From Natronomonas marina (GTDB taxonomy: Archaea; Halobacteriota; Halobacteria; Halobacteriales; Haloarculaceae), in contig NZ_CP101154.1 in the NCBI RefSeq assembly GCF_024298905.1, positions 3,560,932 through 3,624,931 of the forward strand: a DNA stretch of 64,000 bases. The letters are read 5' to 3'. Made by a program: the position numbers and the translations under genes. Positions 1 to 64,000 of the stretch are shown here, piece by piece. Within the stretch, counting starts at the first letter, position 1; every line of letters begins with the position of its first letter. Below the pieces are notes generated by a model. The model worked only from the letters and a program-made list of their open reading frames with translations, made no database searches and was not told the origin of the DNA.

Positions 1-401
1 TCGGTGACGCTGCCCAGCAGGGCGCGCTTGACGCCCGAGCGGCCGTGCGAGCCCATCACCACGAGGTCGATGTCGTTGTTCTCCGCGTAGCTTGCGACCT
101 TCTCGTGGGGGCGCCCCGAGGAGACGTGTTCGACCACCTCGAGGCCGCGCTCGCGGGCGCGGTCTGCGACGTAGCCGGTCGCCCGGTCGGCCGCCTCGCG
201 GACCTCCTCCATCTCGTCGAAGCGTCCCGCCTCGATGCGGTCTAGCTGTTCGCCGCCGAGCGTCAGGCTCATCGAGTCGATGTCGACGACGTAGAGGGCA
301 TGCACCTCCGCGTCGTACTTCTCGGCGAGGTCGAGCGCGTGCTCGACGGCGGTTTCGGCGACGTCACTCCCGTCGGTCGGAACGAGTATCTTTTCGTACA
401 T
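1..401 (-). CDS. Universal stress protein (UspA family), 3' end outside window
   Basis: Small cytosolic nucleotide-binding stress protein, partial: about 133 codons are visible from ATG at 401 and the C-terminal end lies beyond base 1. The N-terminus (MYEKILVPTDGSD) is the standard first beta strand and phosphate loop of UspA. Near the window edge VMGSHGRSG begins the GxxGx9G(S/T) ATP-binding motif, so only about 10-20 residues should be missing. The start lies three bases after the stop of the symporter gene, so it is probably the last gene of a DUF4212-symporter-usp operon, an arrangement that suggests a regulatory or energy-sensing role for the transporter; that role is inference. Confidence 0.9.
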   Translation of the reverse strand, partial: MYEKILVPTDGSDVAETAVEHALDLAEKYDAEVHALYVVDIDSMSLTLGGEQLDRIEAGRFDEMEEVREAADRATGYVADRARERGLEVVEHVSSGRPHEKVASYAENNDIDLVVMGSHGRSGVKRALLGSVT

Positions 402-404
402 TGG

Positions 405-2078
405 TCAGTCGTCGGCGGGGGTCTCGCCCCCGTCTGTCACGACGTCTTCGGCGGTCTGTTGCTGTCCCATCGGCTCGGGACTGTGGCACTGCCGCACCAG
501 GTGCTTGGTCTCCATCGGCGGCTCCGGCGTCGCAAGCGAGACGGCGATAGTGACGAGGAAGACCAGCGGCGTCCCGACCAGCGCCGCACCGATGGGCGGG
601 ACGTACTGGGCGTATATCGGCACCAGCGCCTGCCCGCTGCCGCCGGCGATGTCGGCGAGGAAGCCGATGTAGGCCGGCAGGACGCTGTTGACGACCGAGG
701 CGATCCACAGGAGCAGGCCGACGATCATGCCGGCCAGTGCGCCCTGGCGGTTCGTGTTCTCCCACCACAGGCCGAGGAAGAACATCGGGAACAGCACGGT
801 CCCGGCCAGCGAGAAGGCGTAGGCGACGAGTTCGCCGATGAGCGCCGGCGGGTTGAACGCGGTGACGGTCACCAGCGCGCCCATGCCGACGATTGTCGCA
901 CGGCCGATGAGCACCTGCTGGCGCTGGGTCGCGTCGGGGTTGACGAGTTCCGTGTATATGTCGTGGGCGACCGCCGACGAGGCCGTGATGAACAGCCCCG
1001 CCGTGGTGGCGATGGCGGCGGCCATCCCGCCGGCAGCGACCAGTCCGACGAACCACGGCGGCAGGTCGGCGAACTGTGCGGCCAGCACGACGATGACGTC
1101 ACCCTCCGCGCCGGACATCGCCTGCTGACCGCTGAACACCGCGTCGGGGCCGATGCCGTTGACCTGCGCGAAGAGGTCGACGCCGAAGGCCGCCATCGCG
1201 GGAGCGGCCCAGTACAGCAGACAGATGAAGAACAGCCCCGAGACGGTCGACCAGCGGGCGGTCCGCTCGTTTTCGACCGTGTAGAACCGAACGAGGACGT
1301 GCGGCAGCCCGCAGGTACCGACGACGAGCGAGAAGGCCGTGGCGACCCAGACGTAGTAGCCCGCGTTCACGAACGGTTCGGAGAACTCCCGCCCGAGGTC
1401 GTTGATGAGCGCACCGTACTCGATCTGCGGCAGTATCGTCGAGTACCCCTGCGTGAAGCCGACGACGTAGACGCCCGCGAGGAACGCCACGATGAGGATG
1501 ACGTACTGGACGGCCATGTTCTTCGTCGCGCCCAGCATCCCCGACAGCGCGAGGTAGCCGACGGTGATGGTCATCATCACGACGATCATCGGGACGATGT
1601 CCAGTCCGAAGACGTACTGGCCGACGAGCCCCATGCCGCGGGCCTGCCCGACCGAGTAGACGTACGCGATGAGAAGCGTCGTGAACGCGGCCAGCGCGCG
1701 GGCCGCAGAGGAGTTGAACCGGTCGCCGACGAAGTCCGGCGCGGTGTACTTCCCGAACCGGCGCATCTGGGCGGCCAGGAAGATGAGCAGGATGAAGTAC
1801 CCGGTCGTCCAGCCGACGATGAACGCCAGCCCGTAGAAGCCCGACAGGGCGACGAGCCCCGCCAGTCCGAGGTACGACGCCGCCGACATCCAGTTGGCGC
1901 CGATGGCCATCCCGTTCTCGATGTTGCCGATGCCGCGGCCAGCGACCCACATCCCCTCGGTGTCGGCCACCTTGAACACGTAGCCGATGACGAGGAACGA
2001 CGCCATCATCAGGAAGACGAGGATGGCGGGAACGAGCTTGAACGAGATGTTCAGCGCCTCGGCCTGCAGGGGGATCAC
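405..2078 (-). CDS. Sodium:solute symporter (SSF), acetate/monocarboxylate type
   Basis: Integral membrane Na+-coupled carboxylate uptake protein of about 557 residues with roughly 13 hydrophobic segments. The pattern GRGIGNIENGMAIGANWMSA near residue 50 is typical of the ActP/VC_2705 branch of the SSF family, and the C-terminus is a short polar cytosolic tail. The gene starts with GTG at 2078, overlapping the TGA stop of the upstream small subunit gene (GTGA), which indicates translational coupling. Proximity to two acetyl-CoA synthetases and a lactate monooxygenase-like enzyme points to acetate, lactate or pyruvate as substrate; which one cannot be decided from sequence. Confidence 0.92.
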   Translation of the reverse strand: MIPLQAEALNISFKLVPAILVFLMMASFLVIGYVFKVADTEGMWVAGRGIGNIENGMAIGANWMSAASYLGLAGLVALSGFYGLAFIVGWTTGYFILLIFLAAQMRRFGKYTAPDFVGDRFNSSAARALAAFTTLLIAYVYSVGQARGMGLVGQYVFGLDIVPMIVVMMTITVGYLALSGMLGATKNMAVQYVILIVAFLAGVYVVGFTQGYSTILPQIEYGALINDLGREFSEPFVNAGYYVWVATAFSLVVGTCGLPHVLVRFYTVENERTARWSTVSGLFFICLLYWAAPAMAAFGVDLFAQVNGIGPDAVFSGQQAMSGAEGDVIVVLAAQFADLPPWFVGLVAAGGMAAAIATTAGLFITASSAVAHDIYTELVNPDATQRQQVLIGRATIVGMGALVTVTAFNPPALIGELVAYAFSLAGTVLFPMFFLGLWWENTNRQGALAGMIVGLLLWIASVVNSVLPAYIGFLADIAGGSGQALVPIYAQYVPPIGAALVGTPLVFLVTIAVSLATPEPPMETKHLVRQCHSPEPMGQQQTAEDVVTDGGETPADD

Positions 2079-2542
2079 TGCTCGACACCCCCGTCGGCGG
2101 CGGCGGCCTCGCCGGTCGCTTCCTCGCTTTCGACCGAGGCGGGCTCGATGCCGTACTTCTCGTCGAGTCTATCCCTGGAGCGCGCGTAGACGGCCGCCAG
2201 CACCAGCGACCCGGTCGGCGCGCCGACCGCGACCAAAAAGTAGTGCAGCGGGAACCCGACGACGGGCATCGTCGTCGTCATCGTCTCGGGGGCGAGGTAG
2301 GTCGCCGTCACCGGGCCCCAGACGACGAGCACCCAGGCGACGAACGTCCCCCAGACGATCTTCAGGTGGTCCCGCATGAACGGCGTCGAGGGGCTCAGGA
2401 GGTTCACCTCCGAGTCCAGGTAGTCGGTCCGTTCGTGATCCTGTGCGGCCGTCGAGACCGCCCCGCCGTCCGTCTCGACGCGCTCGTCGGTCCCGGACGG
2501 ATCGGGCTGTTCGCGTGAATCGTGCGTGTCCGTGTCTGTCAT
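2075..2542 (-). CDS. DUF4212-family symporter small subunit
   Basis: About 155 residues. The first 65 residues are acidic and probably disordered; they are followed by two transmembrane helices (around 75-95 and 105-130) and a short charged tail containing LDEKYGIE. This is the layout of the DUF4212 partner that is co-encoded with VC_2705-type sodium symporters. It overlaps the symporter gene by four bases and is separated from the upstream acetyl-CoA synthetase gene by about 76 bp on the same strand. Probably required for assembly or activity of the transporter, by analogy with the family. Confidence 0.85.
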   Translation of the reverse strand: MTDTDTHDSREQPDPSGTDERVETDGGAVSTAAQDHERTDYLDSEVNLLSPSTPFMRDHLKIVWGTFVAWVLVVWGPVTATYLAPETMTTTMPVVGFPLHYFLVAVGAPTGSLVLAAVYARSRDRLDEKYGIEPASVESEEATGEAAAADGGVEQ

Positions 2543-2618
2543 AGATGTGTCTCACTCGTGGGTCGATCGGTGTCGTCTCGTGCGGTGGTGGCCTATCGTT
2601 CGAAAGAGCGGTGCGCGG

Positions 2619-4589
<1,971 letters not shown>

Positions 4590-4613
4590 TCCATTCGTTG
4601 AACTGTCGTCCCA

Positions 4614-4621
4614 CCTAATAA
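4614..4621 (-). promoter_or_regulatory. TATA-like element of acs (first copy)
   Basis: On the minus strand the sequence reads CTTATTAGG, centred about 29 bases before the ATG at 4589. This spacing fits an archaeal TATA box driving a leaderless or nearly leaderless transcript. Confidence 0.6.
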
Positions 4622-4797
4622 GCGGGGAATCTAAGCATGCCAAACGACCGTGTGGAACCGACCCCGTTCGGGCCGGGGGTACCCGCTCGTTTCGAGTCGA
4701 GCGGCACCGACACGCCCCGGAACCGACGCCGCGACGCGACGCTTCCGAGCGGTCGGAACGCCGCGCTCGACGCCGTCGGCCCCCCGGTTCGAACTGT

Positions 4798-7323
4798 TTA
4801 GCCCGGCCGGGGCGTGTCGGCACCGATGTGGTCACGGGTGTGCTCGAAGAACGACGACAGCAGCTTCCGCTCGGCCTTCCGGAGGTGGTTGTGCAGCGTC
4901 GGCGAGGAGACGCCCATCGAGTCGGCGACCTCCTCGGCGGTCGACCCGCGGGGCCAGTCGAAGTAGCCGGCGAAGTACGCCGCCCGCAGCGCCGCCCGCT
5001 GTTTGTCGGTGAGGCGGGCGGCCAGCGAGTCCTGGAACTCCGCGACCGTCTCGACGGGCTGGTCGACGGCCTGCTTTGCGCGGAGGTCGGTGTCGGGAAA
5101 GGAGGCCTGCACGCCCTCGACGACGCTTCGGACGTCGGTCTCCTGGGCGATTTCGGCCCGCAGCGTCGCCTCGCCGGAGTCGACGACCGCCGCCCGGATG
5201 GTCGCGCCGAGCTCGGTCAGCGTCAGCGCGGGCGAGGCGCCCTCGACGGTGAACTCCAGCAGCGAGTGGTCGTCGTACTCCCGGATGTAACGGGCGTCGG
5301 CGACGCCGTCGGCCGCGACGGCGGTGTCCAGAAACGGGTCCGGCCGCGCCCCCGAGAGGGTCACGTAGAACAGGAGCGTCGTCTCGCCGACGGGCACGAC
5401 GGCCTCCAGCGTACACGAGCAGTCGTGCTCGCGGGTGGCCGAAACGAGGAAGGCGCCGTCGTCGGTACAGCCGAACTCCAGTTCGACGACGGTGTCGGCA
5501 AGCAGGAGGTTCCGGCGCTCGATGGCCGTCACGGCGTGGCCGAGGCGGGCGCCCAGGTCGGCGAGCAGGGTCCGCTCGCGGTCGCCGAACGCCGCGTCCC
5601 GGTCGGTGAACACCACGAGGACGCCGTAGGTGGTCTCCCCGTAGGCGAGCGGGACGACGCCGGCGGCCCGCGCCGCCGAGACGGTGCTTCGGTCGAGCGG
5701 ACCGACGACGGCCTCGTCGAACTCGCCGCCCGTGACGCGCGGCGTCTCCGTCTCCAGGGCCGTCTCCAGGGCCGACCCCTCGACGTCGACGGGATCAGCG
5801 CTTTCGTCGGCGGGATCGATCCCCCACTCGCGGGGCTGCACGCGGGAGTCGCCCGGGTCGGTGCCGCCGACCCACGCCGAGACGTAGGCGTCGCTGTCGG
5901 CCAGCGACGCACAGACGGCCGCCTCGATCTCCTCGCGGGTCGACCCCTCGATGAGTTCCCGGCCGGCGGCGTTGATGTCGGCGACCAGCGCCTCCAGCCC
6001 CTCCAGCGTCTCGCACCTTCGCGCGAGGGCGCGCTCGCGTCGGACCCGTTCGGTGACGTCGGCGCTGACGGCGACGAAGAACTCGACGTCGCCGTCCTCG
6101 TCGTGGACGGGCGCGACTGTCTGTCGGACGTGGACCCGCTCGCCGCTCTTGCGGCGCGTTGTCAGCTGGCCGGTCCAGGCCTCGCCGTCCAGCGCCGTCT
6201 CGCGCAACTCCTCGTAGAAGGCGTCGGCGTCCTCGTCGGAGCTGAGGAGGTCGCCGGCGCGCCGGCCGACCGCCTCCCCCTGGGTGTAGCCGGTCAGCTC
6301 CTCGAAGGCGGCGTTGGCGTAGCGGAGTTCGCCGGTCGCGTCGGCGAGACAGACGGGCTGGCCGGCAGCGTCGACGGCCCGCTGGAAGGCGCCGGCAGCC
6401 AGGCCCTCGCCGGCTTCCGCCCGGCTGACGACGGCGACGAACCCCTCGAGACGGCCGCTATCGCGGCGGGCACAGACGAGCGTCGACAGCCGGACCCGGT
6501 CGCCGTCCGTCCGGCGGAACCAGCAGTCCTCGACGGTGAGGTCGTCGCGGCCGGCGTCGGCGAGCAGTTCCTTCGGGCGGGCGCGCTCGCGGGCCTCGTC
6601 GGTGAACAGGCTGCCGAAGGGCGTCCCGGCGAGCGTTCCCGGCTCGTTGCCCGTCAGCGCCTCGACGGCCCCCTCACAGCCCAGGATGCGGCCGTCGGCG
6701 TCGAGTTCGACGACCGCGGCGCCCGTCGCGTCCTCGAAGGACGACCCGCCCCCCGCCGTGACACGCCCGTTCGAGTCGGCGAAGGCGGCCGCTATCTCCC
6801 GTTCCTCGAGCGGCTCGACGTAGGAATCGAGCGCCCCAAGTCGATCCCAGCCGCCGACGGCGCGGACTGCTCGGGGATCGACGTCCTCTTCGACGAGCAG
6901 CCGGCGGGCGAAGTACCGCCGGAGGTCGTCGCTGGCGACGCCCGCCAGACTGTCGTCGCCGGTCGCGGCGGCGGCCCGGTCGGCGACCTCGGCGACGAGC
7001 ATCTGGACCCGTCGCGGCGTCACGTCCACGAGCCGGGCGTCGGGGTCGGCCCCCGCCGTCGCGGCGTACTCGTCGATTTCGCGGGCGAGTCCCTCGGGGA
7101 GGTAGGCCCGGCGGCGGCGCTCGCCGTCGCCGTCTCGGACCGACAGGAAGTGGTGGACCTCGCCGTCGAAGCGCCGCCGGCCGACGTCGCCCGGCCGGAC
7201 GCGGACCTGTTCGGCGGGAGCGATGCCGGCCTCGGCGACCAGCCGGACCACGAGCCGTTCGCGGGCGGTGGTCGCGGCCGCCAGGAGCCGGTCGTACGCC
7301 TCGCGGTCGAGTACCCCGCCCAT
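4798..7323 (-). CDS. Bat-type (bacterio-opsin activator) multi-domain regulator
   Basis: 841-residue soluble sensor-regulator. Domains in order: a tyrosine-recombinase-like domain (about 1-175, with DDLRRYFARRLL and a late SYVEPL tyrosine, but lacking the HxLR histidine), two PAS domains (about 180-290 and 295-410, the latter with ELTGYTQGEAVGR), a GAF domain (about 420-570), the Bat-specific domain and a C-terminal HTH_10 helix-turn-helix (LTDKQRAALRAAYFAGYFDW onward). The ATG at 7323 is used because coding character stops upstream; the TATA signal there is weak. It sits between two acetyl-CoA synthetase genes on the same strand, so control of acetate metabolism is the likely job (inference). 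Confidence 0.85.
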   Translation of the reverse strand: MGGVLDREAYDRLLAAATTARERLVVRLVAEAGIAPAEQVRVRPGDVGRRRFDGEVHHFLSVRDGDGERRRRAYLPEGLAREIDEYAATAGADPDARLVDVTPRRVQMLVAEVADRAAAATGDDSLAGVASDDLRRYFARRLLVEEDVDPRAVRAVGGWDRLGALDSYVEPLEEREIAAAFADSNGRVTAGGGSSFEDATGAAVVELDADGRILGCEGAVEALTGNEPGTLAGTPFGSLFTDEARERARPKELLADAGRDDLTVEDCWFRRTDGDRVRLSTLVCARRDSGRLEGFVAVVSRAEAGEGLAAGAFQRAVDAAGQPVCLADATGELRYANAAFEELTGYTQGEAVGRRAGDLLSSDEDADAFYEELRETALDGEAWTGQLTTRRKSGERVHVRQTVAPVHDEDGDVEFFVAVSADVTERVRRERALARRCETLEGLEALVADINAAGRELIEGSTREEIEAAVCASLADSDAYVSAWVGGTDPGDSRVQPREWGIDPADESADPVDVEGSALETALETETPRVTGGEFDEAVVGPLDRSTVSAARAAGVVPLAYGETTYGVLVVFTDRDAAFGDRERTLLADLGARLGHAVTAIERRNLLLADTVVELEFGCTDDGAFLVSATREHDCSCTLEAVVPVGETTLLFYVTLSGARPDPFLDTAVAADGVADARYIREYDDHSLLEFTVEGASPALTLTELGATIRAAVVDSGEATLRAEIAQETDVRSVVEGVQASFPDTDLRAKQAVDQPVETVAEFQDSLAARLTDKQRAALRAAYFAGYFDWPRGSTAEEVADSMGVSSPTLHNHLRKAERKLLSSFFEHTRDHIGADTPRPG

Positions 7324-7475
7324 TTCGAGAACGTAACGTATTCCGAAACCTTGGGTCTTTCGGGGGAATCGAGCCCGAGCGGGCCGCCGCCTCGCGGGAG
7401 AAGCGGGGAGGAAACTGCCGATTTCGCCGTCGACGCGCCCGGGGCAGCGTTTCGGATTCGGTACTCGGTGCGAAA

Positions 7476-9464
7476 TCAGCCGTCGGACTCGAGGTACGAC
7501 CGCGTCTCGCCGGCCAGTCGCGCCCGGAGTTCGCCCACGATTTCGGGGTTTCGCAGCGCACTGATGTCGCCCAGTTCCTCGCCGGTGGCGATGTCCTCGA
7601 GCAGCCGGCGCATGATCTTCCCCGAGCGGGTCTTCGGGAGTTCGGGAGTGAACACGACGTGGTCGGGGACGGCCACCTCGCCGATGGCCGCCTCGACGGC
7701 CTCCGTGACCGTCGCCCGGAGGACGGCGTCGGCCGCCTGCTCCCGCTCGGTGCTGACGTACGCCAGCAGGTCGCCGCCGGCCTCGACCGCAGCGGCCTCG
7801 GCGACGCCCTCGACGCCGACGATGGCCGACTCCAGTTCCATCGTCCCCAGGCGGTGCCCGGCGACGTCGATGACGTCGTCGACCCGTCCCAGTAGCGTGA
7901 CGTAGCCGTCGTCGTCGACCTTCGCGCCGTCGCCCGCGAAGTAGGCCCACTCGTCGAGTTCGGGATCGGAGTAGTCCTCCCAGTACTCGGAGACGAACCG
8001 CTCGTCGTCACCCGCCAGCCCGCGCAACATGCCGGGCCAGGGCTTCTCGACGACGAGATAACCAGCCTCGCCGGGAGCGACCTCCTGGCCGTCGGCGTCG
8101 ACGACGCGGGCGTCGATGCCGGGCAGCGGCGGCCCCGCTGCCCCCGGCTTCATCGTCCCGATACCGGGCAGCGTCGTTATCATCATCCCGCCGGTTTCGG
8201 CCTGCCACCAGGTGTCGACCACCGGGCAGGACCCGCCGCCGATGTGTTCGTAGTACCACTTCCAGGCCTTCGGGTTGATCGGCTCCCCGACCGTCCCCAG
8301 CAGCCGCAGGCTCGAGAGGTCGTGGGACTCGGGATGGTCGGAACCCCACTTCATGAACGCCCGGACCGCGGTCGGCGCCGTGTAGAAGACGTCGACGCCG
8401 TAGCGCTCGACCAGTTCCCAGATGCGGTCCTTCTCGGGGTAGTCCGGCGTCCCCTCGTAGATGATGGTCGTCGCACCGAGCGCGAGCGGCCCGTAGACGA
8501 TGTAGGAGTGGCCGGTGATCCAGCCGATGTCGGCCGAACACCAGTAGGTGTCCTCCGGCTTGACGTCCAGCACGGCGTGTGTGGTCCAGGCGACGTGGGC
8601 GAGGTACCCCCCGGTAGTGTGACGGACGGCCTTCGGTTCGCCCGTCGTCCCCGAGGTGTACATCACGAAGAGGTCGTCCTCGCTGTCGCGGGCGACCGGT
8701 TCGACCGTCTCCGACCGGTGGGCCGTGACGAGGGCGTCGTAGTCGTGCTGGCGGTCACCCAGCGAGTGCGGCAGGCCCCCACCGAGGCGGTCGACGACCA
8801 CCGTCTCGACGTCGTGGTCGACCCGCCTGACCGCGCGGTCGGCCTTGCCCTTGTGGTTGAGGGCGTCCCCGCGGCGGTAGTAGCCGTCGCAGGTGACGAG
8901 AAATTGCGAGTCGGCGCTGTCCATCCGGGTCGCAAGCGCATCGGGCGAGAAGCCGGCGAACACCACCGAGTGCGGCGCGCCGATGCGGGCACACGCGAGC
9001 ATGGCGATGGGCAACTCCGGAATCATCGGCAGGTACAGCGTCACGACGTCGTCCTCGCCGACGCCCAGCTCGCGCAGCGCGGCCCCGAACGCCTCGGTCT
9101 CCCGCTTCAGGTCCCCGTAGGTGTAGGTCTCGGTCTCGCCGCGCTTGCCCTCCCACCGGATGGCCGCGTGGTTCTTGCGTCCGGCCTCGACGTGGCGGTC
9201 GATGCAGTTGTGGGCGGCGTTGAGCCGCCCGTCGACGAACCAGCGGTACCGCGGCGCCCCCGAGTCGTCGAGCACCGCCTCGTAGTCGGTCTCCCAGTCC
9301 AGCAGGTCGGCGGCGCGCTCCCAGCAGGCCGGCCAATTCTCCTCGAACGCCTCGTAGATCGAGGGGTCGGTGACGTTGGCCTGCTCGACGAACTCCCCCG
9401 GCGGCTCGAACCGTTCGCGGCTCTCGAGCCACGCCTCCAGTTCGACGTCGACCCCGTCGTCCAT
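7476..9464 (-). CDS. acs: Acetyl-CoA synthetase (second copy)
   Basis: Second AMP-forming acetate:CoA ligase, 662 residues, closely similar to the gene at 2619-4589. The adenylation loop reads YTSGTTGEPKAV near residue 268, WWQAETGGMM follows, and the C-terminal PKTRSGKIMRR is kept, so it should be active. The N-terminus (MDDGVDVELEAWLESRERFE) and the C-terminal acyl-carrier region differ most from the first copy, while blocks in the middle are identical at the DNA level. ATG at 9464 has a TATA-like element at the right distance. It is transcribed towards the Bat regulator and divergently from the lactate monooxygenase-like gene. It may serve a different short-chain acid or a different growth condition. 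Confidence 0.95.
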   Translation of the reverse strand: MDDGVDVELEAWLESRERFEPPGEFVEQANVTDPSIYEAFEENWPACWERAADLLDWETDYEAVLDDSGAPRYRWFVDGRLNAAHNCIDRHVEAGRKNHAAIRWEGKRGETETYTYGDLKRETEAFGAALRELGVGEDDVVTLYLPMIPELPIAMLACARIGAPHSVVFAGFSPDALATRMDSADSQFLVTCDGYYRRGDALNHKGKADRAVRRVDHDVETVVVDRLGGGLPHSLGDRQHDYDALVTAHRSETVEPVARDSEDDLFVMYTSGTTGEPKAVRHTTGGYLAHVAWTTHAVLDVKPEDTYWCSADIGWITGHSYIVYGPLALGATTIIYEGTPDYPEKDRIWELVERYGVDVFYTAPTAVRAFMKWGSDHPESHDLSSLRLLGTVGEPINPKAWKWYYEHIGGGSCPVVDTWWQAETGGMMITTLPGIGTMKPGAAGPPLPGIDARVVDADGQEVAPGEAGYLVVEKPWPGMLRGLAGDDERFVSEYWEDYSDPELDEWAYFAGDGAKVDDDGYVTLLGRVDDVIDVAGHRLGTMELESAIVGVEGVAEAAAVEAGGDLLAYVSTEREQAADAVLRATVTEAVEAAIGEVAVPDHVVFTPELPKTRSGKIMRRLLEDIATGEELGDISALRNPEIVGELRARLAGETRSYLESDG

Positions 9465-9488
9465 CGCCCGTTCATCGGGCTGTCACCG

Positions 9489-9496
9489 GGATAAGC
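9489..9496 (-). promoter_or_regulatory. TATA-like element of acs (second copy)
   Basis: The minus strand reads GCTTATCC, centred about 29 bases before the ATG at 9464, the spacing expected for a leaderless haloarchaeal transcript. Confidence 0.55.
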
Positions 9497-9586
9497 GTTC
9501 CTCCGTCGGCGGCCGATCCCGTTTGCGGCCCGACCTCGACCCCTGGGACTGGAACGGGACCGTCACGTCGACCGACTCCCCCAACC

Positions 9587-9592
9587 CTATAC
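9587..9592 (+). promoter_or_regulatory. TATA-like element of the FMN-dependent dehydrogenase gene
   Basis: CTATAC lies about 27 bases before the ATG at 9616. It forms, with the acs element about 95 bp away, a compact divergent promoter region of about 150 bp where one regulator could act on both genes. Confidence 0.55.
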
Positions 9593-9615
9593 CCTCCCAC
9601 GACGACGGGTCGACC

Positions 9616-10797
9616 ATGACCGAGCAGTTCGGCAACCGGAAGCTCAATCGCGTGTACCGCGAGGGGATGTTCGAGGGCGAGACCCCCGAATTCCCCGTCA
9701 GCTACGAGGAGTTGCGCGAGCGGGCCCACGAGGCGATGAGCGAGGAGGCCCGCGCGTACATCCACGGCGGGGCGGGCGCCGAGGAGACGTTCCGGGTCGA
9801 GCAGGACTTCTCCGAGTGGCGCATCGTCCCCCGGATGCTGCAGGGCGTCGCCGAGCGCGACCTGACGACGACGGTGCTGGGCCAGGAGATCGACTACCCC
9901 GTGATGGTGACGCCCTTGGGCGTCCAGGGCATGGTTCACGAGGAAGGAGAACTCGCCACGGCGGCGGCCTGCGACGACCTGAACGTCCCCTTCATCCTCT
10001 CCTCGCTGTCCTCCAACTCGATGGAGGACGTCGCGGAGGCGCTGGGTGACACCCCCAAGTGGTTCCAGTTCTACTGGTCCAGCGACGAGGCCATCGCCCG
10101 CTCGTTCCTCGACCGCGCCGAGGACGCGGGCTACGACGCCATCGTCGTCACCGTCGACGCGCCGACGCTGGGGTGGCGCGAGCGGCTCATCGACCGTGGC
10201 TACTACCCCTTTCTCGAGGGCCACGGCGTCGCCAACTACTTCTCGGACCCCGAGTTCCGCAGCCAGCTCGAGGCCCCGCCCGAGGAGGACCCCCAGGCCG
10301 CCGTCGACCACTTCCTCGACATCTTCGGCGACTCCTCTTTGACGTGGGACGACCTGGAGTTCGTCTTCGAGCACACCGACCTCCCCGTGCTCATCAAGGG
10401 CGTCCTCCACCCCGAGGACGCCCGCCTCGCGGTCGAGCACGGCGCCGACGGCGTCGGCGTCTCCACCCACGGCGGCCGGCAGGTCGACGGCTCCATCACC
10501 GCCCTGGAGGCGCTGCCCGAGATCGTCGAGGAGGTGGGCGACGAGGCGACCATCACCTTCGACTCCGGTATCCGCCGCGGGTCGGACATCTACAAGGCGC
10601 TGTCGCTCGGCGCCGACGCCTGCCTCGTCGGCCGGCCGTTCGTCTACGGGCTGGCACTGGGCGGCCGCGACGGCGTCCACCACGTCCTCGAGAACCTCGT
10701 TGCGAACTTCGACCTCACGATGGGGCTGGCCGGCCGCGACGCCGCGAGGGACCTGGACCGCGACTCGCTGCGACACGAGTCGGAACTGCCGCCCTGA
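9616..10797 (+). CDS. FMN-dependent alpha-hydroxy-acid dehydrogenase, lactate 2-monooxygenase-like
   Basis: 393-residue TIM-barrel flavoenzyme oxidising an L-2-hydroxy acid. The catalytic motif STHGGRQVDG and the FMN phosphate loop DSGIRRGSDIYKALSLGAD are intact. The N-terminal section (SYEELRERAHEAM, then a glycine-rich HGGAGAEETFR, then WRIVPRML) resembles bacterial lactate 2-monooxygenase more than glycolate oxidase, by recall. That enzyme decarboxylates lactate to acetate, CO2 and water, which would feed the adjacent acetyl-CoA synthetases. The alternative is a lactate dehydrogenase or oxidase making pyruvate. ATG at 9616 is supported by the family N-terminus and the TATA spacing. Confidence 0.88.
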   Translation: MTEQFGNRKLNRVYREGMFEGETPEFPVSYEELRERAHEAMSEEARAYIHGGAGAEETFRVEQDFSEWRIVPRMLQGVAERDLTTTVLGQEIDYPVMVTPLGVQGMVHEEGELATAAACDDLNVPFILSSLSSNSMEDVAEALGDTPKWFQFYWSSDEAIARSFLDRAEDAGYDAIVVTVDAPTLGWRERLIDRGYYPFLEGHGVANYFSDPEFRSQLEAPPEEDPQAAVDHFLDIFGDSSLTWDDLEFVFEHTDLPVLIKGVLHPEDARLAVEHGADGVGVSTHGGRQVDGSITALEALPEIVEEVGDEATITFDSGIRRGSDIYKALSLGADACLVGRPFVYGLALGGRDGVHHVLENLVANFDLTMGLAGRDAARDLDRDSLRHESELPP

Positions 10798-11115
10798 GAC
10801 GCGGTCGTAGAACTGCTCGCGGACCGTCGGGGTCAGTCCTGTCGGCGTGACTCGACTGTCGGATGGAGCGTGCTTGTCGAGGGCAGGATACTCCGTCAAT
10901 TTCGTTAGAGGTAATCGTGGGCCTGCTGTATACAGGGCGCGAATCGGTCACGTATCCGTAGGCCTCTGGGGTCGGTGAGAGTAATCGCTCTGAAGCGCAC
11001 CTTTATTCAAGATGATTTTCAGGAGTTGGCCCATTCAGTTCTTTAGATCTGTCCATTTCTCACATTGAAACCTTGTCCCGGCTTTAAGTATGTCACTAGC
11101 AAAACACCCCGAACG
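10798..11115. other. Intergenic region with TATA box for the next gene
   Basis: About 318 bp without a convincing gene. GC falls towards the right. GCTTTAAG at 11081-11088 is centred about 30 bases before the ATG at 11116 and is the likely promoter of the LURP-one-like gene. Around 10800-10900 the minus strand stays open but shows nothing I recognise; it could be a worn gene remnant. Confidence 0.5.
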
Positions 11116-11709
11116 ATGGGAGAACCACAACAATACGAGACCACTGCCCTCAATCTCTCTGGCAGTCAGTATACCGTCGAACAGACGGGAACGGACGAGA
11201 ACTTCCAACCTGAGTATGAAGCCAGGGATGTCACTGGTAACACGATCTTCCGCTGCACCCACCAGATGTACGAGGGGAACGATACCTTCCCCTTCCTCGA
11301 CACCGACGGAACTGAATTATTTACTGTCGAAGCCAGCGGTAATTGGGATATCGCCGGCGACTATCTGCTCACCGATAGCCAGACTGGAAAAGAACTCGTC
11401 GTTCTGGACAACGACTTTTCGCTCTTCCAAGATACCTGGCGAATCCGCGACGCTGAAGACGAGTTGCTTCTCGCCGAGATCAACTCACATGGCGCACTCT
11501 TCACTGTGGGTCGAAAGATTCTGCCAGTGGGCCAGTGGATCGGACACAAGTTCGAGATAACTGATGCGGAAGGCACTGCTGTTGGGACCATCGAGAGCGG
11601 CTTCGGCGTGTTTGACCAGTACGAAATCACGATTAGCGATAGCAGTTCGGTGCCAATCGACCCGATCGTGGCGGGAACAGTCGTTATCGATGCAATTCAG
11701 GAAAACTGA
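11116..11709 (+). CDS. LURP-one-related (LOR/scramblase-like fold) protein, lower-GC copy
   Basis: 197 residues. Repeated beta-strand patterns such as YEARDVTGNTIFRC, ELFTVEASGNWDIAGDYLLT and VVLDNDFSLFQDTWRIRD match the LOR beta-barrel fold related to phospholipid scramblases and plant LURP1; function in archaea is unknown. Start ATG 11116 is chosen because the paralogue at 30144 starts at the equivalent point and because a TATA element lies 30 bp upstream. Codon use is visibly richer in A/T (aat, gat, gaa, act) than in neighbours, suggesting transfer from another lineage. It stands alone, not in an operon. Confidence 0.8.
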   Translation: MGEPQQYETTALNLSGSQYTVEQTGTDENFQPEYEARDVTGNTIFRCTHQMYEGNDTFPFLDTDGTELFTVEASGNWDIAGDYLLTDSQTGKELVVLDNDFSLFQDTWRIRDAEDELLLAEINSHGALFTVGRKILPVGQWIGHKFEITDAEGTAVGTIESGFGVFDQYEITISDSSSVPIDPIVAGTVVIDAIQEN

Positions 11710-11890
11710 CTGAGATCGACGTACCCTCGGACGTTCGACTTACTCTCCCGACTTTCCTCGGTTATGCCACACGCCCAGTGAATCGATATCGATTTGATTG
11801 CTGCATACACCCTCTGTATTCACACGCGACTCTCGTAGTATTCGTACAATTCGTAGTCGGCCACGCTAAATTCCAACCCTACATGCACCG

Positions 11891-12670
11891 TCACACCTCG
11901 CCGACGGTCACGTAGAAGGGAACGGTCTCCTCCCGCCGGTACTCCTCGGCCTGCAACTGCCGGACCGCCTCCCGGCCCATCTCGCGCCACTCGCTGCGGA
12001 GCGCGTCCAGTTCCTCCTCGGTGCCGGCCATCGTCTCCCGGCGGTCGCGCAGGCCGTCGGCGCTGGCCTTCCGGCCGACCGCCCGGACGTCGGCCTCGCT
12101 GTAGGGCGGTTCGACGACGAGCGTCTGGTCGTACCGCTCGGTCGTGACGTTCGAGAGGCCCTCCGCCCGCAGGAGGTCCGCAGCGCCCTCGCCGAGGCCG
12201 ACATCGGTGTCGACCCCCTGGATGTACCGCTCTCGGGCGCGGGCCGCCAGCGCGCGCTCGGCGTCGACCGTCGACCGAACCGAGACGGCGGCGTTGTCCG
12301 GTTCGATGCAGGCGACCCGCGCGCTCGCCACCCGAGAGAACTCCCGGACAGCCCGCCGGGGGGTCGGGAGGTTGATGAGCAGCGCCTGACAGACCACGAG
12401 GTCGACGGCGTCGTCACGGACGGGCAGGCAGTGGGCGTCGCCGCGAATCGTCGGTCCGTCGAGTTCGGCCAGCAACGCCGCGTCGCGGTCGCAGCCGATC
12501 ACCTCGCCGGGGCACTCCTCGCGGAGGACGCGGGTCAGCGCCCCCTCGCCGCACCCGACGTCCAGCACCCGCTCGCACGAATCGAGGTCCAGCGCCGCCA
12601 GCGCCTCGCGGCCGTCGTCCCACATGCCGCGGCGGGTCTCCCGCAGGTAGTCCGCCGAGAAGCGTCGCAT
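11891..12670 (-). CDS. SAM-dependent class I methyltransferase
   Basis: About 259 residues from ATG 12670. Motif I is VLDVGCGEGALTR around residues 34-46, followed by an acidic end of strand 2 (IGCDRDAALLAEL) and motif IV-like VDLVVCQALLINLPTP. The C-terminal half (EADVRAVGRKASADGL, then an Arg/Glu-rich helix) is not diagnostic of a substrate. A start nine codons upstream is possible, but the element GGCTTTTGCC centred near 12695 gives leaderless spacing to 12670. Small-molecule methylation is likely, substrate unknown. It is downstream of endonuclease IV on the same strand, separated by about 90 bp. Confidence 0.8.
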   Translation of the reverse strand: MRRFSADYLRETRRGMWDDGREALAALDLDSCERVLDVGCGEGALTRVLREECPGEVIGCDRDAALLAELDGPTIRGDAHCLPVRDDAVDLVVCQALLINLPTPRRAVREFSRVASARVACIEPDNAAVSVRSTVDAERALAARARERYIQGVDTDVGLGEGAADLLRAEGLSNVTTERYDQTLVVEPPYSEADVRAVGRKASADGLRDRRETMAGTEEELDALRSEWREMGREAVRQLQAEEYRREETVPFYVTVGEV

Positions 12671-12715
12671 TGGCGGAGCGAAGACGGCGAGCGGCAAAAG
12701 CCAACCGGACCGGGC

Positions 12716-12770
12716 GGGTCGCCCCGCACTACTCCTCGCGGACCGGAGGGTCGCCCCGCGCTACTCCTCG
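12716..12770. repeat. Tandem duplication of the nfo 3' end (32 bp period)
   Basis: A 23 bp unit at 12716-12738 recurs at 12748-12770 with a single A/G difference. The second copy contains the stop codon of nfo and its last codons; the first lies just beyond the gene. It looks like a small slippage or unequal-exchange duplication. Confidence 0.7.
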
Positions 12771-13594
12771 TACAGTTCCCGGACGCGCTCGACGTTCCAG
12801 GCGTAGGACTTGCCGTCCTCGGTGGGAGTCTCCAGGACGAAGGGCACGCCCTCGACGGCGTCGTGGTTGACGAACGCCCGCATTCCCTCGTCGCCGATCT
12901 TCCCCTCGCCGACGTGGGCGTGTTCGTCCTTGTTCGTGCCGCAGTCGTGTTTGGAGTCGTTGAGGTGGACGCACTCGAGGTGTTCGAGACCGACCACCTC
13001 GTCGAACTCGGCGAAGGTCTCGTCGACGCCCGCCGGCGTCGAGAGGTCGTAGCCGGCGGCGAACATGTGGGCGGTGTCGAGACAGACGTCCAGGTTCAGC
13101 GAGCACCGCTCCAGAACGCCGGCGAGTTCCTCGAAGGTGCTGCCGAGTTTGGTGCCGCCGCCGGCGTCGGACTCGACGAGGACGGTCACGCCGTCGGGGA
13201 CGTCCAGCACCTCCAGCGCGGAGGCGGCGTTGTCCAGGCCACCCTCGACGCCCGCGCCCGTGTGGGCGCCCAGGTGGACGTTGACGTAGGGTATCGACAG
13301 TTTCGCGGCGGCGTCGAGTTCCTTCTGCATCGAGTCGATGGACTTCTCCCGGAGGTCGTCCTTCGGGGTACAGAGGTTCACGAGGTACGACGAGTGGACG
13401 ACCCACGGGCCGACATCGTGCTCGACCGAAATCTCGCGGAAGCGCTCGGCCTCCTCGTCGCCGACGTTCGGGTCCTGCCACACCTGCGGCGAGTGGGTGA
13501 ATATCTGCCCGCAGGTGCCGTCGTATTCGAGTTGTTCCTCGACGGCGTTGTGGACGCCGCCGGCGATGGAGGTGTGTGCGCCGATGTCGAGCAT
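12761..13594 (-). CDS. nfo: Endonuclease IV (AP endonuclease)
   Basis: 277-residue TIM-barrel enzyme cutting 5' to abasic sites in base-excision repair. It begins [18 protein letters not shown] and carries the zinc-binding signatures [22 protein letters not shown] and the [20 protein letters not shown] region, with a closing VLETPTEDG. All usual metal ligands (His, Glu, Asp) appear present. ATG 13594 fits the family N-terminus. The weak TATA-like CTATCG near 13619 is at about the right distance. Transcribed before the methyltransferase gene. Confidence 0.97.
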
Positions 13595-13658
13595 ACGAAC
13601 GCTCGGGCGGGCCGGACGATAGGGGCTTCGGAATCAGTCGTCGGGTCCGGGGCGCCGG

Positions 13659-15434
13659 CTACCCCGACCCGTCGGTCGCCTCCGCCCGACGGGCCGTCTC
13701 GACACCCGTGACCTCGAAGCGCGCGCCGCCGTCGGCGCTCTCGACGACCGACACCCGCCAGCCGTGGGCCTCGGCTATCTCCTTGACGATGGCGAGACCG
13801 AAGCCGGTTCCGTCCTCCTCGGTCGAGTAGCCGAAGGAGAACACGTCGTCGCGTGCCTCGGCGGGGATGCCGGGGCCGTCGTCTTCGACGTAGAACCCCT
13901 CGCCGGAGTCGAGGGCACCGACGCGGACGGTGACCGTACGTTCCCCGTCCGCCGAACCGTGTTCGACGGCGTCGTCGGGAGCGTCAGCGACCGACGGCTC
14001 GGAAGCGTCCTCGCTTCCGGCGTCGTCGGCCGACGGCCGACTGCTCGTGGAGCCGTGCTCCACGCTGTTCCGAAACAGGTTCTCCAGCAACTGCTGGAGT
14101 CGGTCGGGATCGGCCTCGAACTCGAGGTTGTCCTCGACCCGGACGGTCGCCGCCCCCGTGTCGACGACCTCCCGGGTTCGGTCGACGACCGACGCGAGGG
14201 ACACGTAGTCCGTCCGGGAGATGGGCTGGCCCTCGCGGGCGAGCGTCAGCAGGTCCTCGACGAGCGTCTCCATCCGTTCCAGCGCCGACTTGGCGGCCTC
14301 GAGGTCCTCGTCGTCGTGGCTCTCCAGCGCGAGGTCGACCCGTCCCTTGGCGACGCTGAGCGGGTTCCGGAGGTCGTGGCTGACGACGCTTGCGAACCGC
14401 TCGAGGCGCTCGTTCTGCCGTTCCAGCTCCGTCCGGTACTGCTCGCGTTCGGTGATGTCCGTCAGCGTGATCTGCCGGCCGGTCCGGGTCCCCGAAGTGG
14501 AGAAGGGGTTCGTCGAGAGCTGGTAGTACCGCATGCCGCCGACCCGCTGGATGTCGACGACCGCCTCCTCTGCGTCGAGGTGGTCGGCCAGTTCCGGGAC
14601 GACCGCGTCGACGCGCTCGTCGACCGTCAGTCCCGGGAACAGCTCCGAGGCCTCGGCGTTGTAGTCCCGGACCTGGTCGTCGTCGTCCAGCACGATGACG
14701 GGGTCGTCCCGCTCGCCTGCCACCCGGATCGTCTGGAAGTCGTCGAGATACACGAAGAGGACGCCGACCGAGAAAGCGGCCACACCCAGCGGCTCGTAGG
14801 TGAAGTCCAGAAGCAGGGGACTCGTCGCGCCCGCGAAATCGAGGACGACCGGCAGGCCCGTCAGCCCGACCAGTGCGACGAGCGGCCGCGTCTCGTGGCC
14901 GACCTGCCAGAACAGTTCGACGAGCATGAAGTAGCCGACGGCCGACAGCGCGTACGCAAGCCCCATCACGAGCCAGTGGAGCGGCCCGTTGGTGACCGTG
15001 AGGTGGGGAAACGGCGTCTCGACGAACGCCGTCCGGAAGTAGAGCCCGTGGACCGGATTGGCGAGCTTCACCGCCACGACGGCGAGAAAGACGCCACCCG
15101 CGAGCCGGCGGAGGGTCCTCGAGCGGTGGAGCCGCCGGCCGGTGTAGGCCGAACAGAAGTACAGCCACGGGCCGACGGTCCCGAAGCCGATTATCAGCCC
15201 GGCGTAGTGGAAGGCGAGTTTGAGCCCCGGCGTCGGCGCGAGCAGGAAGCCGACGTGGGCGCTCGCCCAGGCACCGCTGGCAATCAGGAGTGCGACGAGA
15301 CCGCGCCGGGTGTCGGCGTGGTCGATCCGACGTGCGCGGGGGATGCCGAGGAGACAGACCGCGCTGGCAACCCCGAACGCGAGGACGTAGGCGAGGAAGA
15401 CGGGGTCGACCGGGAGCCAGGAGAGCGTGGCCAC
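13659..15434 (-). CDS. Membrane histidine kinase: 7TM, PAS, HisKA, HATPase
   Basis: About 591 residues. Seven hydrophobic helices fill the first ~215 residues (the 7TM N-terminal sensor seen in haloarchaeal kinases), then PAS (LDDDDQVRDYNAEASELFPG), a HisKA box FASVVSHDLRNPLS near residue 350, N-box QQLLENLFRNSVEHG, and G-boxes EDDGPGIP and GTGFGLAIV. About 30 Ser/Asp/Glu-rich residues interrupt the ATPase domain. A GTG overlapping the stop of the upstream kinase (15512) is possible, but I prefer GTG 15434: an A/T-rich TATA element lies 27 bp before it and the first helix starts right after it. No response regulator lies alongside. Confidence 0.85.
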   Translation of the reverse strand: MATLSWLPVDPVFLAYVLAFGVASAVCLLGIPRARRIDHADTRRGLVALLIASGAWASAHVGFLLAPTPGLKLAFHYAGLIIGFGTVGPWLYFCSAYTGRRLHRSRTLRRLAGGVFLAVVAVKLANPVHGLYFRTAFVETPFPHLTVTNGPLHWLVMGLAYALSAVGYFMLVELFWQVGHETRPLVALVGLTGLPVVLDFAGATSPLLLDFTYEPLGVAAFSVGVLFVYLDDFQTIRVAGERDDPVIVLDDDDQVRDYNAEASELFPGLTVDERVDAVVPELADHLDAEEAVVDIQRVGGMRYYQLSTNPFSTSGTRTGRQITLTDITEREQYRTELERQNERLERFASVVSHDLRNPLSVAKGRVDLALESHDDEDLEAAKSALERMETLVEDLLTLAREGQPISRTDYVSLASVVDRTREVVDTGAATVRVEDNLEFEADPDRLQQLLENLFRNSVEHGSTSSRPSADDAGSEDASEPSVADAPDDAVEHGSADGERTVTVRVGALDSGEGFYVEDDGPGIPAEARDDVFSFGYSTEEDGTGFGLAIVKEIAEAHGWRVSVVESADGGARFEVTGVETARRAEATDGSG

Positions 15435-15456
15435 AGTACCCGGTCTATTACCGTCC

Positions 15457-15464
15457 AATAAATA
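15457..15464 (-). promoter_or_regulatory. TATA-like element of the 7TM kinase gene
   Basis: The minus strand reads TTATTTATTGG, the strongest A/T run in this neighbourhood, centred about 27 bases before the GTG at 15434. It implies a leaderless GTG start inside what would otherwise be the beginning of a longer reading frame. Confidence 0.6.
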
Positions 15465-15508
15465 ACTGTTCACCCGAAATCCGGGCGCGTTGAACGCCCC
15501 GCCGACGA

Positions 15509-17821
15509 TCACTCGTCGGCCGTCCCGCCGGCGTCCTCGCGGAACTCGAAGCGCGCGCCGCCGTCGGCGCTCTCGACGACCGACACCGTCCAGTCGTGGG
15601 CCTCGGCGATGGTCTCGACGATGGCCAGCCCCAGCCCGGTTCCCTCGTCGGTGCCGGAGTGTCCCGATTTCAGGATGGCCTCGCGCTCGGTCTCGGGAAT
15701 GCCGACGCCGTCGTCGGCGACGTAGAAGCCGTCATCGAGCCCGCCGACGGTGACGGTCGTCGCCGCGTCGCCGTGTTCGGCGGTGTTGGTAAAGAGGTTC
15801 TCGAGCAGTTGCCGGAGCCGCTCGGGGTCCGCTCGGACGGTCGGGGCGTCCTCGATGGCCAACTCGAGGTCGCCGGTCTCGACGGTGCGCCACGCCTGTT
15901 CGGCGGCGCTTCGCAGTTCGACCGGCGTCGGGTCGCTCTTGAGTTCGCCCCGCCGAGCCAGCGTCAGCAGGCCGTTGACCAGTTCGTCCATTCGCTCGTG
16001 GGCGCGCTCGACGGCCCGGTAGTGGTCCTCGTCGCCGGTCGCCCGCGCGAGGTCGAGTCGCCCGCGCGCGACCGACAGCGGGTTCCGGAGGTCGTGACTG
16101 ACGACGCTTGCGAACCTGTCGAGGCGCTCGTTCTGCCGGGCGAGTTCCTCGGCCCGCTCTTCGAGTTCGCGCTCGCGCTTCTGGCGATCGATTGCGACGA
16201 CGGCGTGTTCGGCCAGTAGCTCCGCGAGCCGGCAGTCGTCGGTCGAGAAGGCCGCCTCCTCGGTGGCGACCGCCTGGAGGACGCCGTAGTCGCCGAGCGG
16301 AACGCTGAGCGCCGACCGGTACTCGAAGTTCGCCGGCGCGTACCGACTGGCACGGAGGTCGTCGACGACGCGCGTCTCGCCGGTCCGGGCGGTCTCGGCG
16401 GCGAGGTTGTTCTCGCGGTCGATCGGCGTCTCCTCGTAGTAGTCCGACAGCGAGACCCCGGAACTGATCGCCTGGGGCACGAGGACGCCGTCCTCTATCT
16501 CGTCGATGAGCGAGAGGTCGAACGCCAGAATCTCCTCGGCGGCGTCGATGACGATGTCGTAGATCGTCGTCCGGTCGGGTGCGGCCTTCATCCGTTTGGT
16601 CACGTCGTGGAGCGCCTCGATACGGCGGTTCTGCCGTTCCAGCTCCCGCTGGTGCTGCTTCTGTTCGGTGATGTCCGTGTAGATGGCGTAACCGCGGGTC
16701 TCCGTACCGCCGACGTCGTGGGCGACGACGTGCAGGATGAAATCACGGAGGCCGTCGGTCGTGCGGCGACGAACCTCACCGTAGAAGCCCTCGCCGGTCT
16801 CGACCCGTTCGTTGTAGCCTTCGGCCTCCGTCTCCTGGCCCTCCGGGACGATGTAACCGTCGACGTTCTCGCCGCGGAGCCGTTCGCCGTCGTAGCCGAA
16901 CACCTCCTCGAAGGCGGTGTTGACACGCTCGACGATCGGTTCGCCGTCCTGCATCGTCGTCTCGACCGCCGGATCGGGGATGTTCTCGAACAGGGCTGCG
17001 AGGTCGTCCCGTTCCCGCCGCAGGGCCGTTTCGTTTTCCGCCCGATCGAGGGCGGCCTCGGCGTTGGCCGCAAGGATGGTCGCAAGCCGGATTTCGGCGG
17101 GAGCGAGGGCGTCCGTCCCCGAGGCCGCGACCGCGAACACCCCGTGGTCGCCCAACGGGAGGTACGTCTCGCCGTCGGTGCCGCCGGCCCGTCCGGCATT
17201 CCCGGGGCTCGCGTCGCCGGTCCGGTGGGTCCGTTCGACGGCCGCCGGCGGCTTCTCGGTACGTCCCTCGTGCGGTCCGGTCGCGGCGACCAGCTCGAGG
17301 CCGTCGTCGTCGAGATAGACGGCGGCGTCCGACGCGTCGACGATCTCCCTGGCGGCCACGGTCGTCAGTTCGGCGATCCGTTCCGGATCGGTTTCGGCCA
17401 TCAACTCCCGGGTCGCATCGTGGAGCCGACGGAACCGACCGTCCGCTCGACGGTCCGTCCCGGTCGCGGAACGCTCGATTCGGTCGGCCAGACGTTCGGC
17501 CGACTCCCCGCCCGTCCTCGGAAGGTAGTCGGTGACGCCGGCGGCGATGGCCTCGCTTGCGACCGCCTCGCTGCCCCGATCGGTAAAGAGGACGAACGGG
17601 AGGTCGGGCGCACGCTCGCGGGCCGCCCGGAGGAGTTCGATCCCGTCGGCGTCCGGTAGGTCGTACTCGGAGACGACACAGTCCGGCCACCCGAGGTCGT
17701 CGAGTGCGGTCGCCGCGTCCTCGACCGCCCGAAGGTCGAAGCCCCGCCGTTCGAGACGGCGTGCCGGCTGGCTGCGGGAGTCGTCTCCCCGCACGTACAA
17801 CACCCTCGTCCCCTGTGTCAC
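15509..17821 (-). CDS. Soluble histidine kinase: receiver-like, GAF, PAS, GAF, HisKA, HATPase
   Basis: 770 residues without membrane helices. Order: receiver-like domain (1-120), GAF (about 135-265), PAS (about 275-395, ending in YAIYTDITEQ), second GAF (about 415-560), HisKA with FASVVSHDLRNPLS near residue 572, and HATPase (QQ-type N-box RQLLENLFTNTAEHG, ADDGVGIP, GTGLGLAIV). In the receiver, the position of the phosphorylated Asp in the usual VVSDY pattern is Glu (VVSEYDLPDADG) and the conserved Lys is Arg (DYLPR). The GTG start at 17821 has a TTAAAT element about 28 bases upstream. It shares the HisKA motif with the next kinase, so the pair is probably an old duplication. Confidence 0.88.
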   Translation of the reverse strand: MTQGTRVLYVRGDDSRSQPARRLERRGFDLRAVEDAATALDDLGWPDCVVSEYDLPDADGIELLRAARERAPDLPFVLFTDRGSEAVASEAIAAGVTDYLPRTGGESAERLADRIERSATGTDRRADGRFRRLHDATRELMAETDPERIAELTTVAAREIVDASDAAVYLDDDGLELVAATGPHEGRTEKPPAAVERTHRTGDASPGNAGRAGGTDGETYLPLGDHGVFAVAASGTDALAPAEIRLATILAANAEAALDRAENETALRRERDDLAALFENIPDPAVETTMQDGEPIVERVNTAFEEVFGYDGERLRGENVDGYIVPEGQETEAEGYNERVETGEGFYGEVRRRTTDGLRDFILHVVAHDVGGTETRGYAIYTDITEQKQHQRELERQNRRIEALHDVTKRMKAAPDRTTIYDIVIDAAEEILAFDLSLIDEIEDGVLVPQAISSGVSLSDYYEETPIDRENNLAAETARTGETRVVDDLRASRYAPANFEYRSALSVPLGDYGVLQAVATEEAAFSTDDCRLAELLAEHAVVAIDRQKRERELEERAEELARQNERLDRFASVVSHDLRNPLSVARGRLDLARATGDEDHYRAVERAHERMDELVNGLLTLARRGELKSDPTPVELRSAAEQAWRTVETGDLELAIEDAPTVRADPERLRQLLENLFTNTAEHGDAATTVTVGGLDDGFYVADDGVGIPETEREAILKSGHSGTDEGTGLGLAIVETIAEAHDWTVSVVESADGGARFEFREDAGGTADE

Positions 17822-17845
17822 GTCCGAACGTAGCGGTGGGCTCGG

Positions 17846-17851
17846 ATTTAA
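17846..17851 (-). promoter_or_regulatory. TATA-like element of the receiver-kinase gene
   Basis: TTAAAT on the minus strand, centred about 28 bases before the GTG at 17821, supporting that non-ATG, leaderless start. Confidence 0.55.
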
Positions 17852-17919
17852 TTCTGCGCATGGTTTCGACGCTCTTTACGCCTCACTCCCAGCGAGCGGG
17901 CCCGGCCCGGCGTCGGGCG

Positions 17920-19203
17920 TCAGCGGCCGGAGAGCCGTTCCGGCAGGGTGGCGGCATCGCCGACGCGGTACATCGCGAGGCCGACGAGGAGGAGTGCCGC
18001 CCACAGCCCCGGCTGGAGCAGGCCCGCGATGGGTTTCAGCGTCGGCGTGGCCGACGGCGGGAACCAGTCGCCGAGGAGGTTGACGATGGCGTAGAGGCCG
18101 TAGGCGTGGACGGCGGCCAGCCACAGGCCGACGACGGGGACGATGGGGTGGCCGTCCTCTCGCCGGAGTTCGGTCGCCAAGAGTGCGACGACGACGGGGA
18201 GGAACACCGCGAGGTCCTGCGTGTACGCGCGGGGGGCGACCAGCGGGATGGCGGCGACGCCGAGCGCGAACGTTTCGCTCTCGACGCCCTCGTCGACCGA
18301 CAGCAGCGCGAGCGCGGAGATGACGGCGGCCAGACCGACCCGGATCACCATTCCGGCTGTCGAACCCAGGTAGTAGAACGGCCGGTAGTACGGCGGCAGC
18401 CACAGCCCGGGCGGGTAGGGCGCCCGCGAGTCGCCCCACCCCTTCCCCCAGGTCAGCACGTCGTAGTAGCGCAGGTGGGTCTCGACGCCGAACACCGCGA
18501 CCGACAGGACGGCGAGCGCGAGGCCGGTTGCGACCGCGCCGACGAACCGCCGGCGGTCCTGCAGGAGATGGGCGCCCGCGGGCGCGTAGATGAGCTTCAA
18601 CGTACCCGCCACAGCCGTCGCAAAGCCGCTGGCGTAGGCCGCGAGCCGACCGGTCCCGTCGCGCTCGTCGTACAGGAGACCAGCCAGCGCGAACGCCAGG
18701 AGTGCGGCCAGAAAGACAGACACCTGCGCCAACTGCATCGAGACGATGACGGGGGCGAATCCCCCGATGGCCCACAGGAGCAGAGCGCGCTCGTACCACG
18801 CGAGCGAGAGACCGTACCCCGCGATTGCGGCCTGCAGGCCGACCCAAAGCAGGCCGACGGAGACGACGTTCAACAGCGCGCCGGCCTGGTAGAACGTGAT
18901 GTCGGCGAACGGGAAGTCGGTGAAGGGGACGAACAGTAGCACGAACACGGGCGGGTAGAGGTAGCTCCCGTGGTAGCCGCCGTTGTCGTTTTGCACGTAC
19001 AGCGGGTCGCCGGCCTGCCAGTTGTTGACCGCCTGCCGGTAGGCACCCAGATCGAAGTACCGGAACTCCCCGGCGATACCCGTCGACTGGAGCCACCAGT
19101 GGAGGGCCGGGTACGCGAGGAGGAACGCGAGTACCGCAAACGAGGCGGCGACGAACCACGGACGGCGCCGCCGGAGGGACCACAGCTGCCGGAGGGCGGA
19201 CAT
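17920..19203 (-). CDS. GT87-type (DUF2029) polyprenyl-phosphate-mannose-dependent mannosyltransferase-like membrane protein
   Basis: About 427 residues with some ten hydrophobic segments and the acidic loop FRYFDLGAYRQAVNNW after the first helix, which is where GT-C enzymes such as GT87 carry their catalytic Asp. SYLYPPVFVLL and WGDSRAPYPPG loops are also typical. It would transfer a sugar from a lipid-phosphate donor on the outer face of the membrane; acceptor unknown. ATG 19203 is preferred to the ATG nine codons upstream because that upstream codon lies inside the probable TATA region. No glycosylation genes adjoin it. Confidence 0.75.
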   Translation of the reverse strand: MSALRQLWSLRRRRPWFVAASFAVLAFLLAYPALHWWLQSTGIAGEFRYFDLGAYRQAVNNWQAGDPLYVQNDNGGYHGSYLYPPVFVLLFVPFTDFPFADITFYQAGALLNVVSVGLLWVGLQAAIAGYGLSLAWYERALLLWAIGGFAPVIVSMQLAQVSVFLAALLAFALAGLLYDERDGTGRLAAYASGFATAVAGTLKLIYAPAGAHLLQDRRRFVGAVATGLALAVLSVAVFGVETHLRYYDVLTWGKGWGDSRAPYPPGLWLPPYYRPFYYLGSTAGMVIRVGLAAVISALALLSVDEGVESETFALGVAAIPLVAPRAYTQDLAVFLPVVVALLATELRREDGHPIVPVVGLWLAAVHAYGLYAIVNLLGDWFPPSATPTLKPIAGLLQPGLWAALLLVGLAMYRVGDAATLPERLSGR

Positions 19204-19270
19204 GGGTAGCGTTGAACGAACGACCGGCATACGTCTTTCGAACGACGCCCGCCGCGTCGTGCGGGCACGG

Positions 19271-19417
19271 TCACTCGATCCGGTAGCTGGCGACGTCCTC
19301 GGCGCCGCAGTTGTCGCAGACGTCGCTGTCGGGCCCGAGCGTGGTCCCGCACCGGCGGCACTCCCGCATCTCGGGCGAGGCGACGAACAGCCGTCTGACG
19401 CGCGTGAGTATGGACAT
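19271..19417 (-). CDS. Small zinc-ribbon protein
   Basis: 48 residues. After a basic amphipathic start (MSILTRVRRLFVASPEM) come two CxxC knuckles, CRRCGTTLGPDSDVCDNC, which would bind one zinc ion. Such zinc microproteins are common in haloarchaea and mostly uncharacterised; protein-protein or nucleic-acid contacts are likely. A good TATA-like run (CTTATATG on the minus strand near 19510) lies about 90 bp upstream, which would leave a leader of about 65 nt. Confidence 0.65.
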   Translation of the reverse strand: MSILTRVRRLFVASPEMRECRRCGTTLGPDSDVCDNCGAEDVASYRIE

Positions 19418-19617
19418 GGATCGAACGAGTCTCGAACGTGCCGACACGGCTCCCCGGCCGTGTCCCGGCGCCGCTACGTCCGACCTCACTCCCGCTTTGG
19501 ACCCTCGACATATAAGGAACCGAGACGTTTCAATCGGGGGCCAGCGGCGGGGCTGTACACGTCCGTGGGTAGCTGTGAACCCGAACTTTCCTGTGTCCGC
19601 CCGCCCACCTGCCGACG

Positions 19618-20658
19618 ATGAGCGACGGACCCACGACCGTCGAGACGCTGGCAGGTGACCCCGCAGGCTGGCCGGCGGCCCTGCGGGATTTGCTCCGGGA
19701 CGCGAGCGAGGAAGCGGTCGACCGCGGCGCGCTGCTGGCGGAACTGTCCGCCGGGGCGGCCGACGACGAGAGCGCGGAGCAGCGACTCGCATTCCTCGAG
19801 ACCGTCGGCGTCCTCGACTGTGCCGGCGACGGCTGTTCGCCAGGTGAGGTCGGCCGCGAATACCTCGACACACACGACGAGACCGTCCTCTACGAGGCGC
19901 TGTCGGACTCGGTGGACGGCTTCGAGACGGCACTCGAGGGGCTCGCGGTCCGGCCGCTCACCGACGTCGAGATAGCCGACCTGTTGTCGGCCACGCTGGC
20001 GGCCGAAATCGAGCCCGCGGAGGCCGGACGGTACGGCTCGTGGCTGTGCGCGCTCGGGTACCTCTCCCGCGAGGACGGCGTCAACGAGCTGACGCGGAAG
20101 GGCCGGCGGCTGGTCGCCACGACCGACGACCTCACGCCGCCCGGCGCGGACGCGGATCGGTCGGGGCGATCGGGCCCGTTCGACAGTGCCGGCTCCGAGA
20201 GAGGGCGGTCGGCGGGCGAGTCACCCGAGGGCGGGGGCGTCCGACAGTCTCCGGCCGCTGACGCGTCCGGCTCTCGGGATATCGAAACCGACGACGAAAC
20301 GGACGAGGACACACCGGAATCCCTCGAGAGCGACCTTCGCGCCCGGTACGACGACACCTGCATGGTCTGTGGCGAGCGGCGACGGCGCGGGGACGACGGG
20401 GGCTACTCGGAGATTCACTTCCTCATGCCGCTGGCCGCACCCCACGACGGGCCGGCCGACCCTGAAAACGCCGTCGTGGTCTGTCCGAACCACCACGCCG
20501 ACTTCGAGCACGGGACGGTGACCGTCGACCCGCGGACGCTGACCGTCGGACACGAGTACGACGGGTCGGTCACCGGTCGGACGCTCCTGACGGCCGACGA
20601 CCACGAACCCGGCGCCCAGTACCTCGCGTACCACAACGACGTGGTCGCCGGGGAGTGA
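19618..20658 (+). CDS. HNH endonuclease-domain protein with N-terminal winged-helix-like region
   Basis: 346 residues. The C-terminal ~100 residues are an HNH zinc nuclease-like domain: CMVCGE, then IHFLMPLAAPHDGPADPEN, then VVCPNHHADFEHG, giving the expected Cys pair, His, Asn and His. Residues 1-170 are helical with two repeated helix-turn-helix-like units (LADLLS-type, and LCALGYLSREDGVNELTRKG), and a long Ser/Gly/Asp-rich linker (175-235) joins them. Function could be restriction-like DNA cleavage or repair; no methylase is adjacent, so a solitary modification-dependent or host-housekeeping nuclease is possible. ATG 19618 gives the family-like start. The codon use is ordinary for this genome. 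Confidence 0.75.
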   Translation: MSDGPTTVETLAGDPAGWPAALRDLLRDASEEAVDRGALLAELSAGAADDESAEQRLAFLETVGVLDCAGDGCSPGEVGREYLDTHDETVLYEALSDSVDGFETALEGLAVRPLTDVEIADLLSATLAAEIEPAEAGRYGSWLCALGYLSREDGVNELTRKGRRLVATTDDLTPPGADADRSGRSGPFDSAGSERGRSAGESPEGGGVRQSPAADASGSRDIETDDETDEDTPESLESDLRARYDDTCMVCGERRRRGDDGGYSEIHFLMPLAAPHDGPADPENAVVVCPNHHADFEHGTVTVDPRTLTVGHEYDGSVTGRTLLTADDHEPGAQYLAYHNDVVAGE

Positions 20659-20979
20659 GCGGCGCAGAGGTGGGCACAGTAGCGGTCGAGAACGGGAGAA
20701 GGGAACATACGCTCGGAACTCGTTTCGATCGAGATCAGCGGAGTCGAGACGGTCTCGTGACACGAACGGTACTCGTAGGCGACGTGGTGCGGCCAGCACG
20801 TCACACAGACTACCCCTGACCAACTACGAAAACCGCGAGACGGCAGAGGGCGGCGACATGACTCCAGTTCTGTTCCAGTTTCGAGGCCCGTCCGACGAAA
20901 TCGAAAACAGCTCTTTCAGCGCCGCTAACGGCGAGGAACAGCAGAAGCTGGTTCTGCCACAGTTCGACTGAAAACGTAG
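20659..20979. other. Intergenic stretch with a possible 37-codon ORF next to tRNA-Tyr
   Basis: No convincing full gene. An ATG at 20858 opens 37 codons ending at 20971, preceded by GAGG at about ten bases; its product (MTPVLFQFRGPSDEIEN...) has haloarchaeal-looking acidic composition and the frame stays protein-like for about a dozen codons upstream. It ends nine bases from the 3' end of tRNA-Tyr. It may be a small gene or the tail of a decayed one. Confidence 0.25.
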
Positions 20980-21053
20980 TCCGCCCTCCCCGATTTGAAC
21001 GGGGGACAAGTCGATCTACAGTCGACTGCTCTACCAGTCTGAGCTAAGGGCGG
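20980..21053 (-). tRNA. tRNA-Tyr (anticodon GTA)
   Basis: 74-base cloverleaf read on the minus strand. The acceptor stem CCGCCCT pairs with AGGGCGG, with discriminator A. The anticodon stem GTCGA/TCGAC encloses the seven-base loop CTGTAGA, giving anticodon GTA. The T arm carries GTTCAAATC between a CCCC/GGGG-type stem. C1-G72 is the archaeal tyrosine identity pair. No intron and no encoded CCA. Confidence 0.93.
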
Positions 21054-21193
21054 TCCACTCGGAACGAGACGACTGTCGGACTTAACGGTTTTGACCTCCG
21101 TCGGACTCGTGTCAGCGACTCACGCGCCGACGGACGTCCGTCAGACAACGCGGGAAGATTGAAATACTGTCACACACAATCGTCGGACGAGTA

Positions 21194-21754
21194 ATGAGCA
21201 AGATAACGTTCCGGGCGGACGACGACCTCGTTCGCCAACTGGAGGAGTTCGACGCCTCCAAGAGCGAGGTCATGCGCCAGGCCCTCCGGGCGTACCTCGA
21301 CGGGAACGAGGAAACGCCCGTAAACGCGGGTGAGCGCTCTGTAAGCGCCGGGACGGGGCCGTCGACCGCCGAGGAGTCGCTCGACGACATCATCGCCGAG
21401 CGCGTCGACGCCATCGTCGCCGAGCGACTGGAGGGGTCGTTTACGCGTCGAGAACCCCAGGACGTGAACGTAAACATCACGCTGGATGGCGATTCCGACA
21501 GCGTGTCACACGAGACGGGGGGCGAGCGTAAGACAGAGGAGGGGGAGCGCGAAAACGCGTCCGACGCGACGGCCGATACGTGTAAACAGTGCGGCGAGGA
21601 CCTGCCGCCGTCTGCCGTTTACTGCTCCAATTGCGGCGAGAAAGCGTCCCACAGAGTGTTCTGCGAGTGCGGGGACGAACTCCGCTCTGACTGGGGATTC
21701 TGCCCGAGTTGTGGCCGTCGGACCCCTGCAGCCGACGTGTTGAGCGACTCGTAA
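21194..21754 (+). CDS. cdrL: CdrL-like ribbon-helix-helix regulator with double zinc ribbon
   Basis: 186 residues. Residues 1-45 (KITFRADDDLVRQLEEF, SKSEVMRQALRAYL) form an RHH/MetJ-Arc DNA-binding domain, which dimerises to insert a beta sheet in the major groove. A variable acidic linker with a predicted helix (AEESLDDIIAERVDAIVAERL) follows, and residues ~129-180 carry two zinc ribbons (CKQCGED...YCSNCGEK and CECGDEL...FCPSCGR). This is the architecture of CdrL, encoded upstream of cdrS-ftsZ2 in haloarchaea and known to act on that operon. Unusually for this genome, the gene uses GTA and AAA/AAC codons that create repeated GTAAAC motifs. Confidence 0.85.
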   Translation: MSKITFRADDDLVRQLEEFDASKSEVMRQALRAYLDGNEETPVNAGERSVSAGTGPSTAEESLDDIIAERVDAIVAERLEGSFTRREPQDVNVNITLDGDSDSVSHETGGERKTEEGERENASDATADTCKQCGEDLPPSAVYCSNCGEKASHRVFCECGDELRSDWGFCPSCGRRTPAADVLSDS

Positions 21755-21823
21755 ACGCCGAAAATACGCTATACGGGTCGGTAAACGACGATACTACGAA
21801 TTTGTCTTACGCCGCCCCCAACA

Positions 21824-21829
21824 TTTAAG
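21824..21829 (+). promoter_or_regulatory. Predicted promoter of the cdrS-ftsZ2 operon
   Basis: TTTAAG in the context CCAACATTTAAGTTCC is the best TATA box in the 233 bp between cdrL and cdrS, with a purine/A BRE-like stretch before it. Transcription should start near 21850, leaving a leader of roughly 135 nt before cdrS, which unlike most genes here has its own Shine-Dalgarno sequence (GAGGGG at 21973-21978). Confidence 0.6.
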
Positions 21830-21855
21830 TTCCTACCTTCTGTGCATACATCTGC

Positions 21856-21874
21856 GTAAGACGGTACGTCTTAC
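21856..21874. promoter_or_regulatory. Inverted repeat, candidate operator at the cdrS-ftsZ2 start site
   Basis: GTAAGACG-GTA-CGTCTTAC: two perfect eight-base arms around three bases, placed about 5-25 bases after the predicted transcription start. Single half-sites of the same GTAAGAC sequence occur at 21528-21534, 21804-21810 and 21957-21963. The position and symmetry suit a dimeric repressor such as CdrS or CdrL. Confidence 0.5.
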
Positions 21875-21987
21875 ATCGGGGGCAATCGGCGCGTGTGCGC
21901 CGCTGTCGCGGCCGTTTTCCCGGTGTAAACGCGAACCAGTTCGCGTGTGCACCGCCGTCTTACCCACAAACAGAGGGGAAGAACAAT

Positions 21988-22161
21988 ATGGAGCGTGTGA
22001 CACTACGGATCCCGAAGCAGCAGATCGAAGAGGTCGAACGCATGGTCGATACGGGGGAGTTCCCGAACCGGAGCGAGGCGATTCGCTCCGCCGTGCGTGA
22101 GATGTTGAACGAACAGGACGCCGAAGCACGGGACGAGAACCGCCCGTGGGCGAAGGTGTAG
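21988..22161 (+). CDS. cdrS: CdrS, short ribbon-helix-helix cell-division regulator
   Basis: 57 residues, almost entirely one RHH domain: [17 protein letters not shown] (strand and helix 1) and [14 protein letters not shown] (helix 2), with a charged tail. It ends three bases before ftsZ2, so the two are one operon, as described for cdrS-ftsZ2 in Halobacterium and Haloferax, where CdrS is a global regulator of division genes. GAGGGG lies about ten bases before the ATG. Confidence 0.92.
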
Positions 22162-22164
22162 ACG

Positions 22165-23370
22165 ATGCAGGACATCGTCAACTCCGCACTGGAGAACGCC
22201 GAGGCCGAACAGCGGGACATGGACGCCGACCTCGACGGCGACGGCGCCGAGTTCGGTGACCCCCGCATCGTCATCGTCGGTGCCGGCGGTGCCGGCAACA
22301 ACACCGTCAACCGCCTGTACAACATCGGCGTCGACGGCGCCGAAACCATCGCCATCAACACCGACAAACAGCACCTGCAGATGGTGGAAGCCGACACGAA
22401 GATCCTCGTCGGCAAGTCCCTGACCAACGGGCTCGGGGCCGGCGGTGACCCTTCGATGGGCGAACGCGCCACCGAGATGGCGCAGGGCACCATCAAGGAG
22501 GTCCTCGGCGAGGCCGACCTCGTGTTCGTCACGGCCGGCATGGGTGGCGGTACGGGTACCGGCGCGGCGCCGGTCGTCTCGAAGATCGCCAAAGAGCAGG
22601 GCTCCATCGTCGTGGGCATGGTCTCGACGCCGTTCAACGTCGAGCGCGCCCGCACGGTGAAAGCCGAGGAAGGCCTCGAGAAGCTGCGCAACGAGGCCGA
22701 TTCCATCATCGTGCTGGACAACAACCGCCTGCTGGACTACGTCCCGAACCTGCCCATCGGCAAGGCGTTCTCCGTGATGGACCAGATCATCGCCGAGACC
22801 GTCAAGGGCATCAGCGAGACCATCACCCAGCCGTCGCTCATCAACCTGGACTACGCGGACATGACCTCGATCATGAACCAGGGCGGCGTCGCGGTGATGC
22901 TCGTCGGCGAGACCCAGGACAAGAACAAGACCAAGGAGGTCGTGAACGACGCGATGAACCACCCACTCCTGGACGTCGACTACCGCGGTGCATCCGGCGG
23001 GTTGGTCCACATCACGGGGGGTCCCGACCTCACGCTGAAGGAGGCCGAAGGGATAGCCCAGAACATCACCGAGCGCCTCGAGGCCTCGGCGAACGTCATC
23101 TGGGGCGCCCGCATCCAGGACGAGTACAAGGGCAAGGTCCGGGTCATGGCCATCATGACCGGCGTCCAGTCCGCCCAGATCCTCGGCCCGACCACCCAGA
23201 AGCAGGCCGACGCCTCCCGGGAGGCCATCGAGGGCGTCGAGACCGAAGACGAGTTCGCCTCGACGCCGCCCAGCGGGTCCGAGTCCGGTAGCGGCGGCTT
23301 CGGCGTGGGCGAAACCGACGGCGGTCGCTCGGAAGTCGAGCAGAACAACGGCCTCGACGTAATCCGATAA
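22165..23370 (+). CDS. ftsZ2: Cell division GTPase FtsZ2
   Basis: 401-residue tubulin homologue that polymerises at mid-cell. It has [14 protein letters not shown] for nucleotide binding, the GTP signature [11 protein letters not shown] near residue 128, and the T7 loop NLDYADMTS needed for GTP hydrolysis. The N-terminal [13 protein letters not shown] extension and the C-terminal NNGLDVIR tail are those of the FtsZ2 class, which in haloarchaea drives constriction while FtsZ1 serves as scaffold. About 45 Gly/Ser/Glu-rich residues link core and tail. Cotranscribed with cdrS. Confidence 0.97.
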
Positions 23371-23389
23371 GTCCGAGATCTTATACTAA

Positions 23390-23395
23390 TTTTTT
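23390..23395 (+). terminator. T-tract terminator after ftsZ2
   Basis: ATACTAATTTTTTGC begins about 15 bases after the ftsZ2 stop. A run of six T after an A/T-rich stretch is the usual intrinsic termination signal of archaea and separates ftsZ2 from the convergent ncsA gene. Confidence 0.6.
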
Positions 23396-23490
23396 GCAAG
23401 CCGTACAGCGGTTAGCTTCGATAGCTGTCGGGAAACTCGACTGACAGTATCGGCGTAAAACATCGTGTATGACGCCCGGCTGACGGCGCC

Positions 23491-24474
23491 TCAGTCGTCG
23501 CCGGGTAGTTCGCCGCCCAGTTCCTCGACGAGTTCGCACTTCCGGCAGGTGGCGTTGTTCGTCGGTGCCCCGCAGCGCTCACAGCGCCCCTGGGGGGCGT
23601 CGGCGTCGTCGCGGTAGGCCTCGGCGGCCAGCCGCGCGAGTTCCTCGTACCCGGACATGATGGAGTGGCGCGTCCCGGGATGGTCCTCCTCGAGGTCGTG
23701 GAGGTGCTGCTGGATTTCGCCGCGATAGGCCTCGCTGGCGTGGGGGCACTCGGCCATGTGGGTCGGGAGCTCGGCGAGGTGCGCGTAGAGGGCGACCTCC
23801 TTCTCGGGGATGTCCCGCAGCGGCTTCGCCCGCGGGACGAAGGGGTCGTCGTCAACCTCTCGGTCCTCGAAGCTGCCGAGCGAGGCGTCGAAGTGCTTTG
23901 CGATCTGTCGGACGTCGCCGGACAGGAGGTTCATCATCGCCGTCTGTGCCTCGTCGTCGAGGTTGTGTCCGGTCAGGAGTTTGTCGGCGCCGTACTCCTC
24001 GGCGTACCGCGAGAGCGCGTCCCGGCGGAACACCCCGCAGTAGGCACACGGCGCCATATCGAGCGGGTCGTCGGCGGCGACGTCGTCCATCTCGAGGTCG
24101 TACTCGTCGGCGTAGCTGACCACCTCGTGTTCGATGTCGAGGTCGTCGGTCAGTTCCAGACACGCCTCCAGCGAGGCGTCCCGGTAGCCGTCGATGCCCT
24201 CGTGGATGGTGACGGCGACGAGTTCGACCCGGGGGTCGGCGTCGAAGGTGTCGTGGAGGAGCTTCGTGAGAACGACGCTGTCCTTGCCCCCCGAGAGCCC
24301 GACGAGCCAGGTCTCGGGGTCGTCCGGTGTGGCCGACTCCGGGAGCAGCGCGTCCTCGCGGATCCGGCGGCGGACCCGCGAGTCGACGGAGCGACGGAAG
24401 TGCTCCTCGCACATGTGCAGTCCCGAGTAGGCGGCGTGCATCACCGCGTCCGAACCGCACTTGTCGCACTCCAT
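23491..24474 (-). CDS. ncsA: tRNA 2-thiolation ATPase NcsA/Ctu1-like
   Basis: 327 residues. It adenylates the wobble uridine of tRNA so that sulfur from a SAMP/Urm1-type carrier can be inserted. Visible are an N-terminal zinc finger (CDKCGSDAVMHAAYSGLHMC), the PP-loop LSGGKDS, the paired cysteines PCAYCGVFRR of the active site, and a C-terminal zinc ribbon (CERCGAPTNNATCRKC). ATG 24474 starts the protein at the first zinc finger. The gene is convergent with ftsZ2; the same neighbourhood occurs in Haloferax, by recall. Confidence 0.94.
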   Translation of the reverse strand: MECDKCGSDAVMHAAYSGLHMCEEHFRRSVDSRVRRRIREDALLPESATPDDPETWLVGLSGGKDSVVLTKLLHDTFDADPRVELVAVTIHEGIDGYRDASLEACLELTDDLDIEHEVVSYADEYDLEMDDVAADDPLDMAPCAYCGVFRRDALSRYAEEYGADKLLTGHNLDDEAQTAMMNLLSGDVRQIAKHFDASLGSFEDREVDDDPFVPRAKPLRDIPEKEVALYAHLAELPTHMAECPHASEAYRGEIQQHLHDLEEDHPGTRHSIMSGYEELARLAAEAYRDDADAPQGRCERCGAPTNNATCRKCELVEELGGELPGDD

Positions 24475-24541
24475 TGGCGGTCCCTTGCCGACTGGGTGGG
24501 ATACGGGTTTCGACTCCGGGCGGAGCCGTCGGCGAGGCCGC

Positions 24542-26845
24542 TCATCCCCCCTCGCCACGCCCGACAGTCGGCCGCTCCGCAGGGGCGTCGGCGGCCGGCA
24601 ACTCCAGGACTACCACGGCGCCGTCGTCGTTCTCGATTCGGACGTCGCCGTCGTAGGCCTCGACCATCGCGTCGACGAAAAAGAGGCCGAACCCGGAGTC
24701 GGCCGCCTCGGTCCGTGACTCCCCCCGGCGGAGAACGGCGTCCTGCCGGTCCGGCGGGATACCGACGCCGTCATCGGCGATCCGGACGGTCGCACGGTCG
24801 TCGTCTACCTCGGCGCTCACCGAGACCACCAGCCCCTCCGGGTCGTTGTGCTCGATGGCGTTCGTCACGACGTTCTGGAGGACGTCCGCGAGCACGTCGT
24901 CGGCCCGGACCGGCACCGTCTCGGGGAGGTCCGACTCGAAGGTCACCTCCGGGTAGGTTCGTTCGAGGCGGCCGAACTCCTCGCGGAGCAGGTCGGCGAC
25001 GTCGACGACCTCGAGATCGGCGCTCTCCTCGTCGCCCAGCGTCGACAGGACCGTCCGGACGCGGTCGACGAGTCCGGTGATGTTGTCGGCCCACTCGACG
25101 ACGGTCTCGGCGTGCTCGCGGTTCCGTCCCTCCAGTTGGTCCTCGAGATACGACGCCCGCGACCGGACGACGGTCATCCCGTTGAGGACGTCGTGTCTGA
25201 TAATGCCGTTGACGAACTCCATCTGTGACGCTCTCGTCCTGAGTTCCTCGGTCCGTTCCCGGAGCAGTTCCTCGCGGTCGCTCCGGTCGAGGGCTGCTCC
25301 GGCGTTCAGCCCCAGGATGCCGGCGCGCTGGCGGAACGCTTCCGCCAGGGGTTCGGGGTCGCGCTGTCCGACGACGAGAAGCCCCTGGCTGCCGAGCGGG
25401 ACCGCGACGACGGTGCCGAGGTCGGCGTCGAACGGCGACCCCTCGTCGATGTGTCGCGGGTCCCCCTCGCGGAACGCCTCCATCGCGGGGTCGCCGCCGG
25501 AAATCGTTGCCAGCTCCTCGACGCGGTCGATCCCCAGACGGACCGCGGCGTCGTCGGTCATGGCGGCAGGCCGATGCCGGTCGCGCTCGGCCTCGTAGTG
25601 CCACAGCACCGACACCGGCTTGTCGAGTATCTCCTCGGCGATGTCGACGGTCGTCTCGGCGACCTCCGTGCGGGTGGTCGCGTAGGTGAGCCGGCGGCTC
25701 GCCTCGTGGAGTTCCGTCAGACGGCGTTCGCGCTCGTGTCTGTCCGTGATGTCCATCGTCGCGCCGATCACGCGGTCGACCTCGCCGGCGTCGAAGACCG
25801 GCGAGAACCACGCCTTCAACACCCGATCGCCGATACGGACGGTCGCGTGGCCGGACTCTCCCTCGAGAGCGCGCCGGGCCGTCGAGGCGACGCCCTCCGA
25901 TTCGATCCCCAACTCGAAGACGGAGACGCCCTCGAGCGTCTCCGACTCGATGCCGAACTGCGAGAGGCCCTGTCCCTCGATGAAGACGATGTCTCCCTCG
26001 TCGTCGACCGTCAGGAGGATGATCGGAGCGTTCTCGACGACGGTCCGGAGGCGGCGGGTCTGCCGACGGAGGCGTCGCTCTCGCTCCCGCCGGTCGCTTA
26101 TGTCCCGGACGATGCAGACGAACCCGCCGTCCTCGATCGGCGACAGCGTCAGTTCCTGCGGGAACGTCGTCCCGTCGGCGCGTTTGCCGGTCGCCTCGCC
26201 GCGCCAGGCGTCGCCGCCCGCGAGCTTCGGCAGGGCCTCGGCCTCCAGACGGCGCCGCTCGTGGTCGGGATAGCAGGTCTCCCAGGACCGCCCGACCATC
26301 GCATCGGGGTTGTCGTGGCCGTGCATCTCGACGTGGGCGCGGTTCACCGTCCCGAACTCGTCGCCGTCGACGACGGCGACCCCGTCGGTCGCCTCCTGGA
26401 GGGCCTGCCGTGTCCGGCGGCCCCGTCGGTGCTGTCGGCGCCGCCGGGCGTCGGTGTAGCCGGCCACGAGACCGCCGCAGGCGCCGATGGGTGCCATGAA
26501 CGCGGTGGCGAACGCGCCGAGGGAAACCGGGTCGTCGACGAGGGTGGCGACCGTGATGGCGATGACGACGGCGAAGACGACCGCGCTGGCGGCGATCCAG
26601 GCAGCGATTATCGCAACGTCGCCGGGCGTGTACTGGCGACGGCGAAGCGCCACCCCGGTGGCGACGATGCCGCCCGCAGCGAGAACGGGCGGGGCCATGG
26701 TCACGAGGCCGGTGGTCCGCTGGAGGCCGGCGAGACCGACCGGCAACGCCAGGAGGGCCAGTCCGACCGCGACGACCGACCACCCCCGGAGCCGGTTGCC
26801 GGTCGTCGCGGTGGTCGCGGTCGTCTCCCCCTCGGCGCCTGACAT
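24542..26845 (-). CDS. Membrane histidine kinase: TM, PAS, PAS, GAF, HisKA-like, HATPase
   Basis: 767 residues. Four hydrophobic helices occupy residues ~20-135; then PAS (VVDGDEFGTVNRAHVEMHGH to CIVRDISDR), a second PAS ending MDITDRHERERR, a GAF domain (~395-535), the dimerisation helix with IIRHDVLNGMTVV whose His is near residue 550, and HATPase (VLQNVVTNAIEHND, ADDGVGIP, GFGLFFV). The phosphoacceptor box HDVLNG is the archaeal variant. ATG 26845 has an A-run promoter at the exact leaderless distance. No cognate regulator is nearby, so it probably signals to a distant output. Confidence 0.87.
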   Translation of the reverse strand: MSGAEGETTATTATTGNRLRGWSVVAVGLALLALPVGLAGLQRTTGLVTMAPPVLAAGGIVATGVALRRRQYTPGDVAIIAAWIAASAVVFAVVIAITVATLVDDPVSLGAFATAFMAPIGACGGLVAGYTDARRRRQHRRGRRTRQALQEATDGVAVVDGDEFGTVNRAHVEMHGHDNPDAMVGRSWETCYPDHERRRLEAEALPKLAGGDAWRGEATGKRADGTTFPQELTLSPIEDGGFVCIVRDISDRRERERRLRRQTRRLRTVVENAPIILLTVDDEGDIVFIEGQGLSQFGIESETLEGVSVFELGIESEGVASTARRALEGESGHATVRIGDRVLKAWFSPVFDAGEVDRVIGATMDITDRHERERRLTELHEASRRLTYATTRTEVAETTVDIAEEILDKPVSVLWHYEAERDRHRPAAMTDDAAVRLGIDRVEELATISGGDPAMEAFREGDPRHIDEGSPFDADLGTVVAVPLGSQGLLVVGQRDPEPLAEAFRQRAGILGLNAGAALDRSDREELLRERTEELRTRASQMEFVNGIIRHDVLNGMTVVRSRASYLEDQLEGRNREHAETVVEWADNITGLVDRVRTVLSTLGDEESADLEVVDVADLLREEFGRLERTYPEVTFESDLPETVPVRADDVLADVLQNVVTNAIEHNDPEGLVVSVSAEVDDDRATVRIADDGVGIPPDRQDAVLRRGESRTEAADSGFGLFFVDAMVEAYDGDVRIENDDGAVVVLELPAADAPAERPTVGRGEGG

Positions 26846-26867
26846 GGTCGTGCTTTGACATCGACTG

Positions 26868-26898
26868 AAAAAACGCTTGGGTCCTCCGTGACCGTTTT
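26868..26898. promoter_or_regulatory. Divergent promoter pair between kinase and 26925 gene
   Basis: GTTTTTT on the minus strand (26868-26873) is about 26 bases before the kinase ATG, and GTTTTC on the plus strand (26894-26899) is about 28 bases before ATG 26925. The two genes share a control region of only about 80 bp. Confidence 0.5.
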
Positions 26899-26924
26899 CT
26901 CGCGTCGCCGACTACGGGAAGGCG

Positions 26925-27590
26925 ATGAGCCTCAGTCGCGAGACGGCCGTCGCCCGCCTTCGGGAGATAGTCGAGACGGTCTCGACCGAGCGAACGGCCG
27001 TGCCGGTCCGGGAGGTGTGGGTCTACGGCGACGTCGTGCTCGGGGTCGACCCCGTCGATCGGCTCGACGTCTACCTCACGAAGGACCTGCTGTTCAAGGA
27101 CGCCCCCGACCGGGAACCGGAGTTCGAGGAACGGCTCGGCGTCGAGGGAGTCGGCAAGACGGTGTCGGCGGCGTGGGCCGAGGAGCACCCCGACTGCGTC
27201 CGGGCCACCGCGAACGGCCACGCCGCCCCCGAGAAGTGTCTCGCCGCCCACCTGCTGGAACCGGACGAGCCGATTCACCTCGAGGTGTGCAACACCGGCT
27301 TTGAGAACAACGTCACCCAGCGACTCGAGGGCGCCCGCGCCCGCGAGGACTACACCCAGCTACTCGACCCCCGGGCGGCGTGTCTGTGGGTCGACGACGG
27401 CGACGAGGACGGCACGACGAGCGAGGGGGCCTTCCGGAAACTCGCCGAGGGGGAGTTCGTCTTCCCGACGCTGTCGGATTCCCTGGAGATGCTCGGCATG
27501 GGGGAGGACGAGGCCGACGAGGCGGCCGCGGAGCTACGGGCGTATCACGAGGAACAGGACGGCGTCACCGTCCGCGGTGACGTGGTGTAG
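26925..27590 (+). CDS. Conserved haloarchaeal protein of unknown function
   Basis: 221 residues, acidic, cytosolic. I recognise no catalytic motif. Visible blocks are VREVWVYGDVVLGVDPVDRL with LDVYLTKDLLF, a central NGHAAPEKCLAAHLL and NNVTQRLEGARAREDY, and an acidic C-terminal helix (EDEADEAAAELRAYHEEQD). The pattern resembles haloarchaea-only DUF families (I think DUF7095, unverified). Leaderless start at 26925, divergent from the kinase gene. Confidence 0.75.
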   Translation: MSLSRETAVARLREIVETVSTERTAVPVREVWVYGDVVLGVDPVDRLDVYLTKDLLFKDAPDREPEFEERLGVEGVGKTVSAAWAEEHPDCVRATANGHAAPEKCLAAHLLEPDEPIHLEVCNTGFENNVTQRLEGARAREDYTQLLDPRAACLWVDDGDEDGTTSEGAFRKLAEGEFVFPTLSDSLEMLGMGEDEADEAAAELRAYHEEQDGVTVRGDVV

Positions 27591-27714
27591 TTACCCCGGA
27601 AAAAGGTGAAGGTCGGCTCGGACAGGCAGCTCGATTCCCTGCTCGGAACGACCGGAGGGAACGTGTCGCGTACTCCAGAACCACTAAGCGAAGAGCGGTC
27701 GATTTCCGGGAGTG

Positions 27715-28377
27715 ATGCCCTCCGGATTAGGCCCCCTCGCCCGCGAGCTATCGGTCCCGTACTACGAGGACGCCTACTCTGCACACGACGTCTTCCACGC
27801 GATGCGGGTGCGCGATGTCGCGCTCCGGCTCGCCGATCGCCACCCCGATAGCGTCGACCGGGGCGTGGTTGCCGCAGCAGCGTGGCTGCACGACATCGGT
27901 CGGCCGCTTGAACGCGTCGGGGATATCGACGACCACGACGAGTGGGCGGCCGACGAAGCCACAGCCCTGCTCGACGACGCGGACGTGACGCCCGGACGGA
28001 TTGCAGCCGTCGAGCACTGCCTGCGGGCACACAGCATCCGAGCGAGTTCACCCGAGCCGGAGACGGTCGAGGCGAAACTGCTCTTCGATGCCGATAAGCT
28101 CGACGCGACCGGGGCGGTCGGGCTCGTCCGGCTGGCGTGTATCGTCGGGGAGCGGTCGGGACGCACCGGCGACCAGTACGCAGTTATCGACGACGCCAGT
28201 AGGTTCGACGGTCCCGGCCCCGACCTGCCGGACATCGGCCTCCTGCGCGAGTGGGCGCGTGAGCGCCTGGACGCGCTACACACCGCTCCGGGACGACGCC
28301 TCGGGGAGGCCCGGTGGGAGTTCATGACGGATTTCTTCGCCCAGTTCACGCGCGAGACCGGGGCTACCGAGAGCTGA
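27715..28377 (+). CDS. HD-domain phosphohydrolase
   Basis: 220 residues. The HD metal site is visible: HDVFHAMRVRDVAL (first His), AAAWLHDIGRP (HD pair), a following AVEHCLRAHSI and the final Asp in LLFDADKLDATGA. This is the single-domain HD family related to YedJ/YpgQ-type nucleotide phosphohydrolases; the substrate is unknown. A GTG three bases upstream would add one residue. CACTAAGC near 27682 is the likely TATA. It is downstream of the 26925 gene by about 120 bp in the same direction. Confidence 0.85.
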   Translation: MPSGLGPLARELSVPYYEDAYSAHDVFHAMRVRDVALRLADRHPDSVDRGVVAAAAWLHDIGRPLERVGDIDDHDEWAADEATALLDDADVTPGRIAAVEHCLRAHSIRASSPEPETVEAKLLFDADKLDATGAVGLVRLACIVGERSGRTGDQYAVIDDASRFDGPGPDLPDIGLLREWARERLDALHTAPGRRLGEARWEFMTDFFAQFTRETGATES

Positions 28378-28474
28378 CACAGTCGTCCGCTGTGGTCGGT
28401 CCTTCCGCTGTGCCGAACGGTTCACGGTGAGACCGCCGCTGGTTGGCGTGGCGAACACGGAGAAGAATCGCCGT

Positions 28475-28615
28475 TCAGCGTAGGTCGGGCACGAGCGCGG
28501 CTTCGACTTCTTCGGCGTCGTAGCGCTTGCGGGGACCGCCGTCGGCGCGGATTCGGTCCGTGGTGTCTTCCTCGGGCATGACCGGAACCATCGGCTCGAT
28601 CTCGTCGGGGGTCAT
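28475..28615 (-). CDS. Small acidic protein of 46 residues, leaderless
   Basis: Open from ATG 28615 to TGA 28475. The product begins MTPDEIEPMVPVMPEEDTT and ends with GGPRKRYDAEEVEAALVPDLR-like charged residues; codon use is strongly G/C-ending and the composition is haloarchaeal. A clear TATA element (GATTTAAG on the minus strand, 28642-28648) lies about 30 bases upstream, which is the main support for it being expressed. It is divergent from the MinD-like gene. No function recognised. Confidence 0.55.
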   Translation of the reverse strand: MTPDEIEPMVPVMPEEDTTDRIRADGGPRKRYDAEEVEAALVPDLR

Positions 28616-28641
28616 CTACCTGCACCCAGATCCTACACGGT

Positions 28642-28710
28642 CTTAAATCTTAATGATTGTTAGTCAAAATTGCGGCAAGTACTGCCTGGGCGCGTTCCGA
28701 ACACTTATAT
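28642..28710. promoter_or_regulatory. Divergent promoters for the 46-residue protein and the MinD-like gene
   Basis: GATTTAAG (minus strand, 28642-28648) serves the small gene starting at 28615. TTATAT at 28705-28710 lies about 30 bases before the MinD ATG at 28737. The stretch between them is A/T-rich compared with the flanks. Confidence 0.6.
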
Positions 28711-28736
28711 CCGAATCCGGTCCACTCGAAACCAAG

Positions 28737-29501
28737 ATGGTCGAGGCGTTCGCGGTGGCGTCCGGGAAGGGCGGAACCGGAAAGACCACCAGCACGCTCG
28801 CGCTCGGGATGGCGCTGGCCGAGGAGTACGACGTGACGGTCGTCGACGCCGACACGGGGATGGCGAACCTGCTGTTTCACGCCGGCCTGGCCGACGTCGA
28901 AACCACGCTGCACGACGTCCTCGTCGAGGGCGGCGCTCCCGTCGAGGAGGCGACCTACGACCGCTTCGGGATGCGGGTCGTCCCCTGTGGTACGTCGCTG
29001 TCGGCGTTCGAGGCCGCCGACCACGAACGGCTCCGGGACGCCGTGGCGACGCTGGCGGCCGACACCGACGTGCTCCTCTTGGACTCACCGGCGACGCTCT
29101 CCTCGAAGAGCGCCGTGCTCCCCATCGTGCTGGCCGACCGGGTCGTGGTCGTCCTCCAGCCGACCATCCCGGCCATCTCGGACGGGCTGAAGGTCCAGGA
29201 GTACGCCCTCTCGTACGGCTCCGACGTCGCGGGCACACTGTTCAACCGGGTCCAGAGCGACATCGAGACGGTCCGCGAGCGGGCCGACAGCTACTTCGAG
29301 GGACCGCTGCTGGCGACGGTGCCCGAGAGCGACGTCGTCCGGGAGGCCCGCTCGGCGGGCGAACCGCTCCTGGCGTACGCCCCCGATTCGGCGGCCGCGG
29401 CCGCCTACCGCGAGGCGGCCGCTCGCCTGAATCCTCGGGACGGCGACTCCGGCGACGTCGCCGAGCGGTTCCGGGCCGCCGTCATCCCCGACCCACCATG
29501 A
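28737..29501 (+). CDS. MinD/ParA-family P-loop ATPase
   Basis: 254 residues. The deviant Walker A SGKGGTGKTT (residues 9-18) with the signature first lysine, VVDADTGMANLL, and switch II LLLDSPATLSSKSAV place it in the MinD/ParA class of dimerising, surface-organising ATPases. There is no obvious C-terminal amphipathic membrane helix; the end is a Glu/Arg-rich stretch. Haloarchaea carry several such paralogues (positioning of motility and chemotaxis complexes, chromosome or plasmid partition), and sequence alone does not say which. It overlaps the next gene by four bases, so the partner encoded there is likely functionally tied to it. Confidence 0.9.
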   Translation: MVEAFAVASGKGGTGKTTSTLALGMALAEEYDVTVVDADTGMANLLFHAGLADVETTLHDVLVEGGAPVEEATYDRFGMRVVPCGTSLSAFEAADHERLRDAVATLAADTDVLLLDSPATLSSKSAVLPIVLADRVVVVLQPTIPAISDGLKVQEYALSYGSDVAGTLFNRVQSDIETVRERADSYFEGPLLATVPESDVVREARSAGEPLLAYAPDSAAAAAYREAAARLNPRDGDSGDVAERFRAAVIPDPP

Positions 29502-30025
29502 TTCCGGACGGCGAGTTGCTCCGGGCCCGCGTGGTCACCGACCTCGCCGGACCGCTCGAGGATGCCCTCGACCGCAGGCTCGACGGCTACGCGGTCCTGT
29601 CGCCCCGGGAGACGCTGTTGTCAGACGACGGCGACCGCGGCGTCGTCACCTTCGAGGACGGGGTGCCGACCCTCGTCTACCACGCCGGCACCGACCGCGG
29701 TGGCCCGCCGGCACTGGCCGACATCGGCGCCGGTCCCCACCGGCTCGAGCTGTACGGTCTCGACTCGACGCATCTGGCGGTCCCCCACACCACGGACGAA
29801 CTCCGGGTGCCACCGGGGATGCCCGCCGAGCGACTGGCCGGCGACGCCGACCTCGCCGACCGCACGCGCCGGGTGGCCGACGAACCGACCGAAACGGACG
29901 AGGCCGACGCCGTCGCCGCCTTCCTCGAGGACGAGGCGGCCATCGAGGACATCCGCGAGACCGCCCGCGAGGAGGCCCAGAGCCGGGCCGACGAGTGGGA
30001 CTTCGAGGACGCCCTCGAGGAGTGA
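29498..30025 (+). CDS. Conserved protein cotranscribed with the MinD-like ATPase
   Basis: 175 residues, starting at an ATGA overlap with the MinD-like gene. N-terminal region: MIPDGELLRARVVTDLAGPL and ALDRRLDGYAVLSP, then a strand-rich FEDGVPTLVYHAGTDRGG; the C-terminal third is a charged helical region (DEAAIEDIRETAREEAQSRA). No known motif recognised. The translational coupling suggests a partner, cargo adaptor or ATPase-stimulating protein for the MinD homologue (inference). Confidence 0.75.
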   Translation: MIPDGELLRARVVTDLAGPLEDALDRRLDGYAVLSPRETLLSDDGDRGVVTFEDGVPTLVYHAGTDRGGPPALADIGAGPHRLELYGLDSTHLAVPHTTDELRVPPGMPAERLAGDADLADRTRRVADEPTETDEADAVAAFLEDEAAIEDIRETAREEAQSRADEWDFEDALEE

Positions 30026-30143
30026 CCCCCTGGCGGGGCGTCCGAGGGCCGGACGGAAAGCCCGGCTCGGTACGCCCGAACGGGGCCGTCGGTGTCCCAC
30101 GAACCGGAGAAAGGTTGAAACCGAAAGGCGATGCAGACGGCGT

Positions 30144-30725
30144 ATGGCCGCGACCGACTCCATCGACATCAGCGGTATCGACCTCACCGACGACGCCTAC
30201 ACCGTCGAACAGAGCCTCGTCCGGAACAAGTACAAGGCGATGGACGCCGCCGGGAACGTCGTCCTCCGGGGCAAACAGAAGATGTTCAAGATGAAGGAGG
30301 AGTTCCCGTTCACCGACGGCGACGGTAACGACATCTTCTCGGTGAAGGCCGGCGGCATCATCGATGTCGCGGGCAACTACGTCCTCTCGGACGCCCAGAC
30401 CGGCGAGGACCTCGTCGTCCTCGACAACGACTACTCCATCTTCCAGGACACCTGGAAGATACGGGACGCCGACACCGAGGCAAAACTCGCACAGATCGAC
30501 TCCCGGGGCGCGCTGGTGACGCTGGCGCGGCACTACCTCCCGTTCGGCGCCCTCATCCCGCACAAGTACGAGATAACCGACGCCAACGGCGGCCACGTCG
30601 GCAACATCGAGGGCCAGATGTCCATGCGTGACCGCTACGAAATAACCGTCGACGACGCCAGCAACGTCCCGAAGGAGGCCGTCATCGCGGCGGCAATGGT
30701 CATCGACGCGATTCAGGGCAACTGA
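30144..30725 (+). CDS. LURP-one-related (LOR/scramblase-like fold) protein, high-GC copy
   Basis: 193 residues, homologous over its length to the protein at 11116-11709: shared TVEQSLVRNKYKAMDAAGN, GNYVLSDAQTGEDLVVLDND, FQDTWKIRDAD, HKYEITDANG and the ending VIDAIQGN. The fold is a twelve-stranded barrel around a helix, as in LURP1 and scramblases; archaeal role unknown. This copy has ordinary codon use for the genome, so it is probably the native one. It lies about 120 bp after the MinD-partner gene, possibly in the same transcript. Confidence 0.82.
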   Translation: MAATDSIDISGIDLTDDAYTVEQSLVRNKYKAMDAAGNVVLRGKQKMFKMKEEFPFTDGDGNDIFSVKAGGIIDVAGNYVLSDAQTGEDLVVLDNDYSIFQDTWKIRDADTEAKLAQIDSRGALVTLARHYLPFGALIPHKYEITDANGGHVGNIEGQMSMRDRYEITVDDASNVPKEAVIAAAMVIDAIQGN

Positions 30726-30805
30726 CGACCCGGTCAGGAAGCCGACCCGACAGCCCACCCCGGCGTTCGCCACCGCCGCGGATTCGGCCGGCGGCGTCTC
30801 GCCGA

Positions 30806-30979
30806 TCAGTCGTCGGCCGATTCGTTCTCTGCTCTCGCTACCTCCGGCCCGTAGGCGGTCTCACAGACCCCACAGCGGGAGGTCATCGAGACGGGATCCC
30901 AGGTGAGCGTCCCCTCGTTACAGTTCGAACACGGTGCGTAACTCGCCGAACCGATGAACGTCGGGTTCTGCGTCGACAT
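30806..30979 (-). CDS. Small zinc-ribbon protein
   Basis: 57 residues from ATG 30979 to TGA 30806. MSTQNPTFIGSASYAPC starts the protein, and two CxxC knuckles (CSNCNEG and CGVCETAYG) 18 residues apart would bind zinc, with an acidic tail. CTTATCC on the minus strand centred near 31009 gives leaderless spacing. Probably a zinc microprotein of the kind abundant in haloarchaea; no specific role can be assigned. Confidence 0.65.
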   Translation of the reverse strand: MSTQNPTFIGSASYAPCSNCNEGTLTWDPVSMTSRCGVCETAYGPEVARAENESADD

Positions 30980-31152
30980 TACGTATACGAACGTTTGGTG
31001 TAAACGGATAAGAGTTGTCTATAATCACCCTAAAATAGATATTTCAGGCTGCATGGTCAAGTAAAAAGAGATGAAGAACTCGAACGTCCACAACTATTTC
31101 CAGGAGGTCGCTCGCCGACCACGCTCAAGATGCTGGCGTGCATCGTCGTTGC

Positions 31153-32463
31153 ATGGACTCGAAACGCTTCCTCTTCGTCTCAGCCGACGCCGCACTGATC
31201 ACCGACCTCGCCTGGCAGGTCCACCGGGAAGGCAACGACGTGAAGTACTACATCGAGGCGGAGAGCGACAGGGAGATCGGCGACGGCTTCGTCCCGAAGA
31301 CGGACGATTGGCGCGCCGAGGTAGAGTGGGCCGATGTCGTAATCTTCGACGACATCTGGGTCGGCTCCGAGGTCGGGACCGGTGGGCTCGCCAAAGAGCT
31401 CCGCGAGCAAGGGAAAGCAGTCGTCGGGGGGACGCCGAACACCGACCGCCTCGAGGAGGACCGCGGTTACGCGATGGAGGTCCTCGAAGAACACGGTGTC
31501 AACACTGTCGAACACCACGTCTTCGAGGACTTCGAGGCAGGGATTCGGCACGTCCGGGAGAATCCCGCGCCGTACGTCATCAAGCCGCTCGGCGAAGTCC
31601 AGAACGTCAAACGACTCCTCTACGTCGGCAACGAGGACGACGGCAGCGACGTGGTCGACGTCCTGCGGGCCTACGAGAAGGCGTGGGGTCACCGGATGAA
31701 GGGGTTCCAGCTCCAGCGGAAGGTCGAGGGCGTCGAGATCGCCATCTGTGGGTTCTTCGACGGCGAACGGTTCGTCGACCAGGTCAACTTCAATTTCGAG
31801 CACAAGAGATTGTTCCCGGGGAACATCGGCCCGTCAACGGGCGAGATGGGAACGTCGATGTTCTGGGGCGGGCGGAACAAACTGTTCGAGGAGACGTTCG
31901 GGAAGCTCGAAGGCTGGCTCGCCGAGGAGGGCTACGTCGGGAGCATCGACATCAACTGTATCGTCAACGCGACCGGCATCTAACCCCTGGAGTTTACCCC
32001 GCGGTTCGGATATCCGACCATCGCGCTGCAGGAGGAGTCCTTCGAGTCGTCGACTGCCGAGTTCTTCTACGACCTCGCGCACGGCAACGACCCCGAATTG
32101 GAGGTCCACGGCGGGTATCAGGTCGGGGTTCGCGTCGTGCTGCCACCCTTCCCGTTCGACGACGAGAAGACCTACGACGAGAACTCCCGGAACGCCGCGG
32201 TCGTGTTCGACACCGAGAGCCGCGACGGGATTCACCTGGAGGACACCAAGCGGATCGACGGCCAGTGGCGCGCCGCCGGCGAGAGCGGCATGCCGCTCGT
32301 CGTGACGGGGAAAGGCGGGACGATGGCGGAGGCCCGCTCGCGGGCCTACGACCGCATCGACGACATCGTGATGCCGAACATGTACTACCGCGACGACATC
32401 GGCGAGCGCTGGATGGACGGGGAGGGCGACCGCCTCCAGGCGTGGGGCTACCTCGGGCCGTAG
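31153..32463 (+). pseudogene. ATP-grasp (phosphoribosylamine-glycine ligase-like) gene with in-frame TAA
   Basis: Starting at ATG 31153 (MDSKRFLFVSADAALITDLAW), the frame encodes an ATP-grasp enzyme for 276 residues, including VIKPLGEVQNVKRLLYVG and GSIDINCIVNATGI, then meets TAA at 31981-31983. The same frame continues without another stop to 32463, with PLEFTPRFGYPTIAL immediately after the TAA and a normal C-terminus (GKGGTMAEARSRAYDRIDDI). The TAA stands where a Tyr codon (TAC/TAT) would be expected, so one substitution explains it. The upstream half lacks the catalytic C-terminal ligands (EFTPRFG) and would be inactive. A sequencing error is the main alternative. Confidence 0.8.
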
Positions 32464-32539
32464 CGGCGGCCCCTCGTCCCGTCCCTCGCGTTCGGAATCG
32501 GACGACGGTTCTTATACGCTCGGGCGAGTAGCCCCGGCC

Positions 32540-32692
32540 ATGAACCGACACGTCGCAGTCCGGGACGGACCGTCGGTGCCGGCCGGTTCCGTCCGCGTCC
32601 GGTCGGCGTCCGTTCCTGCCCGGTGTGGGGGCGGTCGGCGTCGGAGAGGGGGTCGTCCGTATCGAACGCGGGTCGAGGGGGAGTCGCGGTGA
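32540..32692 (+). CDS. Possible 50-codon leader ORF coupled to the ZIP gene
   Basis: ATG 32540 lies about 28 bases after TTCTTATACGC, a good leaderless promoter. The 50-codon frame (MNRHVAVRDGPSVPAGSVRV...) ends at TGA 32690-32692, overlapping the GTG start of the ZIP gene as GTGA. The product would be very Arg-rich, unlike normal proteins here, so a regulatory leader or a spurious frame is as likely as a protein. Confidence 0.3.
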   Translation: MNRHVAVRDGPSVPAGSVRVRSASVPARCGGGRRRRGGRPYRTRVEGESR

Positions 32693-33486
32693 CGCTGCAC
32701 GCGAACCTCGCCGTGGTGTTTCTGGCCGGTCTCGCCACGGCGCTCGCGACCGGTCTCGGCGCACTTCCCTTCTTCTTTTTCGAGGAGATAGGCGACCGGT
32801 GGAACGTGGTGCTTTGGGGGTTCGCTTCCGGCATCATGCTGTCGGCGTCGGTCTTCGGTCTCCTCGTGGAGGGGCTGGCCGAGGGGACGCCCCTCGAACT
32901 CCTGGTGGGGGTCGCGAGCGGCGTCGTCCTCGTCGTCGTCGCCCACGACGTCCTCCTGAACGTCGACGTCGACCCCCGACAGTACGAGGAGGCCGACTTC
33001 CGGAAACTGCTGCTCATCCTGGGCGTGCTGACGGTCCACAGTTTCCCCGAGGGTGTCGCCGTCGGCGTCTCGTTTGCGGACCTGAACCTCGGCACGGGTC
33101 CCGCGCTGCTCGGGTTCACCGTCCCCGTGCTGGCGATATTCATGACCGTCGCCATCTCCATCCACAATGTCCCAGAGGGGACCGCCATCGCCATCCCGCT
33201 GCGGGCGATGGACGTCCCCGAACCGCGGATGGTCTGGTGGGCGGTCTTTTCGAGTCTGCCCCAGCCGGTCGGTGCCGTCATTGCGTTTGCCTTCGTCCGG
33301 CTGGCCCGCGAGTTCCTCCCGTACGGCTTCGGCTTCGCGGCCGGCGCGATGATCTACCTCGTCCTCTCGGAGTTCGTCCCCGAGGCGCTTTCGACCGGCG
33401 CCGGTCTCCCGCGGGGCGGCCGCCCGGAACTCGTCGGCGGTCTCGTCGCCGGCGTCCTGCTCATGGTTCCGCTGCTTTTCGTCTGA
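32689..33486 (+). CDS. ZIP-family divalent metal transporter
   Basis: 265 residues with eight predicted membrane helices. The two signature half-sites on helices 4 and 5 are present: VHSFPEGVAVG and SIHNVPEGTAIA, which form the binuclear metal centre. ZIP proteins move Zn2+ (or Fe2+/Mn2+) into the cytosol. I choose GTG 32689 because the first helix begins immediately after it and GAGGGGGAG sits five bases upstream; in-frame codons farther upstream give an unconvincing basic extension. Its translation may be coupled to the short frame ending at the same place. Confidence 0.9.
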   Translation: MTLHANLAVVFLAGLATALATGLGALPFFFFEEIGDRWNVVLWGFASGIMLSASVFGLLVEGLAEGTPLELLVGVASGVVLVVVAHDVLLNVDVDPRQYEEADFRKLLLILGVLTVHSFPEGVAVGVSFADLNLGTGPALLGFTVPVLAIFMTVAISIHNVPEGTAIAIPLRAMDVPEPRMVWWAVFSSLPQPVGAVIAFAFVRLAREFLPYGFGFAAGAMIYLVLSEFVPEALSTGAGLPRGGRPELVGGLVAGVLLMVPLLFV

Positions 33487-33537
33487 CCGCAGCGACCCCC
33501 GCCGTGTTTTAGGCGTCTCGGCGCGAATCGAACGGCC

Positions 33538-34530
33538 ATGAACCGGAGTCAGGCCTCGCTCCTCCTTTTGATCGCCGTCCTCTCGGCGGTCGCGTTCCTC
33601 GTCGTCCTGCCGTTCGTCGAGTACGTCGCCGCCGCAGCCATTCTGGCGTACGTCCTCCACCCGATTCACGTTCGGTTCCGACGGCACGTCCCGGCTCGGC
33701 TGTCGGCGGTCGCCGTCATCTCGCTGTCGCTGATCGCACTCGTCGCCCCGGTCGCCTACGTGCTGTACGTGTTCGTCGAGACCCTCCGGGACATCGCCCG
33801 GGGCGAGACCGGACTCGACGTCGAGACGGTCGAGGCCCGGATTCTGGACCTGACGGGGATCGAGGTGCAACTGTCCGACCTCCTCTCGACCGGCGCCCAG
33901 CGACTGTTCGAGGTGCTCTTCGACGGGGTCGGCGGTCTCGTCGCCGGAGCGACGAAGGCGCTGATGGGCGTCGCGCTGATGACGTTTTTGCTGTACTACC
34001 TCCTGCTGGAGGCCCCGGCGTTTCTCGCGTGGCTCCGGGACCTGGTTCCGCTCCCCGAGCGGGTCACCGACAGCCTGTTCGAACGCCTCGGCGCGACGAC
34101 CTGGGGCGTCGTCGTCGGTCACATCTCCGTCGCCATCGGCCAGGCGATACTCGCCGGCGTCGGCCTGTGGCTCGCCGGCGTCCCCTCGCCGGTCTTCTGG
34201 ACGTTCGTCATGGCCGTCCTCGCGTTGCTCCCGCTCATCGGCGCGTTCCTGGTGTGGGGACCGGCGTCGCTGTACCTGGTCGCCGTCGGGGACCTCACCG
34301 CCGGGGTCGTGCTGGCGGCGTACAGCCTGACGGTGGTGAGCCTCTTCGACAATTACGCGCGCCCGATATTCATCAACCGACAGGCCCGCCTGAACCCGGC
34401 AGTCATCCTCGTGGGCGTGGTGGGCGGCATCTACGCCATCGGCTTCACCGGGCTGTTCATCGGTCCCATCGTCGTCGGCGCGCTCGCGGCGACGCTGGAG
34501 ACGTTCCGCACCGAGTTCGAGGCGCTCTGA
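33538..34530 (+). CDS. AI-2E family transporter (UPF0118)
   Basis: 330 residues, about eight membrane helices. Family features are the N-terminal pair of helices ending AAILAYVLHPIH, a central amphipathic segment with the ATTWGVVVGHISVAIGQ motif, and the closing NYARPIFINRQARLNP...GGIYAIGFTGLFIGP block. Members include autoinducer-2 exporters and Na+(Li+)/H+ antiporters; for a haloarchaeon an ion-exchange or unknown export function is more plausible. GTGTTTTAGG near 33508 is at leaderless distance. Convergent with the stress protein gene at 34534, only three bases apart. Confidence 0.9.
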   Translation: MNRSQASLLLLIAVLSAVAFLVVLPFVEYVAAAAILAYVLHPIHVRFRRHVPARLSAVAVISLSLIALVAPVAYVLYVFVETLRDIARGETGLDVETVEARILDLTGIEVQLSDLLSTGAQRLFEVLFDGVGGLVAGATKALMGVALMTFLLYYLLLEAPAFLAWLRDLVPLPERVTDSLFERLGATTWGVVVGHISVAIGQAILAGVGLWLAGVPSPVFWTFVMAVLALLPLIGAFLVWGPASLYLVAVGDLTAGVVLAAYSLTVVSLFDNYARPIFINRQARLNPAVILVGVVGGIYAIGFTGLFIGPIVVGALAATLETFRTEFEAL

Positions 34531-34533
34531 AGG

Positions 34534-34983
34534 TCACGCCTCGACGGGAGTCTTCACGACGGTGACCGGCCGGTCGGCCATGTGGACGACGCGTTCGGCG
34601 ACGCTACCGAGCAGTCGGCGGTACTCGCCGGGGCGGTTCTTCGAGCCGATGACCATCAGTCCGACGTCGGCTTCCTCGGCGTAGTCGAGGATCTCCTCGT
34701 GGGGGACGCCGTGTCTGACGACGGCCTCGTGGGGGACGCCCGCCTCGACTGCTGCGGCCGTGATTTCCTCGACGGCTTCCCGTCCGGCCTGTTCGAGTGC
34801 CTTCTCCAGGCCCTCGAACTCGTGGACGTACTCGTCGCCGGGGTAGGAACTGTACGCCTCCGCGTCGACGACGTAGAGGACGTGGAGTTCGGCGTCGTAC
34901 CGGCGCGCCGCGTCGAGGGCGTGTTCGATGGCCCTGTCGACGCCGGCGCTCATGTCCGTCGGAAGGAGCAGTCGGTCGTACAT
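34534..34983 (-). CDS. Universal stress protein (UspA family)
   Basis: 149 residues starting MYDRLLLPTDMSAGVDRAIE. The motif GSKNRPGEYRRLLGSVAERV is a variant of GxxGx9G(S/T), in which the second glycine follows Pro; ATP binding is plausible. The middle contains a longer insertion than usual (SSYPGDEYVHEFEGLEKAL). ATG 34983 is the standard N-terminus of the family; GCTTACC near 35010 may be its TATA. Cytosolic stress-response protein. Confidence 0.92.
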   Translation of the reverse strand: MYDRLLLPTDMSAGVDRAIEHALDAARRYDAELHVLYVVDAEAYSSYPGDEYVHEFEGLEKALEQAGREAVEEITAAAVEAGVPHEAVVRHGVPHEEILDYAEEADVGLMVIGSKNRPGEYRRLLGSVAERVVHMADRPVTVVKTPVEA

Positions 34984-35113
34984 CGGTCGGACCCACGACC
35001 CCGAGGGTGGTAAGCCCTCGGGCAGGGTCCCACGCCGTAGGAACCCCGTGATTCTCAGACGTCGGGAGTGGACGACCCGTATTAGGCCACCCGACTCGAA
35101 GGACCGACGACGC

Positions 35114-35314
35114 ATGACGGACTCGAAGCCCTGTGCCGGTCCCGGCCCGACGCACGACGGCGGCTACCCGCCGGTCCTGGAGGTGCTGGCCGACACCGAC
35201 CACGCGCCCACGGAGTACACCTTCGTTCCCCGGTCGGCGGGTGAGACCGAACGGATGACGACCTGGATGACGGCGCGTGCCGACGCCGTCGCCGACCTCG
35301 AACGCTGGCGGTGA
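35114..35314 (+). CDS. Small conserved haloarchaeal protein (DUF7511-like)
   Basis: 66 residues. The core TEYTFVPRSAGETERMTTWMTARADAVADL resembles a haloarchaea-only small family (I think DUF7511, unverified) with a Y-x-F-V-P block and a T-x-W-[LM]-T-A block. No catalytic motif and no membrane segment. GTATTAG near 35082 lies about 30 bases upstream. Followed 34 bases later by a stress protein gene on the same strand. Confidence 0.65.
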   Translation: MTDSKPCAGPGPTHDGGYPPVLEVLADTDHAPTEYTFVPRSAGETERMTTWMTARADAVADLERWR

Positions 35315-35348
35315 GTGTCCCGAGAGCCGAATCAGCGTCACGCAACCA

Positions 35349-35786
35349 ATGTACGAACGTATCCTGTTCCCGACCGACGGAAGCGAGGGTGCCGAGGCGG
35401 CACTCGAACACGCAATCGACCACGCGGTCACCTACGACGCCGCGTTGCACGTCCTCTACGTGGTCGAGGAGAACGTCCCGGTCCTGGAGGCGGGCGACGT
35501 GACCCTCCTCGACGCGCTCGAGGCCGAGGGCGAGCGGATACTCGAGGCGGCCAGCGAACGGGCGACGGCCGCCGGCGTCGGAACCGTCCAGGCGACGGTC
35601 GGCGGCGGGTCGCCCTATCGGACGATACTCGAGTACGCCGAGGACAACGACATCGACCTCATCGTGATGGGGACCCACGGCCGGCGGGGAATCGACCGGT
35701 TTCTACTGGGCAGCGTCACCGAGAAGGTCGTCCGGACAGCCGACTGCCCGGTCGTGACCGTCCGGCGCCACGAAACCGAGGAGTGA
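35349..35786 (+). CDS. Universal stress protein (UspA family)
   Basis: 145 residues, complete. It starts MYERILFPTDGSEGAEAALE and contains the canonical nucleotide-binding motif GTHGRRGIDRFLLGSVTEK. ATP-binding type. Probably cotranscribed with the small gene just upstream. Divergently placed relative to the other stress protein gene at 34534-34983, so this 1.3 kb holds two family members with a shared promoter zone. Confidence 0.95.
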   Translation: MYERILFPTDGSEGAEAALEHAIDHAVTYDAALHVLYVVEENVPVLEAGDVTLLDALEAEGERILEAASERATAAGVGTVQATVGGGSPYRTILEYAEDNDIDLIVMGTHGRRGIDRFLLGSVTEKVVRTADCPVVTVRRHETEE

Positions 35787-35974
35787 GTCTCCGCCGGTCC
35801 GCTGCGCCCGCGAGGTGCCCAGATGTGTTCGCCCAGCGGGCGTCGGACCGGACCCGTCGCCCCGCCCGTGGACGCCGACCAGCCGTCGGCCGGCAGCCGA
35901 AGCTACCGTCCGCGGCGGCTAAAACCCCGACTCGATTCCCGGCATCCGGGAACCGTCCCGGGGCCGCACGTCGC

Positions 35975-38284
35975 TCACGCCAGCCGCCGCGAGGAGTTCA
36001 CAACCACCAGCAGGCTGCTGGAGGCCATTGCGACGGCCGCGAACAGCGGGTTCAACAGCCCGAGCGCCGCCAGCGGGATGGCGACGGCGTTGTAGCCGAA
36101 CGCCCACGCCAGGTTGGTCTTTATCCGCCGATTCGTCGCCGACGCGAGGTCGAAGGTCGCCGGGACCGACCGGAGGTCGTCGTCGACGACGACGGCGTCG
36201 GCGGCCTCCGTCGCCAGCCGCGTCCCGCCGGCCAGCGCGACCCCGACATCGGCGGCCGCCAGCGCCGGCGCGTCGTTGCTGCCGTCGCCGACCATCGCCA
36301 CCGTCCCGCGCTCCCGGAGGCGTCGGACGGTCTCGGCCTTCGCGGCCGGCTTGACGCCGTCGAAGACCTCGTCGACGGCCGGTTCCTCGCGGAGACGGTC
36401 GGCGGCGGCCCCCTCGTCGCCCGTCAGCACGACCACCTCGCGGTCGGCGAACGCCTCGGCGACCACCGGCCACGCCGGTCGCGTCTCGTCCCCGACCGCG
36501 AGGACGCCCGCCGCCTCGCCCGCCCACCCGACGACGACCGGGACCGCACCGTCGCGGCGTATCTCCTCGGCGCTGTCGGCGACCGGCGCGGGGACGGTCC
36601 AGCCCCGCTCGGCGAACAGCGACGGGTGGCCGATCAGGACGGGGTCGCCCTCGACCCGTCCGGCGACGCCGCGGTCGTACGCTTCGACGGCCGTCGCCTC
36701 GACAGTTTCGTCGGCAGCCTCGACGACGGCCGCCGCGACCGGGTGCGAGGAGTACCGCTCGAGGGCGGCGGCCCGCGCCAGGAGGCTCCGGGCGTCGCCA
36801 TCGGTCTCCACGTCGGTCACCGCCATCTCGCCCGTCGTCAGCGTCCCTGTCTTGTCGAAGACGACCACGTCGGCGTCGGGAGCGGCCTCGAACAGCGCCG
36901 GCGTGGCGACGACGACGTTCCGCGCCGCGGCCGCCCGGGTACCGGCGGCCACGGCCAGCGGCGTCGCAAGCCCCAGCGCGCAGGGACAGGAGACGATCAG
37001 TACCGTCAGCCCGGTCAGGAGTGCCTCGGCGGGCGCGGCGCCGGTCACGAGCAGGACCGCCGTCGTCGCGGTTGCGACCAGCGCGACCAGCGGGACGAAG
37101 ACCGTCGCGAGACGGTCGGCCAGTCGCTGGGCGCCCGGGCGGGTGCTCTGTATCCGCCACAGCGACTCGACGATGCGGTCGAGGGTGCTCGCGGCCGCCT
37201 CGCCGGCCCGGACGACGACGGGCGCGTCCGTCACGACAGTCCCGCCCCGGACGTCGTCGCCGGGTCCCTTGCGGCGCGGTAGCGACTCGCCGGTCACCAG
37301 CCCCTCGTCGACGGCGGCCGACCCCTCGACGACCGTCCCGTCGACGGGGACGCGGTCGCCGGCCCGGACCAGCAGTTCCTCGCCCGCCTCGACGGCCGAG
37401 ACGTCAACCACGTCGCCGCCCGGGTACCGCGTCGCCTCCTCGACGCGGAGTCGGGTCAGTTCCTCCAGCAGGTCGCCGGCCCGCCGCTTGACGCGGGACT
37501 CGTAGTAGGTGCCCGCGGTCACGACGAGCACCACGGCGATGGTCACGTCGAAGTACAGTTCCGTCCGTCCGAGGAGCAACGCCACGGTGCTGTAGGCGTA
37601 GGCGCCGACGGCCGCCAGCGAGACGAGGAGGTCCGTGTTCGGGCGGCCCGACCGGAGACCGACGTAGGCGCCCCGCAACAGCGGCCACCCGGTGTAGAAC
37701 AGGACGACGGAGGCGAACAGCCAGATGTTCGCGCCGACGTAGAGGAACCCGAAGCCGCCGAAATCGACGACGGGGGCGTACCCGAAGTACGTCGGATAGA
37801 GGAAGAGGACGTACCACAGCATCGCCATCATGCCGAAGAAGCCGCCGCCGACGAGAAAGCGGACCACGACATCGTCGCCCTCGTCGGCCGTCTCCTCGGG
37901 GTCGTGGACGTCGTAGCCGTACCCCGAGAGCCGGTCGGGGAGGTCCTCGGCGTCGACACGGTCGGGTTCGTAGACGACGCGGAGCAGTTCCGTCGCGTAA
38001 CTGGCCTCGACCGCGTCGACGCCGTCGAGGTCGGACCCGCGGTCCTCCAGGAACACCTCACAGCTGGAACAGTGCATCCCCTCGACGCCGAGGAACGCCT
38101 GCTCGTGGCCCTCGGGGACCGGTTCGCTCCCGGTGGCTCCGTCGTCGCCCTCGACGGCCGACCCTGCCTCGTCGCCGAGACGGCGCTGGACCTCCAGACA
38201 CCCCCGGCAGCAGAACGCCCCGTCGACTCCGGGGTCGGTCACGGGCGGGTCGGGCGTCGGGAGGTCACACAGCCTACAGGACAT
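35975..38284 (-). CDS. Copper-transporting P1B-type ATPase (CopA/CcoI-like)
   Basis: 769 residues. Two N-terminal metal sites: a Cys cluster (C3, C6, C25, C26, C29; FCCRGCLE), as in the FixI/CcoI branch, then an HMA domain with GMHCSSCE (C72, C75). The core has eight membrane helices, SCPCALG (Cu+ path, near residue 431), DKTGT phosphorylation site (near 476), SSHPVA and GDGSNDAPAL. The Cys-cluster type loads copper into haem-copper oxidases rather than detoxifying. It overlaps the SafE-like gene by 11 bases, in an operon divergent from the ba3 oxidase, fitting CuB/CuA assembly. Confidence 0.93.
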   Translation of the reverse strand: MSCRLCDLPTPDPPVTDPGVDGAFCCRGCLEVQRRLGDEAGSAVEGDDGATGSEPVPEGHEQAFLGVEGMHCSSCEVFLEDRGSDLDGVDAVEASYATELLRVVYEPDRVDAEDLPDRLSGYGYDVHDPEETADEGDDVVVRFLVGGGFFGMMAMLWYVLFLYPTYFGYAPVVDFGGFGFLYVGANIWLFASVVLFYTGWPLLRGAYVGLRSGRPNTDLLVSLAAVGAYAYSTVALLLGRTELYFDVTIAVVLVVTAGTYYESRVKRRAGDLLEELTRLRVEEATRYPGGDVVDVSAVEAGEELLVRAGDRVPVDGTVVEGSAAVDEGLVTGESLPRRKGPGDDVRGGTVVTDAPVVVRAGEAAASTLDRIVESLWRIQSTRPGAQRLADRLATVFVPLVALVATATTAVLLVTGAAPAEALLTGLTVLIVSCPCALGLATPLAVAAGTRAAAARNVVVATPALFEAAPDADVVVFDKTGTLTTGEMAVTDVETDGDARSLLARAAALERYSSHPVAAAVVEAADETVEATAVEAYDRGVAGRVEGDPVLIGHPSLFAERGWTVPAPVADSAEEIRRDGAVPVVVGWAGEAAGVLAVGDETRPAWPVVAEAFADREVVVLTGDEGAAADRLREEPAVDEVFDGVKPAAKAETVRRLRERGTVAMVGDGSNDAPALAAADVGVALAGGTRLATEAADAVVVDDDLRSVPATFDLASATNRRIKTNLAWAFGYNAVAIPLAALGLLNPLFAAVAMASSSLLVVVNSSRRLA

Positions 38285-39065
38285 CGCCGAGGGGTCGGTG
38301 GGGTAGTGAGGGGTGCGGTACGTCGACGCCGAACAGCATCAGGCCGTGCGCCAGCAGGACGTAGCCGAGCACGACGAAGGCCCCGCCGAGCGCCCGGTTG
38401 AGCCGGCGGCGCTGGCCGGCGTCGACGGCGTCGAGAACGGTCCCGTAGGCGAAAAGCGTCGGTATCGTCCCGATGCCGAGGACGAGCAGCGAGAGTCCGC
38501 CGCGAAGAGGGTCGCCGACGGCGAACGCGTACAGGTACGCCGGGTAGATGATGGGACACGGGAAGAGCCCGTGCAGCGCCCCGAGGACGACGATGCCGGG
38601 ACCGGCCGCCAGCCGGTCGAGGCGGTCGGTCGCGGCCGCGACGACCCGTCCCAGCGGTGCCCCGTCGGGGACGAGTCGGTGGAGCCCGCCCGCACCGCCG
38701 AGCAGGTACGAGACGCCGACGGCGACGATGCACAGGCCGACGAAGACGCCGACGCCGCCCCGGAGGCCGTCGCCGACGCCGCCGAACCCGGCCGCGGAGT
38801 CGAAGACGACGGCCCCGAGCAGGCCCGCGGCGGCGCCGATCGTCGCGTAACTGCCGGCCCGGCCGAGATTGAACAGGGCGTGCTGTCGGACCGCCCGCGG
38901 GGTGACGTGGCCGGGGCGGCGGCCGCCGTCGGCCGCCGTCGCGTCGATCCGCCGGGCGTACAGCGTCACCAGCGGCCCGCACATCCCGAGACAGTGGGCA
39001 CCGGCCAGTAGCCCGACGACGAGGAAGACGGCGAGGTCGGCCCCGACGACGCTCTGGACGACCAT
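38274..39065 (-). CDS. SafE/CcoH-like membrane protein (DsbD_2 / TauE-SafE-type)
   Basis: 263 residues, about six membrane helices. GAHCLGMCGPLVTLYA (C25, C29) in helix 1 is the metal/thiol motif of the cytochrome-oxidase-biogenesis branch of the TauE/SafE and DsbD-like families; FPCPIIYPAYLYAF in the middle helix is a second conserved Cys motif. Proteins of this type sit next to CcoI copper ATPases in bacterial cbb3 clusters and are linked to copper delivery. Here it lies between the copper ATPase and a small membrane protein, facing the ba3 operon. Confidence 0.85.
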   Translation of the reverse strand: MVVQSVVGADLAVFLVVGLLAGAHCLGMCGPLVTLYARRIDATAADGGRRPGHVTPRAVRQHALFNLGRAGSYATIGAAAGLLGAVVFDSAAGFGGVGDGLRGGVGVFVGLCIVAVGVSYLLGGAGGLHRLVPDGAPLGRVVAAATDRLDRLAAGPGIVVLGALHGLFPCPIIYPAYLYAFAVGDPLRGGLSLLVLGIGTIPTLFAYGTVLDAVDAGQRRRLNRALGGAFVVLGYVLLAHGLMLFGVDVPHPSLPHRPLGDVL

Positions 39066-39069
39066 CGCG

Positions 39070-39255
39070 TCAGGCCGCTGTCCCGTGTCCGCCCCCGGTG
39101 ACCGGCGAGAGCGCGACGTACAGCGAGCCGAAGATGAGCAGGACGTTCACGAGGGCGACGGCGACGACCGGCTCGCCGCTTGCGACCGCGAAGACCCCCA
39201 CCGGAACGAGCGCGAGGAGCGCGACCAGTGCGCCGCGGCGCGGTGTCAGTTCCAT
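39070..39255 (-). CDS. Small two-helix membrane protein, first gene of the copper operon
   Basis: 61 residues with two hydrophobic segments (ALVALLALVPVGVFAVA and VAVALVNVLLIFGSLYVAL) and a His-containing tail (GGGHGTAA). Ends four bases before the SafE-like gene. An AGTTTTA element centred near 39283 gives leaderless spacing to ATG 39255. I recognise no family; its place suggests a role in oxidase assembly. Confidence 0.7.
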   Translation of the reverse strand: MELTPRRGALVALLALVPVGVFAVASGEPVVAVALVNVLLIFGSLYVALSPVTGGGHGTAA

Positions 39256-39280
39256 GCCGAACGGGTTGGCATCACCGACG

Positions 39281-39330
39281 TAAAACTCTGTGCCCGACTC
39301 CCGACGGCCGGGACCCGGGGTAGTTTTTTT
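39281..39330. promoter_or_regulatory. Divergent promoters of copper and ba3 oxidase operons
   Basis: AGTTTTA on the minus strand (39281-39286) serves the copper operon, and TAGTTTTTTTGC (39321-39332, plus strand) serves the oxidase genes starting at 39359. Only about 40 bp separate the two elements, so the two operons are likely controlled together. Confidence 0.6.
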
Positions 39331-39358
39331 GCAAACAGTCCCGCAACTCCCAGTGAAC

Positions 39359-39514
39359 ATGTCCGCGGACACCGAACGAACGCTCGGGCACGACGACTTC
39401 GACCCGGTGGGGACGGTCGTTCTCATCCTCATTTACTTCCTGATACTGGTGGGGATGTGGACGTTCACCTACTTCATCGAGTTCCTCGGCAACGGGCCGA
39501 CGGTGATAGGATGA
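39359..39514 (+). CDS. ba3-type oxidase small subunit (CbaD/subunit IIa-like)
   Basis: 51 residues with one membrane helix (VGTVVLILIYFLILVGMWTFTYF) and a polar start. Single-helix small subunits of this size accompany B-type (ba3) oxidases. It overlaps the subunit II gene by four bases (ATGA at 39511-39514). Probably stabilises the complex. Confidence 0.7.
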   Translation: MSADTERTLGHDDFDPVGTVVLILIYFLILVGMWTFTYFIEFLGNGPTVIG

Positions 39515-40011
39515 ACATCCACACCTACGAGAAGGCGTGGCTCGTGGCTTCGCTCGTGCTCATCGTCGGCTTCATCGGGACGGTGACCTACGGCGCGGCC
39601 GTCGCCGGTGTGTCGATGGTCGACGCCTCCGGTGGCACCATCGACGCAAACGCCGTGAGCGACGACGAGCGGTTCGCCGACCCGCGCGTCGAGCGGGTCG
39701 GCGACGGCGAGTACGAGGCCTACGTCGTCGCCCAGCAGTTCATCTTCCGACCGAACCCCATCCGAGTGCCGGCCGACAGCCGCGTGACCTTCTACATCAC
39801 GTCGCCGGACGTGATTCACGGCTTCGAGGTGGTCGGCACCAACGTCAACACGATGGTCATCCCGGGGCAGGTCGCCACCATCACCGTCGAGTTCGACGAA
39901 CCGGCCGAGTACGGCGTCCTCTGCAACGAGTACTGCGGCTCCGGCCACCACGACATGGAGGGGAAATTGATCGTCGTCCCCGAAGACGAGTACGAGGGGG
40001 GTAGCCAATGA
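39511..40011 (+). CDS. cbaB: Haem-copper oxidase subunit II (ba3 type), CuA domain
   Basis: 166 residues: one N-terminal membrane anchor (LVASLVLIVGFIGTVTYGAAV) and an extracytoplasmic cupredoxin domain. The CuA ligands are visible in IHGFEVVG (His) and CNEYCGSGHHDM (two Cys, His, Met), so it accepts electrons from a soluble or anchored carrier, most likely halocyanin. The short single-anchor form is typical of B-type oxidases. Overlaps subunit I by four bases. Confidence 0.95.
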   Translation: MNIHTYEKAWLVASLVLIVGFIGTVTYGAAVAGVSMVDASGGTIDANAVSDDERFADPRVERVGDGEYEAYVVAQQFIFRPNPIRVPADSRVTFYITSPDVIHGFEVVGTNVNTMVIPGQVATITVEFDEPAEYGVLCNEYCGSGHHDMEGKLIVVPEDEYEGGSQ

Positions 40012-41732
40012 GTGCCGACGGCGAGCTCGCGGGCGAGCAGCTCTTCCTCGACCGGTTCCCCGCTGAGGCTCGACTCGTCCGAGCGACGCTGTGGAGCGCC
40101 TTCGTCGCCCTCGGCATCGGTGCGCTGGGCGGGCTGATCCAGGCGCTGCACCGGACCGGCTACGTCCGAATCATCGAGTCGGCGGACTACTACACCGTCC
40201 TCACGCTGCACGGCGTGTTGCTCGTCATCTCCTTTACCATCTTCTTCCTCGTCGGCGTGTTCACATGGGCGATGACCAGGAGCCTCGACCGGCCGGTCGT
40301 CAGCGAACGGTTCTCCTGGACCTGGTACCTGCTGATGGTCGCCGGGACCGTGATGGCGGGCGTCGCCATCCTCGCGGGGTTCGTCGATTCGATACCGATG
40401 AGCGCCGACGTCCTGTTCACCTTCTACGCGCCGCTGCAGGCACACCCCCTGTTCTACGCCGGTCTCGCCGTCTTCATCATCGGCACATGGATGGCCGGCT
40501 TCGACTGGTTCCGGATGTGGTGGCGCTGGCGGAGCGAGACCGACGACGAGCGCATCCCGCTGCAGGCGTTCATGGTCCTGACGTCGATGTTGATGTGGTA
40601 CATCGCAACGCTGGGGGTCGCAATCGAGGTCGTCGTCTTCCTGCTTCCGTGGTCGCTCGGGCTGATAGAGCAGGTGAACCCGCTGTTGACCCGGACGCTG
40701 TTCTGGTTCTTCGGCCACCCAGTCGTCTACTTCTGGCTGATGCCGGCGTACCTCCTGTGGTACACCGTCCTGCCGAAACTCGCCGGCGGCCGGCTGTTCA
40801 GCGACCCGCTCGCGCGGGTCGTCTTCGTGCTCTTTCTCCTGCTGTCGACGCCGGTCGGCATCCACCACCAGTACGTCGATCCCGGCATCGCGGAGGGGTT
40901 CAAGTTCATCGCGATGACGAACACGATGTTCCTGCTGTTGCCGAGCCTCCTGACCGCCTTCACGGTCGTCGCCAGCATCGAGCACGGGGCCCGCCAGCGG
41001 GGCGGCGAGGGCTACCTCTCGTGGCTGGGCGAACTCCCGTGGCGGAACCCCGCCTTCACCGGGATGGCGCTGGCCGGCCTGATGTTCGCCGCCGGCGGCT
41101 TCTCGGGCATGGTCAACGCCGGCATGAACATCAACTACCTCGTCCACAACACGCTGTGGGTGCCGGGCCACTTCCACCTCACCGTCGGGACGGCCGTCGC
41201 CCTGACGTTCATGGCCGCGACCTACTGGCTGCTGCCGCAGTTGACCCGTCGGCGCATCTACAGCCGCTCGATTGCGTTGCTGCAGGTCGTGCTGTGGTTC
41301 GTCGGCATGACGCTGATGTCGAACGCGATGCACCGCGGCGGCCTCATCGGTATCCCGCGACGGACCGCCGAACCCCAGTACTCCGGGTTCGCCTTCGACG
41401 CCGGCTTCAGCACCGTCGGCGAACTCCGCCTCCAGATAGCGCTGGGCGGGACGCTGCTGTTCGTCTCGACGGTGCTGTTCCTGGGGAACGTCATCGTGTC
41501 GCTTCTGGAACGGCCGATGACCGGCGAGTTCGACGACACGCTGCCGCCGGCGCTGTCCGGCCCGGATGACGGCCCGGAGGTGCTCGACAACCTCGCGCTG
41601 TGGACCGCCATCGCGCTGGTGCTGGTCGCGCTCGCGTACGGCCTGCCGCTCGGGGCCATCGTCGCCGACGGCGGGCTGTTCGGTCCCGGCATCTCGCCGT
41701 CGCCGGCCTGGCTCCCGGAGGTGCTGCCGTGA
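40008..41732 (+). CDS. cbaA: Haem-copper oxidase subunit I (ba3 type)
   Basis: 574 residues, about 13 membrane helices. Oxygen-reducing subunit with haem b, haem a3 and CuB. Seen are the low-spin haem region (VLTLHGVLLVISF), CuB motif GHPVVYFW with the His-Tyr pair near residue 238, the paired histidines GIHHQYVDPG, and VPGHFHLTVG ligating both haems. The HPVVY spacing and the lack of the D-channel motif place it in the B family, which pumps with lower stoichiometry but higher O2 affinity. Starts at an ATGA overlap with subunit II. Confidence 0.97.
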   Translation: MSADGELAGEQLFLDRFPAEARLVRATLWSAFVALGIGALGGLIQALHRTGYVRIIESADYYTVLTLHGVLLVISFTIFFLVGVFTWAMTRSLDRPVVSERFSWTWYLLMVAGTVMAGVAILAGFVDSIPMSADVLFTFYAPLQAHPLFYAGLAVFIIGTWMAGFDWFRMWWRWRSETDDERIPLQAFMVLTSMLMWYIATLGVAIEVVVFLLPWSLGLIEQVNPLLTRTLFWFFGHPVVYFWLMPAYLLWYTVLPKLAGGRLFSDPLARVVFVLFLLLSTPVGIHHQYVDPGIAEGFKFIAMTNTMFLLLPSLLTAFTVVASIEHGARQRGGEGYLSWLGELPWRNPAFTGMALAGLMFAAGGFSGMVNAGMNINYLVHNTLWVPGHFHLTVGTAVALTFMAATYWLLPQLTRRRIYSRSIALLQVVLWFVGMTLMSNAMHRGGLIGIPRRTAEPQYSGFAFDAGFSTVGELRLQIALGGTLLFVSTVLFLGNVIVSLLERPMTGEFDDTLPPALSGPDDGPEVLDNLALWTAIALVLVALAYGLPLGAIVADGGLFGPGISPSPAWLPEVLP

Positions 41733-41950
41733 GCCGCCGCATCTCGCAGGGCGGGCTGCTCGTCATCCTCGCGTTCCTCGTTCCGGTCATCGTCGAATTG
41801 CGGACCATCGCGGGACTCCTCGGCGTCCGGCTCTCGACGACGGGATACCTCCTGACCGCGGCGGCGCTGGTCGTCGGCGTCCTCGGTGCCGTCGCGGTGT
41901 GGAACCTCCGCTTTGCGAACGCCGGCCCGGACGGCTCGGAGGGGGTCTGA
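41729..41950 (+). CDS. Small membrane protein of the ba3 oxidase operon
   Basis: 73 residues starting with GTG 41729 in a GTGA overlap with subunit I. Two hydrophobic segments (GGLLVILAFLVPVIVEL and TGYLLTAAALVVGVLGAVAV). No motif recognised; comparable two-helix proteins follow subunit I in other haloarchaeal ba3 operons by recall (CbaE-like). Likely structural or assembly component. Confidence 0.7.
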   Translation: MSRRISQGGLLVILAFLVPVIVELRTIAGLLGVRLSTTGYLLTAAALVVGVLGAVAVWNLRFANAGPDGSEGV

Positions 41951-41951
41951 C

Positions 41952-42632
41952 GTGGCCGCGACCGGGCGACTACGGCGCGTGGACCGCCCACGGCTGCCGA
42001 CCACGCGGCGGACCGCCGCAGGGACCGTCGGCGCGCTGCTCGTCGTCGAGTGTCTGGCCGTCCTCGCGTACCTGCGGGTGACGGGTACGGGCGTTCTCGC
42101 CCCCCGGTACACGCTGTACCCCTTCGTGTGGATCAACGTCGCCGCCTGGGTCCTGCTCCGGCGGCCGCGCGTGGCGGCCCCGACCCGTCGACGCGTCACC
42201 GCGGGCGCCATCGCCGTCGCGTACTTTCTCCTCTTGGCCTACGCGGGCGGCCTCGTCGGCCACGGCCACCCGGGCGTGGAGCTACCGACCCGAATCGCGT
42301 GGCTGTCGCCCGGTTGGGGACCGGCACTGCTGTACTCGGGGAGCCTCCTCGACGTCACGGTCATCCCCTTCGAGGTCGCCGGCTACGCCGCGCTGGCGGT
42401 GCTCGTCTACACGGTCGTCCTCGCGAGCGCCCGGTCGGCGCTGGCCGGCCTGCTCGGGGTGGCGACCTGCGTCGGCTGCGTGTGGCCCGCCGGGGCGGCG
42501 CTCGTGGCCGCCCTCGGCGGCGTCGGGTCGCCGCTCGCGGCCGCGATTCCCGGCATCGCCTACGACCTCTCGACGGTCCTGTTCGTCGCCACCGCCGCCG
42601 TCCTCCACTGGTCGGCACGGCGAGCGGCGTAG
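41952..42632 (+). CDS. Multi-helix membrane protein at the end of the ba3 operon
   Basis: 226 residues with six to seven membrane helices after a basic N-terminus. A CVGCVWPAGAALVAALGG helix contains a C-x2-C pair, unusual for a transmembrane segment and compatible with metal or thiol chemistry; GGLVGHGHPGVELP adds His residues. I do not recognise the family with certainty (I think DUF7546). GTG 41952 directly follows the stop of the previous gene. Probably assembles or supports the oxidase. Confidence 0.7.
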   Translation: MAATGRLRRVDRPRLPTTRRTAAGTVGALLVVECLAVLAYLRVTGTGVLAPRYTLYPFVWINVAAWVLLRRPRVAAPTRRRVTAGAIAVAYFLLLAYAGGLVGHGHPGVELPTRIAWLSPGWGPALLYSGSLLDVTVIPFEVAGYAALAVLVYTVVLASARSALAGLLGVATCVGCVWPAGAALVAALGGVGSPLAAAIPGIAYDLSTVLFVATAAVLHWSARRAA

Positions 42633-42776
42633 CCGGAACGGACACCGAGGGCGGTCGTCGGTCCGTCTCGAGGTGGGTTTCTCGTCGTCGCCTCTCGCCG
42701 GACAGCCCCGGGGCGCCGTGACGGTCGAGTACGTGACGGTCGAAGGAAAGAGACGGAACGCCGTCGTTCGGTAGCG

Positions 42777-43034
42777 CTATCGCGCCGTCTTCGGCGTGGC
42801 GCGCCGCACCGCGACCGTGACGACGAGCAGCAGGCCGCCGAACAGGACGGTACTGACGGCCAGCGCCGAGGCCGTCGCGGGGACCGCACCGGCGAAGACC
42901 GGCCACAGGGTCGCCAGTCCGACGACGACGAGACCGAGGGCGATGGCGGCCACCAGCAGCGCCACGGCCGGCATCACGCGTTCCGGTTGCACGGGCGGGT
43001 CGTCGGCGAGTCGTCGGTCGAACAGTTGGCTCAT
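42777..43034 (-). CDS. Small two-helix membrane protein, convergent to the ba3 operon
   Basis: 85 residues with two long hydrophobic helices (AVALLVAAIALGLVVVGLA and ASALAVSTVLFGGLLLVVTV) and charged ends. No family assigned. The TAAAAG element (43061-43066) is about 29 bases before ATG 43034, indicating its own leaderless promoter. Sits between the oxidase and rtcA. Confidence 0.65.
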   Translation of the reverse strand: MSQLFDRRLADDPPVQPERVMPAVALLVAAIALGLVVVGLATLWPVFAGAVPATASALAVSTVLFGGLLLVVTVAVRRATPKTAR

Positions 43035-43161
43035 ACCTCACGGTACGCGCCGAACGGACATAAAAGAGCGACCCGCGTCCCAGCGGCTGGGACCGGGGGC
43101 AGGCGCGGGACCGCCCCTCGCGTCGCAAGCCTTGTTAGGCGCCGCCGTCCATTCGAGTTCG

Positions 43162-44160
43162 ATGCTCGACATCGACGGGGGCGACGGCGGCGGGCAGGTC
43201 GTCCGGACGGCGGTGACGTTGTCGGCGCTGTCCGGCGATGCCGTCCGGATCGAGAACGTCCGCGGGAACCGCCCCGAACCCGGCATGAAACCACAGCACG
43301 TCGCGGCCGTCGAGGCCGCCGCCGGGCTCTGCTCGGCGACCGTCGAGGGCGCCGAGCGCGGCGCCGGGACGCTCGTCTTCCGGCCCGGCGCGGTGCGGGC
43401 CGACGAGGTGGCCGTCGACGTCGGCACCGCCGGCAGCGTCGCGCTGGTGTTCGACACGGTCCTCCCGCTCGCGGCCGCGCTGTCGGAACCGGCAACGGTG
43501 ACGGCGACCGGCGGCACCGACGTCGAGTGGGCACCGCCGGTCGACTACCTCCGGCGCGTGAAACTGCCGCTGCTCGGCGGCGTCGGCCTGGACGCCGACC
43601 TGTCGGTCGCCTCGCGGGGCTTCTACCCCGTCGGCGGCGGGGAGGCGACGCTGACGCTCCGGCCGTCGTCGCCGTCGCCCCTCTCGCTCGTCGAGCGGGG
43701 CGACCTCCGGCGAGTCGAGGTCTACTCGGTCGCCGACGAACGGCTCGCCGACGCGGAGGTGGCCGAGCGCCAGGCGGCCGCGGCCGCCGAGGGCGTCGAC
43801 GCCGCCCCCGTGGGCACGCGGGTCACCTACGCGGACGCCGACTGTGCCGGGTCGGTGCTCGTCCTCGTCGCCGTCTACGAGGGGAGTCGCGCCGGATTCA
43901 CCGCGCTCGGCGAGGCGGGCAAGCCCTCGGAGGAGGTCGCAAGCGAGGCCGTAACGGCGTTCGATCGGTTCCACGACGGGTCGGCGGCCGTCGACGAACA
44001 CCTCGCCGACCAGCTTCAGATCCCGCTCGCGCTGGCCGGCGGCGAGGTGACGGTTCCCGAGGTGACCCCCCACGTCGAGGCGAACGGGGCCGTCCTCGGG
44101 GCGTTCGGCCACGACCTCTCCGTCGTGGAGCGCGACGACCGCGTCGTCGTCTCGGGGTGA
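43162..44160 (+). CDS. rtcA: RNA 3'-terminal phosphate cyclase
   Basis: 332 residues. It converts RNA 3'-phosphates into 2',3'-cyclic phosphates with ATP. Characteristic segments are GGDGGGQVVRTAVTLSALSG at the N-terminus, RGNRPEPGMKPQHVAAVEA, and DQLQIPLALAGG with the following TPHVEANGAVL, whose His (near residue 303) is the adenylated nucleophile. ATG 43162 is at the family start, and CTTGTTAGG near 43133 is a likely TATA. Possibly linked to tRNA splicing or RNA repair. Confidence 0.95.
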   Translation: MLDIDGGDGGGQVVRTAVTLSALSGDAVRIENVRGNRPEPGMKPQHVAAVEAAAGLCSATVEGAERGAGTLVFRPGAVRADEVAVDVGTAGSVALVFDTVLPLAAALSEPATVTATGGTDVEWAPPVDYLRRVKLPLLGGVGLDADLSVASRGFYPVGGGEATLTLRPSSPSPLSLVERGDLRRVEVYSVADERLADAEVAERQAAAAAEGVDAAPVGTRVTYADADCAGSVLVLVAVYEGSRAGFTALGEAGKPSEEVASEAVTAFDRFHDGSAAVDEHLADQLQIPLALAGGEVTVPEVTPHVEANGAVLGAFGHDLSVVERDDRVVVSG

Positions 44161-44186
44161 AACGGGCAGGGCGTCGGTGTCGCGCC

Positions 44187-44360
44187 CTATACCACGAGAT
44201 CGGACAGGGCGGGACCGTAGAAGAGAAGCAGCAGCCCCGCCGCGACGAGCAGGAGAACCCACACGATCGTCATGACGCCGAGCCGGCGGAACACTCTCCG
44301 GTCCCGGTCGGTCGCCTCGTCGTCGGCGTCGGTCTCCGGCGCGCCCGTTTCGGTACTCAT
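44187..44360 (-). CDS. Small single-helix membrane protein
   Basis: 57 residues: acidic N-terminus (MSTETGAPETDADDEATD), a basic RRVFRRLG stretch, then one membrane helix (IVWVLLLVAAGLLLLFYG). TTTTAAC on the minus strand (44385-44390) is centred about 28 bases upstream, so it is a leaderless gene of its own. Convergent to rtcA. Function not recognised. Confidence 0.7.
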   Translation of the reverse strand: MSTETGAPETDADDEATDRDRRVFRRLGVMTIVWVLLLVAAGLLLLFYGPALSDLVV

Positions 44361-44470
44361 ACGTGGTGTCTGACGCTCGGGTAAGTTAAAACCCGACCCG
44401 CGGGACCCCACCGCGGCCGGAGGCGCCGCCACCGGAACGACGATGCCGTTCCCGCACGAAATCCGACGCG

Positions 44471-45022
44471 ATGGGATTTCACACCTTCGACGCCGGGCGG
44501 GCCGACGCGCTGGAGGACCGCTCGCGGTTCCGGTACTGTTCGGCGGAGGAACTGCTCGGCGCCGCGGCGCTGGCGGGCGACGACACCGTCGTCGACATCG
44601 GCAGCGGCACCGGCTTCTACACGGACGTGCTGGCGGGGGTCGCAAGCGAGGTCTACGCCGTCGACGTCCAGCCGGCGATGGCCGCCTACTACCGCGAGAA
44701 GGGAGTTCCCGACCCTGTCTCGCTCCTTTCGGCCGACGCGGACCGACTGCCGCTCGCCGCCGGCGCCGCCGACGTCGCCGTCTCGACGATGACGTACCAC
44801 GAACTCCCCGACGACGCACTCGACGAACTCGCCCGCGTCGTCCGCCCGGGCGGGCGACTGGTCGTCGTCGACTGGACTGCCGCCGGCGAGGGCGAGGACG
44901 GCCCGCCGCTAGCCGAGCGGTTCGACGCCTGGACGACCGGCGCCGCCGTCGACGCGGCCGGCTTCTCCGTCCGGCGTGCAGAATCCAGACGGGAGACGTT
45001 CCTCCTGACTGCGGTCCGGTGA
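44471..45022 (+). CDS. SAM-dependent class I methyltransferase
   Basis: 183 residues. Motif I VVDIGSGTGFYTDVLAG (near 40-56), VYAVDVQPAMAAYYRE, motif IV region VAVSTMTYHELPDD and motif VI VVRPGGRLVVVDW match UbiE/Methyltransf_11-type enzymes. The start MGFHTFDAGRADALEDRSRF resembles proteins annotated as such in other haloarchaea. Acceptor unknown; short length suggests a small-molecule or metalloid substrate. Confidence 0.85.
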   Translation: MGFHTFDAGRADALEDRSRFRYCSAEELLGAAALAGDDTVVDIGSGTGFYTDVLAGVASEVYAVDVQPAMAAYYREKGVPDPVSLLSADADRLPLAAGAADVAVSTMTYHELPDDALDELARVVRPGGRLVVVDWTAAGEGEDGPPLAERFDAWTTGAAVDAAGFSVRRAESRRETFLLTAVR

Positions 45023-45104
45023 GGCCGGCGGGGCCGCGAGCGGCCCCCCACGACGGCCGTGAACCGTCGGGTGGTCTTTTGTCGCGGGCGCCGTAGCGGC
45101 GGCC

Positions 45105-45869
45105 ATGTCCCCGACCGTTGCGGCCTGCCAGACGGCCGTCGACGACCTCGACGTCGAGTCGAACCTCGAGACAGTCGTCGCCCGCGTCGAGGCCCTCCCC
45201 GACCGCGTCGACGTGGCCTGCTTCCCGGAACAGGCGCTGACGGGCTTCGTACCGGACGACCGCATCGCCGAGACGGCGCTCGAACGGGACGGTCCCGAAC
45301 TCGACCGCCTGCGCGAGGTCGCCGGCGAGGCCGGCATCGACCTGCTGGTCGGCTACGTCGAGCGCGACGACGCGCTGTACAACGCGGCGGCGTACCTCCG
45401 GGCCGACGGCCCGACGACCGTCTACCGCAAGCGGCACCTCTGGGCCGGCGAGCGCGAACTGCTGGAACCGGGCGAGTCGCTCGTCACGCTGGAGACGCCG
45501 CTCGGCCGGACCGGCCTGTTGACCTGCTACGACCTGAACTTCGTCGCCGAGAGCGCAACGCTTGCCGACAAGCGTGTCGACGCACTCCTGGTCGTCGGCG
45601 CCTGGCCGGCGACCCACAGCGACAACTGGCGGCTCCTGCTGCGGGCGCGCGCGCTGGACGGCGTCCGCTGGACCGTCGGGACCGGGCGGACCGGGCGCCG
45701 CGACGTCGAGGGCGCCCGCGTCACCGACTACGCCGGTCGGTCGCTGGTCGCCCGCCCGGACGGCGGCATCCGGGCCGAGCTCGACACCGACGAACGGGAC
45801 CTCGTCGTCGACCTCGAGGACGGCGTCCTCGAGCGCCAGCGGGACCTGGTCGGCGTCTTCGCCGAGTGA
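45105..45869 (+). CDS. Carbon-nitrogen hydrolase (nitrilase superfamily)
   Basis: 254 residues with the full Glu-Lys-Cys triad: E42 in FPEQALTGF, K109 in YRKRHLW, C141 in LTCYDLNF. The family hydrolyses non-peptide C-N bonds (amides, carbamoyl groups, nitriles). It lies just upstream of the histidine-degradation operon on the same strand, and an amide-hydrolysing role in nitrogen use would fit, but it has its own promoter (GTCTTTTG near 45077, about 28 bases upstream). Confidence 0.9.
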   Translation: MSPTVAACQTAVDDLDVESNLETVVARVEALPDRVDVACFPEQALTGFVPDDRIAETALERDGPELDRLREVAGEAGIDLLVGYVERDDALYNAAAYLRADGPTTVYRKRHLWAGERELLEPGESLVTLETPLGRTGLLTCYDLNFVAESATLADKRVDALLVVGAWPATHSDNWRLLLRARALDGVRWTVGTGRTGRRDVEGARVTDYAGRSLVARPDGGIRAELDTDERDLVVDLEDGVLERQRDLVGVFAE

Positions 45870-45911
45870 CCGGGGACACGCCTTTCAACGGCGGTCCCGA
45901 AGAACTACGGT

Positions 45912-47651
45912 ATGGCAAAGCACGCCACCGGAGAGTCGGGTGGTGACCGCGGCGAACCCAGCGACCAGTGGCGCGACTACCAGGGGGCGCCGACGGGGAC
46001 CGACCGCGAGTGCGACAACTGGCGGGCGGAGGCGGCGCTGCGCCTCCTGAACAACAACCTCGACCCCGAGGTGGCCGAGCGGCCGGAGGACCTCGTCGTC
46101 TACGGCGGCACGGGCCGGGCGGCCCGGTCGTGGGACGCCTACGACGCCATCCTCGAGGAGTTGCGGTCGCTGGACGCCGCCGAGACGCTGCTCGTCCAGT
46201 CCGGCAAGCCCGTCGGGCGCTTCGAGACCGGCGAGGACGCCCCGCAGGTGCTCATCGCCAACTCCAACCTCGTCGGCAGCTGGGACAACTGGGAGCACTT
46301 CCACGAACTGGAGGCCGAGGGGAAAATCATGTACGGCCAGATGACCGCCGGCTCGTGGGCCTACATCGGCACGCAGGGCATCATCCAGGGCACCTTCGAG
46401 ACGCTCGCGGCGCTGGCCCGCCAGGAGTACGGCGAATCCGACCTGGAGGGGCGGGTCGTCGTCACGGGCGGTCTGGGCGGGATGGGCGGCGCACAGCCAC
46501 TGGCCGTGACGATGAACCGCGGCGTCTGCATCGCCGCCGAGGTCGACGAGGCCCGCATCGACCGCCGCATCGAGACCGGCTACTGCCAGGAGAAGACCGA
46601 CGACCTCGGCGTCGCCATCGAGCGGGCCGAGCGAGCGGCCGAGGCCGGTGAACCCTACAGCGTCGGCGTCCACACCAACGCCGCCGACATGCTGGAGGCG
46701 ATGCTCGACAGGGGCTTCGTCCCCGACGTCGTCACCGACCAGACCAGCGCCCACGACGAACTCGAGGGCTACTACCCGTCGGGCTACACCGTCGAGGAGG
46801 CCGACGCGCTCCGGGAGTCCGACCCCGAGACCTACCGCGCCGAGAGCCTCGACACGATGGAGCGTCACGTCGACGCCATCCTCGAACTCCAGGCGCGGGG
46901 CGCCGTCGCCTTCGAGTACGGCAACAACATCCGCGGGCAGGTCCAAGACCACCGCAATCACGAGACGGCGTTCGACTTCCCGGGGTTCGTCCCCGCCTAC
47001 ATCCGCCCGCAGTTCTGCGAGGGGAAGGGCCCGTTCCGCTGGCTCGCGCTGTCGGGCGACCCCGCCGACATCCACCGCACCGACGAGGTCATCCGCGAAC
47101 TGTTCCCCGAGAAGGAGGGCCTCCAGCGGTGGATAGACCTCGCCCAGGAGCAGGTGCAGTTCCAGGGACTGCCCTCGCGGGTCTGCTGGCTCGGGTATCG
47201 AACGGACGACGACGGGATGACGGAGCGCGCCCGCTTCGCGCTGCGCATCAACGACCTCGTCCGCGAGGGCGAGATATCGGCGCCCATCGTCGTCACCCGG
47301 GACCACCTCGACGCCGGCAGCGTCGCGAGCCCCAACCGCGAGACGGAGGCGATGCGGGACGGCACCGACGCGGTCGCCGACTGGCCCATCCTGAACGCGC
47401 TGGTCAACTGCGCGGCCGGCGCCGACATCGTCAGCGTCCACGACGGCGGCGGCGTCGGCATCGGCAACTCGCTGCACACCAACAACCACGTCGTCCTCGA
47501 CGGGACCGATCGGGCCGAGGCGGCCGCCAGCCGGGTGTTCACGACCGACCCCGGGATGGGCGTCATCCGGCACGCCGACGCCGGCTACGAGGAAGCCCTC
47601 GAGGAGGCGCGGGCCTCGGGCGTCCACGTCCCGATGGACGGGGAGGAATGA
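45912..47651 (+). CDS. hutU: Urocanate hydratase
   Basis: 579 residues, the usual length. It converts urocanate to imidazolonepropionate with NAD+ as electrophilic cofactor, the second step of histidine breakdown. Motifs: [35 protein letters not shown], the NAD loop [17 protein letters not shown], and [12 protein letters not shown] containing the conserved Cys. CCTTTCAAC near 45884 is the likely promoter of the whole hut operon. It overlaps hutG by four bases. Confidence 0.97.
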
Positions 47652-48595
47652 CCCGGTTCTCGCCGTCCCGGCCGTGGGACTCGACCGCGAGCGACCCCAA
47701 CGACGAGACGTTCGGCGACGTCGTCGAGCGGGTGACCGTCCCGAACCTCGAGACCGGCCTCGACGCCGACGTCGTCCTCGCCGGTGAGCCGTTCGACGCC
47801 GCCGTCATCGGCCGCCGCGGCGCCGCCAAGGGTCCGAACGGCATCCGCAACGCCCTCACGGGCGTCAAGACCCACAGTTTCGACGCCGGCCCGCTCGCCG
47901 ACGACCTCGAGGTCGGCGACCTCGGCGACGTCGACGTCTCCTCCATCGACACTCGAGCCATCCAGCGACAGGTCCGGGAGGTGACCGCCGACATCCACGA
48001 CACGGACGCCCTGCCCGTATTCCTCGGTGGCGACAACTCGCTAACCGTCGCCAACGCCGGCCCGCTGGTCGACCGCGGCCGGGTCGGCGTCGTCAACTTC
48101 GACGCCCACCTCGACGTCCGGGAGGTCCGCGAGACGCCCACCAGCGGGACGCCCTACCGGCAACTGTTCGAGGAGGGACTGGACGCCTACGCCTGCGTCG
48201 GCGCCCGCCACCACGAGACCTCGACGGCCTACGCGGAGTACCTCGACGAGCGGGGCGGCGGGGTCGTCACCGCCGAGGCCGTCGGCGACGACCCCGGGGC
48301 CGCCCTCGAGCGCGCGATGGCGGCCGTCGCCGACGTCGAGCACCTGTTCGTCAGCGTCGACTGCGACGTGCTGGACGCGGCGGCCGCCCCCGGCGTGAGC
48401 GCGCCGACGCCGGGCGGCCTGACGACCCGGGAACTGTTCGAACTCGTCCGGACGGTGGCCGACGACGACCGCGTGGCCGGCTTCGAGGTCGTCGAGTGTG
48501 CGCCGCCGCTGGACGAGGGCGACCGCACCGTCGCGGCGGCGGCCCGGACCGTCGCGCACTTCCTCGCGGGCTACGCGGGAGGCGAGGATGACTGA
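47648..48595 (+). CDS. hutG: Formimidoylglutamase
   Basis: 315-residue arginase/ureohydrolase-fold enzyme hydrolysing N-formimidoylglutamate to glutamate and formamide. Mn-site motifs: [11 protein letters not shown] and [15 protein letters not shown]. The first motif, normally GGDHS, reads GGDNS, replacing a Mn-ligating His by Asn, a variant I recall from some HutG enzymes. Starts at an ATGA overlap with hutU and overlaps hutI by eight bases. Confidence 0.93.
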
Positions 48596-49922
48596 CGCGG
48601 CGCCCGACGCGGTGGTGTACGGCGCCGGCGAACTCGTTGTCGGCCCCGCCGGCGAGGGACCGGCCCCGGCGACCGACGGCTCGCCGCCGGACCCCGACGA
48701 GGTGCTCGACGTCCGCGAGGACGCCGCCGTCGCCATCGTCGACGGCGAGGTGGCCGCCGTCGGGCCGACCGGCGCGGTGACCGACCGCTACCCGCCCGAG
48801 GCGGCCGACACTGCCATCGACGCCGCGGGCCGGGCCGTCCTGCCGGGGTTCGTCGATAGCCACACCCACGCCGTCTTCGCCGGCGACCGCTCCGACGAGT
48901 TCGCCGCGAAACTCCGCGGCGCCACCTACCAGGACATCCTCGCGGAGGGCGGCGGCATCCTTCGGACCGTCCGGGCGACTCGGGCCGCCGACGACGAGGC
49001 GCTGCTGGAGCGCCTGCTCGGCCACCTCGACGCGATGCTCGCCGGCGGGTCGACGACCGTCGAGGTGAAGTCCGGCTACGGACTCGACGTCGAGACCGAA
49101 CTCCGCCTGCTGTCGGTCGTCGAGCGGGCCGACGAGGCCCACCCCGTCGACATCGTGCCGACGTTCATGGGTGCCCACGCGGTGCCCGAGGGCCGCGAGA
49201 CGGCCGAGTACGTCGAGGAGGTCGTCGACGAGCAGGTGCCCGCCGTCGCCGAGCAGGGCGTCGCCGCATTCTGTGACGTCTTCTGCGAGGAGGGGGTCTT
49301 CTCGGTCGAGGAGTCGCGCCGGGTGCTGGAGGCGGGCCGCGAGCACGGCCTCGCGCCGAAGGTTCACGCCGAGGAGTTCGTCAGGCTCGGCGGGGCCCAA
49401 CTCGGCGCGGAGGTCGGTGCCGTCAGCGCCGACCACCTCCTCCACGCGAACGGCGAGGACATCGAGGCGCTCCGGGATGCTGGCGTCGTCCCGGTGATGT
49501 TGCCGGGGACGGCCTTCGGTCTCGGCGGCGACTACGCCGACGCGCGGGCGTTCCGGGACGCCGGCGCGCCGCTGGCGGTCGCCACCGACTTCAACCCGAA
49601 CTGTTACGCGCCGCGGATGGGCTTCGCCGCGACGCTCGCCTGCGTCGAGATGGGGCTGTCGCCCGCCGAGGCCGTCCGGGCCTGCACCCGCGGCGGCGCC
49701 CTCGCGCTCGGGGCGGACCGGGCCTCGGCGTTCCCCGACGGCCCGCCGCTGGACCCGAAGGCGGGGACCCTCGCGGTCGGCGCGCCGGGGGACCTGCTGG
49801 TGCTGGACGCGCCGACCCACGTCCACGTCCCGTACCGCTACGGCGATAACGTCGTCCGGACGGTGCTGAAGGGCGGCCGGCCCGTCGTCGGCCCCGAGGC
49901 CGAACGGGAGGCCGACGCGTGA
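48588..49922 (+). CDS. hutI: Imidazolonepropionase
   Basis: 444 residues, amidohydrolase fold. It opens the imidazolone ring to give formimidoylglutamate. Zinc-site and family motifs are SHTHAVFAGDRSDEF, VKSGYGLD, MGAHAVPEG, SADHLLHANG and TDFNPNCYAPRMG. About 20 extra residues near the N-terminus (AGEGPAPATDGSPPDPD) are specific to this version. Third gene of the hut operon, overlapping both neighbours. Confidence 0.96.
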   Translation: MTDAAPDAVVYGAGELVVGPAGEGPAPATDGSPPDPDEVLDVREDAAVAIVDGEVAAVGPTGAVTDRYPPEAADTAIDAAGRAVLPGFVDSHTHAVFAGDRSDEFAAKLRGATYQDILAEGGGILRTVRATRAADDEALLERLLGHLDAMLAGGSTTVEVKSGYGLDVETELRLLSVVERADEAHPVDIVPTFMGAHAVPEGRETAEYVEEVVDEQVPAVAEQGVAAFCDVFCEEGVFSVEESRRVLEAGREHGLAPKVHAEEFVRLGGAQLGAEVGAVSADHLLHANGEDIEALRDAGVVPVMLPGTAFGLGGDYADARAFRDAGAPLAVATDFNPNCYAPRMGFAATLACVEMGLSPAEAVRACTRGGALALGADRASAFPDGPPLDPKAGTLAVGAPGDLLVLDAPTHVHVPYRYGDNVVRTVLKGGRPVVGPEAEREADA

Positions 49923-51499
49923 CCGTCACCCTCGACGGCGAATCGCTGACGGTCGCCGAGACGGTCGCCGTCGCCCGCGAGGACGCGACCGTCGCCGTGA
50001 GCGAGGCGGCCCGCGAGCGGGTCCGGGCGGCCCGCGAGCGCGTCGAGGACGTGACCGCGGCCGGTGACCCCGTCTACGGGCTCAACACCGGCTTCGGCGA
50101 ACTGGTCGACACGAAGATTCCCGCCGAGCGGGTGCGGGAACTGCAGACGAACCTGCTTCGGAGCCACGCCGCGGGCGGCGGCGACGAGTTGCCCCGCGAA
50201 CTCGTCCGGGCGACGACCGTCACGCGGATCAACGCCCTCCTGAAGGGCTACTCCGGCGTCCGGGAGGTCGTCGTCGACGGCCTGGTCGCGCTGCTGAACG
50301 AGGGCGTCCACCCCGTCGTCCCGGCGCGGGGGAGCCTCGGCGCCAGCGGCGACCTCGCGCCGCTGGCGCATCTGGCGCTCGTGCTCCTCGGCGAGGGCGA
50401 GGCCGACGTCGACCGCGACGGCGAGCGCGAGCGAGTCGACGGCGCGGCGGCCCTCGATTCGGCCGGCCTCGACCCCCTCGAGTTGCGCGAAAAGGAGGGG
50501 CTGGCGCTCATCAACGGTACGCAGGTGACGCTGGGGGCGGCGGCGCTGGCGGTCCACGACGCCGAGCGGCTCTGCCGGGCCGCCGACGCCGCCGGCGCGC
50601 TCACCACGGAGGTGACGATGGGGACGACGGCGGCCTGCGACCCGGCCATCCACGAGTTGCGACCCCACCGCGGGCAGGCGACGAGCGCGGCGACCGTCCG
50701 GGCGCTGGCCGGCGACTCGGAGGTGGTCGATTCGCACCGCAACTGCGACCGGGTGCAGGACGCCTACTCCGTCCGGTGTCTCCCGCAGGTCCACGGCGCC
50801 GTTCGGGACGCCGTCGCTCACCTCCGGGAGGCCGTCGCCGTCGAGTTGAACAGCGCGACCGACAATCCGCTCGTCTTCCCGCGGTCGGCGGTCGACGACC
50901 GCGCGTCCGGCACCGACCGCGCCGGCGTCATCAGCGGGGGGAACTTCCACGGCGAACCGCTGGCGCTCCGCCTGGACTACCTCGTCGGCGCGCTGACCGA
51001 GTTGGCGGCGGTCGCCGAGCGCCGCGTCGACCGGATCCTGAACCCGAATTTACAGGAGCCGCACCTGCCGCCGTTCCTGGCCGACGACACCGGCGTCGAG
51101 TCCGGGCTGATGATAGCCCAGTACGTCGCCGCCGCCCGGCTCAACGAGTGCCGGGCGGTCGGCCGCGCCGTCACCGACAACACGCCCGTCAGCGGCGGCC
51201 AGGAGGACCACGTCAGCATGAGCGCCACGGCGGCGCTGGACGCCCGGCGCGTCCTCGAGGCCGCCCGGTCGGTCGTCGCGGTCGAACTGCTTGCGGCCGC
51301 CGAGGCCGCCGAGTACCTCGACGACGACCTGGCGCTGGGGACGGGGTCGGCGGCCGTCCACGACGCCGTCCGGGGAGTCGTCGCGCCGCTGGAGTCGGAC
51401 CGGCGGCTGGACGGGGACATCGCGTCCGTCGACGCGCTGGTCGCGGAGGGGCTGCTCGAAGAGGCAGTCGCCGAGGCCGTCGAGTGGCCCGGACGCTGA
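49919..51499 (+). CDS. hutH: Histidine ammonia-lyase
   Basis: 526 residues. First step of histidine degradation, histidine to urocanate and ammonia. The autocatalytic MIO cofactor triplet Ala-Ser-Gly is at residues 142-144 in SLGASGDLAPLAH, the catalytic Tyr is Y53 in PVYGLNTGFG, and NLQEPHLPPFL and VSGGQEDHVSMS are also present. GTG 49919 overlaps the hutI stop as GTGA. Last gene of the operon, which lacks any hut regulator or histidine transporter. Confidence 0.97.
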   Translation: MTVTLDGESLTVAETVAVAREDATVAVSEAARERVRAARERVEDVTAAGDPVYGLNTGFGELVDTKIPAERVRELQTNLLRSHAAGGGDELPRELVRATTVTRINALLKGYSGVREVVVDGLVALLNEGVHPVVPARGSLGASGDLAPLAHLALVLLGEGEADVDRDGERERVDGAAALDSAGLDPLELREKEGLALINGTQVTLGAAALAVHDAERLCRAADAAGALTTEVTMGTTAACDPAIHELRPHRGQATSAATVRALAGDSEVVDSHRNCDRVQDAYSVRCLPQVHGAVRDAVAHLREAVAVELNSATDNPLVFPRSAVDDRASGTDRAGVISGGNFHGEPLALRLDYLVGALTELAAVAERRVDRILNPNLQEPHLPPFLADDTGVESGLMIAQYVAAARLNECRAVGRAVTDNTPVSGGQEDHVSMSATAALDARRVLEAARSVVAVELLAAAEAAEYLDDDLALGTGSAAVHDAVRGVVAPLESDRRLDGDIASVDALVAEGLLEEAVAEAVEWPGR

Positions 51500-51521
51500 C
51501 GGGCGCCCGCGAGGACCACGG

Positions 51522-52487
51522 TCAGTCGTCGTTTCGTCGCCGGTCCCGGTCGGCGGGGACGTAGGTCCGGCCGACGCTGCTGCCGCCGAGCCACTCCCCC
51601 AGCGAGAGCTGGCGCTCGAGGCCGCCCTCGCGGGCGGATTCGACCCGCCGTTCGGTCGTCTGGAAGTAGTTCACCACGGTGACGAGCAGGATGCCGCCGG
51701 CGGTGTTGCCGAGCAAGACCGGCAGGACGAAGCCGGCCATCCCCGGAAGAAAGGCCGCCTCGCCGAGGTAGACGAGGTACATCAGTTCCGTGAAAGAGAC
51801 GACGACGTGAAAGAGGTTCCCGAGCGGGATGACGAGGAAGGCGACGTAGACGAGCAGGAACCGGGAGACGCTGTCCCGGACGGAGTAGTCGAGCCAGACG
51901 ACGCCCGCGACGACGAGGCCGGCGAAGGCACCCTTGACGAAGAGGTCCAGCGCCGGCGTGGCGAGACCCTTCTCGGAGAGCGCGACGGCGGCGTCGGCGG
52001 CCGCCGGGTCGAGGACGCCGGTGTAGGCCAGCGCGAGCGCGCCGAGGGCGCCGCCGGCGAAGTTGCCCAGGAGGACGACGAGCCAGGTCCAAAGCAGGGC
52101 GGGAAAGCTCGCCAGCCGTTCGAGCACGAGCGCGACGGGCGGCAGCGTGTTCTCGGTGTAGAGCTGGTAGCCGCCGAGGATGATGTAGATGAACCCGAGC
52201 GGGTAGAGGACGGCGCCCAGGAGGGGATCGTCGGGGTACTTCGCCGTCATCGACGCGTACGCGAGGAAGGTGATGGTGATGGAGAAGCCGGCCGCGAGCG
52301 CGCTGAAGAACAGCTCCCGGGTGCCGGTTCCCATCTCCTCGTCGGCCGCCGCGACGATGCGCTGGAACACCTCGTCGGTCTCGAAGCGGTCCCGGACCAC
52401 GGCGCCGGCGGCGGGCGCGCCGCTGCGGGACCGCTCGACGGCCTCCCGGACCGTCTCGTCGTCGGACTCGGGTGACGAATCGCTCAT
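51522..52487 (-). CDS. Formate/nitrite transporter (FNT) family protein
   Basis: 321 residues with six main membrane helices flanked by long hydrophilic ends. FNT signature-like blocks are TGTRELFFSALAAGF, GAVLYPLGFIYI and the LLGNFAGGALGALALAYT and LLGNTAGGILLVTVVNYF repeats. The pore conducts formate, nitrite, bicarbonate or hydrosulfide. Downstream of (convergent to) the hut operon, whose HutG product formamide can yield formate, so formate export is one possibility (inference). CTCTTTTGACC near 52514 is a leaderless promoter. The FNT His is not clearly assigned by eye. Confidence 0.87.
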   Translation of the reverse strand: MSDSSPESDDETVREAVERSRSGAPAAGAVVRDRFETDEVFQRIVAAADEEMGTGTRELFFSALAAGFSITITFLAYASMTAKYPDDPLLGAVLYPLGFIYIILGGYQLYTENTLPPVALVLERLASFPALLWTWLVVLLGNFAGGALGALALAYTGVLDPAAADAAVALSEKGLATPALDLFVKGAFAGLVVAGVVWLDYSVRDSVSRFLLVYVAFLVIPLGNLFHVVVSFTELMYLVYLGEAAFLPGMAGFVLPVLLGNTAGGILLVTVVNYFQTTERRVESAREGGLERQLSLGEWLGGSSVGRTYVPADRDRRRNDD

Positions 52488-52579
52488 CGGGTCGGACGTG
52501 CGGCCCCACGGTCAAAAGAGTCCTCGCTTCCTCCCCCGAAACCGCCCGAGTTTTGTCGCCGCGCATCGATACGGTTCGT

Positions 52580-53047
52580 ATGACGATCCGGACGGTCGCC
52601 GTCGCGGTCGGACCGGACGACGAAAAGCGGGCCGAGAGCCTCGCGACGGCCGCCATCGAGGTCGCTGGGGGCGCCGAGGCCGTCGTCGTCCTCCTGCACG
52701 TATTCACCGAGTCGGCCTACGAGGAGGGCGTCCGGGAGGCGGGCTACGACCCCGAGGACCCGCCGCCGGCCCACACGCTCGCCTCGCGGCTCCAGGCGGT
52801 CGACGCCATCGCCGCGCTGCTCGAGGCGGCGGGCGTCGAGCACCGCGTCCGCGGCGAGGTCGGCGACGAACCCGAGGGTATCCTCCGGGGCGCCGAGGCC
52901 GTCGGCGCCGACCGCCTCCTCATCGGCGGTCGCCGGCGCTCGCCGACCGGCAAGGCGGTGTTCGGCAGCACCGCCCACCGGGTGCTGATGAACGCCGGCT
53001 GTCCCGTGACGTTCGTCCGGGACGGAGCGAGTGCTGGCGACGAGTAG
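52580..53047 (+). CDS. Universal stress protein (UspA family), divergent member
   Basis: 155 residues starting MTIRTVAVAVGPDDEKRAES. The C-terminal block GGRRRSPTGKAVFGSTAHRV corresponds to the nucleotide motif, with GS(T) and the second Gly kept, while the N-terminal loop lacks the usual PTDGS sequence. Ligand binding is therefore uncertain. GAGTTTTGTC near 52553 gives leaderless spacing. Divergent from the FNT gene with about 90 bp between starts. Confidence 0.8.
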   Translation: MTIRTVAVAVGPDDEKRAESLATAAIEVAGGAEAVVVLLHVFTESAYEEGVREAGYDPEDPPPAHTLASRLQAVDAIAALLEAAGVEHRVRGEVGDEPEGILRGAEAVGADRLLIGGRRRSPTGKAVFGSTAHRVLMNAGCPVTFVRDGASAGDE

Positions 53048-53052
53048 CCCTC

Positions 53053-53162
53053 ATAGTGATTACTGCGAGTCTCTCCCACCGCGATGGTCCGTATCAGTGA
53101 CGGGGGACGCTACGTCGGCGTCTTTCGACACCGTCGCTGAAACTATTCGCAGTAACCACTAT
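53053..53162. repeat. 16-base inverted repeat bounding about 110 bp (MITE-like)
   Basis: ATAGTGATTACTGCGA (53053-53068) is matched at 53147-53162 by its reverse complement with one mismatch (TCGCAGTAACCACTAT). The 78 bp between hold no gene. The right arm touches the stop codon of the AMP-ligase gene. Terminal repeats of this size and the lack of coding are what a miniature transposable element remnant would show; I saw no flanking target duplication. Confidence 0.5.
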
Positions 53163-54637
53163 CAGCCGAAGCGGTCCCGGAGCCTGACCCGGTCGAGCTT
53201 TCCCGTCGCCGTCCGCGGGAACGAGTCGACGAACTCGACGCGGTCCGGTACCTCGTGGCTCTCCAAGCGTCCCTCACAGCGCCGACGGACGTCGGCGGCC
53301 GACACCGACGCCTCGCCACGCGTCTTGACGACGGCCGTCACCGTCGCGCCCCGCACCTCGTCGCGGGTGTCGACGATGGCGACCTGCTCGACGGCGTCGA
53401 TCTCGTGGATGACGCCCTCTATCTCGCGGGGGTAGATGTCGCCACAGCCGGTCGTGAACATGTTCTCGAGGCGGTCGACGACGAAGAGGAAGCCCGCCTC
53501 GTCCATCCAGCCGATGTCGCCGGATTTCAGCCACCGCTGGCCGTCCCGCTCGACGAACTGCTGATTGGTTATTCGCGGCGTGTTGTACCTGGGGGCGACC
53601 GTGTCGCCGCGCCAGAGGAACTCGCCGCGCTCGCCGCGGTCGACGGGGTCGCCGGTCGCGGGGTCCTCGATGCGGACCTCGACGACCTCCCTCGCCGGCC
53701 GGCCGACGCTTCCGGGCTTGCTTCCGCCGGGAGTCGGGCGGTTGAACGCCGCAAGCGGCGTCGTCTCGGTCATCCCGTAGCCCTCCAGCAGTCGGCAGCC
53801 GAACGTCGCCTCGACCTCCCGGATGCGGCGCTCGGGCATCGGCGACCCGCCGACGCCGATCGTCTCGAGGCTGGACACGTCGTAGGCGTCGGGATCGCCG
53901 TCCTCCAGGAGGTCCAGAAGCATCGTCGGGATCAGGAAGGTGTAGGTGACGTCGTGGCGTTCGATCGCCGACAGTGCGGCCTCGACGTCCCACTCCGGGA
54001 GGAGGTGGTTCTCGGCGCCGAGGAGCAAAAACGGGGTCGTCGTGACGTTCAGTCCGGTGACGTGGAAGCACTGACACGCCGTCAGCGCGACGTCGTCGCG
54101 GGTCCACTCCTTGTAGTGTACGAGCGCGCGGGCGTTGGCCGCGAGGTTGCCGTGGGTATGGTAGACGCCCTTGGGGGCGCCCGTCGTCCCGCTGGTGTAC
54201 AGCAGTTCGGCCAGTTCCCCGTCGCGTCTCGGTTCGACGCGGCGGGTCGAGTCACCCTCCGCGAGGAGGTCGGCGTAGGCGACCGTTGGCGTCGCCGTCT
54301 CCCCGGTGTCGCCCCCGCCGTCGGTCACGACGACCGCCGCGCCGCTGTCCCGGATGACGTAGCCCACCTGCTCGTCGGTGAGCCGGGTGTTGACCGGCAG
54401 CGGAACGGCGCCGCGTTTCATCGCGCCGAGATACGTGGCCACGAAGGGGACGCCGTTCGGCACCCGGATGGCGACGCAATCGTCGACGCCGACGTCGCGG
54501 CTCCGCAGACCGGCGGCGACGCGGTCGGCGTCGGTCGCCAGTTCCTCGAAGGACCGCGAACGAGTCCGGTCGGCGACCGCCGTCGCCGTCGGCGCGTTCC
54601 GCGCGGCGGCGTCGACGTGGTTGGCGAAGTTCACCAC
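53162..54637 (-). CDS. AMP-forming acyl-CoA synthetase (class I adenylate-forming enzyme)
   Basis: About 491 residues. Adenylation motif LLYTSGTTGAPKGVYHTH, LLEGYGMTET, and the hinge and C-terminal lysine KSGDIGWMDEAGFL and RTATGKLDRVRLRDRF are all present. It resembles medium/long-chain fatty acid or aryl-acid CoA ligases rather than Acs. Start GTG 54637 (or the next GTG) directly follows GGGGGA, and a TATA-like CTTCAAATA lies about 60 bp upstream, so unlike its neighbours this gene has a short leader. Substrate not determinable; an organic acid degradation role with the adjacent IclR regulator is plausible. Confidence 0.9.
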   Translation of the reverse strand: MVNFANHVDAAARNAPTATAVADRTRSRSFEELATDADRVAAGLRSRDVGVDDCVAIRVPNGVPFVATYLGAMKRGAVPLPVNTRLTDEQVGYVIRDSGAAVVVTDGGGDTGETATPTVAYADLLAEGDSTRRVEPRRDGELAELLYTSGTTGAPKGVYHTHGNLAANARALVHYKEWTRDDVALTACQCFHVTGLNVTTTPFLLLGAENHLLPEWDVEAALSAIERHDVTYTFLIPTMLLDLLEDGDPDAYDVSSLETIGVGGSPMPERRIREVEATFGCRLLEGYGMTETTPLAAFNRPTPGGSKPGSVGRPAREVVEVRIEDPATGDPVDRGERGEFLWRGDTVAPRYNTPRITNQQFVERDGQRWLKSGDIGWMDEAGFLFVVDRLENMFTTGCGDIYPREIEGVIHEIDAVEQVAIVDTRDEVRGATVTAVVKTRGEASVSAADVRRRCEGRLESHEVPDRVEFVDSFPRTATGKLDRVRLRDRFG

Positions 54638-54796
54638 TCCCCCGTTCGTCGTCCCGGTAGAAGTCGGTACTGCCCCGCGTGCGAGGTACGTATTTGAAGG
54701 GTGACGTGTACTTTTTCTGCCCGTTTCGTCCGCGGCGGCGGTCGCCACCACCGACGGGGAACGGAGCGGTTTCTGTCCGGTAATACCAAACAGCGG

Positions 54797-55567
54797 TCAC
54801 TCCGGCGTGAAGATGAACTTCGCCTCGATTGCCCGAGCGGACTGCTGGACCGTCTCGGCCAGCCCGGAGCCGCCGGGGTCGTCGTCGAACTCGCCGCTGG
54901 GTGCGTACACCGCGACGGCGCCGCGGACCCGTCCCTCGGCGACGACGGGGGCGGCGACGCCGGTCATCCCCGAGATGAGTTCGCCCTCGTCGACGGCGTA
55001 GCCGTTCTCGCGGACGGCCTCCAGTTCCGTCCGCAGTTCCGCCTCGTCGCGTACGGTGTTGGCCGTCCTGGTCGGGAGTCCGGACGCCGAAACGAACCGC
55101 TCGATCGCCTCGTCGTCCCGGTGGGCCAGGATGGCCTTCCCGGGCGCGTTCGTGTGCAGTCGAAACCGGGTCGGGTACGGTCCCGGCGCCCGTGCGGGGC
55201 GGTCGCCCTCCCGCCACCCGGTCGCCAGCAACACGGCACAGCGGTCGTTCTCCTCGGTGACCAACTGGACGTACTTGCCGTCGACCTCCTCGTGGAGGGC
55301 GTGGGCCTCCCGGCGCCCGTTGACGAACAGTTCGTGGCGGTCCCGTGCGGTCTCGCCGAGGTGGAGGAACTTCGTACCGAGCCGATACTGCCCGTCGTCG
55401 TTGACGACGTACCCCACCTGCTCCAGCGTCCGGAGGTGGTCGTAGGCGGTGCTCTTCGGGACGTCGAGCGCCCTCGCTACCTCCGTCACGCCGGCCGAAC
55501 CCCGCTCGACCAGCGTCTCGACGACGTCGTGAGACACCTTGACCGAACCGACCGGATACCCCGTCAT
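54797..55567 (-). CDS. IclR-family transcriptional regulator
   Basis: 256 residues. N-terminal winged helix (SAGVTEVARALDVPKSTAYDHLRTLEQVGYV) and a C-terminal GAF-like effector domain (HTNAPGKAILAH, GMTGVAAPVVAEGRVRGAVAV). IclR proteins control catabolic genes for organic acids and sugars in response to a small metabolite. ATG 55567 has CTAAGG about 27 bases upstream. It is divergent from the GMC dehydrogenase pair across an A/T-rich region and upstream of the AMP-ligase on the same strand, so both are candidate targets. Confidence 0.93.
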   Translation of the reverse strand: MTGYPVGSVKVSHDVVETLVERGSAGVTEVARALDVPKSTAYDHLRTLEQVGYVVNDDGQYRLGTKFLHLGETARDRHELFVNGRREAHALHEEVDGKYVQLVTEENDRCAVLLATGWREGDRPARAPGPYPTRFRLHTNAPGKAILAHRDDEAIERFVSASGLPTRTANTVRDEAELRTELEAVRENGYAVDEGELISGMTGVAAPVVAEGRVRGAVAVYAPSGEFDDDPGGSGLAETVQQSARAIEAKFIFTPE

Positions 55568-55923
55568 CACCCCTGGTTCGATCCCGAACGCCTTAGTTCG
55601 TCCGGCATTGCCGGACACACGCCGCCGGGAGAAGATATAGAAGTATGGATAATACAAATTATAATACCTGTCTGAGATATTATAATATAGCGAGAATATG
55701 GTCGAATTTGGGTCATCGTATGATTTGCATCCGATAGCTAAAACGAGGAATAATAATCCAGAAGGCCTGAAATAGTCCATCTAACGTTCGAGCGATATTC
55801 GGGGTGATTCGAGTGGAGATAATATAATAAATTATATATTTTGGCATAAAGGACCGAATATTTCTCACAGTAAGGTTAACCGTAGGGACTCGCTGTACCG
55901 AGTAGCGGTTGCCAGCCACTACC
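55568..55923. promoter_or_regulatory. A/T-rich divergent control region with palindromes
   Basis: About 356 bp, of which 55630-55890 is the most A/T-rich part of the window. It contains the perfect palindrome ATATTATAATAT (55677-55688) and the inverted repeat ATATAAT-AA-ATTATAT (55822-55837). No protein-coding frame has convincing codon use. Likely holds promoters of iclR and the dehydrogenase operon, possible regulator sites, or inserted foreign DNA. Confidence 0.5.
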
Positions 55924-57216
55924 ATGACAGAACACAGCGACACCTCGATGACGCGACGGGGCGTAATGAAGGGCGTCGGCGGCCTGGCCGCCGTCTCGAT
56001 GTCCGGCGCCGGCGTCGCGGAGGCCCAGGAGATACTGGGCCAAGACGTCCCGGCCGACCCGCACACGCGGGACACGTACCGAGCGATAGTCGACGCCATC
56101 GTTCCCCGGACGCCCGAACTCGGCGAGGAACTCGGCGAGGAACACGTACCCGGTGGACTCGACGTCGAACTCGAGAAGTTCCTCATCTGGGACTTCAACC
56201 ACTTCCAGGAGGTCCGACTGGAGACGCTACAGACGCCGATCGAGACCGCACGGGTGGGTGGTGGTCCGCTCGGCGGTCTCGGCGACGGGAATCCGCTGGA
56301 GGACACCCTGGGCGGCCTGACCCCGGGAGACGAGGGAGGCGAGGACGTGCCCGTTGTCGATCCCGTACTCGAGCTGGTCGACGGCCTGATGGCGCCCGAA
56401 CTGTTCCAGCTCGACCTCGATACGATCTCGTCGGGATCGGAGCTCGGCGCGCTGGCCGACCTCGCGGGGCTCGACGCGGTCGGCGAGCTGACCGACCTCC
56501 TCGCGGTGGAGGACGTCGACGAGTTCGGCGAACTGCTGGACTTCGGGGCGGCCGACCGACTGGCAATCGACTTCGCTGACGCGCCGATCCCCGAAGATGC
56601 CGAGGGAATCGCGGAGTTCGACCTCCTCGTGGAGGCGGGCAACGAGGTAACCCAGCGGGTGATCCAGAACTACCCCTACGCGAACGTCTTCCCGTTCGTC
56701 TTCGACATCGTCGCCGCGGAGTTCCTCCTGCGGGGCGAAAACGAGGACACGCCGTCGCCGAACCCCGAGTTCGCCGGCGGCGGGACCTTCGTGCGACTCT
56801 CCCGGGAGGACCGCCTGCGCTGTCTGTGGAAGATCGTCGACGGGGGCGTCATCGACCGTCTCGACGGCATCCTCTCGCCGATGCTGCCCGCCGTCGGCAT
56901 CCTGAAGTTCGTCGTCATGGCCGTCAACGGCCTGCACGGGTTCGGCTACTACACCGAGTGGTCGGGACTCGGCGACACGAAGACTGCCACCCCGAGCGAG
57001 CGCGAGATGCAGGTCGACCCCGGCGCGGTCCAGAGCCGGACCCAGACCGACTATCCCGGCCCGGCGGACGGCTACGCCGCCGACTGGCGCCACGCCGTCG
57101 ACGGCGGATTCGACGACGACTGGGAGACCGGCGAGACGCCGGGGCCGGTCGACGGCGAGTTACCCGACGAGGCCGCGGACGATGCCGAGGGGGTACCGGG
57201 AGGTGAGGCGGAATGA
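55924..57216 (+). CDS. Tat-exported gluconate 2-dehydrogenase subunit 3-like protein
   Basis: 430 residues. A twin-arginine signal (MTRRGVMKGVGGLAAVSMSG) follows eight polar residues. Segments DTYRAIVDAIVPRTPELGEE, FVFDIVAAEFLLRGENEDTPSPNPEF and FVRLSREDRLRCLWKIVDGG match the small subunit that escorts GMC-type membrane dehydrogenases. Usual members are about 180-250 residues; here an acidic Gly/Leu/Asp-rich insertion of about 150 residues follows the first helix. Overlaps the GMC gene by four bases. It probably carries the flavin subunit out through the Tat pore, since that subunit has no signal. Confidence 0.82.
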   Translation: MTEHSDTSMTRRGVMKGVGGLAAVSMSGAGVAEAQEILGQDVPADPHTRDTYRAIVDAIVPRTPELGEELGEEHVPGGLDVELEKFLIWDFNHFQEVRLETLQTPIETARVGGGPLGGLGDGNPLEDTLGGLTPGDEGGEDVPVVDPVLELVDGLMAPELFQLDLDTISSGSELGALADLAGLDAVGELTDLLAVEDVDEFGELLDFGAADRLAIDFADAPIPEDAEGIAEFDLLVEAGNEVTQRVIQNYPYANVFPFVFDIVAAEFLLRGENEDTPSPNPEFAGGGTFVRLSREDRLRCLWKIVDGGVIDRLDGILSPMLPAVGILKFVVMAVNGLHGFGYYTEWSGLGDTKTATPSEREMQVDPGAVQSRTQTDYPGPADGYAADWRHAVDGGFDDDWETGETPGPVDGELPDEAADDAEGVPGGEAE

Positions 57217-58982
57217 AGGACCCGGACGTCGTCGTCGTCGGTGCCGGCGCGGACGGCCCGGTCGCCGCCTGGAAACTCGCACGGGACCACGGCGTCGACG
57301 TGCTGCTTCTGGAGGCCGGCCCCTTCTTCGGCAACGAGGAGTGGCCCGAACCGCACGTCGACTCCGGCGGGACGGTCAGCACCGACCCCGACGACCTCGA
57401 CGGGAAACTGCTCGACGAGCAGTTCACCCACCGCGAGGCCGAGGCCAACGACCCGACCTACGGCTACCTCCGGGTCGGTCCCTCCAACAGCGCTCGCGCG
57501 CCGTGGTTCCGGAACCTCCACCAGAACGCGTTCATCTGGCAGGTCTCCTGTGTCGGTGGCACGTCGATCCACTACTTCTCGAACCACCCGCGAGGCTACC
57601 CGACGGCGTTCAACGACCAGCCGCACTGGCCCGACGAGGTCAGCTACGCCGACATGGTGCCGTACTACCGGCTCAACGAGGAACTGACCTCGACCCAGCA
57701 GGCGCCGATGACGGCCCGCGAGGAGGTGTTCATCGAGGGCGCCAGCGAGGAGATGAGCGGCGAGTACCCGCTTTTGGACGGTCTCAACGTCACCGAGACC
57801 GGCTGGCGCCCCCAGCCCAACGCCGTCGAGGTGCCCGGCAAGGAGACCGCGACCGGCGAACCGCTGGACTCGGACTACGAGGGGTCGTTCAGCTACGACG
57901 ACGGCTTCCGCGGCGACACCCTCGTCGGCGACCACTTCCAGGGCTCCTCGACGCCCGTCGACGCGCCCGTCCGGGAGAAGGCCCGGAAATCCAGCAACAT
58001 CGGCTACGTCCCACGCGCGCTGGACACCAACGACAACCCCGACGTGGGCAACGTCGCCATCCGGCCGAACACCTACGTCACCGACGTCCACACCGCGGAA
58101 GGGGCCGGCAACCTCGAGGCGACGGGCGTCGAGATACGGGATACGTGGTCCGGCGCCACCCAGACCGTCGAGGCCGACACCGTCGTGCTGGCGGGTGGCT
58201 GCATCGAGACGCCGCGGTTGTGGCTCAACAGCGGCCTGCCGGACGACGGCTGGGTCGGCAAGGGCCTGACGACCCACTGGTTCGACTGGGTCGTCGGCGT
58301 CTACGACGACGAGACGGTCGCCGACATCAACCCCGAACGGGAGCACATGGACCCCTACGTCGGCCAGAACTCCGCCGTCCGGTTCGACAAGCCCGGCGTC
58401 GGCGGTCTGGAGGACATCGGCATGTCGCCCGGCCTGGTCTCCTTCGCGGACTACCTCTTCACCGAGGCCGGCTACTCCTTCGACACGCCCGTCGACCCCG
58501 ACGAGCCGTGGGACACCCGCGGCTACGTCGTCGGCAAGGAACTGAAGCAGCGGATGGCGGACTACCGAAACACGAAGGCCATCCTCGTGTTGACCGACGA
58601 CCGACCGCGACAGGAGAACGGCGTCTCGCTCGACGACACCTTCTCCGACGAGCACGGCCCGGTACCGAAGGTCCGCTGGGAGCCCCACCCCGACGACGAC
58701 GAGCGGCGCGACGAACTCGCCCGCATCGCGGCGAACATCCACCGCAACGCCGGCGCATCCCACGTCCACCGTTCGGAGTGGCCGCCGCTTCTGCTCCACA
58801 TGCAGTCGTCGATGCGCATCGGCAAGGTGCTCGACTTCGCCGGCGAGGCCAAGAACGTCGACCGCCTGTTCGTCGCCGACCACTCGGCGCTCGCCAACGG
58901 CGTCGGCGGCCCGAACCCGACCAACTCCGGGCAGGCCAACGCGCTCCGCATCGCCGATCACATCGGCGACCGCTACTTCTGA
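57213..58982 (+). CDS. GMC-family flavoprotein dehydrogenase (large subunit)
   Basis: 589 residues. FAD-binding Rossmann motif VVVGAGADGPVAAWKLARD at residues 6-24, VSCVGGTSIHYFSNHPRG for flavin contact, VLAGGCIETPRLWLNSG, and the C-terminal GPNPTNSGQANALRIADHIG active-site block. It should oxidise a sugar, sugar acid or alcohol outside the membrane and hand electrons to the respiratory chain. The cytochrome c subunit found in bacterial complexes is missing here, so the acceptor must be another carrier such as halocyanin or menaquinone (inference). Confidence 0.92.
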   Translation: MKDPDVVVVGAGADGPVAAWKLARDHGVDVLLLEAGPFFGNEEWPEPHVDSGGTVSTDPDDLDGKLLDEQFTHREAEANDPTYGYLRVGPSNSARAPWFRNLHQNAFIWQVSCVGGTSIHYFSNHPRGYPTAFNDQPHWPDEVSYADMVPYYRLNEELTSTQQAPMTAREEVFIEGASEEMSGEYPLLDGLNVTETGWRPQPNAVEVPGKETATGEPLDSDYEGSFSYDDGFRGDTLVGDHFQGSSTPVDAPVREKARKSSNIGYVPRALDTNDNPDVGNVAIRPNTYVTDVHTAEGAGNLEATGVEIRDTWSGATQTVEADTVVLAGGCIETPRLWLNSGLPDDGWVGKGLTTHWFDWVVGVYDDETVADINPEREHMDPYVGQNSAVRFDKPGVGGLEDIGMSPGLVSFADYLFTEAGYSFDTPVDPDEPWDTRGYVVGKELKQRMADYRNTKAILVLTDDRPRQENGVSLDDTFSDEHGPVPKVRWEPHPDDDERRDELARIAANIHRNAGASHVHRSEWPPLLLHMQSSMRIGKVLDFAGEAKNVDRLFVADHSALANGVGGPNPTNSGQANALRIADHIGDRYF

Positions 58983-58992
58983 CCCCCGCGGG

Positions 58993-59796
58993 TCAGTTCC
59001 AGGGCGCCGCCTCGAAGTCGACGTAGCGCTCCTCGCGGTCGATGCCATCTATCTTCGCCACGTCCGCGTCGTCCAGCGTCAGGTCGAGCGCGCCGTAGTT
59101 CTCGCGGATGTGGGCCGGCGTCGCTGATTTGGGGATGGCGCTGACCGACTCCTTGCCCAGCAGCCACGCGAGCGCGACCTGTGCGGCCGTCGCGTCGTGC
59201 TTCTCCGCGATTTCGACGAGTTCGGGCACCGCCGTCACCTCGCCCTTCGCCAGCGGCGTGTAGGCGACGAGGTGGTAGCCGCCCTCGCGGGCGTGCGCCC
59301 GGAGTTCCTCCTGCTGGAAGAGCGGGTGACACTCGACCTGGTGGGCGAAAAGCGGCGCCGAAAGCCGGTCGAGCGCCTCGTCCAGTTGCTCCGGCAGGAA
59401 GTTCGAGAGGCCGACGTGCCGCGTCAGGCCCGCCTCGTACAGTTCGTCCAGCGCGGCGAGCGTCCCCTCGGAATCGTAGGCGCCGATGGGCCAGTGGACG
59501 TACAGCAGGTCCAGCGTCTCGACGCCGAGGCGGTCGGCGCTCGCGCGGGCGTGCTCGACGAGATCGTCGCGTGCGAGATTGTCGGGGCTGACCTTCGTCG
59601 CCAGGAACACGTCCTCGCGGTCGACGTCGGCCCGTCGTATGCCCCTGCCGACCGCCCGCTCGTTGTCGTATCCCTCGGCGGTGTCGACGTGGCGGTAACC
59701 GGCGTTCAGGGCCGTCTCGACGCTTTCGGCACACGTTTCGGGGTCCGTGTTCTCGTAGGTGCCGAGCCCGATTTCGGGGAGGGAGTCGACTGCCAT
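58993..59796 (-). CDS. Aldo/keto reductase
   Basis: 267 residues, NADPH-dependent TIM-barrel reductase. Catalytic tetrad D38, Y43 (DTAEGYDNE), K68 (ATKVS) and H101 (YVHWP) complete; GLSNFLPEQL and IPKSATPAHIRENY follow the family pattern. Acts on aldehydes or 2-keto acids such as 2,5-diketo-gluconate in related enzymes, which would suit its place beside the GMC dehydrogenase. CTTTAGCG near 59821 gives leaderless spacing. Convergent with the GMC gene, eleven bases apart. Confidence 0.95.
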   Translation of the reverse strand: MAVDSLPEIGLGTYENTDPETCAESVETALNAGYRHVDTAEGYDNERAVGRGIRRADVDREDVFLATKVSPDNLARDDLVEHARASADRLGVETLDLLYVHWPIGAYDSEGTLAALDELYEAGLTRHVGLSNFLPEQLDEALDRLSAPLFAHQVECHPLFQQEELRAHAREGGYHLVAYTPLAKGEVTAVPELVEIAEKHDATAAQVALAWLLGKESVSAIPKSATPAHIRENYGALDLTLDDADVAKIDGIDREERYVDFEAAPWN

Positions 59797-59915
59797 GCCC
59801 CCCGTTCGAGCGGGACGCTAAAGGACCTCCCGGACGCGACCCCGACCGGTCGGCTCGGCTACAAAAACGCCGTTCAGCGAGCGCTTTAGTGGCTCTCGGT
59901 CCACTCTCGACGTGA

Positions 59916-60734
59916 ATGGACCCCGACCGCTACCTCGCCCGCCTCGGTCTCGACCCCGAGGCGGCGTGGCCGCCGACCCGCGAGACGCTGGCCCGCCTGC
60001 AGTCGGCCCACGTCACGACGGTCCCCTTCGAGACGCTGTCCATCACCGGGCCACCGCACGCGGCGGCCGACGGCGAGGGCGTGACGCTGTCGGTGCCGGC
60101 GCTCTACGAGAAACTGGTCGAACGCGAGCGCGGCGGCTTCTGCTACGAACTGAACGGGCTGTTCGGCTGGCTGCTCGACGAACTGGGGTTCGAGGTCGAC
60201 CGTCTCGCGGCGGCCGTCCTCGGCGACGACGGCGACCCGCGGCCGCCGGCCAACCACCACGCGCTCCGCGTGACACTCGACGAGCCGTACCTGGTCGACG
60301 TCGGCCTGGGAGTGCCGAAGGTCCGGGAGCCGGTGCCCATCGGCGGCCGCGCCGCTCCCGACGCGGTCGGCGTCGAGTGGCGAACCGTCGGGAGCGACCG
60401 CCCCGACGCCGATTACGTCGCCCAGGCGCGGGAGCCGAGCGACGCGACCAGTGAGAGCGCCGCAACCGACGACGGCTGGTCCGACCGCTACCTCTTCACG
60501 ACGGCGCCGCGCGACCTCGACCACTTCACGGCGACCTGTGAGTACCTGACTGCGGCCCCGGAGTCGCCGTTCACCGGCGAGCCGTCGGTCAACGTCGGCA
60601 CCGAGCGCGGCCACAGGCGGCTGACGACCGACTCGCTCGTAGAGGTGGTCGACGGCGAGGAAACGGAGCGTCCGGTTGCCCCCGACGAGTGGCTGGACGT
60701 GCTGGAACGGGAGTTCGGCGTCCGCTACGGCTGA
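59916..60734 (+). CDS. Arylamine N-acetyltransferase
   Basis: 272 residues. The Cys-His-Asp triad is present: C76 in ERGGFCYELNGLF, H115 in ANHHALRV, D128 in LVDVGLG. The enzyme transfers acetyl groups from acetyl-CoA to arylamines or hydrazines; in Actinobacteria it also serves secondary metabolism. Linker sequence between residues ~160 and 190 is acidic as usual in haloarchaea. GCTTTAGTGG near 59885 is about 30 bases upstream. Confidence 0.93.
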   Translation: MDPDRYLARLGLDPEAAWPPTRETLARLQSAHVTTVPFETLSITGPPHAAADGEGVTLSVPALYEKLVERERGGFCYELNGLFGWLLDELGFEVDRLAAAVLGDDGDPRPPANHHALRVTLDEPYLVDVGLGVPKVREPVPIGGRAAPDAVGVEWRTVGSDRPDADYVAQAREPSDATSESAATDDGWSDRYLFTTAPRDLDHFTATCEYLTAAPESPFTGEPSVNVGTERGHRRLTTDSLVEVVDGEETERPVAPDEWLDVLEREFGVRYG

Positions 60735-60761
60735 GCGTCGGCGCCCCCGGCGTCGCCCCCG

Positions 60762-62582
60762 TCAGCCGTTCGGACCGCCCTCGGTCCGGCGGGCCGCCTC
60801 GGTGACGTCCTGTATCTCGACGCGGCCCTCGGGGACCCGCTTTGCCACGAGCAGTTCCTTCCCGGCGTCGGCGCCGTCCTCGGTCTTGTCGACGCTGTAA
60901 CCGAGGTATCGACATTCCGAGCGGGAGAACTCGACGACCGAGTACCCCCAGTGGTGGCTGTCGAACAGTTCGACGTGGGGGTTCATCGCCTCGACGAGCC
61001 ACGACAGGAGCGGTTCGGTCAGTCGGCGGCGGAGCCCCGAGTCGACGCCCAGCGCCTCCGCGACGTTCAGCGAGGTGGTCGGCGGCGTCATGAACTCGAC
61101 GCCGACGCGGTCGGACTCGAAGGCGGTGCCGAGGAGCAACCCCCGGAGCGTGTCGTCGTACCTCGTCTGCTGGTAGCCGGCGATGTAGCAGTGGGCGTCG
61201 CCGGTCAGCGTCACGAAGTTCTCGACGTCGTTCGCGTCGAGATGCTCCATGACCTGCCGTCGCTCGCGGACGTAGCCGTCCCAGCCGCCCTGGACGGGAA
61301 ACAGCGTCAGCGGTCCCGCGCCGACCTTCAGCGGTATCGTCAGCACCTCGTCGGTCCAGACGGTCCAGGTGGCGTCGCTGTCGGTCACCGCCTCGAGGAA
61401 CCACTCGCGCTGGTCGTCGCCGAGCATCGAGCGGTCCTCGGGTTCGTACTTCGGGGCCGTCGCCTCCCTGGTGGGGACGCCGCCGGGGACGTCCTTCGGC
61501 GGGTCCCGGAAGAGTCGCTCGTCGGTCATCACCAGGTCGACCAGGTCGCCGAACCGGAACGTTCGCCACAGTTCGAAGCGGTCCTGGAGTCGGTCGGCCT
61601 CGGGGTGGTAGTTGATGCGGCCCGGCATGTACTCCCACCAGGCGTGCATCGCGTCGGCGGTCAGCCGCGTCATCGCCTCGGGGTCCTCGGAGAGGGGGTG
61701 GTCGGCCCGCGGGGCGTCGACCTCCTCGTCCCAGTAGATGTCGTTGGCGATCTCGTGGTCGTCCCACGCCGGAACGAGGGTGTGGCTCTCCAGGGCCCGC
61801 TGGAGCAGGCGGTCCGAGCGGTAGCTACGGTGGAGGTAGCGGTAGTCCGCGAGGTCCTGGGTCCGGCCGTCGCCGACCGGCAACTCCAACTCGCGGTCCG
61901 GCAGGTCGGGGCTCCCGACCCCGGTGAAGGCGCCGTCGGTCGACTCGTAGATGAAGTCGCCGACGTGGACGAGGAAGTCGACGTCCTCCTCGGCGACGTG
62001 GCCCAGGGCGCCGAAGTAGCCGTTGGCGTAGTTCTGGCAGGTCATCACGGCCAGGCGGAGCGACTCGACGGCGGCGTCCGGGTCCGGCAGCGTCCGGCAG
62101 CGGCCGGTTCGACTGGCGACCCCGTCGTGGACGAACCGGTAGTGGTACCGCTCGTCCGGCGAGAGAACGCCGTCGAGGTCGACCTTCACCGTGTGGTCGT
62201 GGGCGGCGATGGCCTCGGCGTCGTCGACGACGCCCCGGTAGCAGGGGTCGTCGAACTCGGGGTCGTCCTCGCGGGCGACGACGACGCCCAGCGGCGCCTC
62301 CGGGTCGAACGCTCCGGGGTCGACACGCGTCCAGAGGATGACGCCCTCGGGGGTCGGACCGCCGGAGGCGACCGACTGCGGGAACACCTCGCCGTCGTCG
62401 ACGGATTCGACCTCGTAGACCGACTCGTCGTGGGCCTCGTGGGGGTCCTGCGCGAACGCGAGGTCGGCTTCCGAGAGCAGCGAGACGAGTTCGCCGTGGT
62501 CGTAGGCGACCGACTCCCGCTGTGGGTTGCCGTCCGGTCGGTCGCCGTCGTCGCCGTCGCCGGCCTGTCCACTGATCGTCAC
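60762..62582 (-). CDS. PhoD-type alkaline phosphatase/phosphodiesterase
   Basis: 606 residues. PhoD-like motifs are FPQSVASGGPTPEGVILWTR, the metal-site blocks FLVHVGDFIYES and VPAWDDHEIANDIYWDEE, and a distal LTGDAHCYIAGYQQ. PhoD enzymes are normally Tat-exported, but no twin-arginine or Sec signal is present: the protein starts with a hydrophilic acidic region (GTG 62582, VTISGQAGDGDDGD). A start farther upstream is not possible without a stop. So it may be cytosolic. Lies 63 bases after the purple acid phosphatase-like gene and probably cotranscribed. Confidence 0.85.
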   Translation of the reverse strand: MTISGQAGDGDDGDRPDGNPQRESVAYDHGELVSLLSEADLAFAQDPHEAHDESVYEVESVDDGEVFPQSVASGGPTPEGVILWTRVDPGAFDPEAPLGVVVAREDDPEFDDPCYRGVVDDAEAIAAHDHTVKVDLDGVLSPDERYHYRFVHDGVASRTGRCRTLPDPDAAVESLRLAVMTCQNYANGYFGALGHVAEEDVDFLVHVGDFIYESTDGAFTGVGSPDLPDRELELPVGDGRTQDLADYRYLHRSYRSDRLLQRALESHTLVPAWDDHEIANDIYWDEEVDAPRADHPLSEDPEAMTRLTADAMHAWWEYMPGRINYHPEADRLQDRFELWRTFRFGDLVDLVMTDERLFRDPPKDVPGGVPTREATAPKYEPEDRSMLGDDQREWFLEAVTDSDATWTVWTDEVLTIPLKVGAGPLTLFPVQGGWDGYVRERRQVMEHLDANDVENFVTLTGDAHCYIAGYQQTRYDDTLRGLLLGTAFESDRVGVEFMTPPTTSLNVAEALGVDSGLRRRLTEPLLSWLVEAMNPHVELFDSHHWGYSVVEFSRSECRYLGYSVDKTEDGADAGKELLVAKRVPEGRVEIQDVTEAARRTEGGPNG

Positions 62583-62645
62583 GCGTCGCCGTACGGTCCC
62601 GGTCGTTGAATCCGTTGTGGCTCCGGCGGCCGCCCGGCCGGGCGG

Positions 62646-64000
62646 TCAGGTCGAGAACCCGACGACCGTCTCCTCGCTCGTCGTACCGGGGACCGCCAGC
62701 CACTCCTCGCCGTCCCGACTCGCCTGGAACGGCCCGACGGTGTAGCGGCCGGTCGCCGACGGTCCCTCGGGAACCTCGACGAAGTACGTGACCGACCCCT
62801 CCGCGGCGGCCGTCCCCTCGAAGTAGACCCACTGGGTGTCGCCGGGCGCGCCGTCGTCGGTGCGGGTCGCGTCGCCGGCGACGACCTCCCACGATGCGGG
62901 GATGCGGTCGCGGATTCGCACGCTCCGGTTCGACTCGAAGGAGAGGTCGATTCGGTTCGTCTGCCCCCCGGTGAAGACGGCGCCGTCGTCGGTGCGGGCG
63001 CCCTCGACGACCAGCGAGTCGGAGACCGGCCCGTCGTAGCGGTCGATCTGCGTCGGCCGGCGGGCGCCCCGCTCGGTCCGGTCGTCGGACTTGCGTATCT
63101 CGAAGGCGTCGGCGACGATGGGCTCGCCGTTTTCGTCCGTCTCGTGGGTGACGTACTCGACGCGGATGCGCTCGTCGTCGACGTCGAGCCGTTCGACGCC
63201 GAAGTGCCGGTTCGTGCGACGCGCGAGGAACTCGCTCGGCGTCGTGTTCCCGAAGCCGTAGTGGGAGGTGCCGCCGGTCCCGTTCGTGACGAACGTGGTC
63301 CCGACGTCGGACTCCCAGTCCCAGGCGTCGGCGGGCGCGTAGTCGTCCCGTCCCGGCTTCGCGGCGATGGGTTTCGTCCGCTCCCAGACGTGGTTGTCGC
63401 CGCAGACCACGAGGTCGACGCCGTACTCGTCGAACAGCGTCCCCCAGCGGTCCCGCAGCAGGTCCCGGGGGGCGTGGTCCGGCGAGTCCGTCCAGAACGG
63501 CCCGTGGAAGTAGACGACCTTCCACTTCACGTCGTCGTCGGCGACGGCGTCCTCGAGCACCCGGCGGATGTAGCGCTCCTGGACGTCGCCGTAGGTGACG
63601 CCGCCGAACTCGCAGGTGGGGTCGTAGATGGGGACGAACTCCTCGGCACGGCTCACGTCGCCACAGCCGTCCGTCGTCGTCGAGAGGCCGACGAAGCGGG
63701 TGTTGTCGTAGTCGAAGTGGTACCACCGCTGTTCGTGCTGTAAGTCATCGAGACCGAGGGAGTCCTCGATGGGCATCAGGTCGTTGAGTCGGCGGTCGTA
63801 CTGGGCGAGGCCGGTGCCCGGTTCGGCCTCGTGGTTGCCGGGGACCGTCATGAAGGGCGTCTCCGCGTAGACGGACTCGAAGGTCTCGAAGTACAGTTCC
63901 CACGTCGAGGGCTTGCCGTTCGCGTACGAGATGTCGCCGGACAGTATCTGGACGTCGGGGTCCAGCGAGGCGGCCGTCGCCATCACCTCCTCGGGGTCGT
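62646..64000 (-). CDS. Purple acid phosphatase-like metallophosphoesterase (5' end outside window)
   Basis: At least 451 residues visible; the frame is still open at base 64000, where it reads DPEEVMATAASLDPDVQIL. Metallophosphoesterase motifs are GDISYANG, VPGNHEAEP, VVYFHGPFWT and CGDNHVWERT, the last with Asp where GHVH is usual. After residue ~300 follow beta-sandwich-like regions (DRIPASWEVVAGDATR, TYFVEVPEGPSATGRYTV) that may bind the cell surface. Hydrolysis of phosphoesters at the surface is likely, and cotranscription with the PhoD-like gene suggests phosphate acquisition. The N-terminal signal could not be checked. Confidence 0.88.
   Translation of the reverse strand, partial: DPEEVMATAASLDPDVQILSGDISYANGKPSTWELYFETFESVYAETPFMTVPGNHEAEPGTGLAQYDRRLNDLMPIEDSLGLDDLQHEQRWYHFDYDNTRFVGLSTTTDGCGDVSRAEEFVPIYDPTCEFGGVTYGDVQERYIRRVLEDAVADDDVKWKVVYFHGPFWTDSPDHAPRDLLRDRWGTLFDEYGVDLVVCGDNHVWERTKPIAAKPGRDDYAPADAWDWESDVGTTFVTNGTGGTSHYGFGNTTPSEFLARRTNRHFGVERLDVDDERIRVEYVTHETDENGEPIVADAFEIRKSDDRTERGARRPTQIDRYDGPVSDSLVVEGARTDDGAVFTGGQTNRIDLSFESNRSVRIRDRIPASWEVVAGDATRTDDGAPGDTQWVYFEGTAAAEGSVTYFVEVPEGPSATGRYTVGPFQASRDGEEWLAVPGTTSEETVVGFST

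Follow-up and report, generated by a model that had tools for sequence, protein, structure and literature searches.

The window, a 64-kb stretch of the Natronomonas marina genome, carries three successive open reading frames on the plus strand. The first, cdrL (21194-21754), encodes a 186-residue protein with an RHH_1 domain, the CdrL_M middle region (PF24252) and a double zinc ribbon (DZR) above the Pfam cut-off. It is followed by cdrS (21988-22161), encoding a 57-residue RHH protein (RHH_1, E 1e-8), and directly 3′ of this by ftsZ2 (22165-23370), which was assigned from the conserved cdrS-ftsZ2 synteny and its similarity to the second FtsZ in the genome. A tRNA-Tyr gene is located upstream of cdrL on the minus strand (20979-21053). 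In cdrS leaders generally, a purine stretch, (g)GGGAA, is conserved 8-13 bases 5′ of the ATG (here 21973-21981); it is not an obvious Shine-Dalgarno sequence.

Between cdrL and cdrS we read the palindrome GTAAGACGGTACGTCTTAC on the plus strand at 21856-21874. It consists of a left arm GTAAGAC (21856-21862), an N5 spacer and a right arm GTCTTAC (21868-21874). Single copies of the half-site flank it: U (GTCTTAC, minus strand, 21804-21810) lies 52 bp upstream of the palindrome and upstream of the TATA box, D2 (GTCTTAC, minus strand, 21957-21963) lies 31 bp before the cdrS ATG, and a plus-strand GTAAGAC inside cdrL (21528-21534) spans the codons CGT AAG ACA for Arg-Lys-Thr. A degenerate plus-strand copy, GTAAAC (21925-21930), matches in position the half-site D1 of other lineages. 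The preliminary description had placed the palindrome, the three single copies and the TATA element TTTAAG (plus strand, 21824-21829) correctly throughout. The 64-kb window contains 5 copies of GTAAGAC, compared with 3.5 predicted by shuffles, and all 5 fall inside 436 bp around the cdrS promoter, where ∼0.02 would be expected by proportion. Allowing up to two mismatches, the palindrome occurs a single time in the 3.99-Mb genome. GTAAACG motifs also recur between cdrL and cdrS, both here (21764-21794) and in many relatives; they are possibly degenerate half-sites or the site of another regulator.

Here the TATA box starts 32 bp before the left arm, and in most promoters the 5′ T of this element falls between -32 and -34 relative to that arm. 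The TATA-to-start distance typical of haloarchaea puts the predicted plus-strand transcription start at about 21854, the G of a TGC that is conserved directly 5′ of the left arm when promoters are aligned on that arm. The palindrome thus overlaps or flanks the cdrS-ftsZ2 promoter, as is expected of an RHH operator, and its half-sites are short, symmetric and helically spaced, with arm centres 11-12 bp apart and U 52 bp away. In a Haloferax study the bicistronic mRNA is given as ∼1,500 nt and a monocistronic band as 250 nt (PMC8406309). The former fits a leader of this kind if FtsZ2 is taken as ∼400 residues, and the latter is shorter than the about 305 nt expected.

We gathered cdrS loci from Halobacteria genomes and obtained 194 non-identical upstream regions. 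Every one carried GTAAGAC-N(2-6)-GTCTTAC upstream of cdrS, 189 exactly and 5 with one mismatch. The left arm was identical in 193 and the right arm in 190, and the spacer varied: N4 was commonest, N5 was found in the genus of the window and some others, and N2, N3 or N6 in a few. Genome-wide, the pattern was present in 380 of 391 Halobacteria genomes, in exactly one copy in 378, compared with 7 of 391 for a reversed-pattern control. The conservation in other haloarchaea that the preliminary description had suggested checking was therefore found across the class. Its rendering of the repeat needs amendment: a palindrome is present, but the G-N3-C between the arms (equal to N5) is not part of the constant unit. 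The corresponding form with 8-mer arms and N3 matched only 60 of the 391 genomes.

Exceptions were few. The exact palindrome was present in 77 of 80 named loci; Halobacterium salinarum has one mismatch, and two Haloquadratum have a degenerate right arm (GTATGAC nearby) with the left arm, U and D2 retained. Among the 11 genomes lacking the pattern, 5 have the one-mismatch form upstream of cdrS, two are Haloquadratum-like and both retain the left arm, a third belongs to the same genus, and 3 gave no cdrS match. In a separate case (locus L220, genome G372) the palindrome and the start of cdrS are present yet the class-wide protein search returned no cdrS, possibly reflecting a disrupted or truncated frame. 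Viral contigs contained 56 exact palindromes and no CdrL or CdrS relatives. A literature search combining GTAAGAC with haloarchaea returned nothing related. A 14-base pattern could arise by luck in one genome, but its presence once upstream of cdrS, with a variable spacer, in nearly all genomes, together with the counts for the promoter collection and the control pattern, refutes chance or neutral sequence similarity, to which we attach practically no probability. Being kept almost letter for letter and once per genome marks the palindrome as a control site of the operon, and we are almost certain that cdrS-ftsZ2 is genuinely controlled through this conserved element. The sequence comparisons likewise support the earlier proposal of a conserved RHH-type operator, built from GTAAGAC half-sites, at the predicted start.

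The additional half-sites that had been noted (U, D2 and the copy within cdrL) also proved to be real parts of the element, as judged by conserved position, density and codon-level conservation; the half-site and codon counts that follow are of sequences and not of independent events. Exact GTCTTAC occupied the U position (-51 to -54) in 86 of 194 promoters. Elsewhere the U slot holds GTCATAC or GTATGAC in many promoters, and 40 have a plus-strand copy at -59 to -67. A second full palindrome at U was considered and rejected, since half-sites were no more frequent at the partner positions, 11 bp away, than at control offsets. Exact GTAAGAC was found at the D1 position (+62 to +68) in 108 of 194 leaders, from many other lineages, and exact GTCTTAC close before the ATG (D2) in 174. 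Half-site density was 19.4 per kb in promoter plus leader compared with 0.68 per kb further upstream, the latter coming largely from cdrL. The cdrL copy sits in the variable linker, in most cases 284-391 bp before the palindrome. Of 110 Arg-Lys-Thr triplets in 174 cdrL genes, 100 were encoded as CGT-AAG-AC and 109 had CGT for Arg, whereas CGT makes up 18.5% of all Arg codons. The intra-cdrL half-site is therefore conserved as nucleotide sequence.

The preliminary description had linked the site to the two RHH proteins encoded here, CdrL and CdrS. For CdrL this agrees with published ChIP-seq in Halobacterium, where the region upstream of cdrS-ftsZ2 was the only reproducible site (PMC7439475), matching the single copy per genome that we find in 378 of 391 genomes. 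In the H. salinarum promoter we find a plus-strand U site, the one-mismatch palindrome GTGAGAC-GGTC-GTCTTAC, and both D1 and D2. The ΔcdrL strain is reported to have had second-site mutations (PMC7439475). For CdrS the link fares less well: published ChIP-seq in Haloferax lists 18 CdrS sites, among them ftsZ1 at -50, and omits the cdrS promoter (PMC8406309), even though Haloferax species do carry U, the palindrome and D2, and most also D1. This omission is not final because the protein used for ChIP was an N-terminal FLAG fusion, with the tag beside the DNA-reading strand.

CdrS could nevertheless read the palindrome as an autoregulatory operator, with CdrL as an accessory protein using the same half-sites. 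The palindrome is accompanied by cdrS in almost every genome, also where cdrL is missing, and in the CdrL-less genomes inspected the first nine residues of CdrS, MERVTLRIP, are unchanged. We also read 25 promoters of ftsZ1, a CdrS target, and nearly all contained a GTCWGAC-N4-GTCWGAC-like pair just upstream of the BRE/TATA, which is where a site near -50 is expected; this pair is a probable CdrS site. In loci L241-L270 it is located about 60 bp before ftsZ1. Its half-sites share the N4 geometry of the palindrome and differ from GTAAGAC by one base, and the variants GTCATAC and GTATGAC occur at both cdrS and ftsZ1 promoters. On the other hand, GTAAGAC itself was absent from the 25 ftsZ1 promoters. 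In the Natronomonas marina genome no exact GTCWGAC-N3-5-GTCWGAC was found. We consider CdrS an unlikely, though not negligible, candidate for the role of main reader. The location of CdrL at cdrS by ChIP, the published CdrS sites lacking cdrS and the absence of GTAAGAC from ftsZ1 promoters together favour CdrL, and we read the palindrome as the CdrL operator, with CdrS less likely as its reader. In genomes that carry cdrL, CdrL is probably the principal reader.

CdrL, so far the only protein known to occupy this promoter, cannot, however, be the sole reason for the palindrome. Ten genomes from about seven lineages (G004, G006, G064, G119, G354, G207, G314, G096, G101 and G171) gave no CdrL match at E 0.001 while keeping cdrS, several of them on a single contig. 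We read nine of the CdrL-less loci (L153, L155, L165, L117, L147, L078, L075, L082 and L064) and found no cdrL adjoining cdrS and no masked bases there. cdrL thus appears to have been lost in about seven separate haloarchaeal lineages, whereas a 2020 paper states that every sequenced member of the Halobacteria encodes it (PMC7439475). A site serving CdrL might be expected to vanish with the gene, which is not what was seen: the exact palindrome and D2 were kept in all nine loci, and only exact U and D1 were mostly gone. Exact U was present in 2 of 9 loci lacking cdrL compared with 146 of 185 of the rest, and exact D1 in 1 of 9 compared with 109 of 185, comparisons that ignore phylogeny. One genus (g34), in which neither species has cdrL, still carries two exact half-sites upstream. 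Because it outlives cdrL, the palindrome must have a further function or reader, be it CdrS, an unrecognised protein or the leader RNA. The preliminary description had missed both this persistence and the covarying pairing of the leader RNA.

In the leader the half-sites run in the order + - + -, so that several pairings are possible. The bases flanking the half-sites covary for two of these, which join the left arm to D2 and the right arm to D1. When changes were counted on a tree built without the leader, double changes preserved pairing in 15 of 35 cases for left arm-D2 and 37 of 81 for right arm-D1, compared with 8 of 148 and 43 of 311, respectively, in pooled shifted registers. The alternative pairings gave 1 of 20 (left arm with right arm) and 5 of 52 (D1 with D2). 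Disjoint sister pairs provided a clear signal for left arm-D2 (8 of 12) and a weak one for right arm-D1 (12 of 46 compared with 10 of 45 at offset 1). We rejected a D1-D2 hairpin for lack of covariation, and likewise a self-hairpin of the palindrome, which showed no covariation across the arms although it is the predicted fold of the leader in the window (0.98). Comparison with Rfam yielded no credible family match, the best being at chance level. In the leaders of L117 and L147 the right arm is immediately followed by a hairpin whose two strands show matched changes, GAGCCGC/GCGGCTC compared with GGACCGC/GCGGTCC.

The repeats might accordingly act mainly in the mRNA leader, as a nested, branched structure controlling stability or translation. 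The only covarying arrangement would join the left arm, located at the 5′ end of the mRNA, to D2, just before the ribosome site, with right arm-D1 paired as well. In calculated pairing probabilities, D2 outcompetes the right arm as partner of the left arm in 155 of 194 leaders, and in Halobacterium a post-transcriptional level of control has been proposed for this operon (PMC8303175). A purely structural stem would be expected to vary, yet the 7-mers hardly do, so RNA structure alone does not explain them. Moreover, two of the half-sites, U and the one within cdrL, are not part of the leader; D1 and D2 are both missing from some deep lineages (f11) that have the palindrome and a U-type site; D2 is missing from several f8 members; and the window's own leader favours the self-hairpin. 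We therefore judge a mainly RNA-level role improbable, although part of the sequence constraint may be RNA pairing. More speculative still, and given very little weight here, is that the same 7-bp duplex is used twice, as DNA operator (U and palindrome) and as two leader helices copying that operator, such that the transcript competes for or signals to the RHH regulator in a feedback on FtsZ2 synthesis. The best reading is a start-site operator overlaid on a structured leader.

For the start-site operator we envisage an RHH dimer of CdrL on each 7-bp half-site of the palindrome, which would cover the transcription start; we infer that CdrL contacts the GTAAGAC letters themselves. The U half-site is some five helical turns further upstream, beyond the TATA box, and U, the leader copies and the intra-cdrL copy could recruit or tether further dimers, possibly forming a loop. 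CdrL bound at the start would block initiation of transcription, thereby setting the levels of CdrS and FtsZ2. Repression by start-site occlusion is the likely mode of action.

The site bears on how archaea set the level of their tubulin-like division protein. With one almost unvarying operator copy per genome, the role of CdrL becomes testable by a few point mutations in Haloferax or Halobacterium, and because the palindrome survives where cdrL has been lost, a second and widespread reader is predicted. Its overlap with covarying leader helices suggests that control of transcription and control at the mRNA level are combined in one 130-bp element.

The closest known system is the CdrSL network of Halobacterium salinarum, with the same genes, the same promoter and a single genomic target; the available text of that report gives no motif, half-sites or base-level site (PMC7439475), and these are supplied by the present analysis. 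The Haloferax volcanii CdrS motif, reported from 18 ChIP sites, likewise pairs an RHH regulator with a symmetric site, and the ftsZ1 pair has the same geometry. It differs by one base per half-site, if its identity with GTCWGAC is accepted, and in having many targets and lying upstream of the promoter and not at the start. In Sulfolobales, aCcr1 and SegB are also RHH proteins in archaeal cell-cycle genes, but the proteins, motifs and division machinery are different; SegB binds imperfect palindromes upstream of its own operon and many chromosomal sites (PMC12284271).

The bacterial RHH repressors Arc, MetJ and CopG bind as dimers to at least two short half-sites about one helical turn apart. 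The layout of their operators is similar to that described here and the sequences are different. In contrast to them, the cdrS palindrome is positioned at an archaeal start site, is unique in each genome and overlaps leader-RNA helices.
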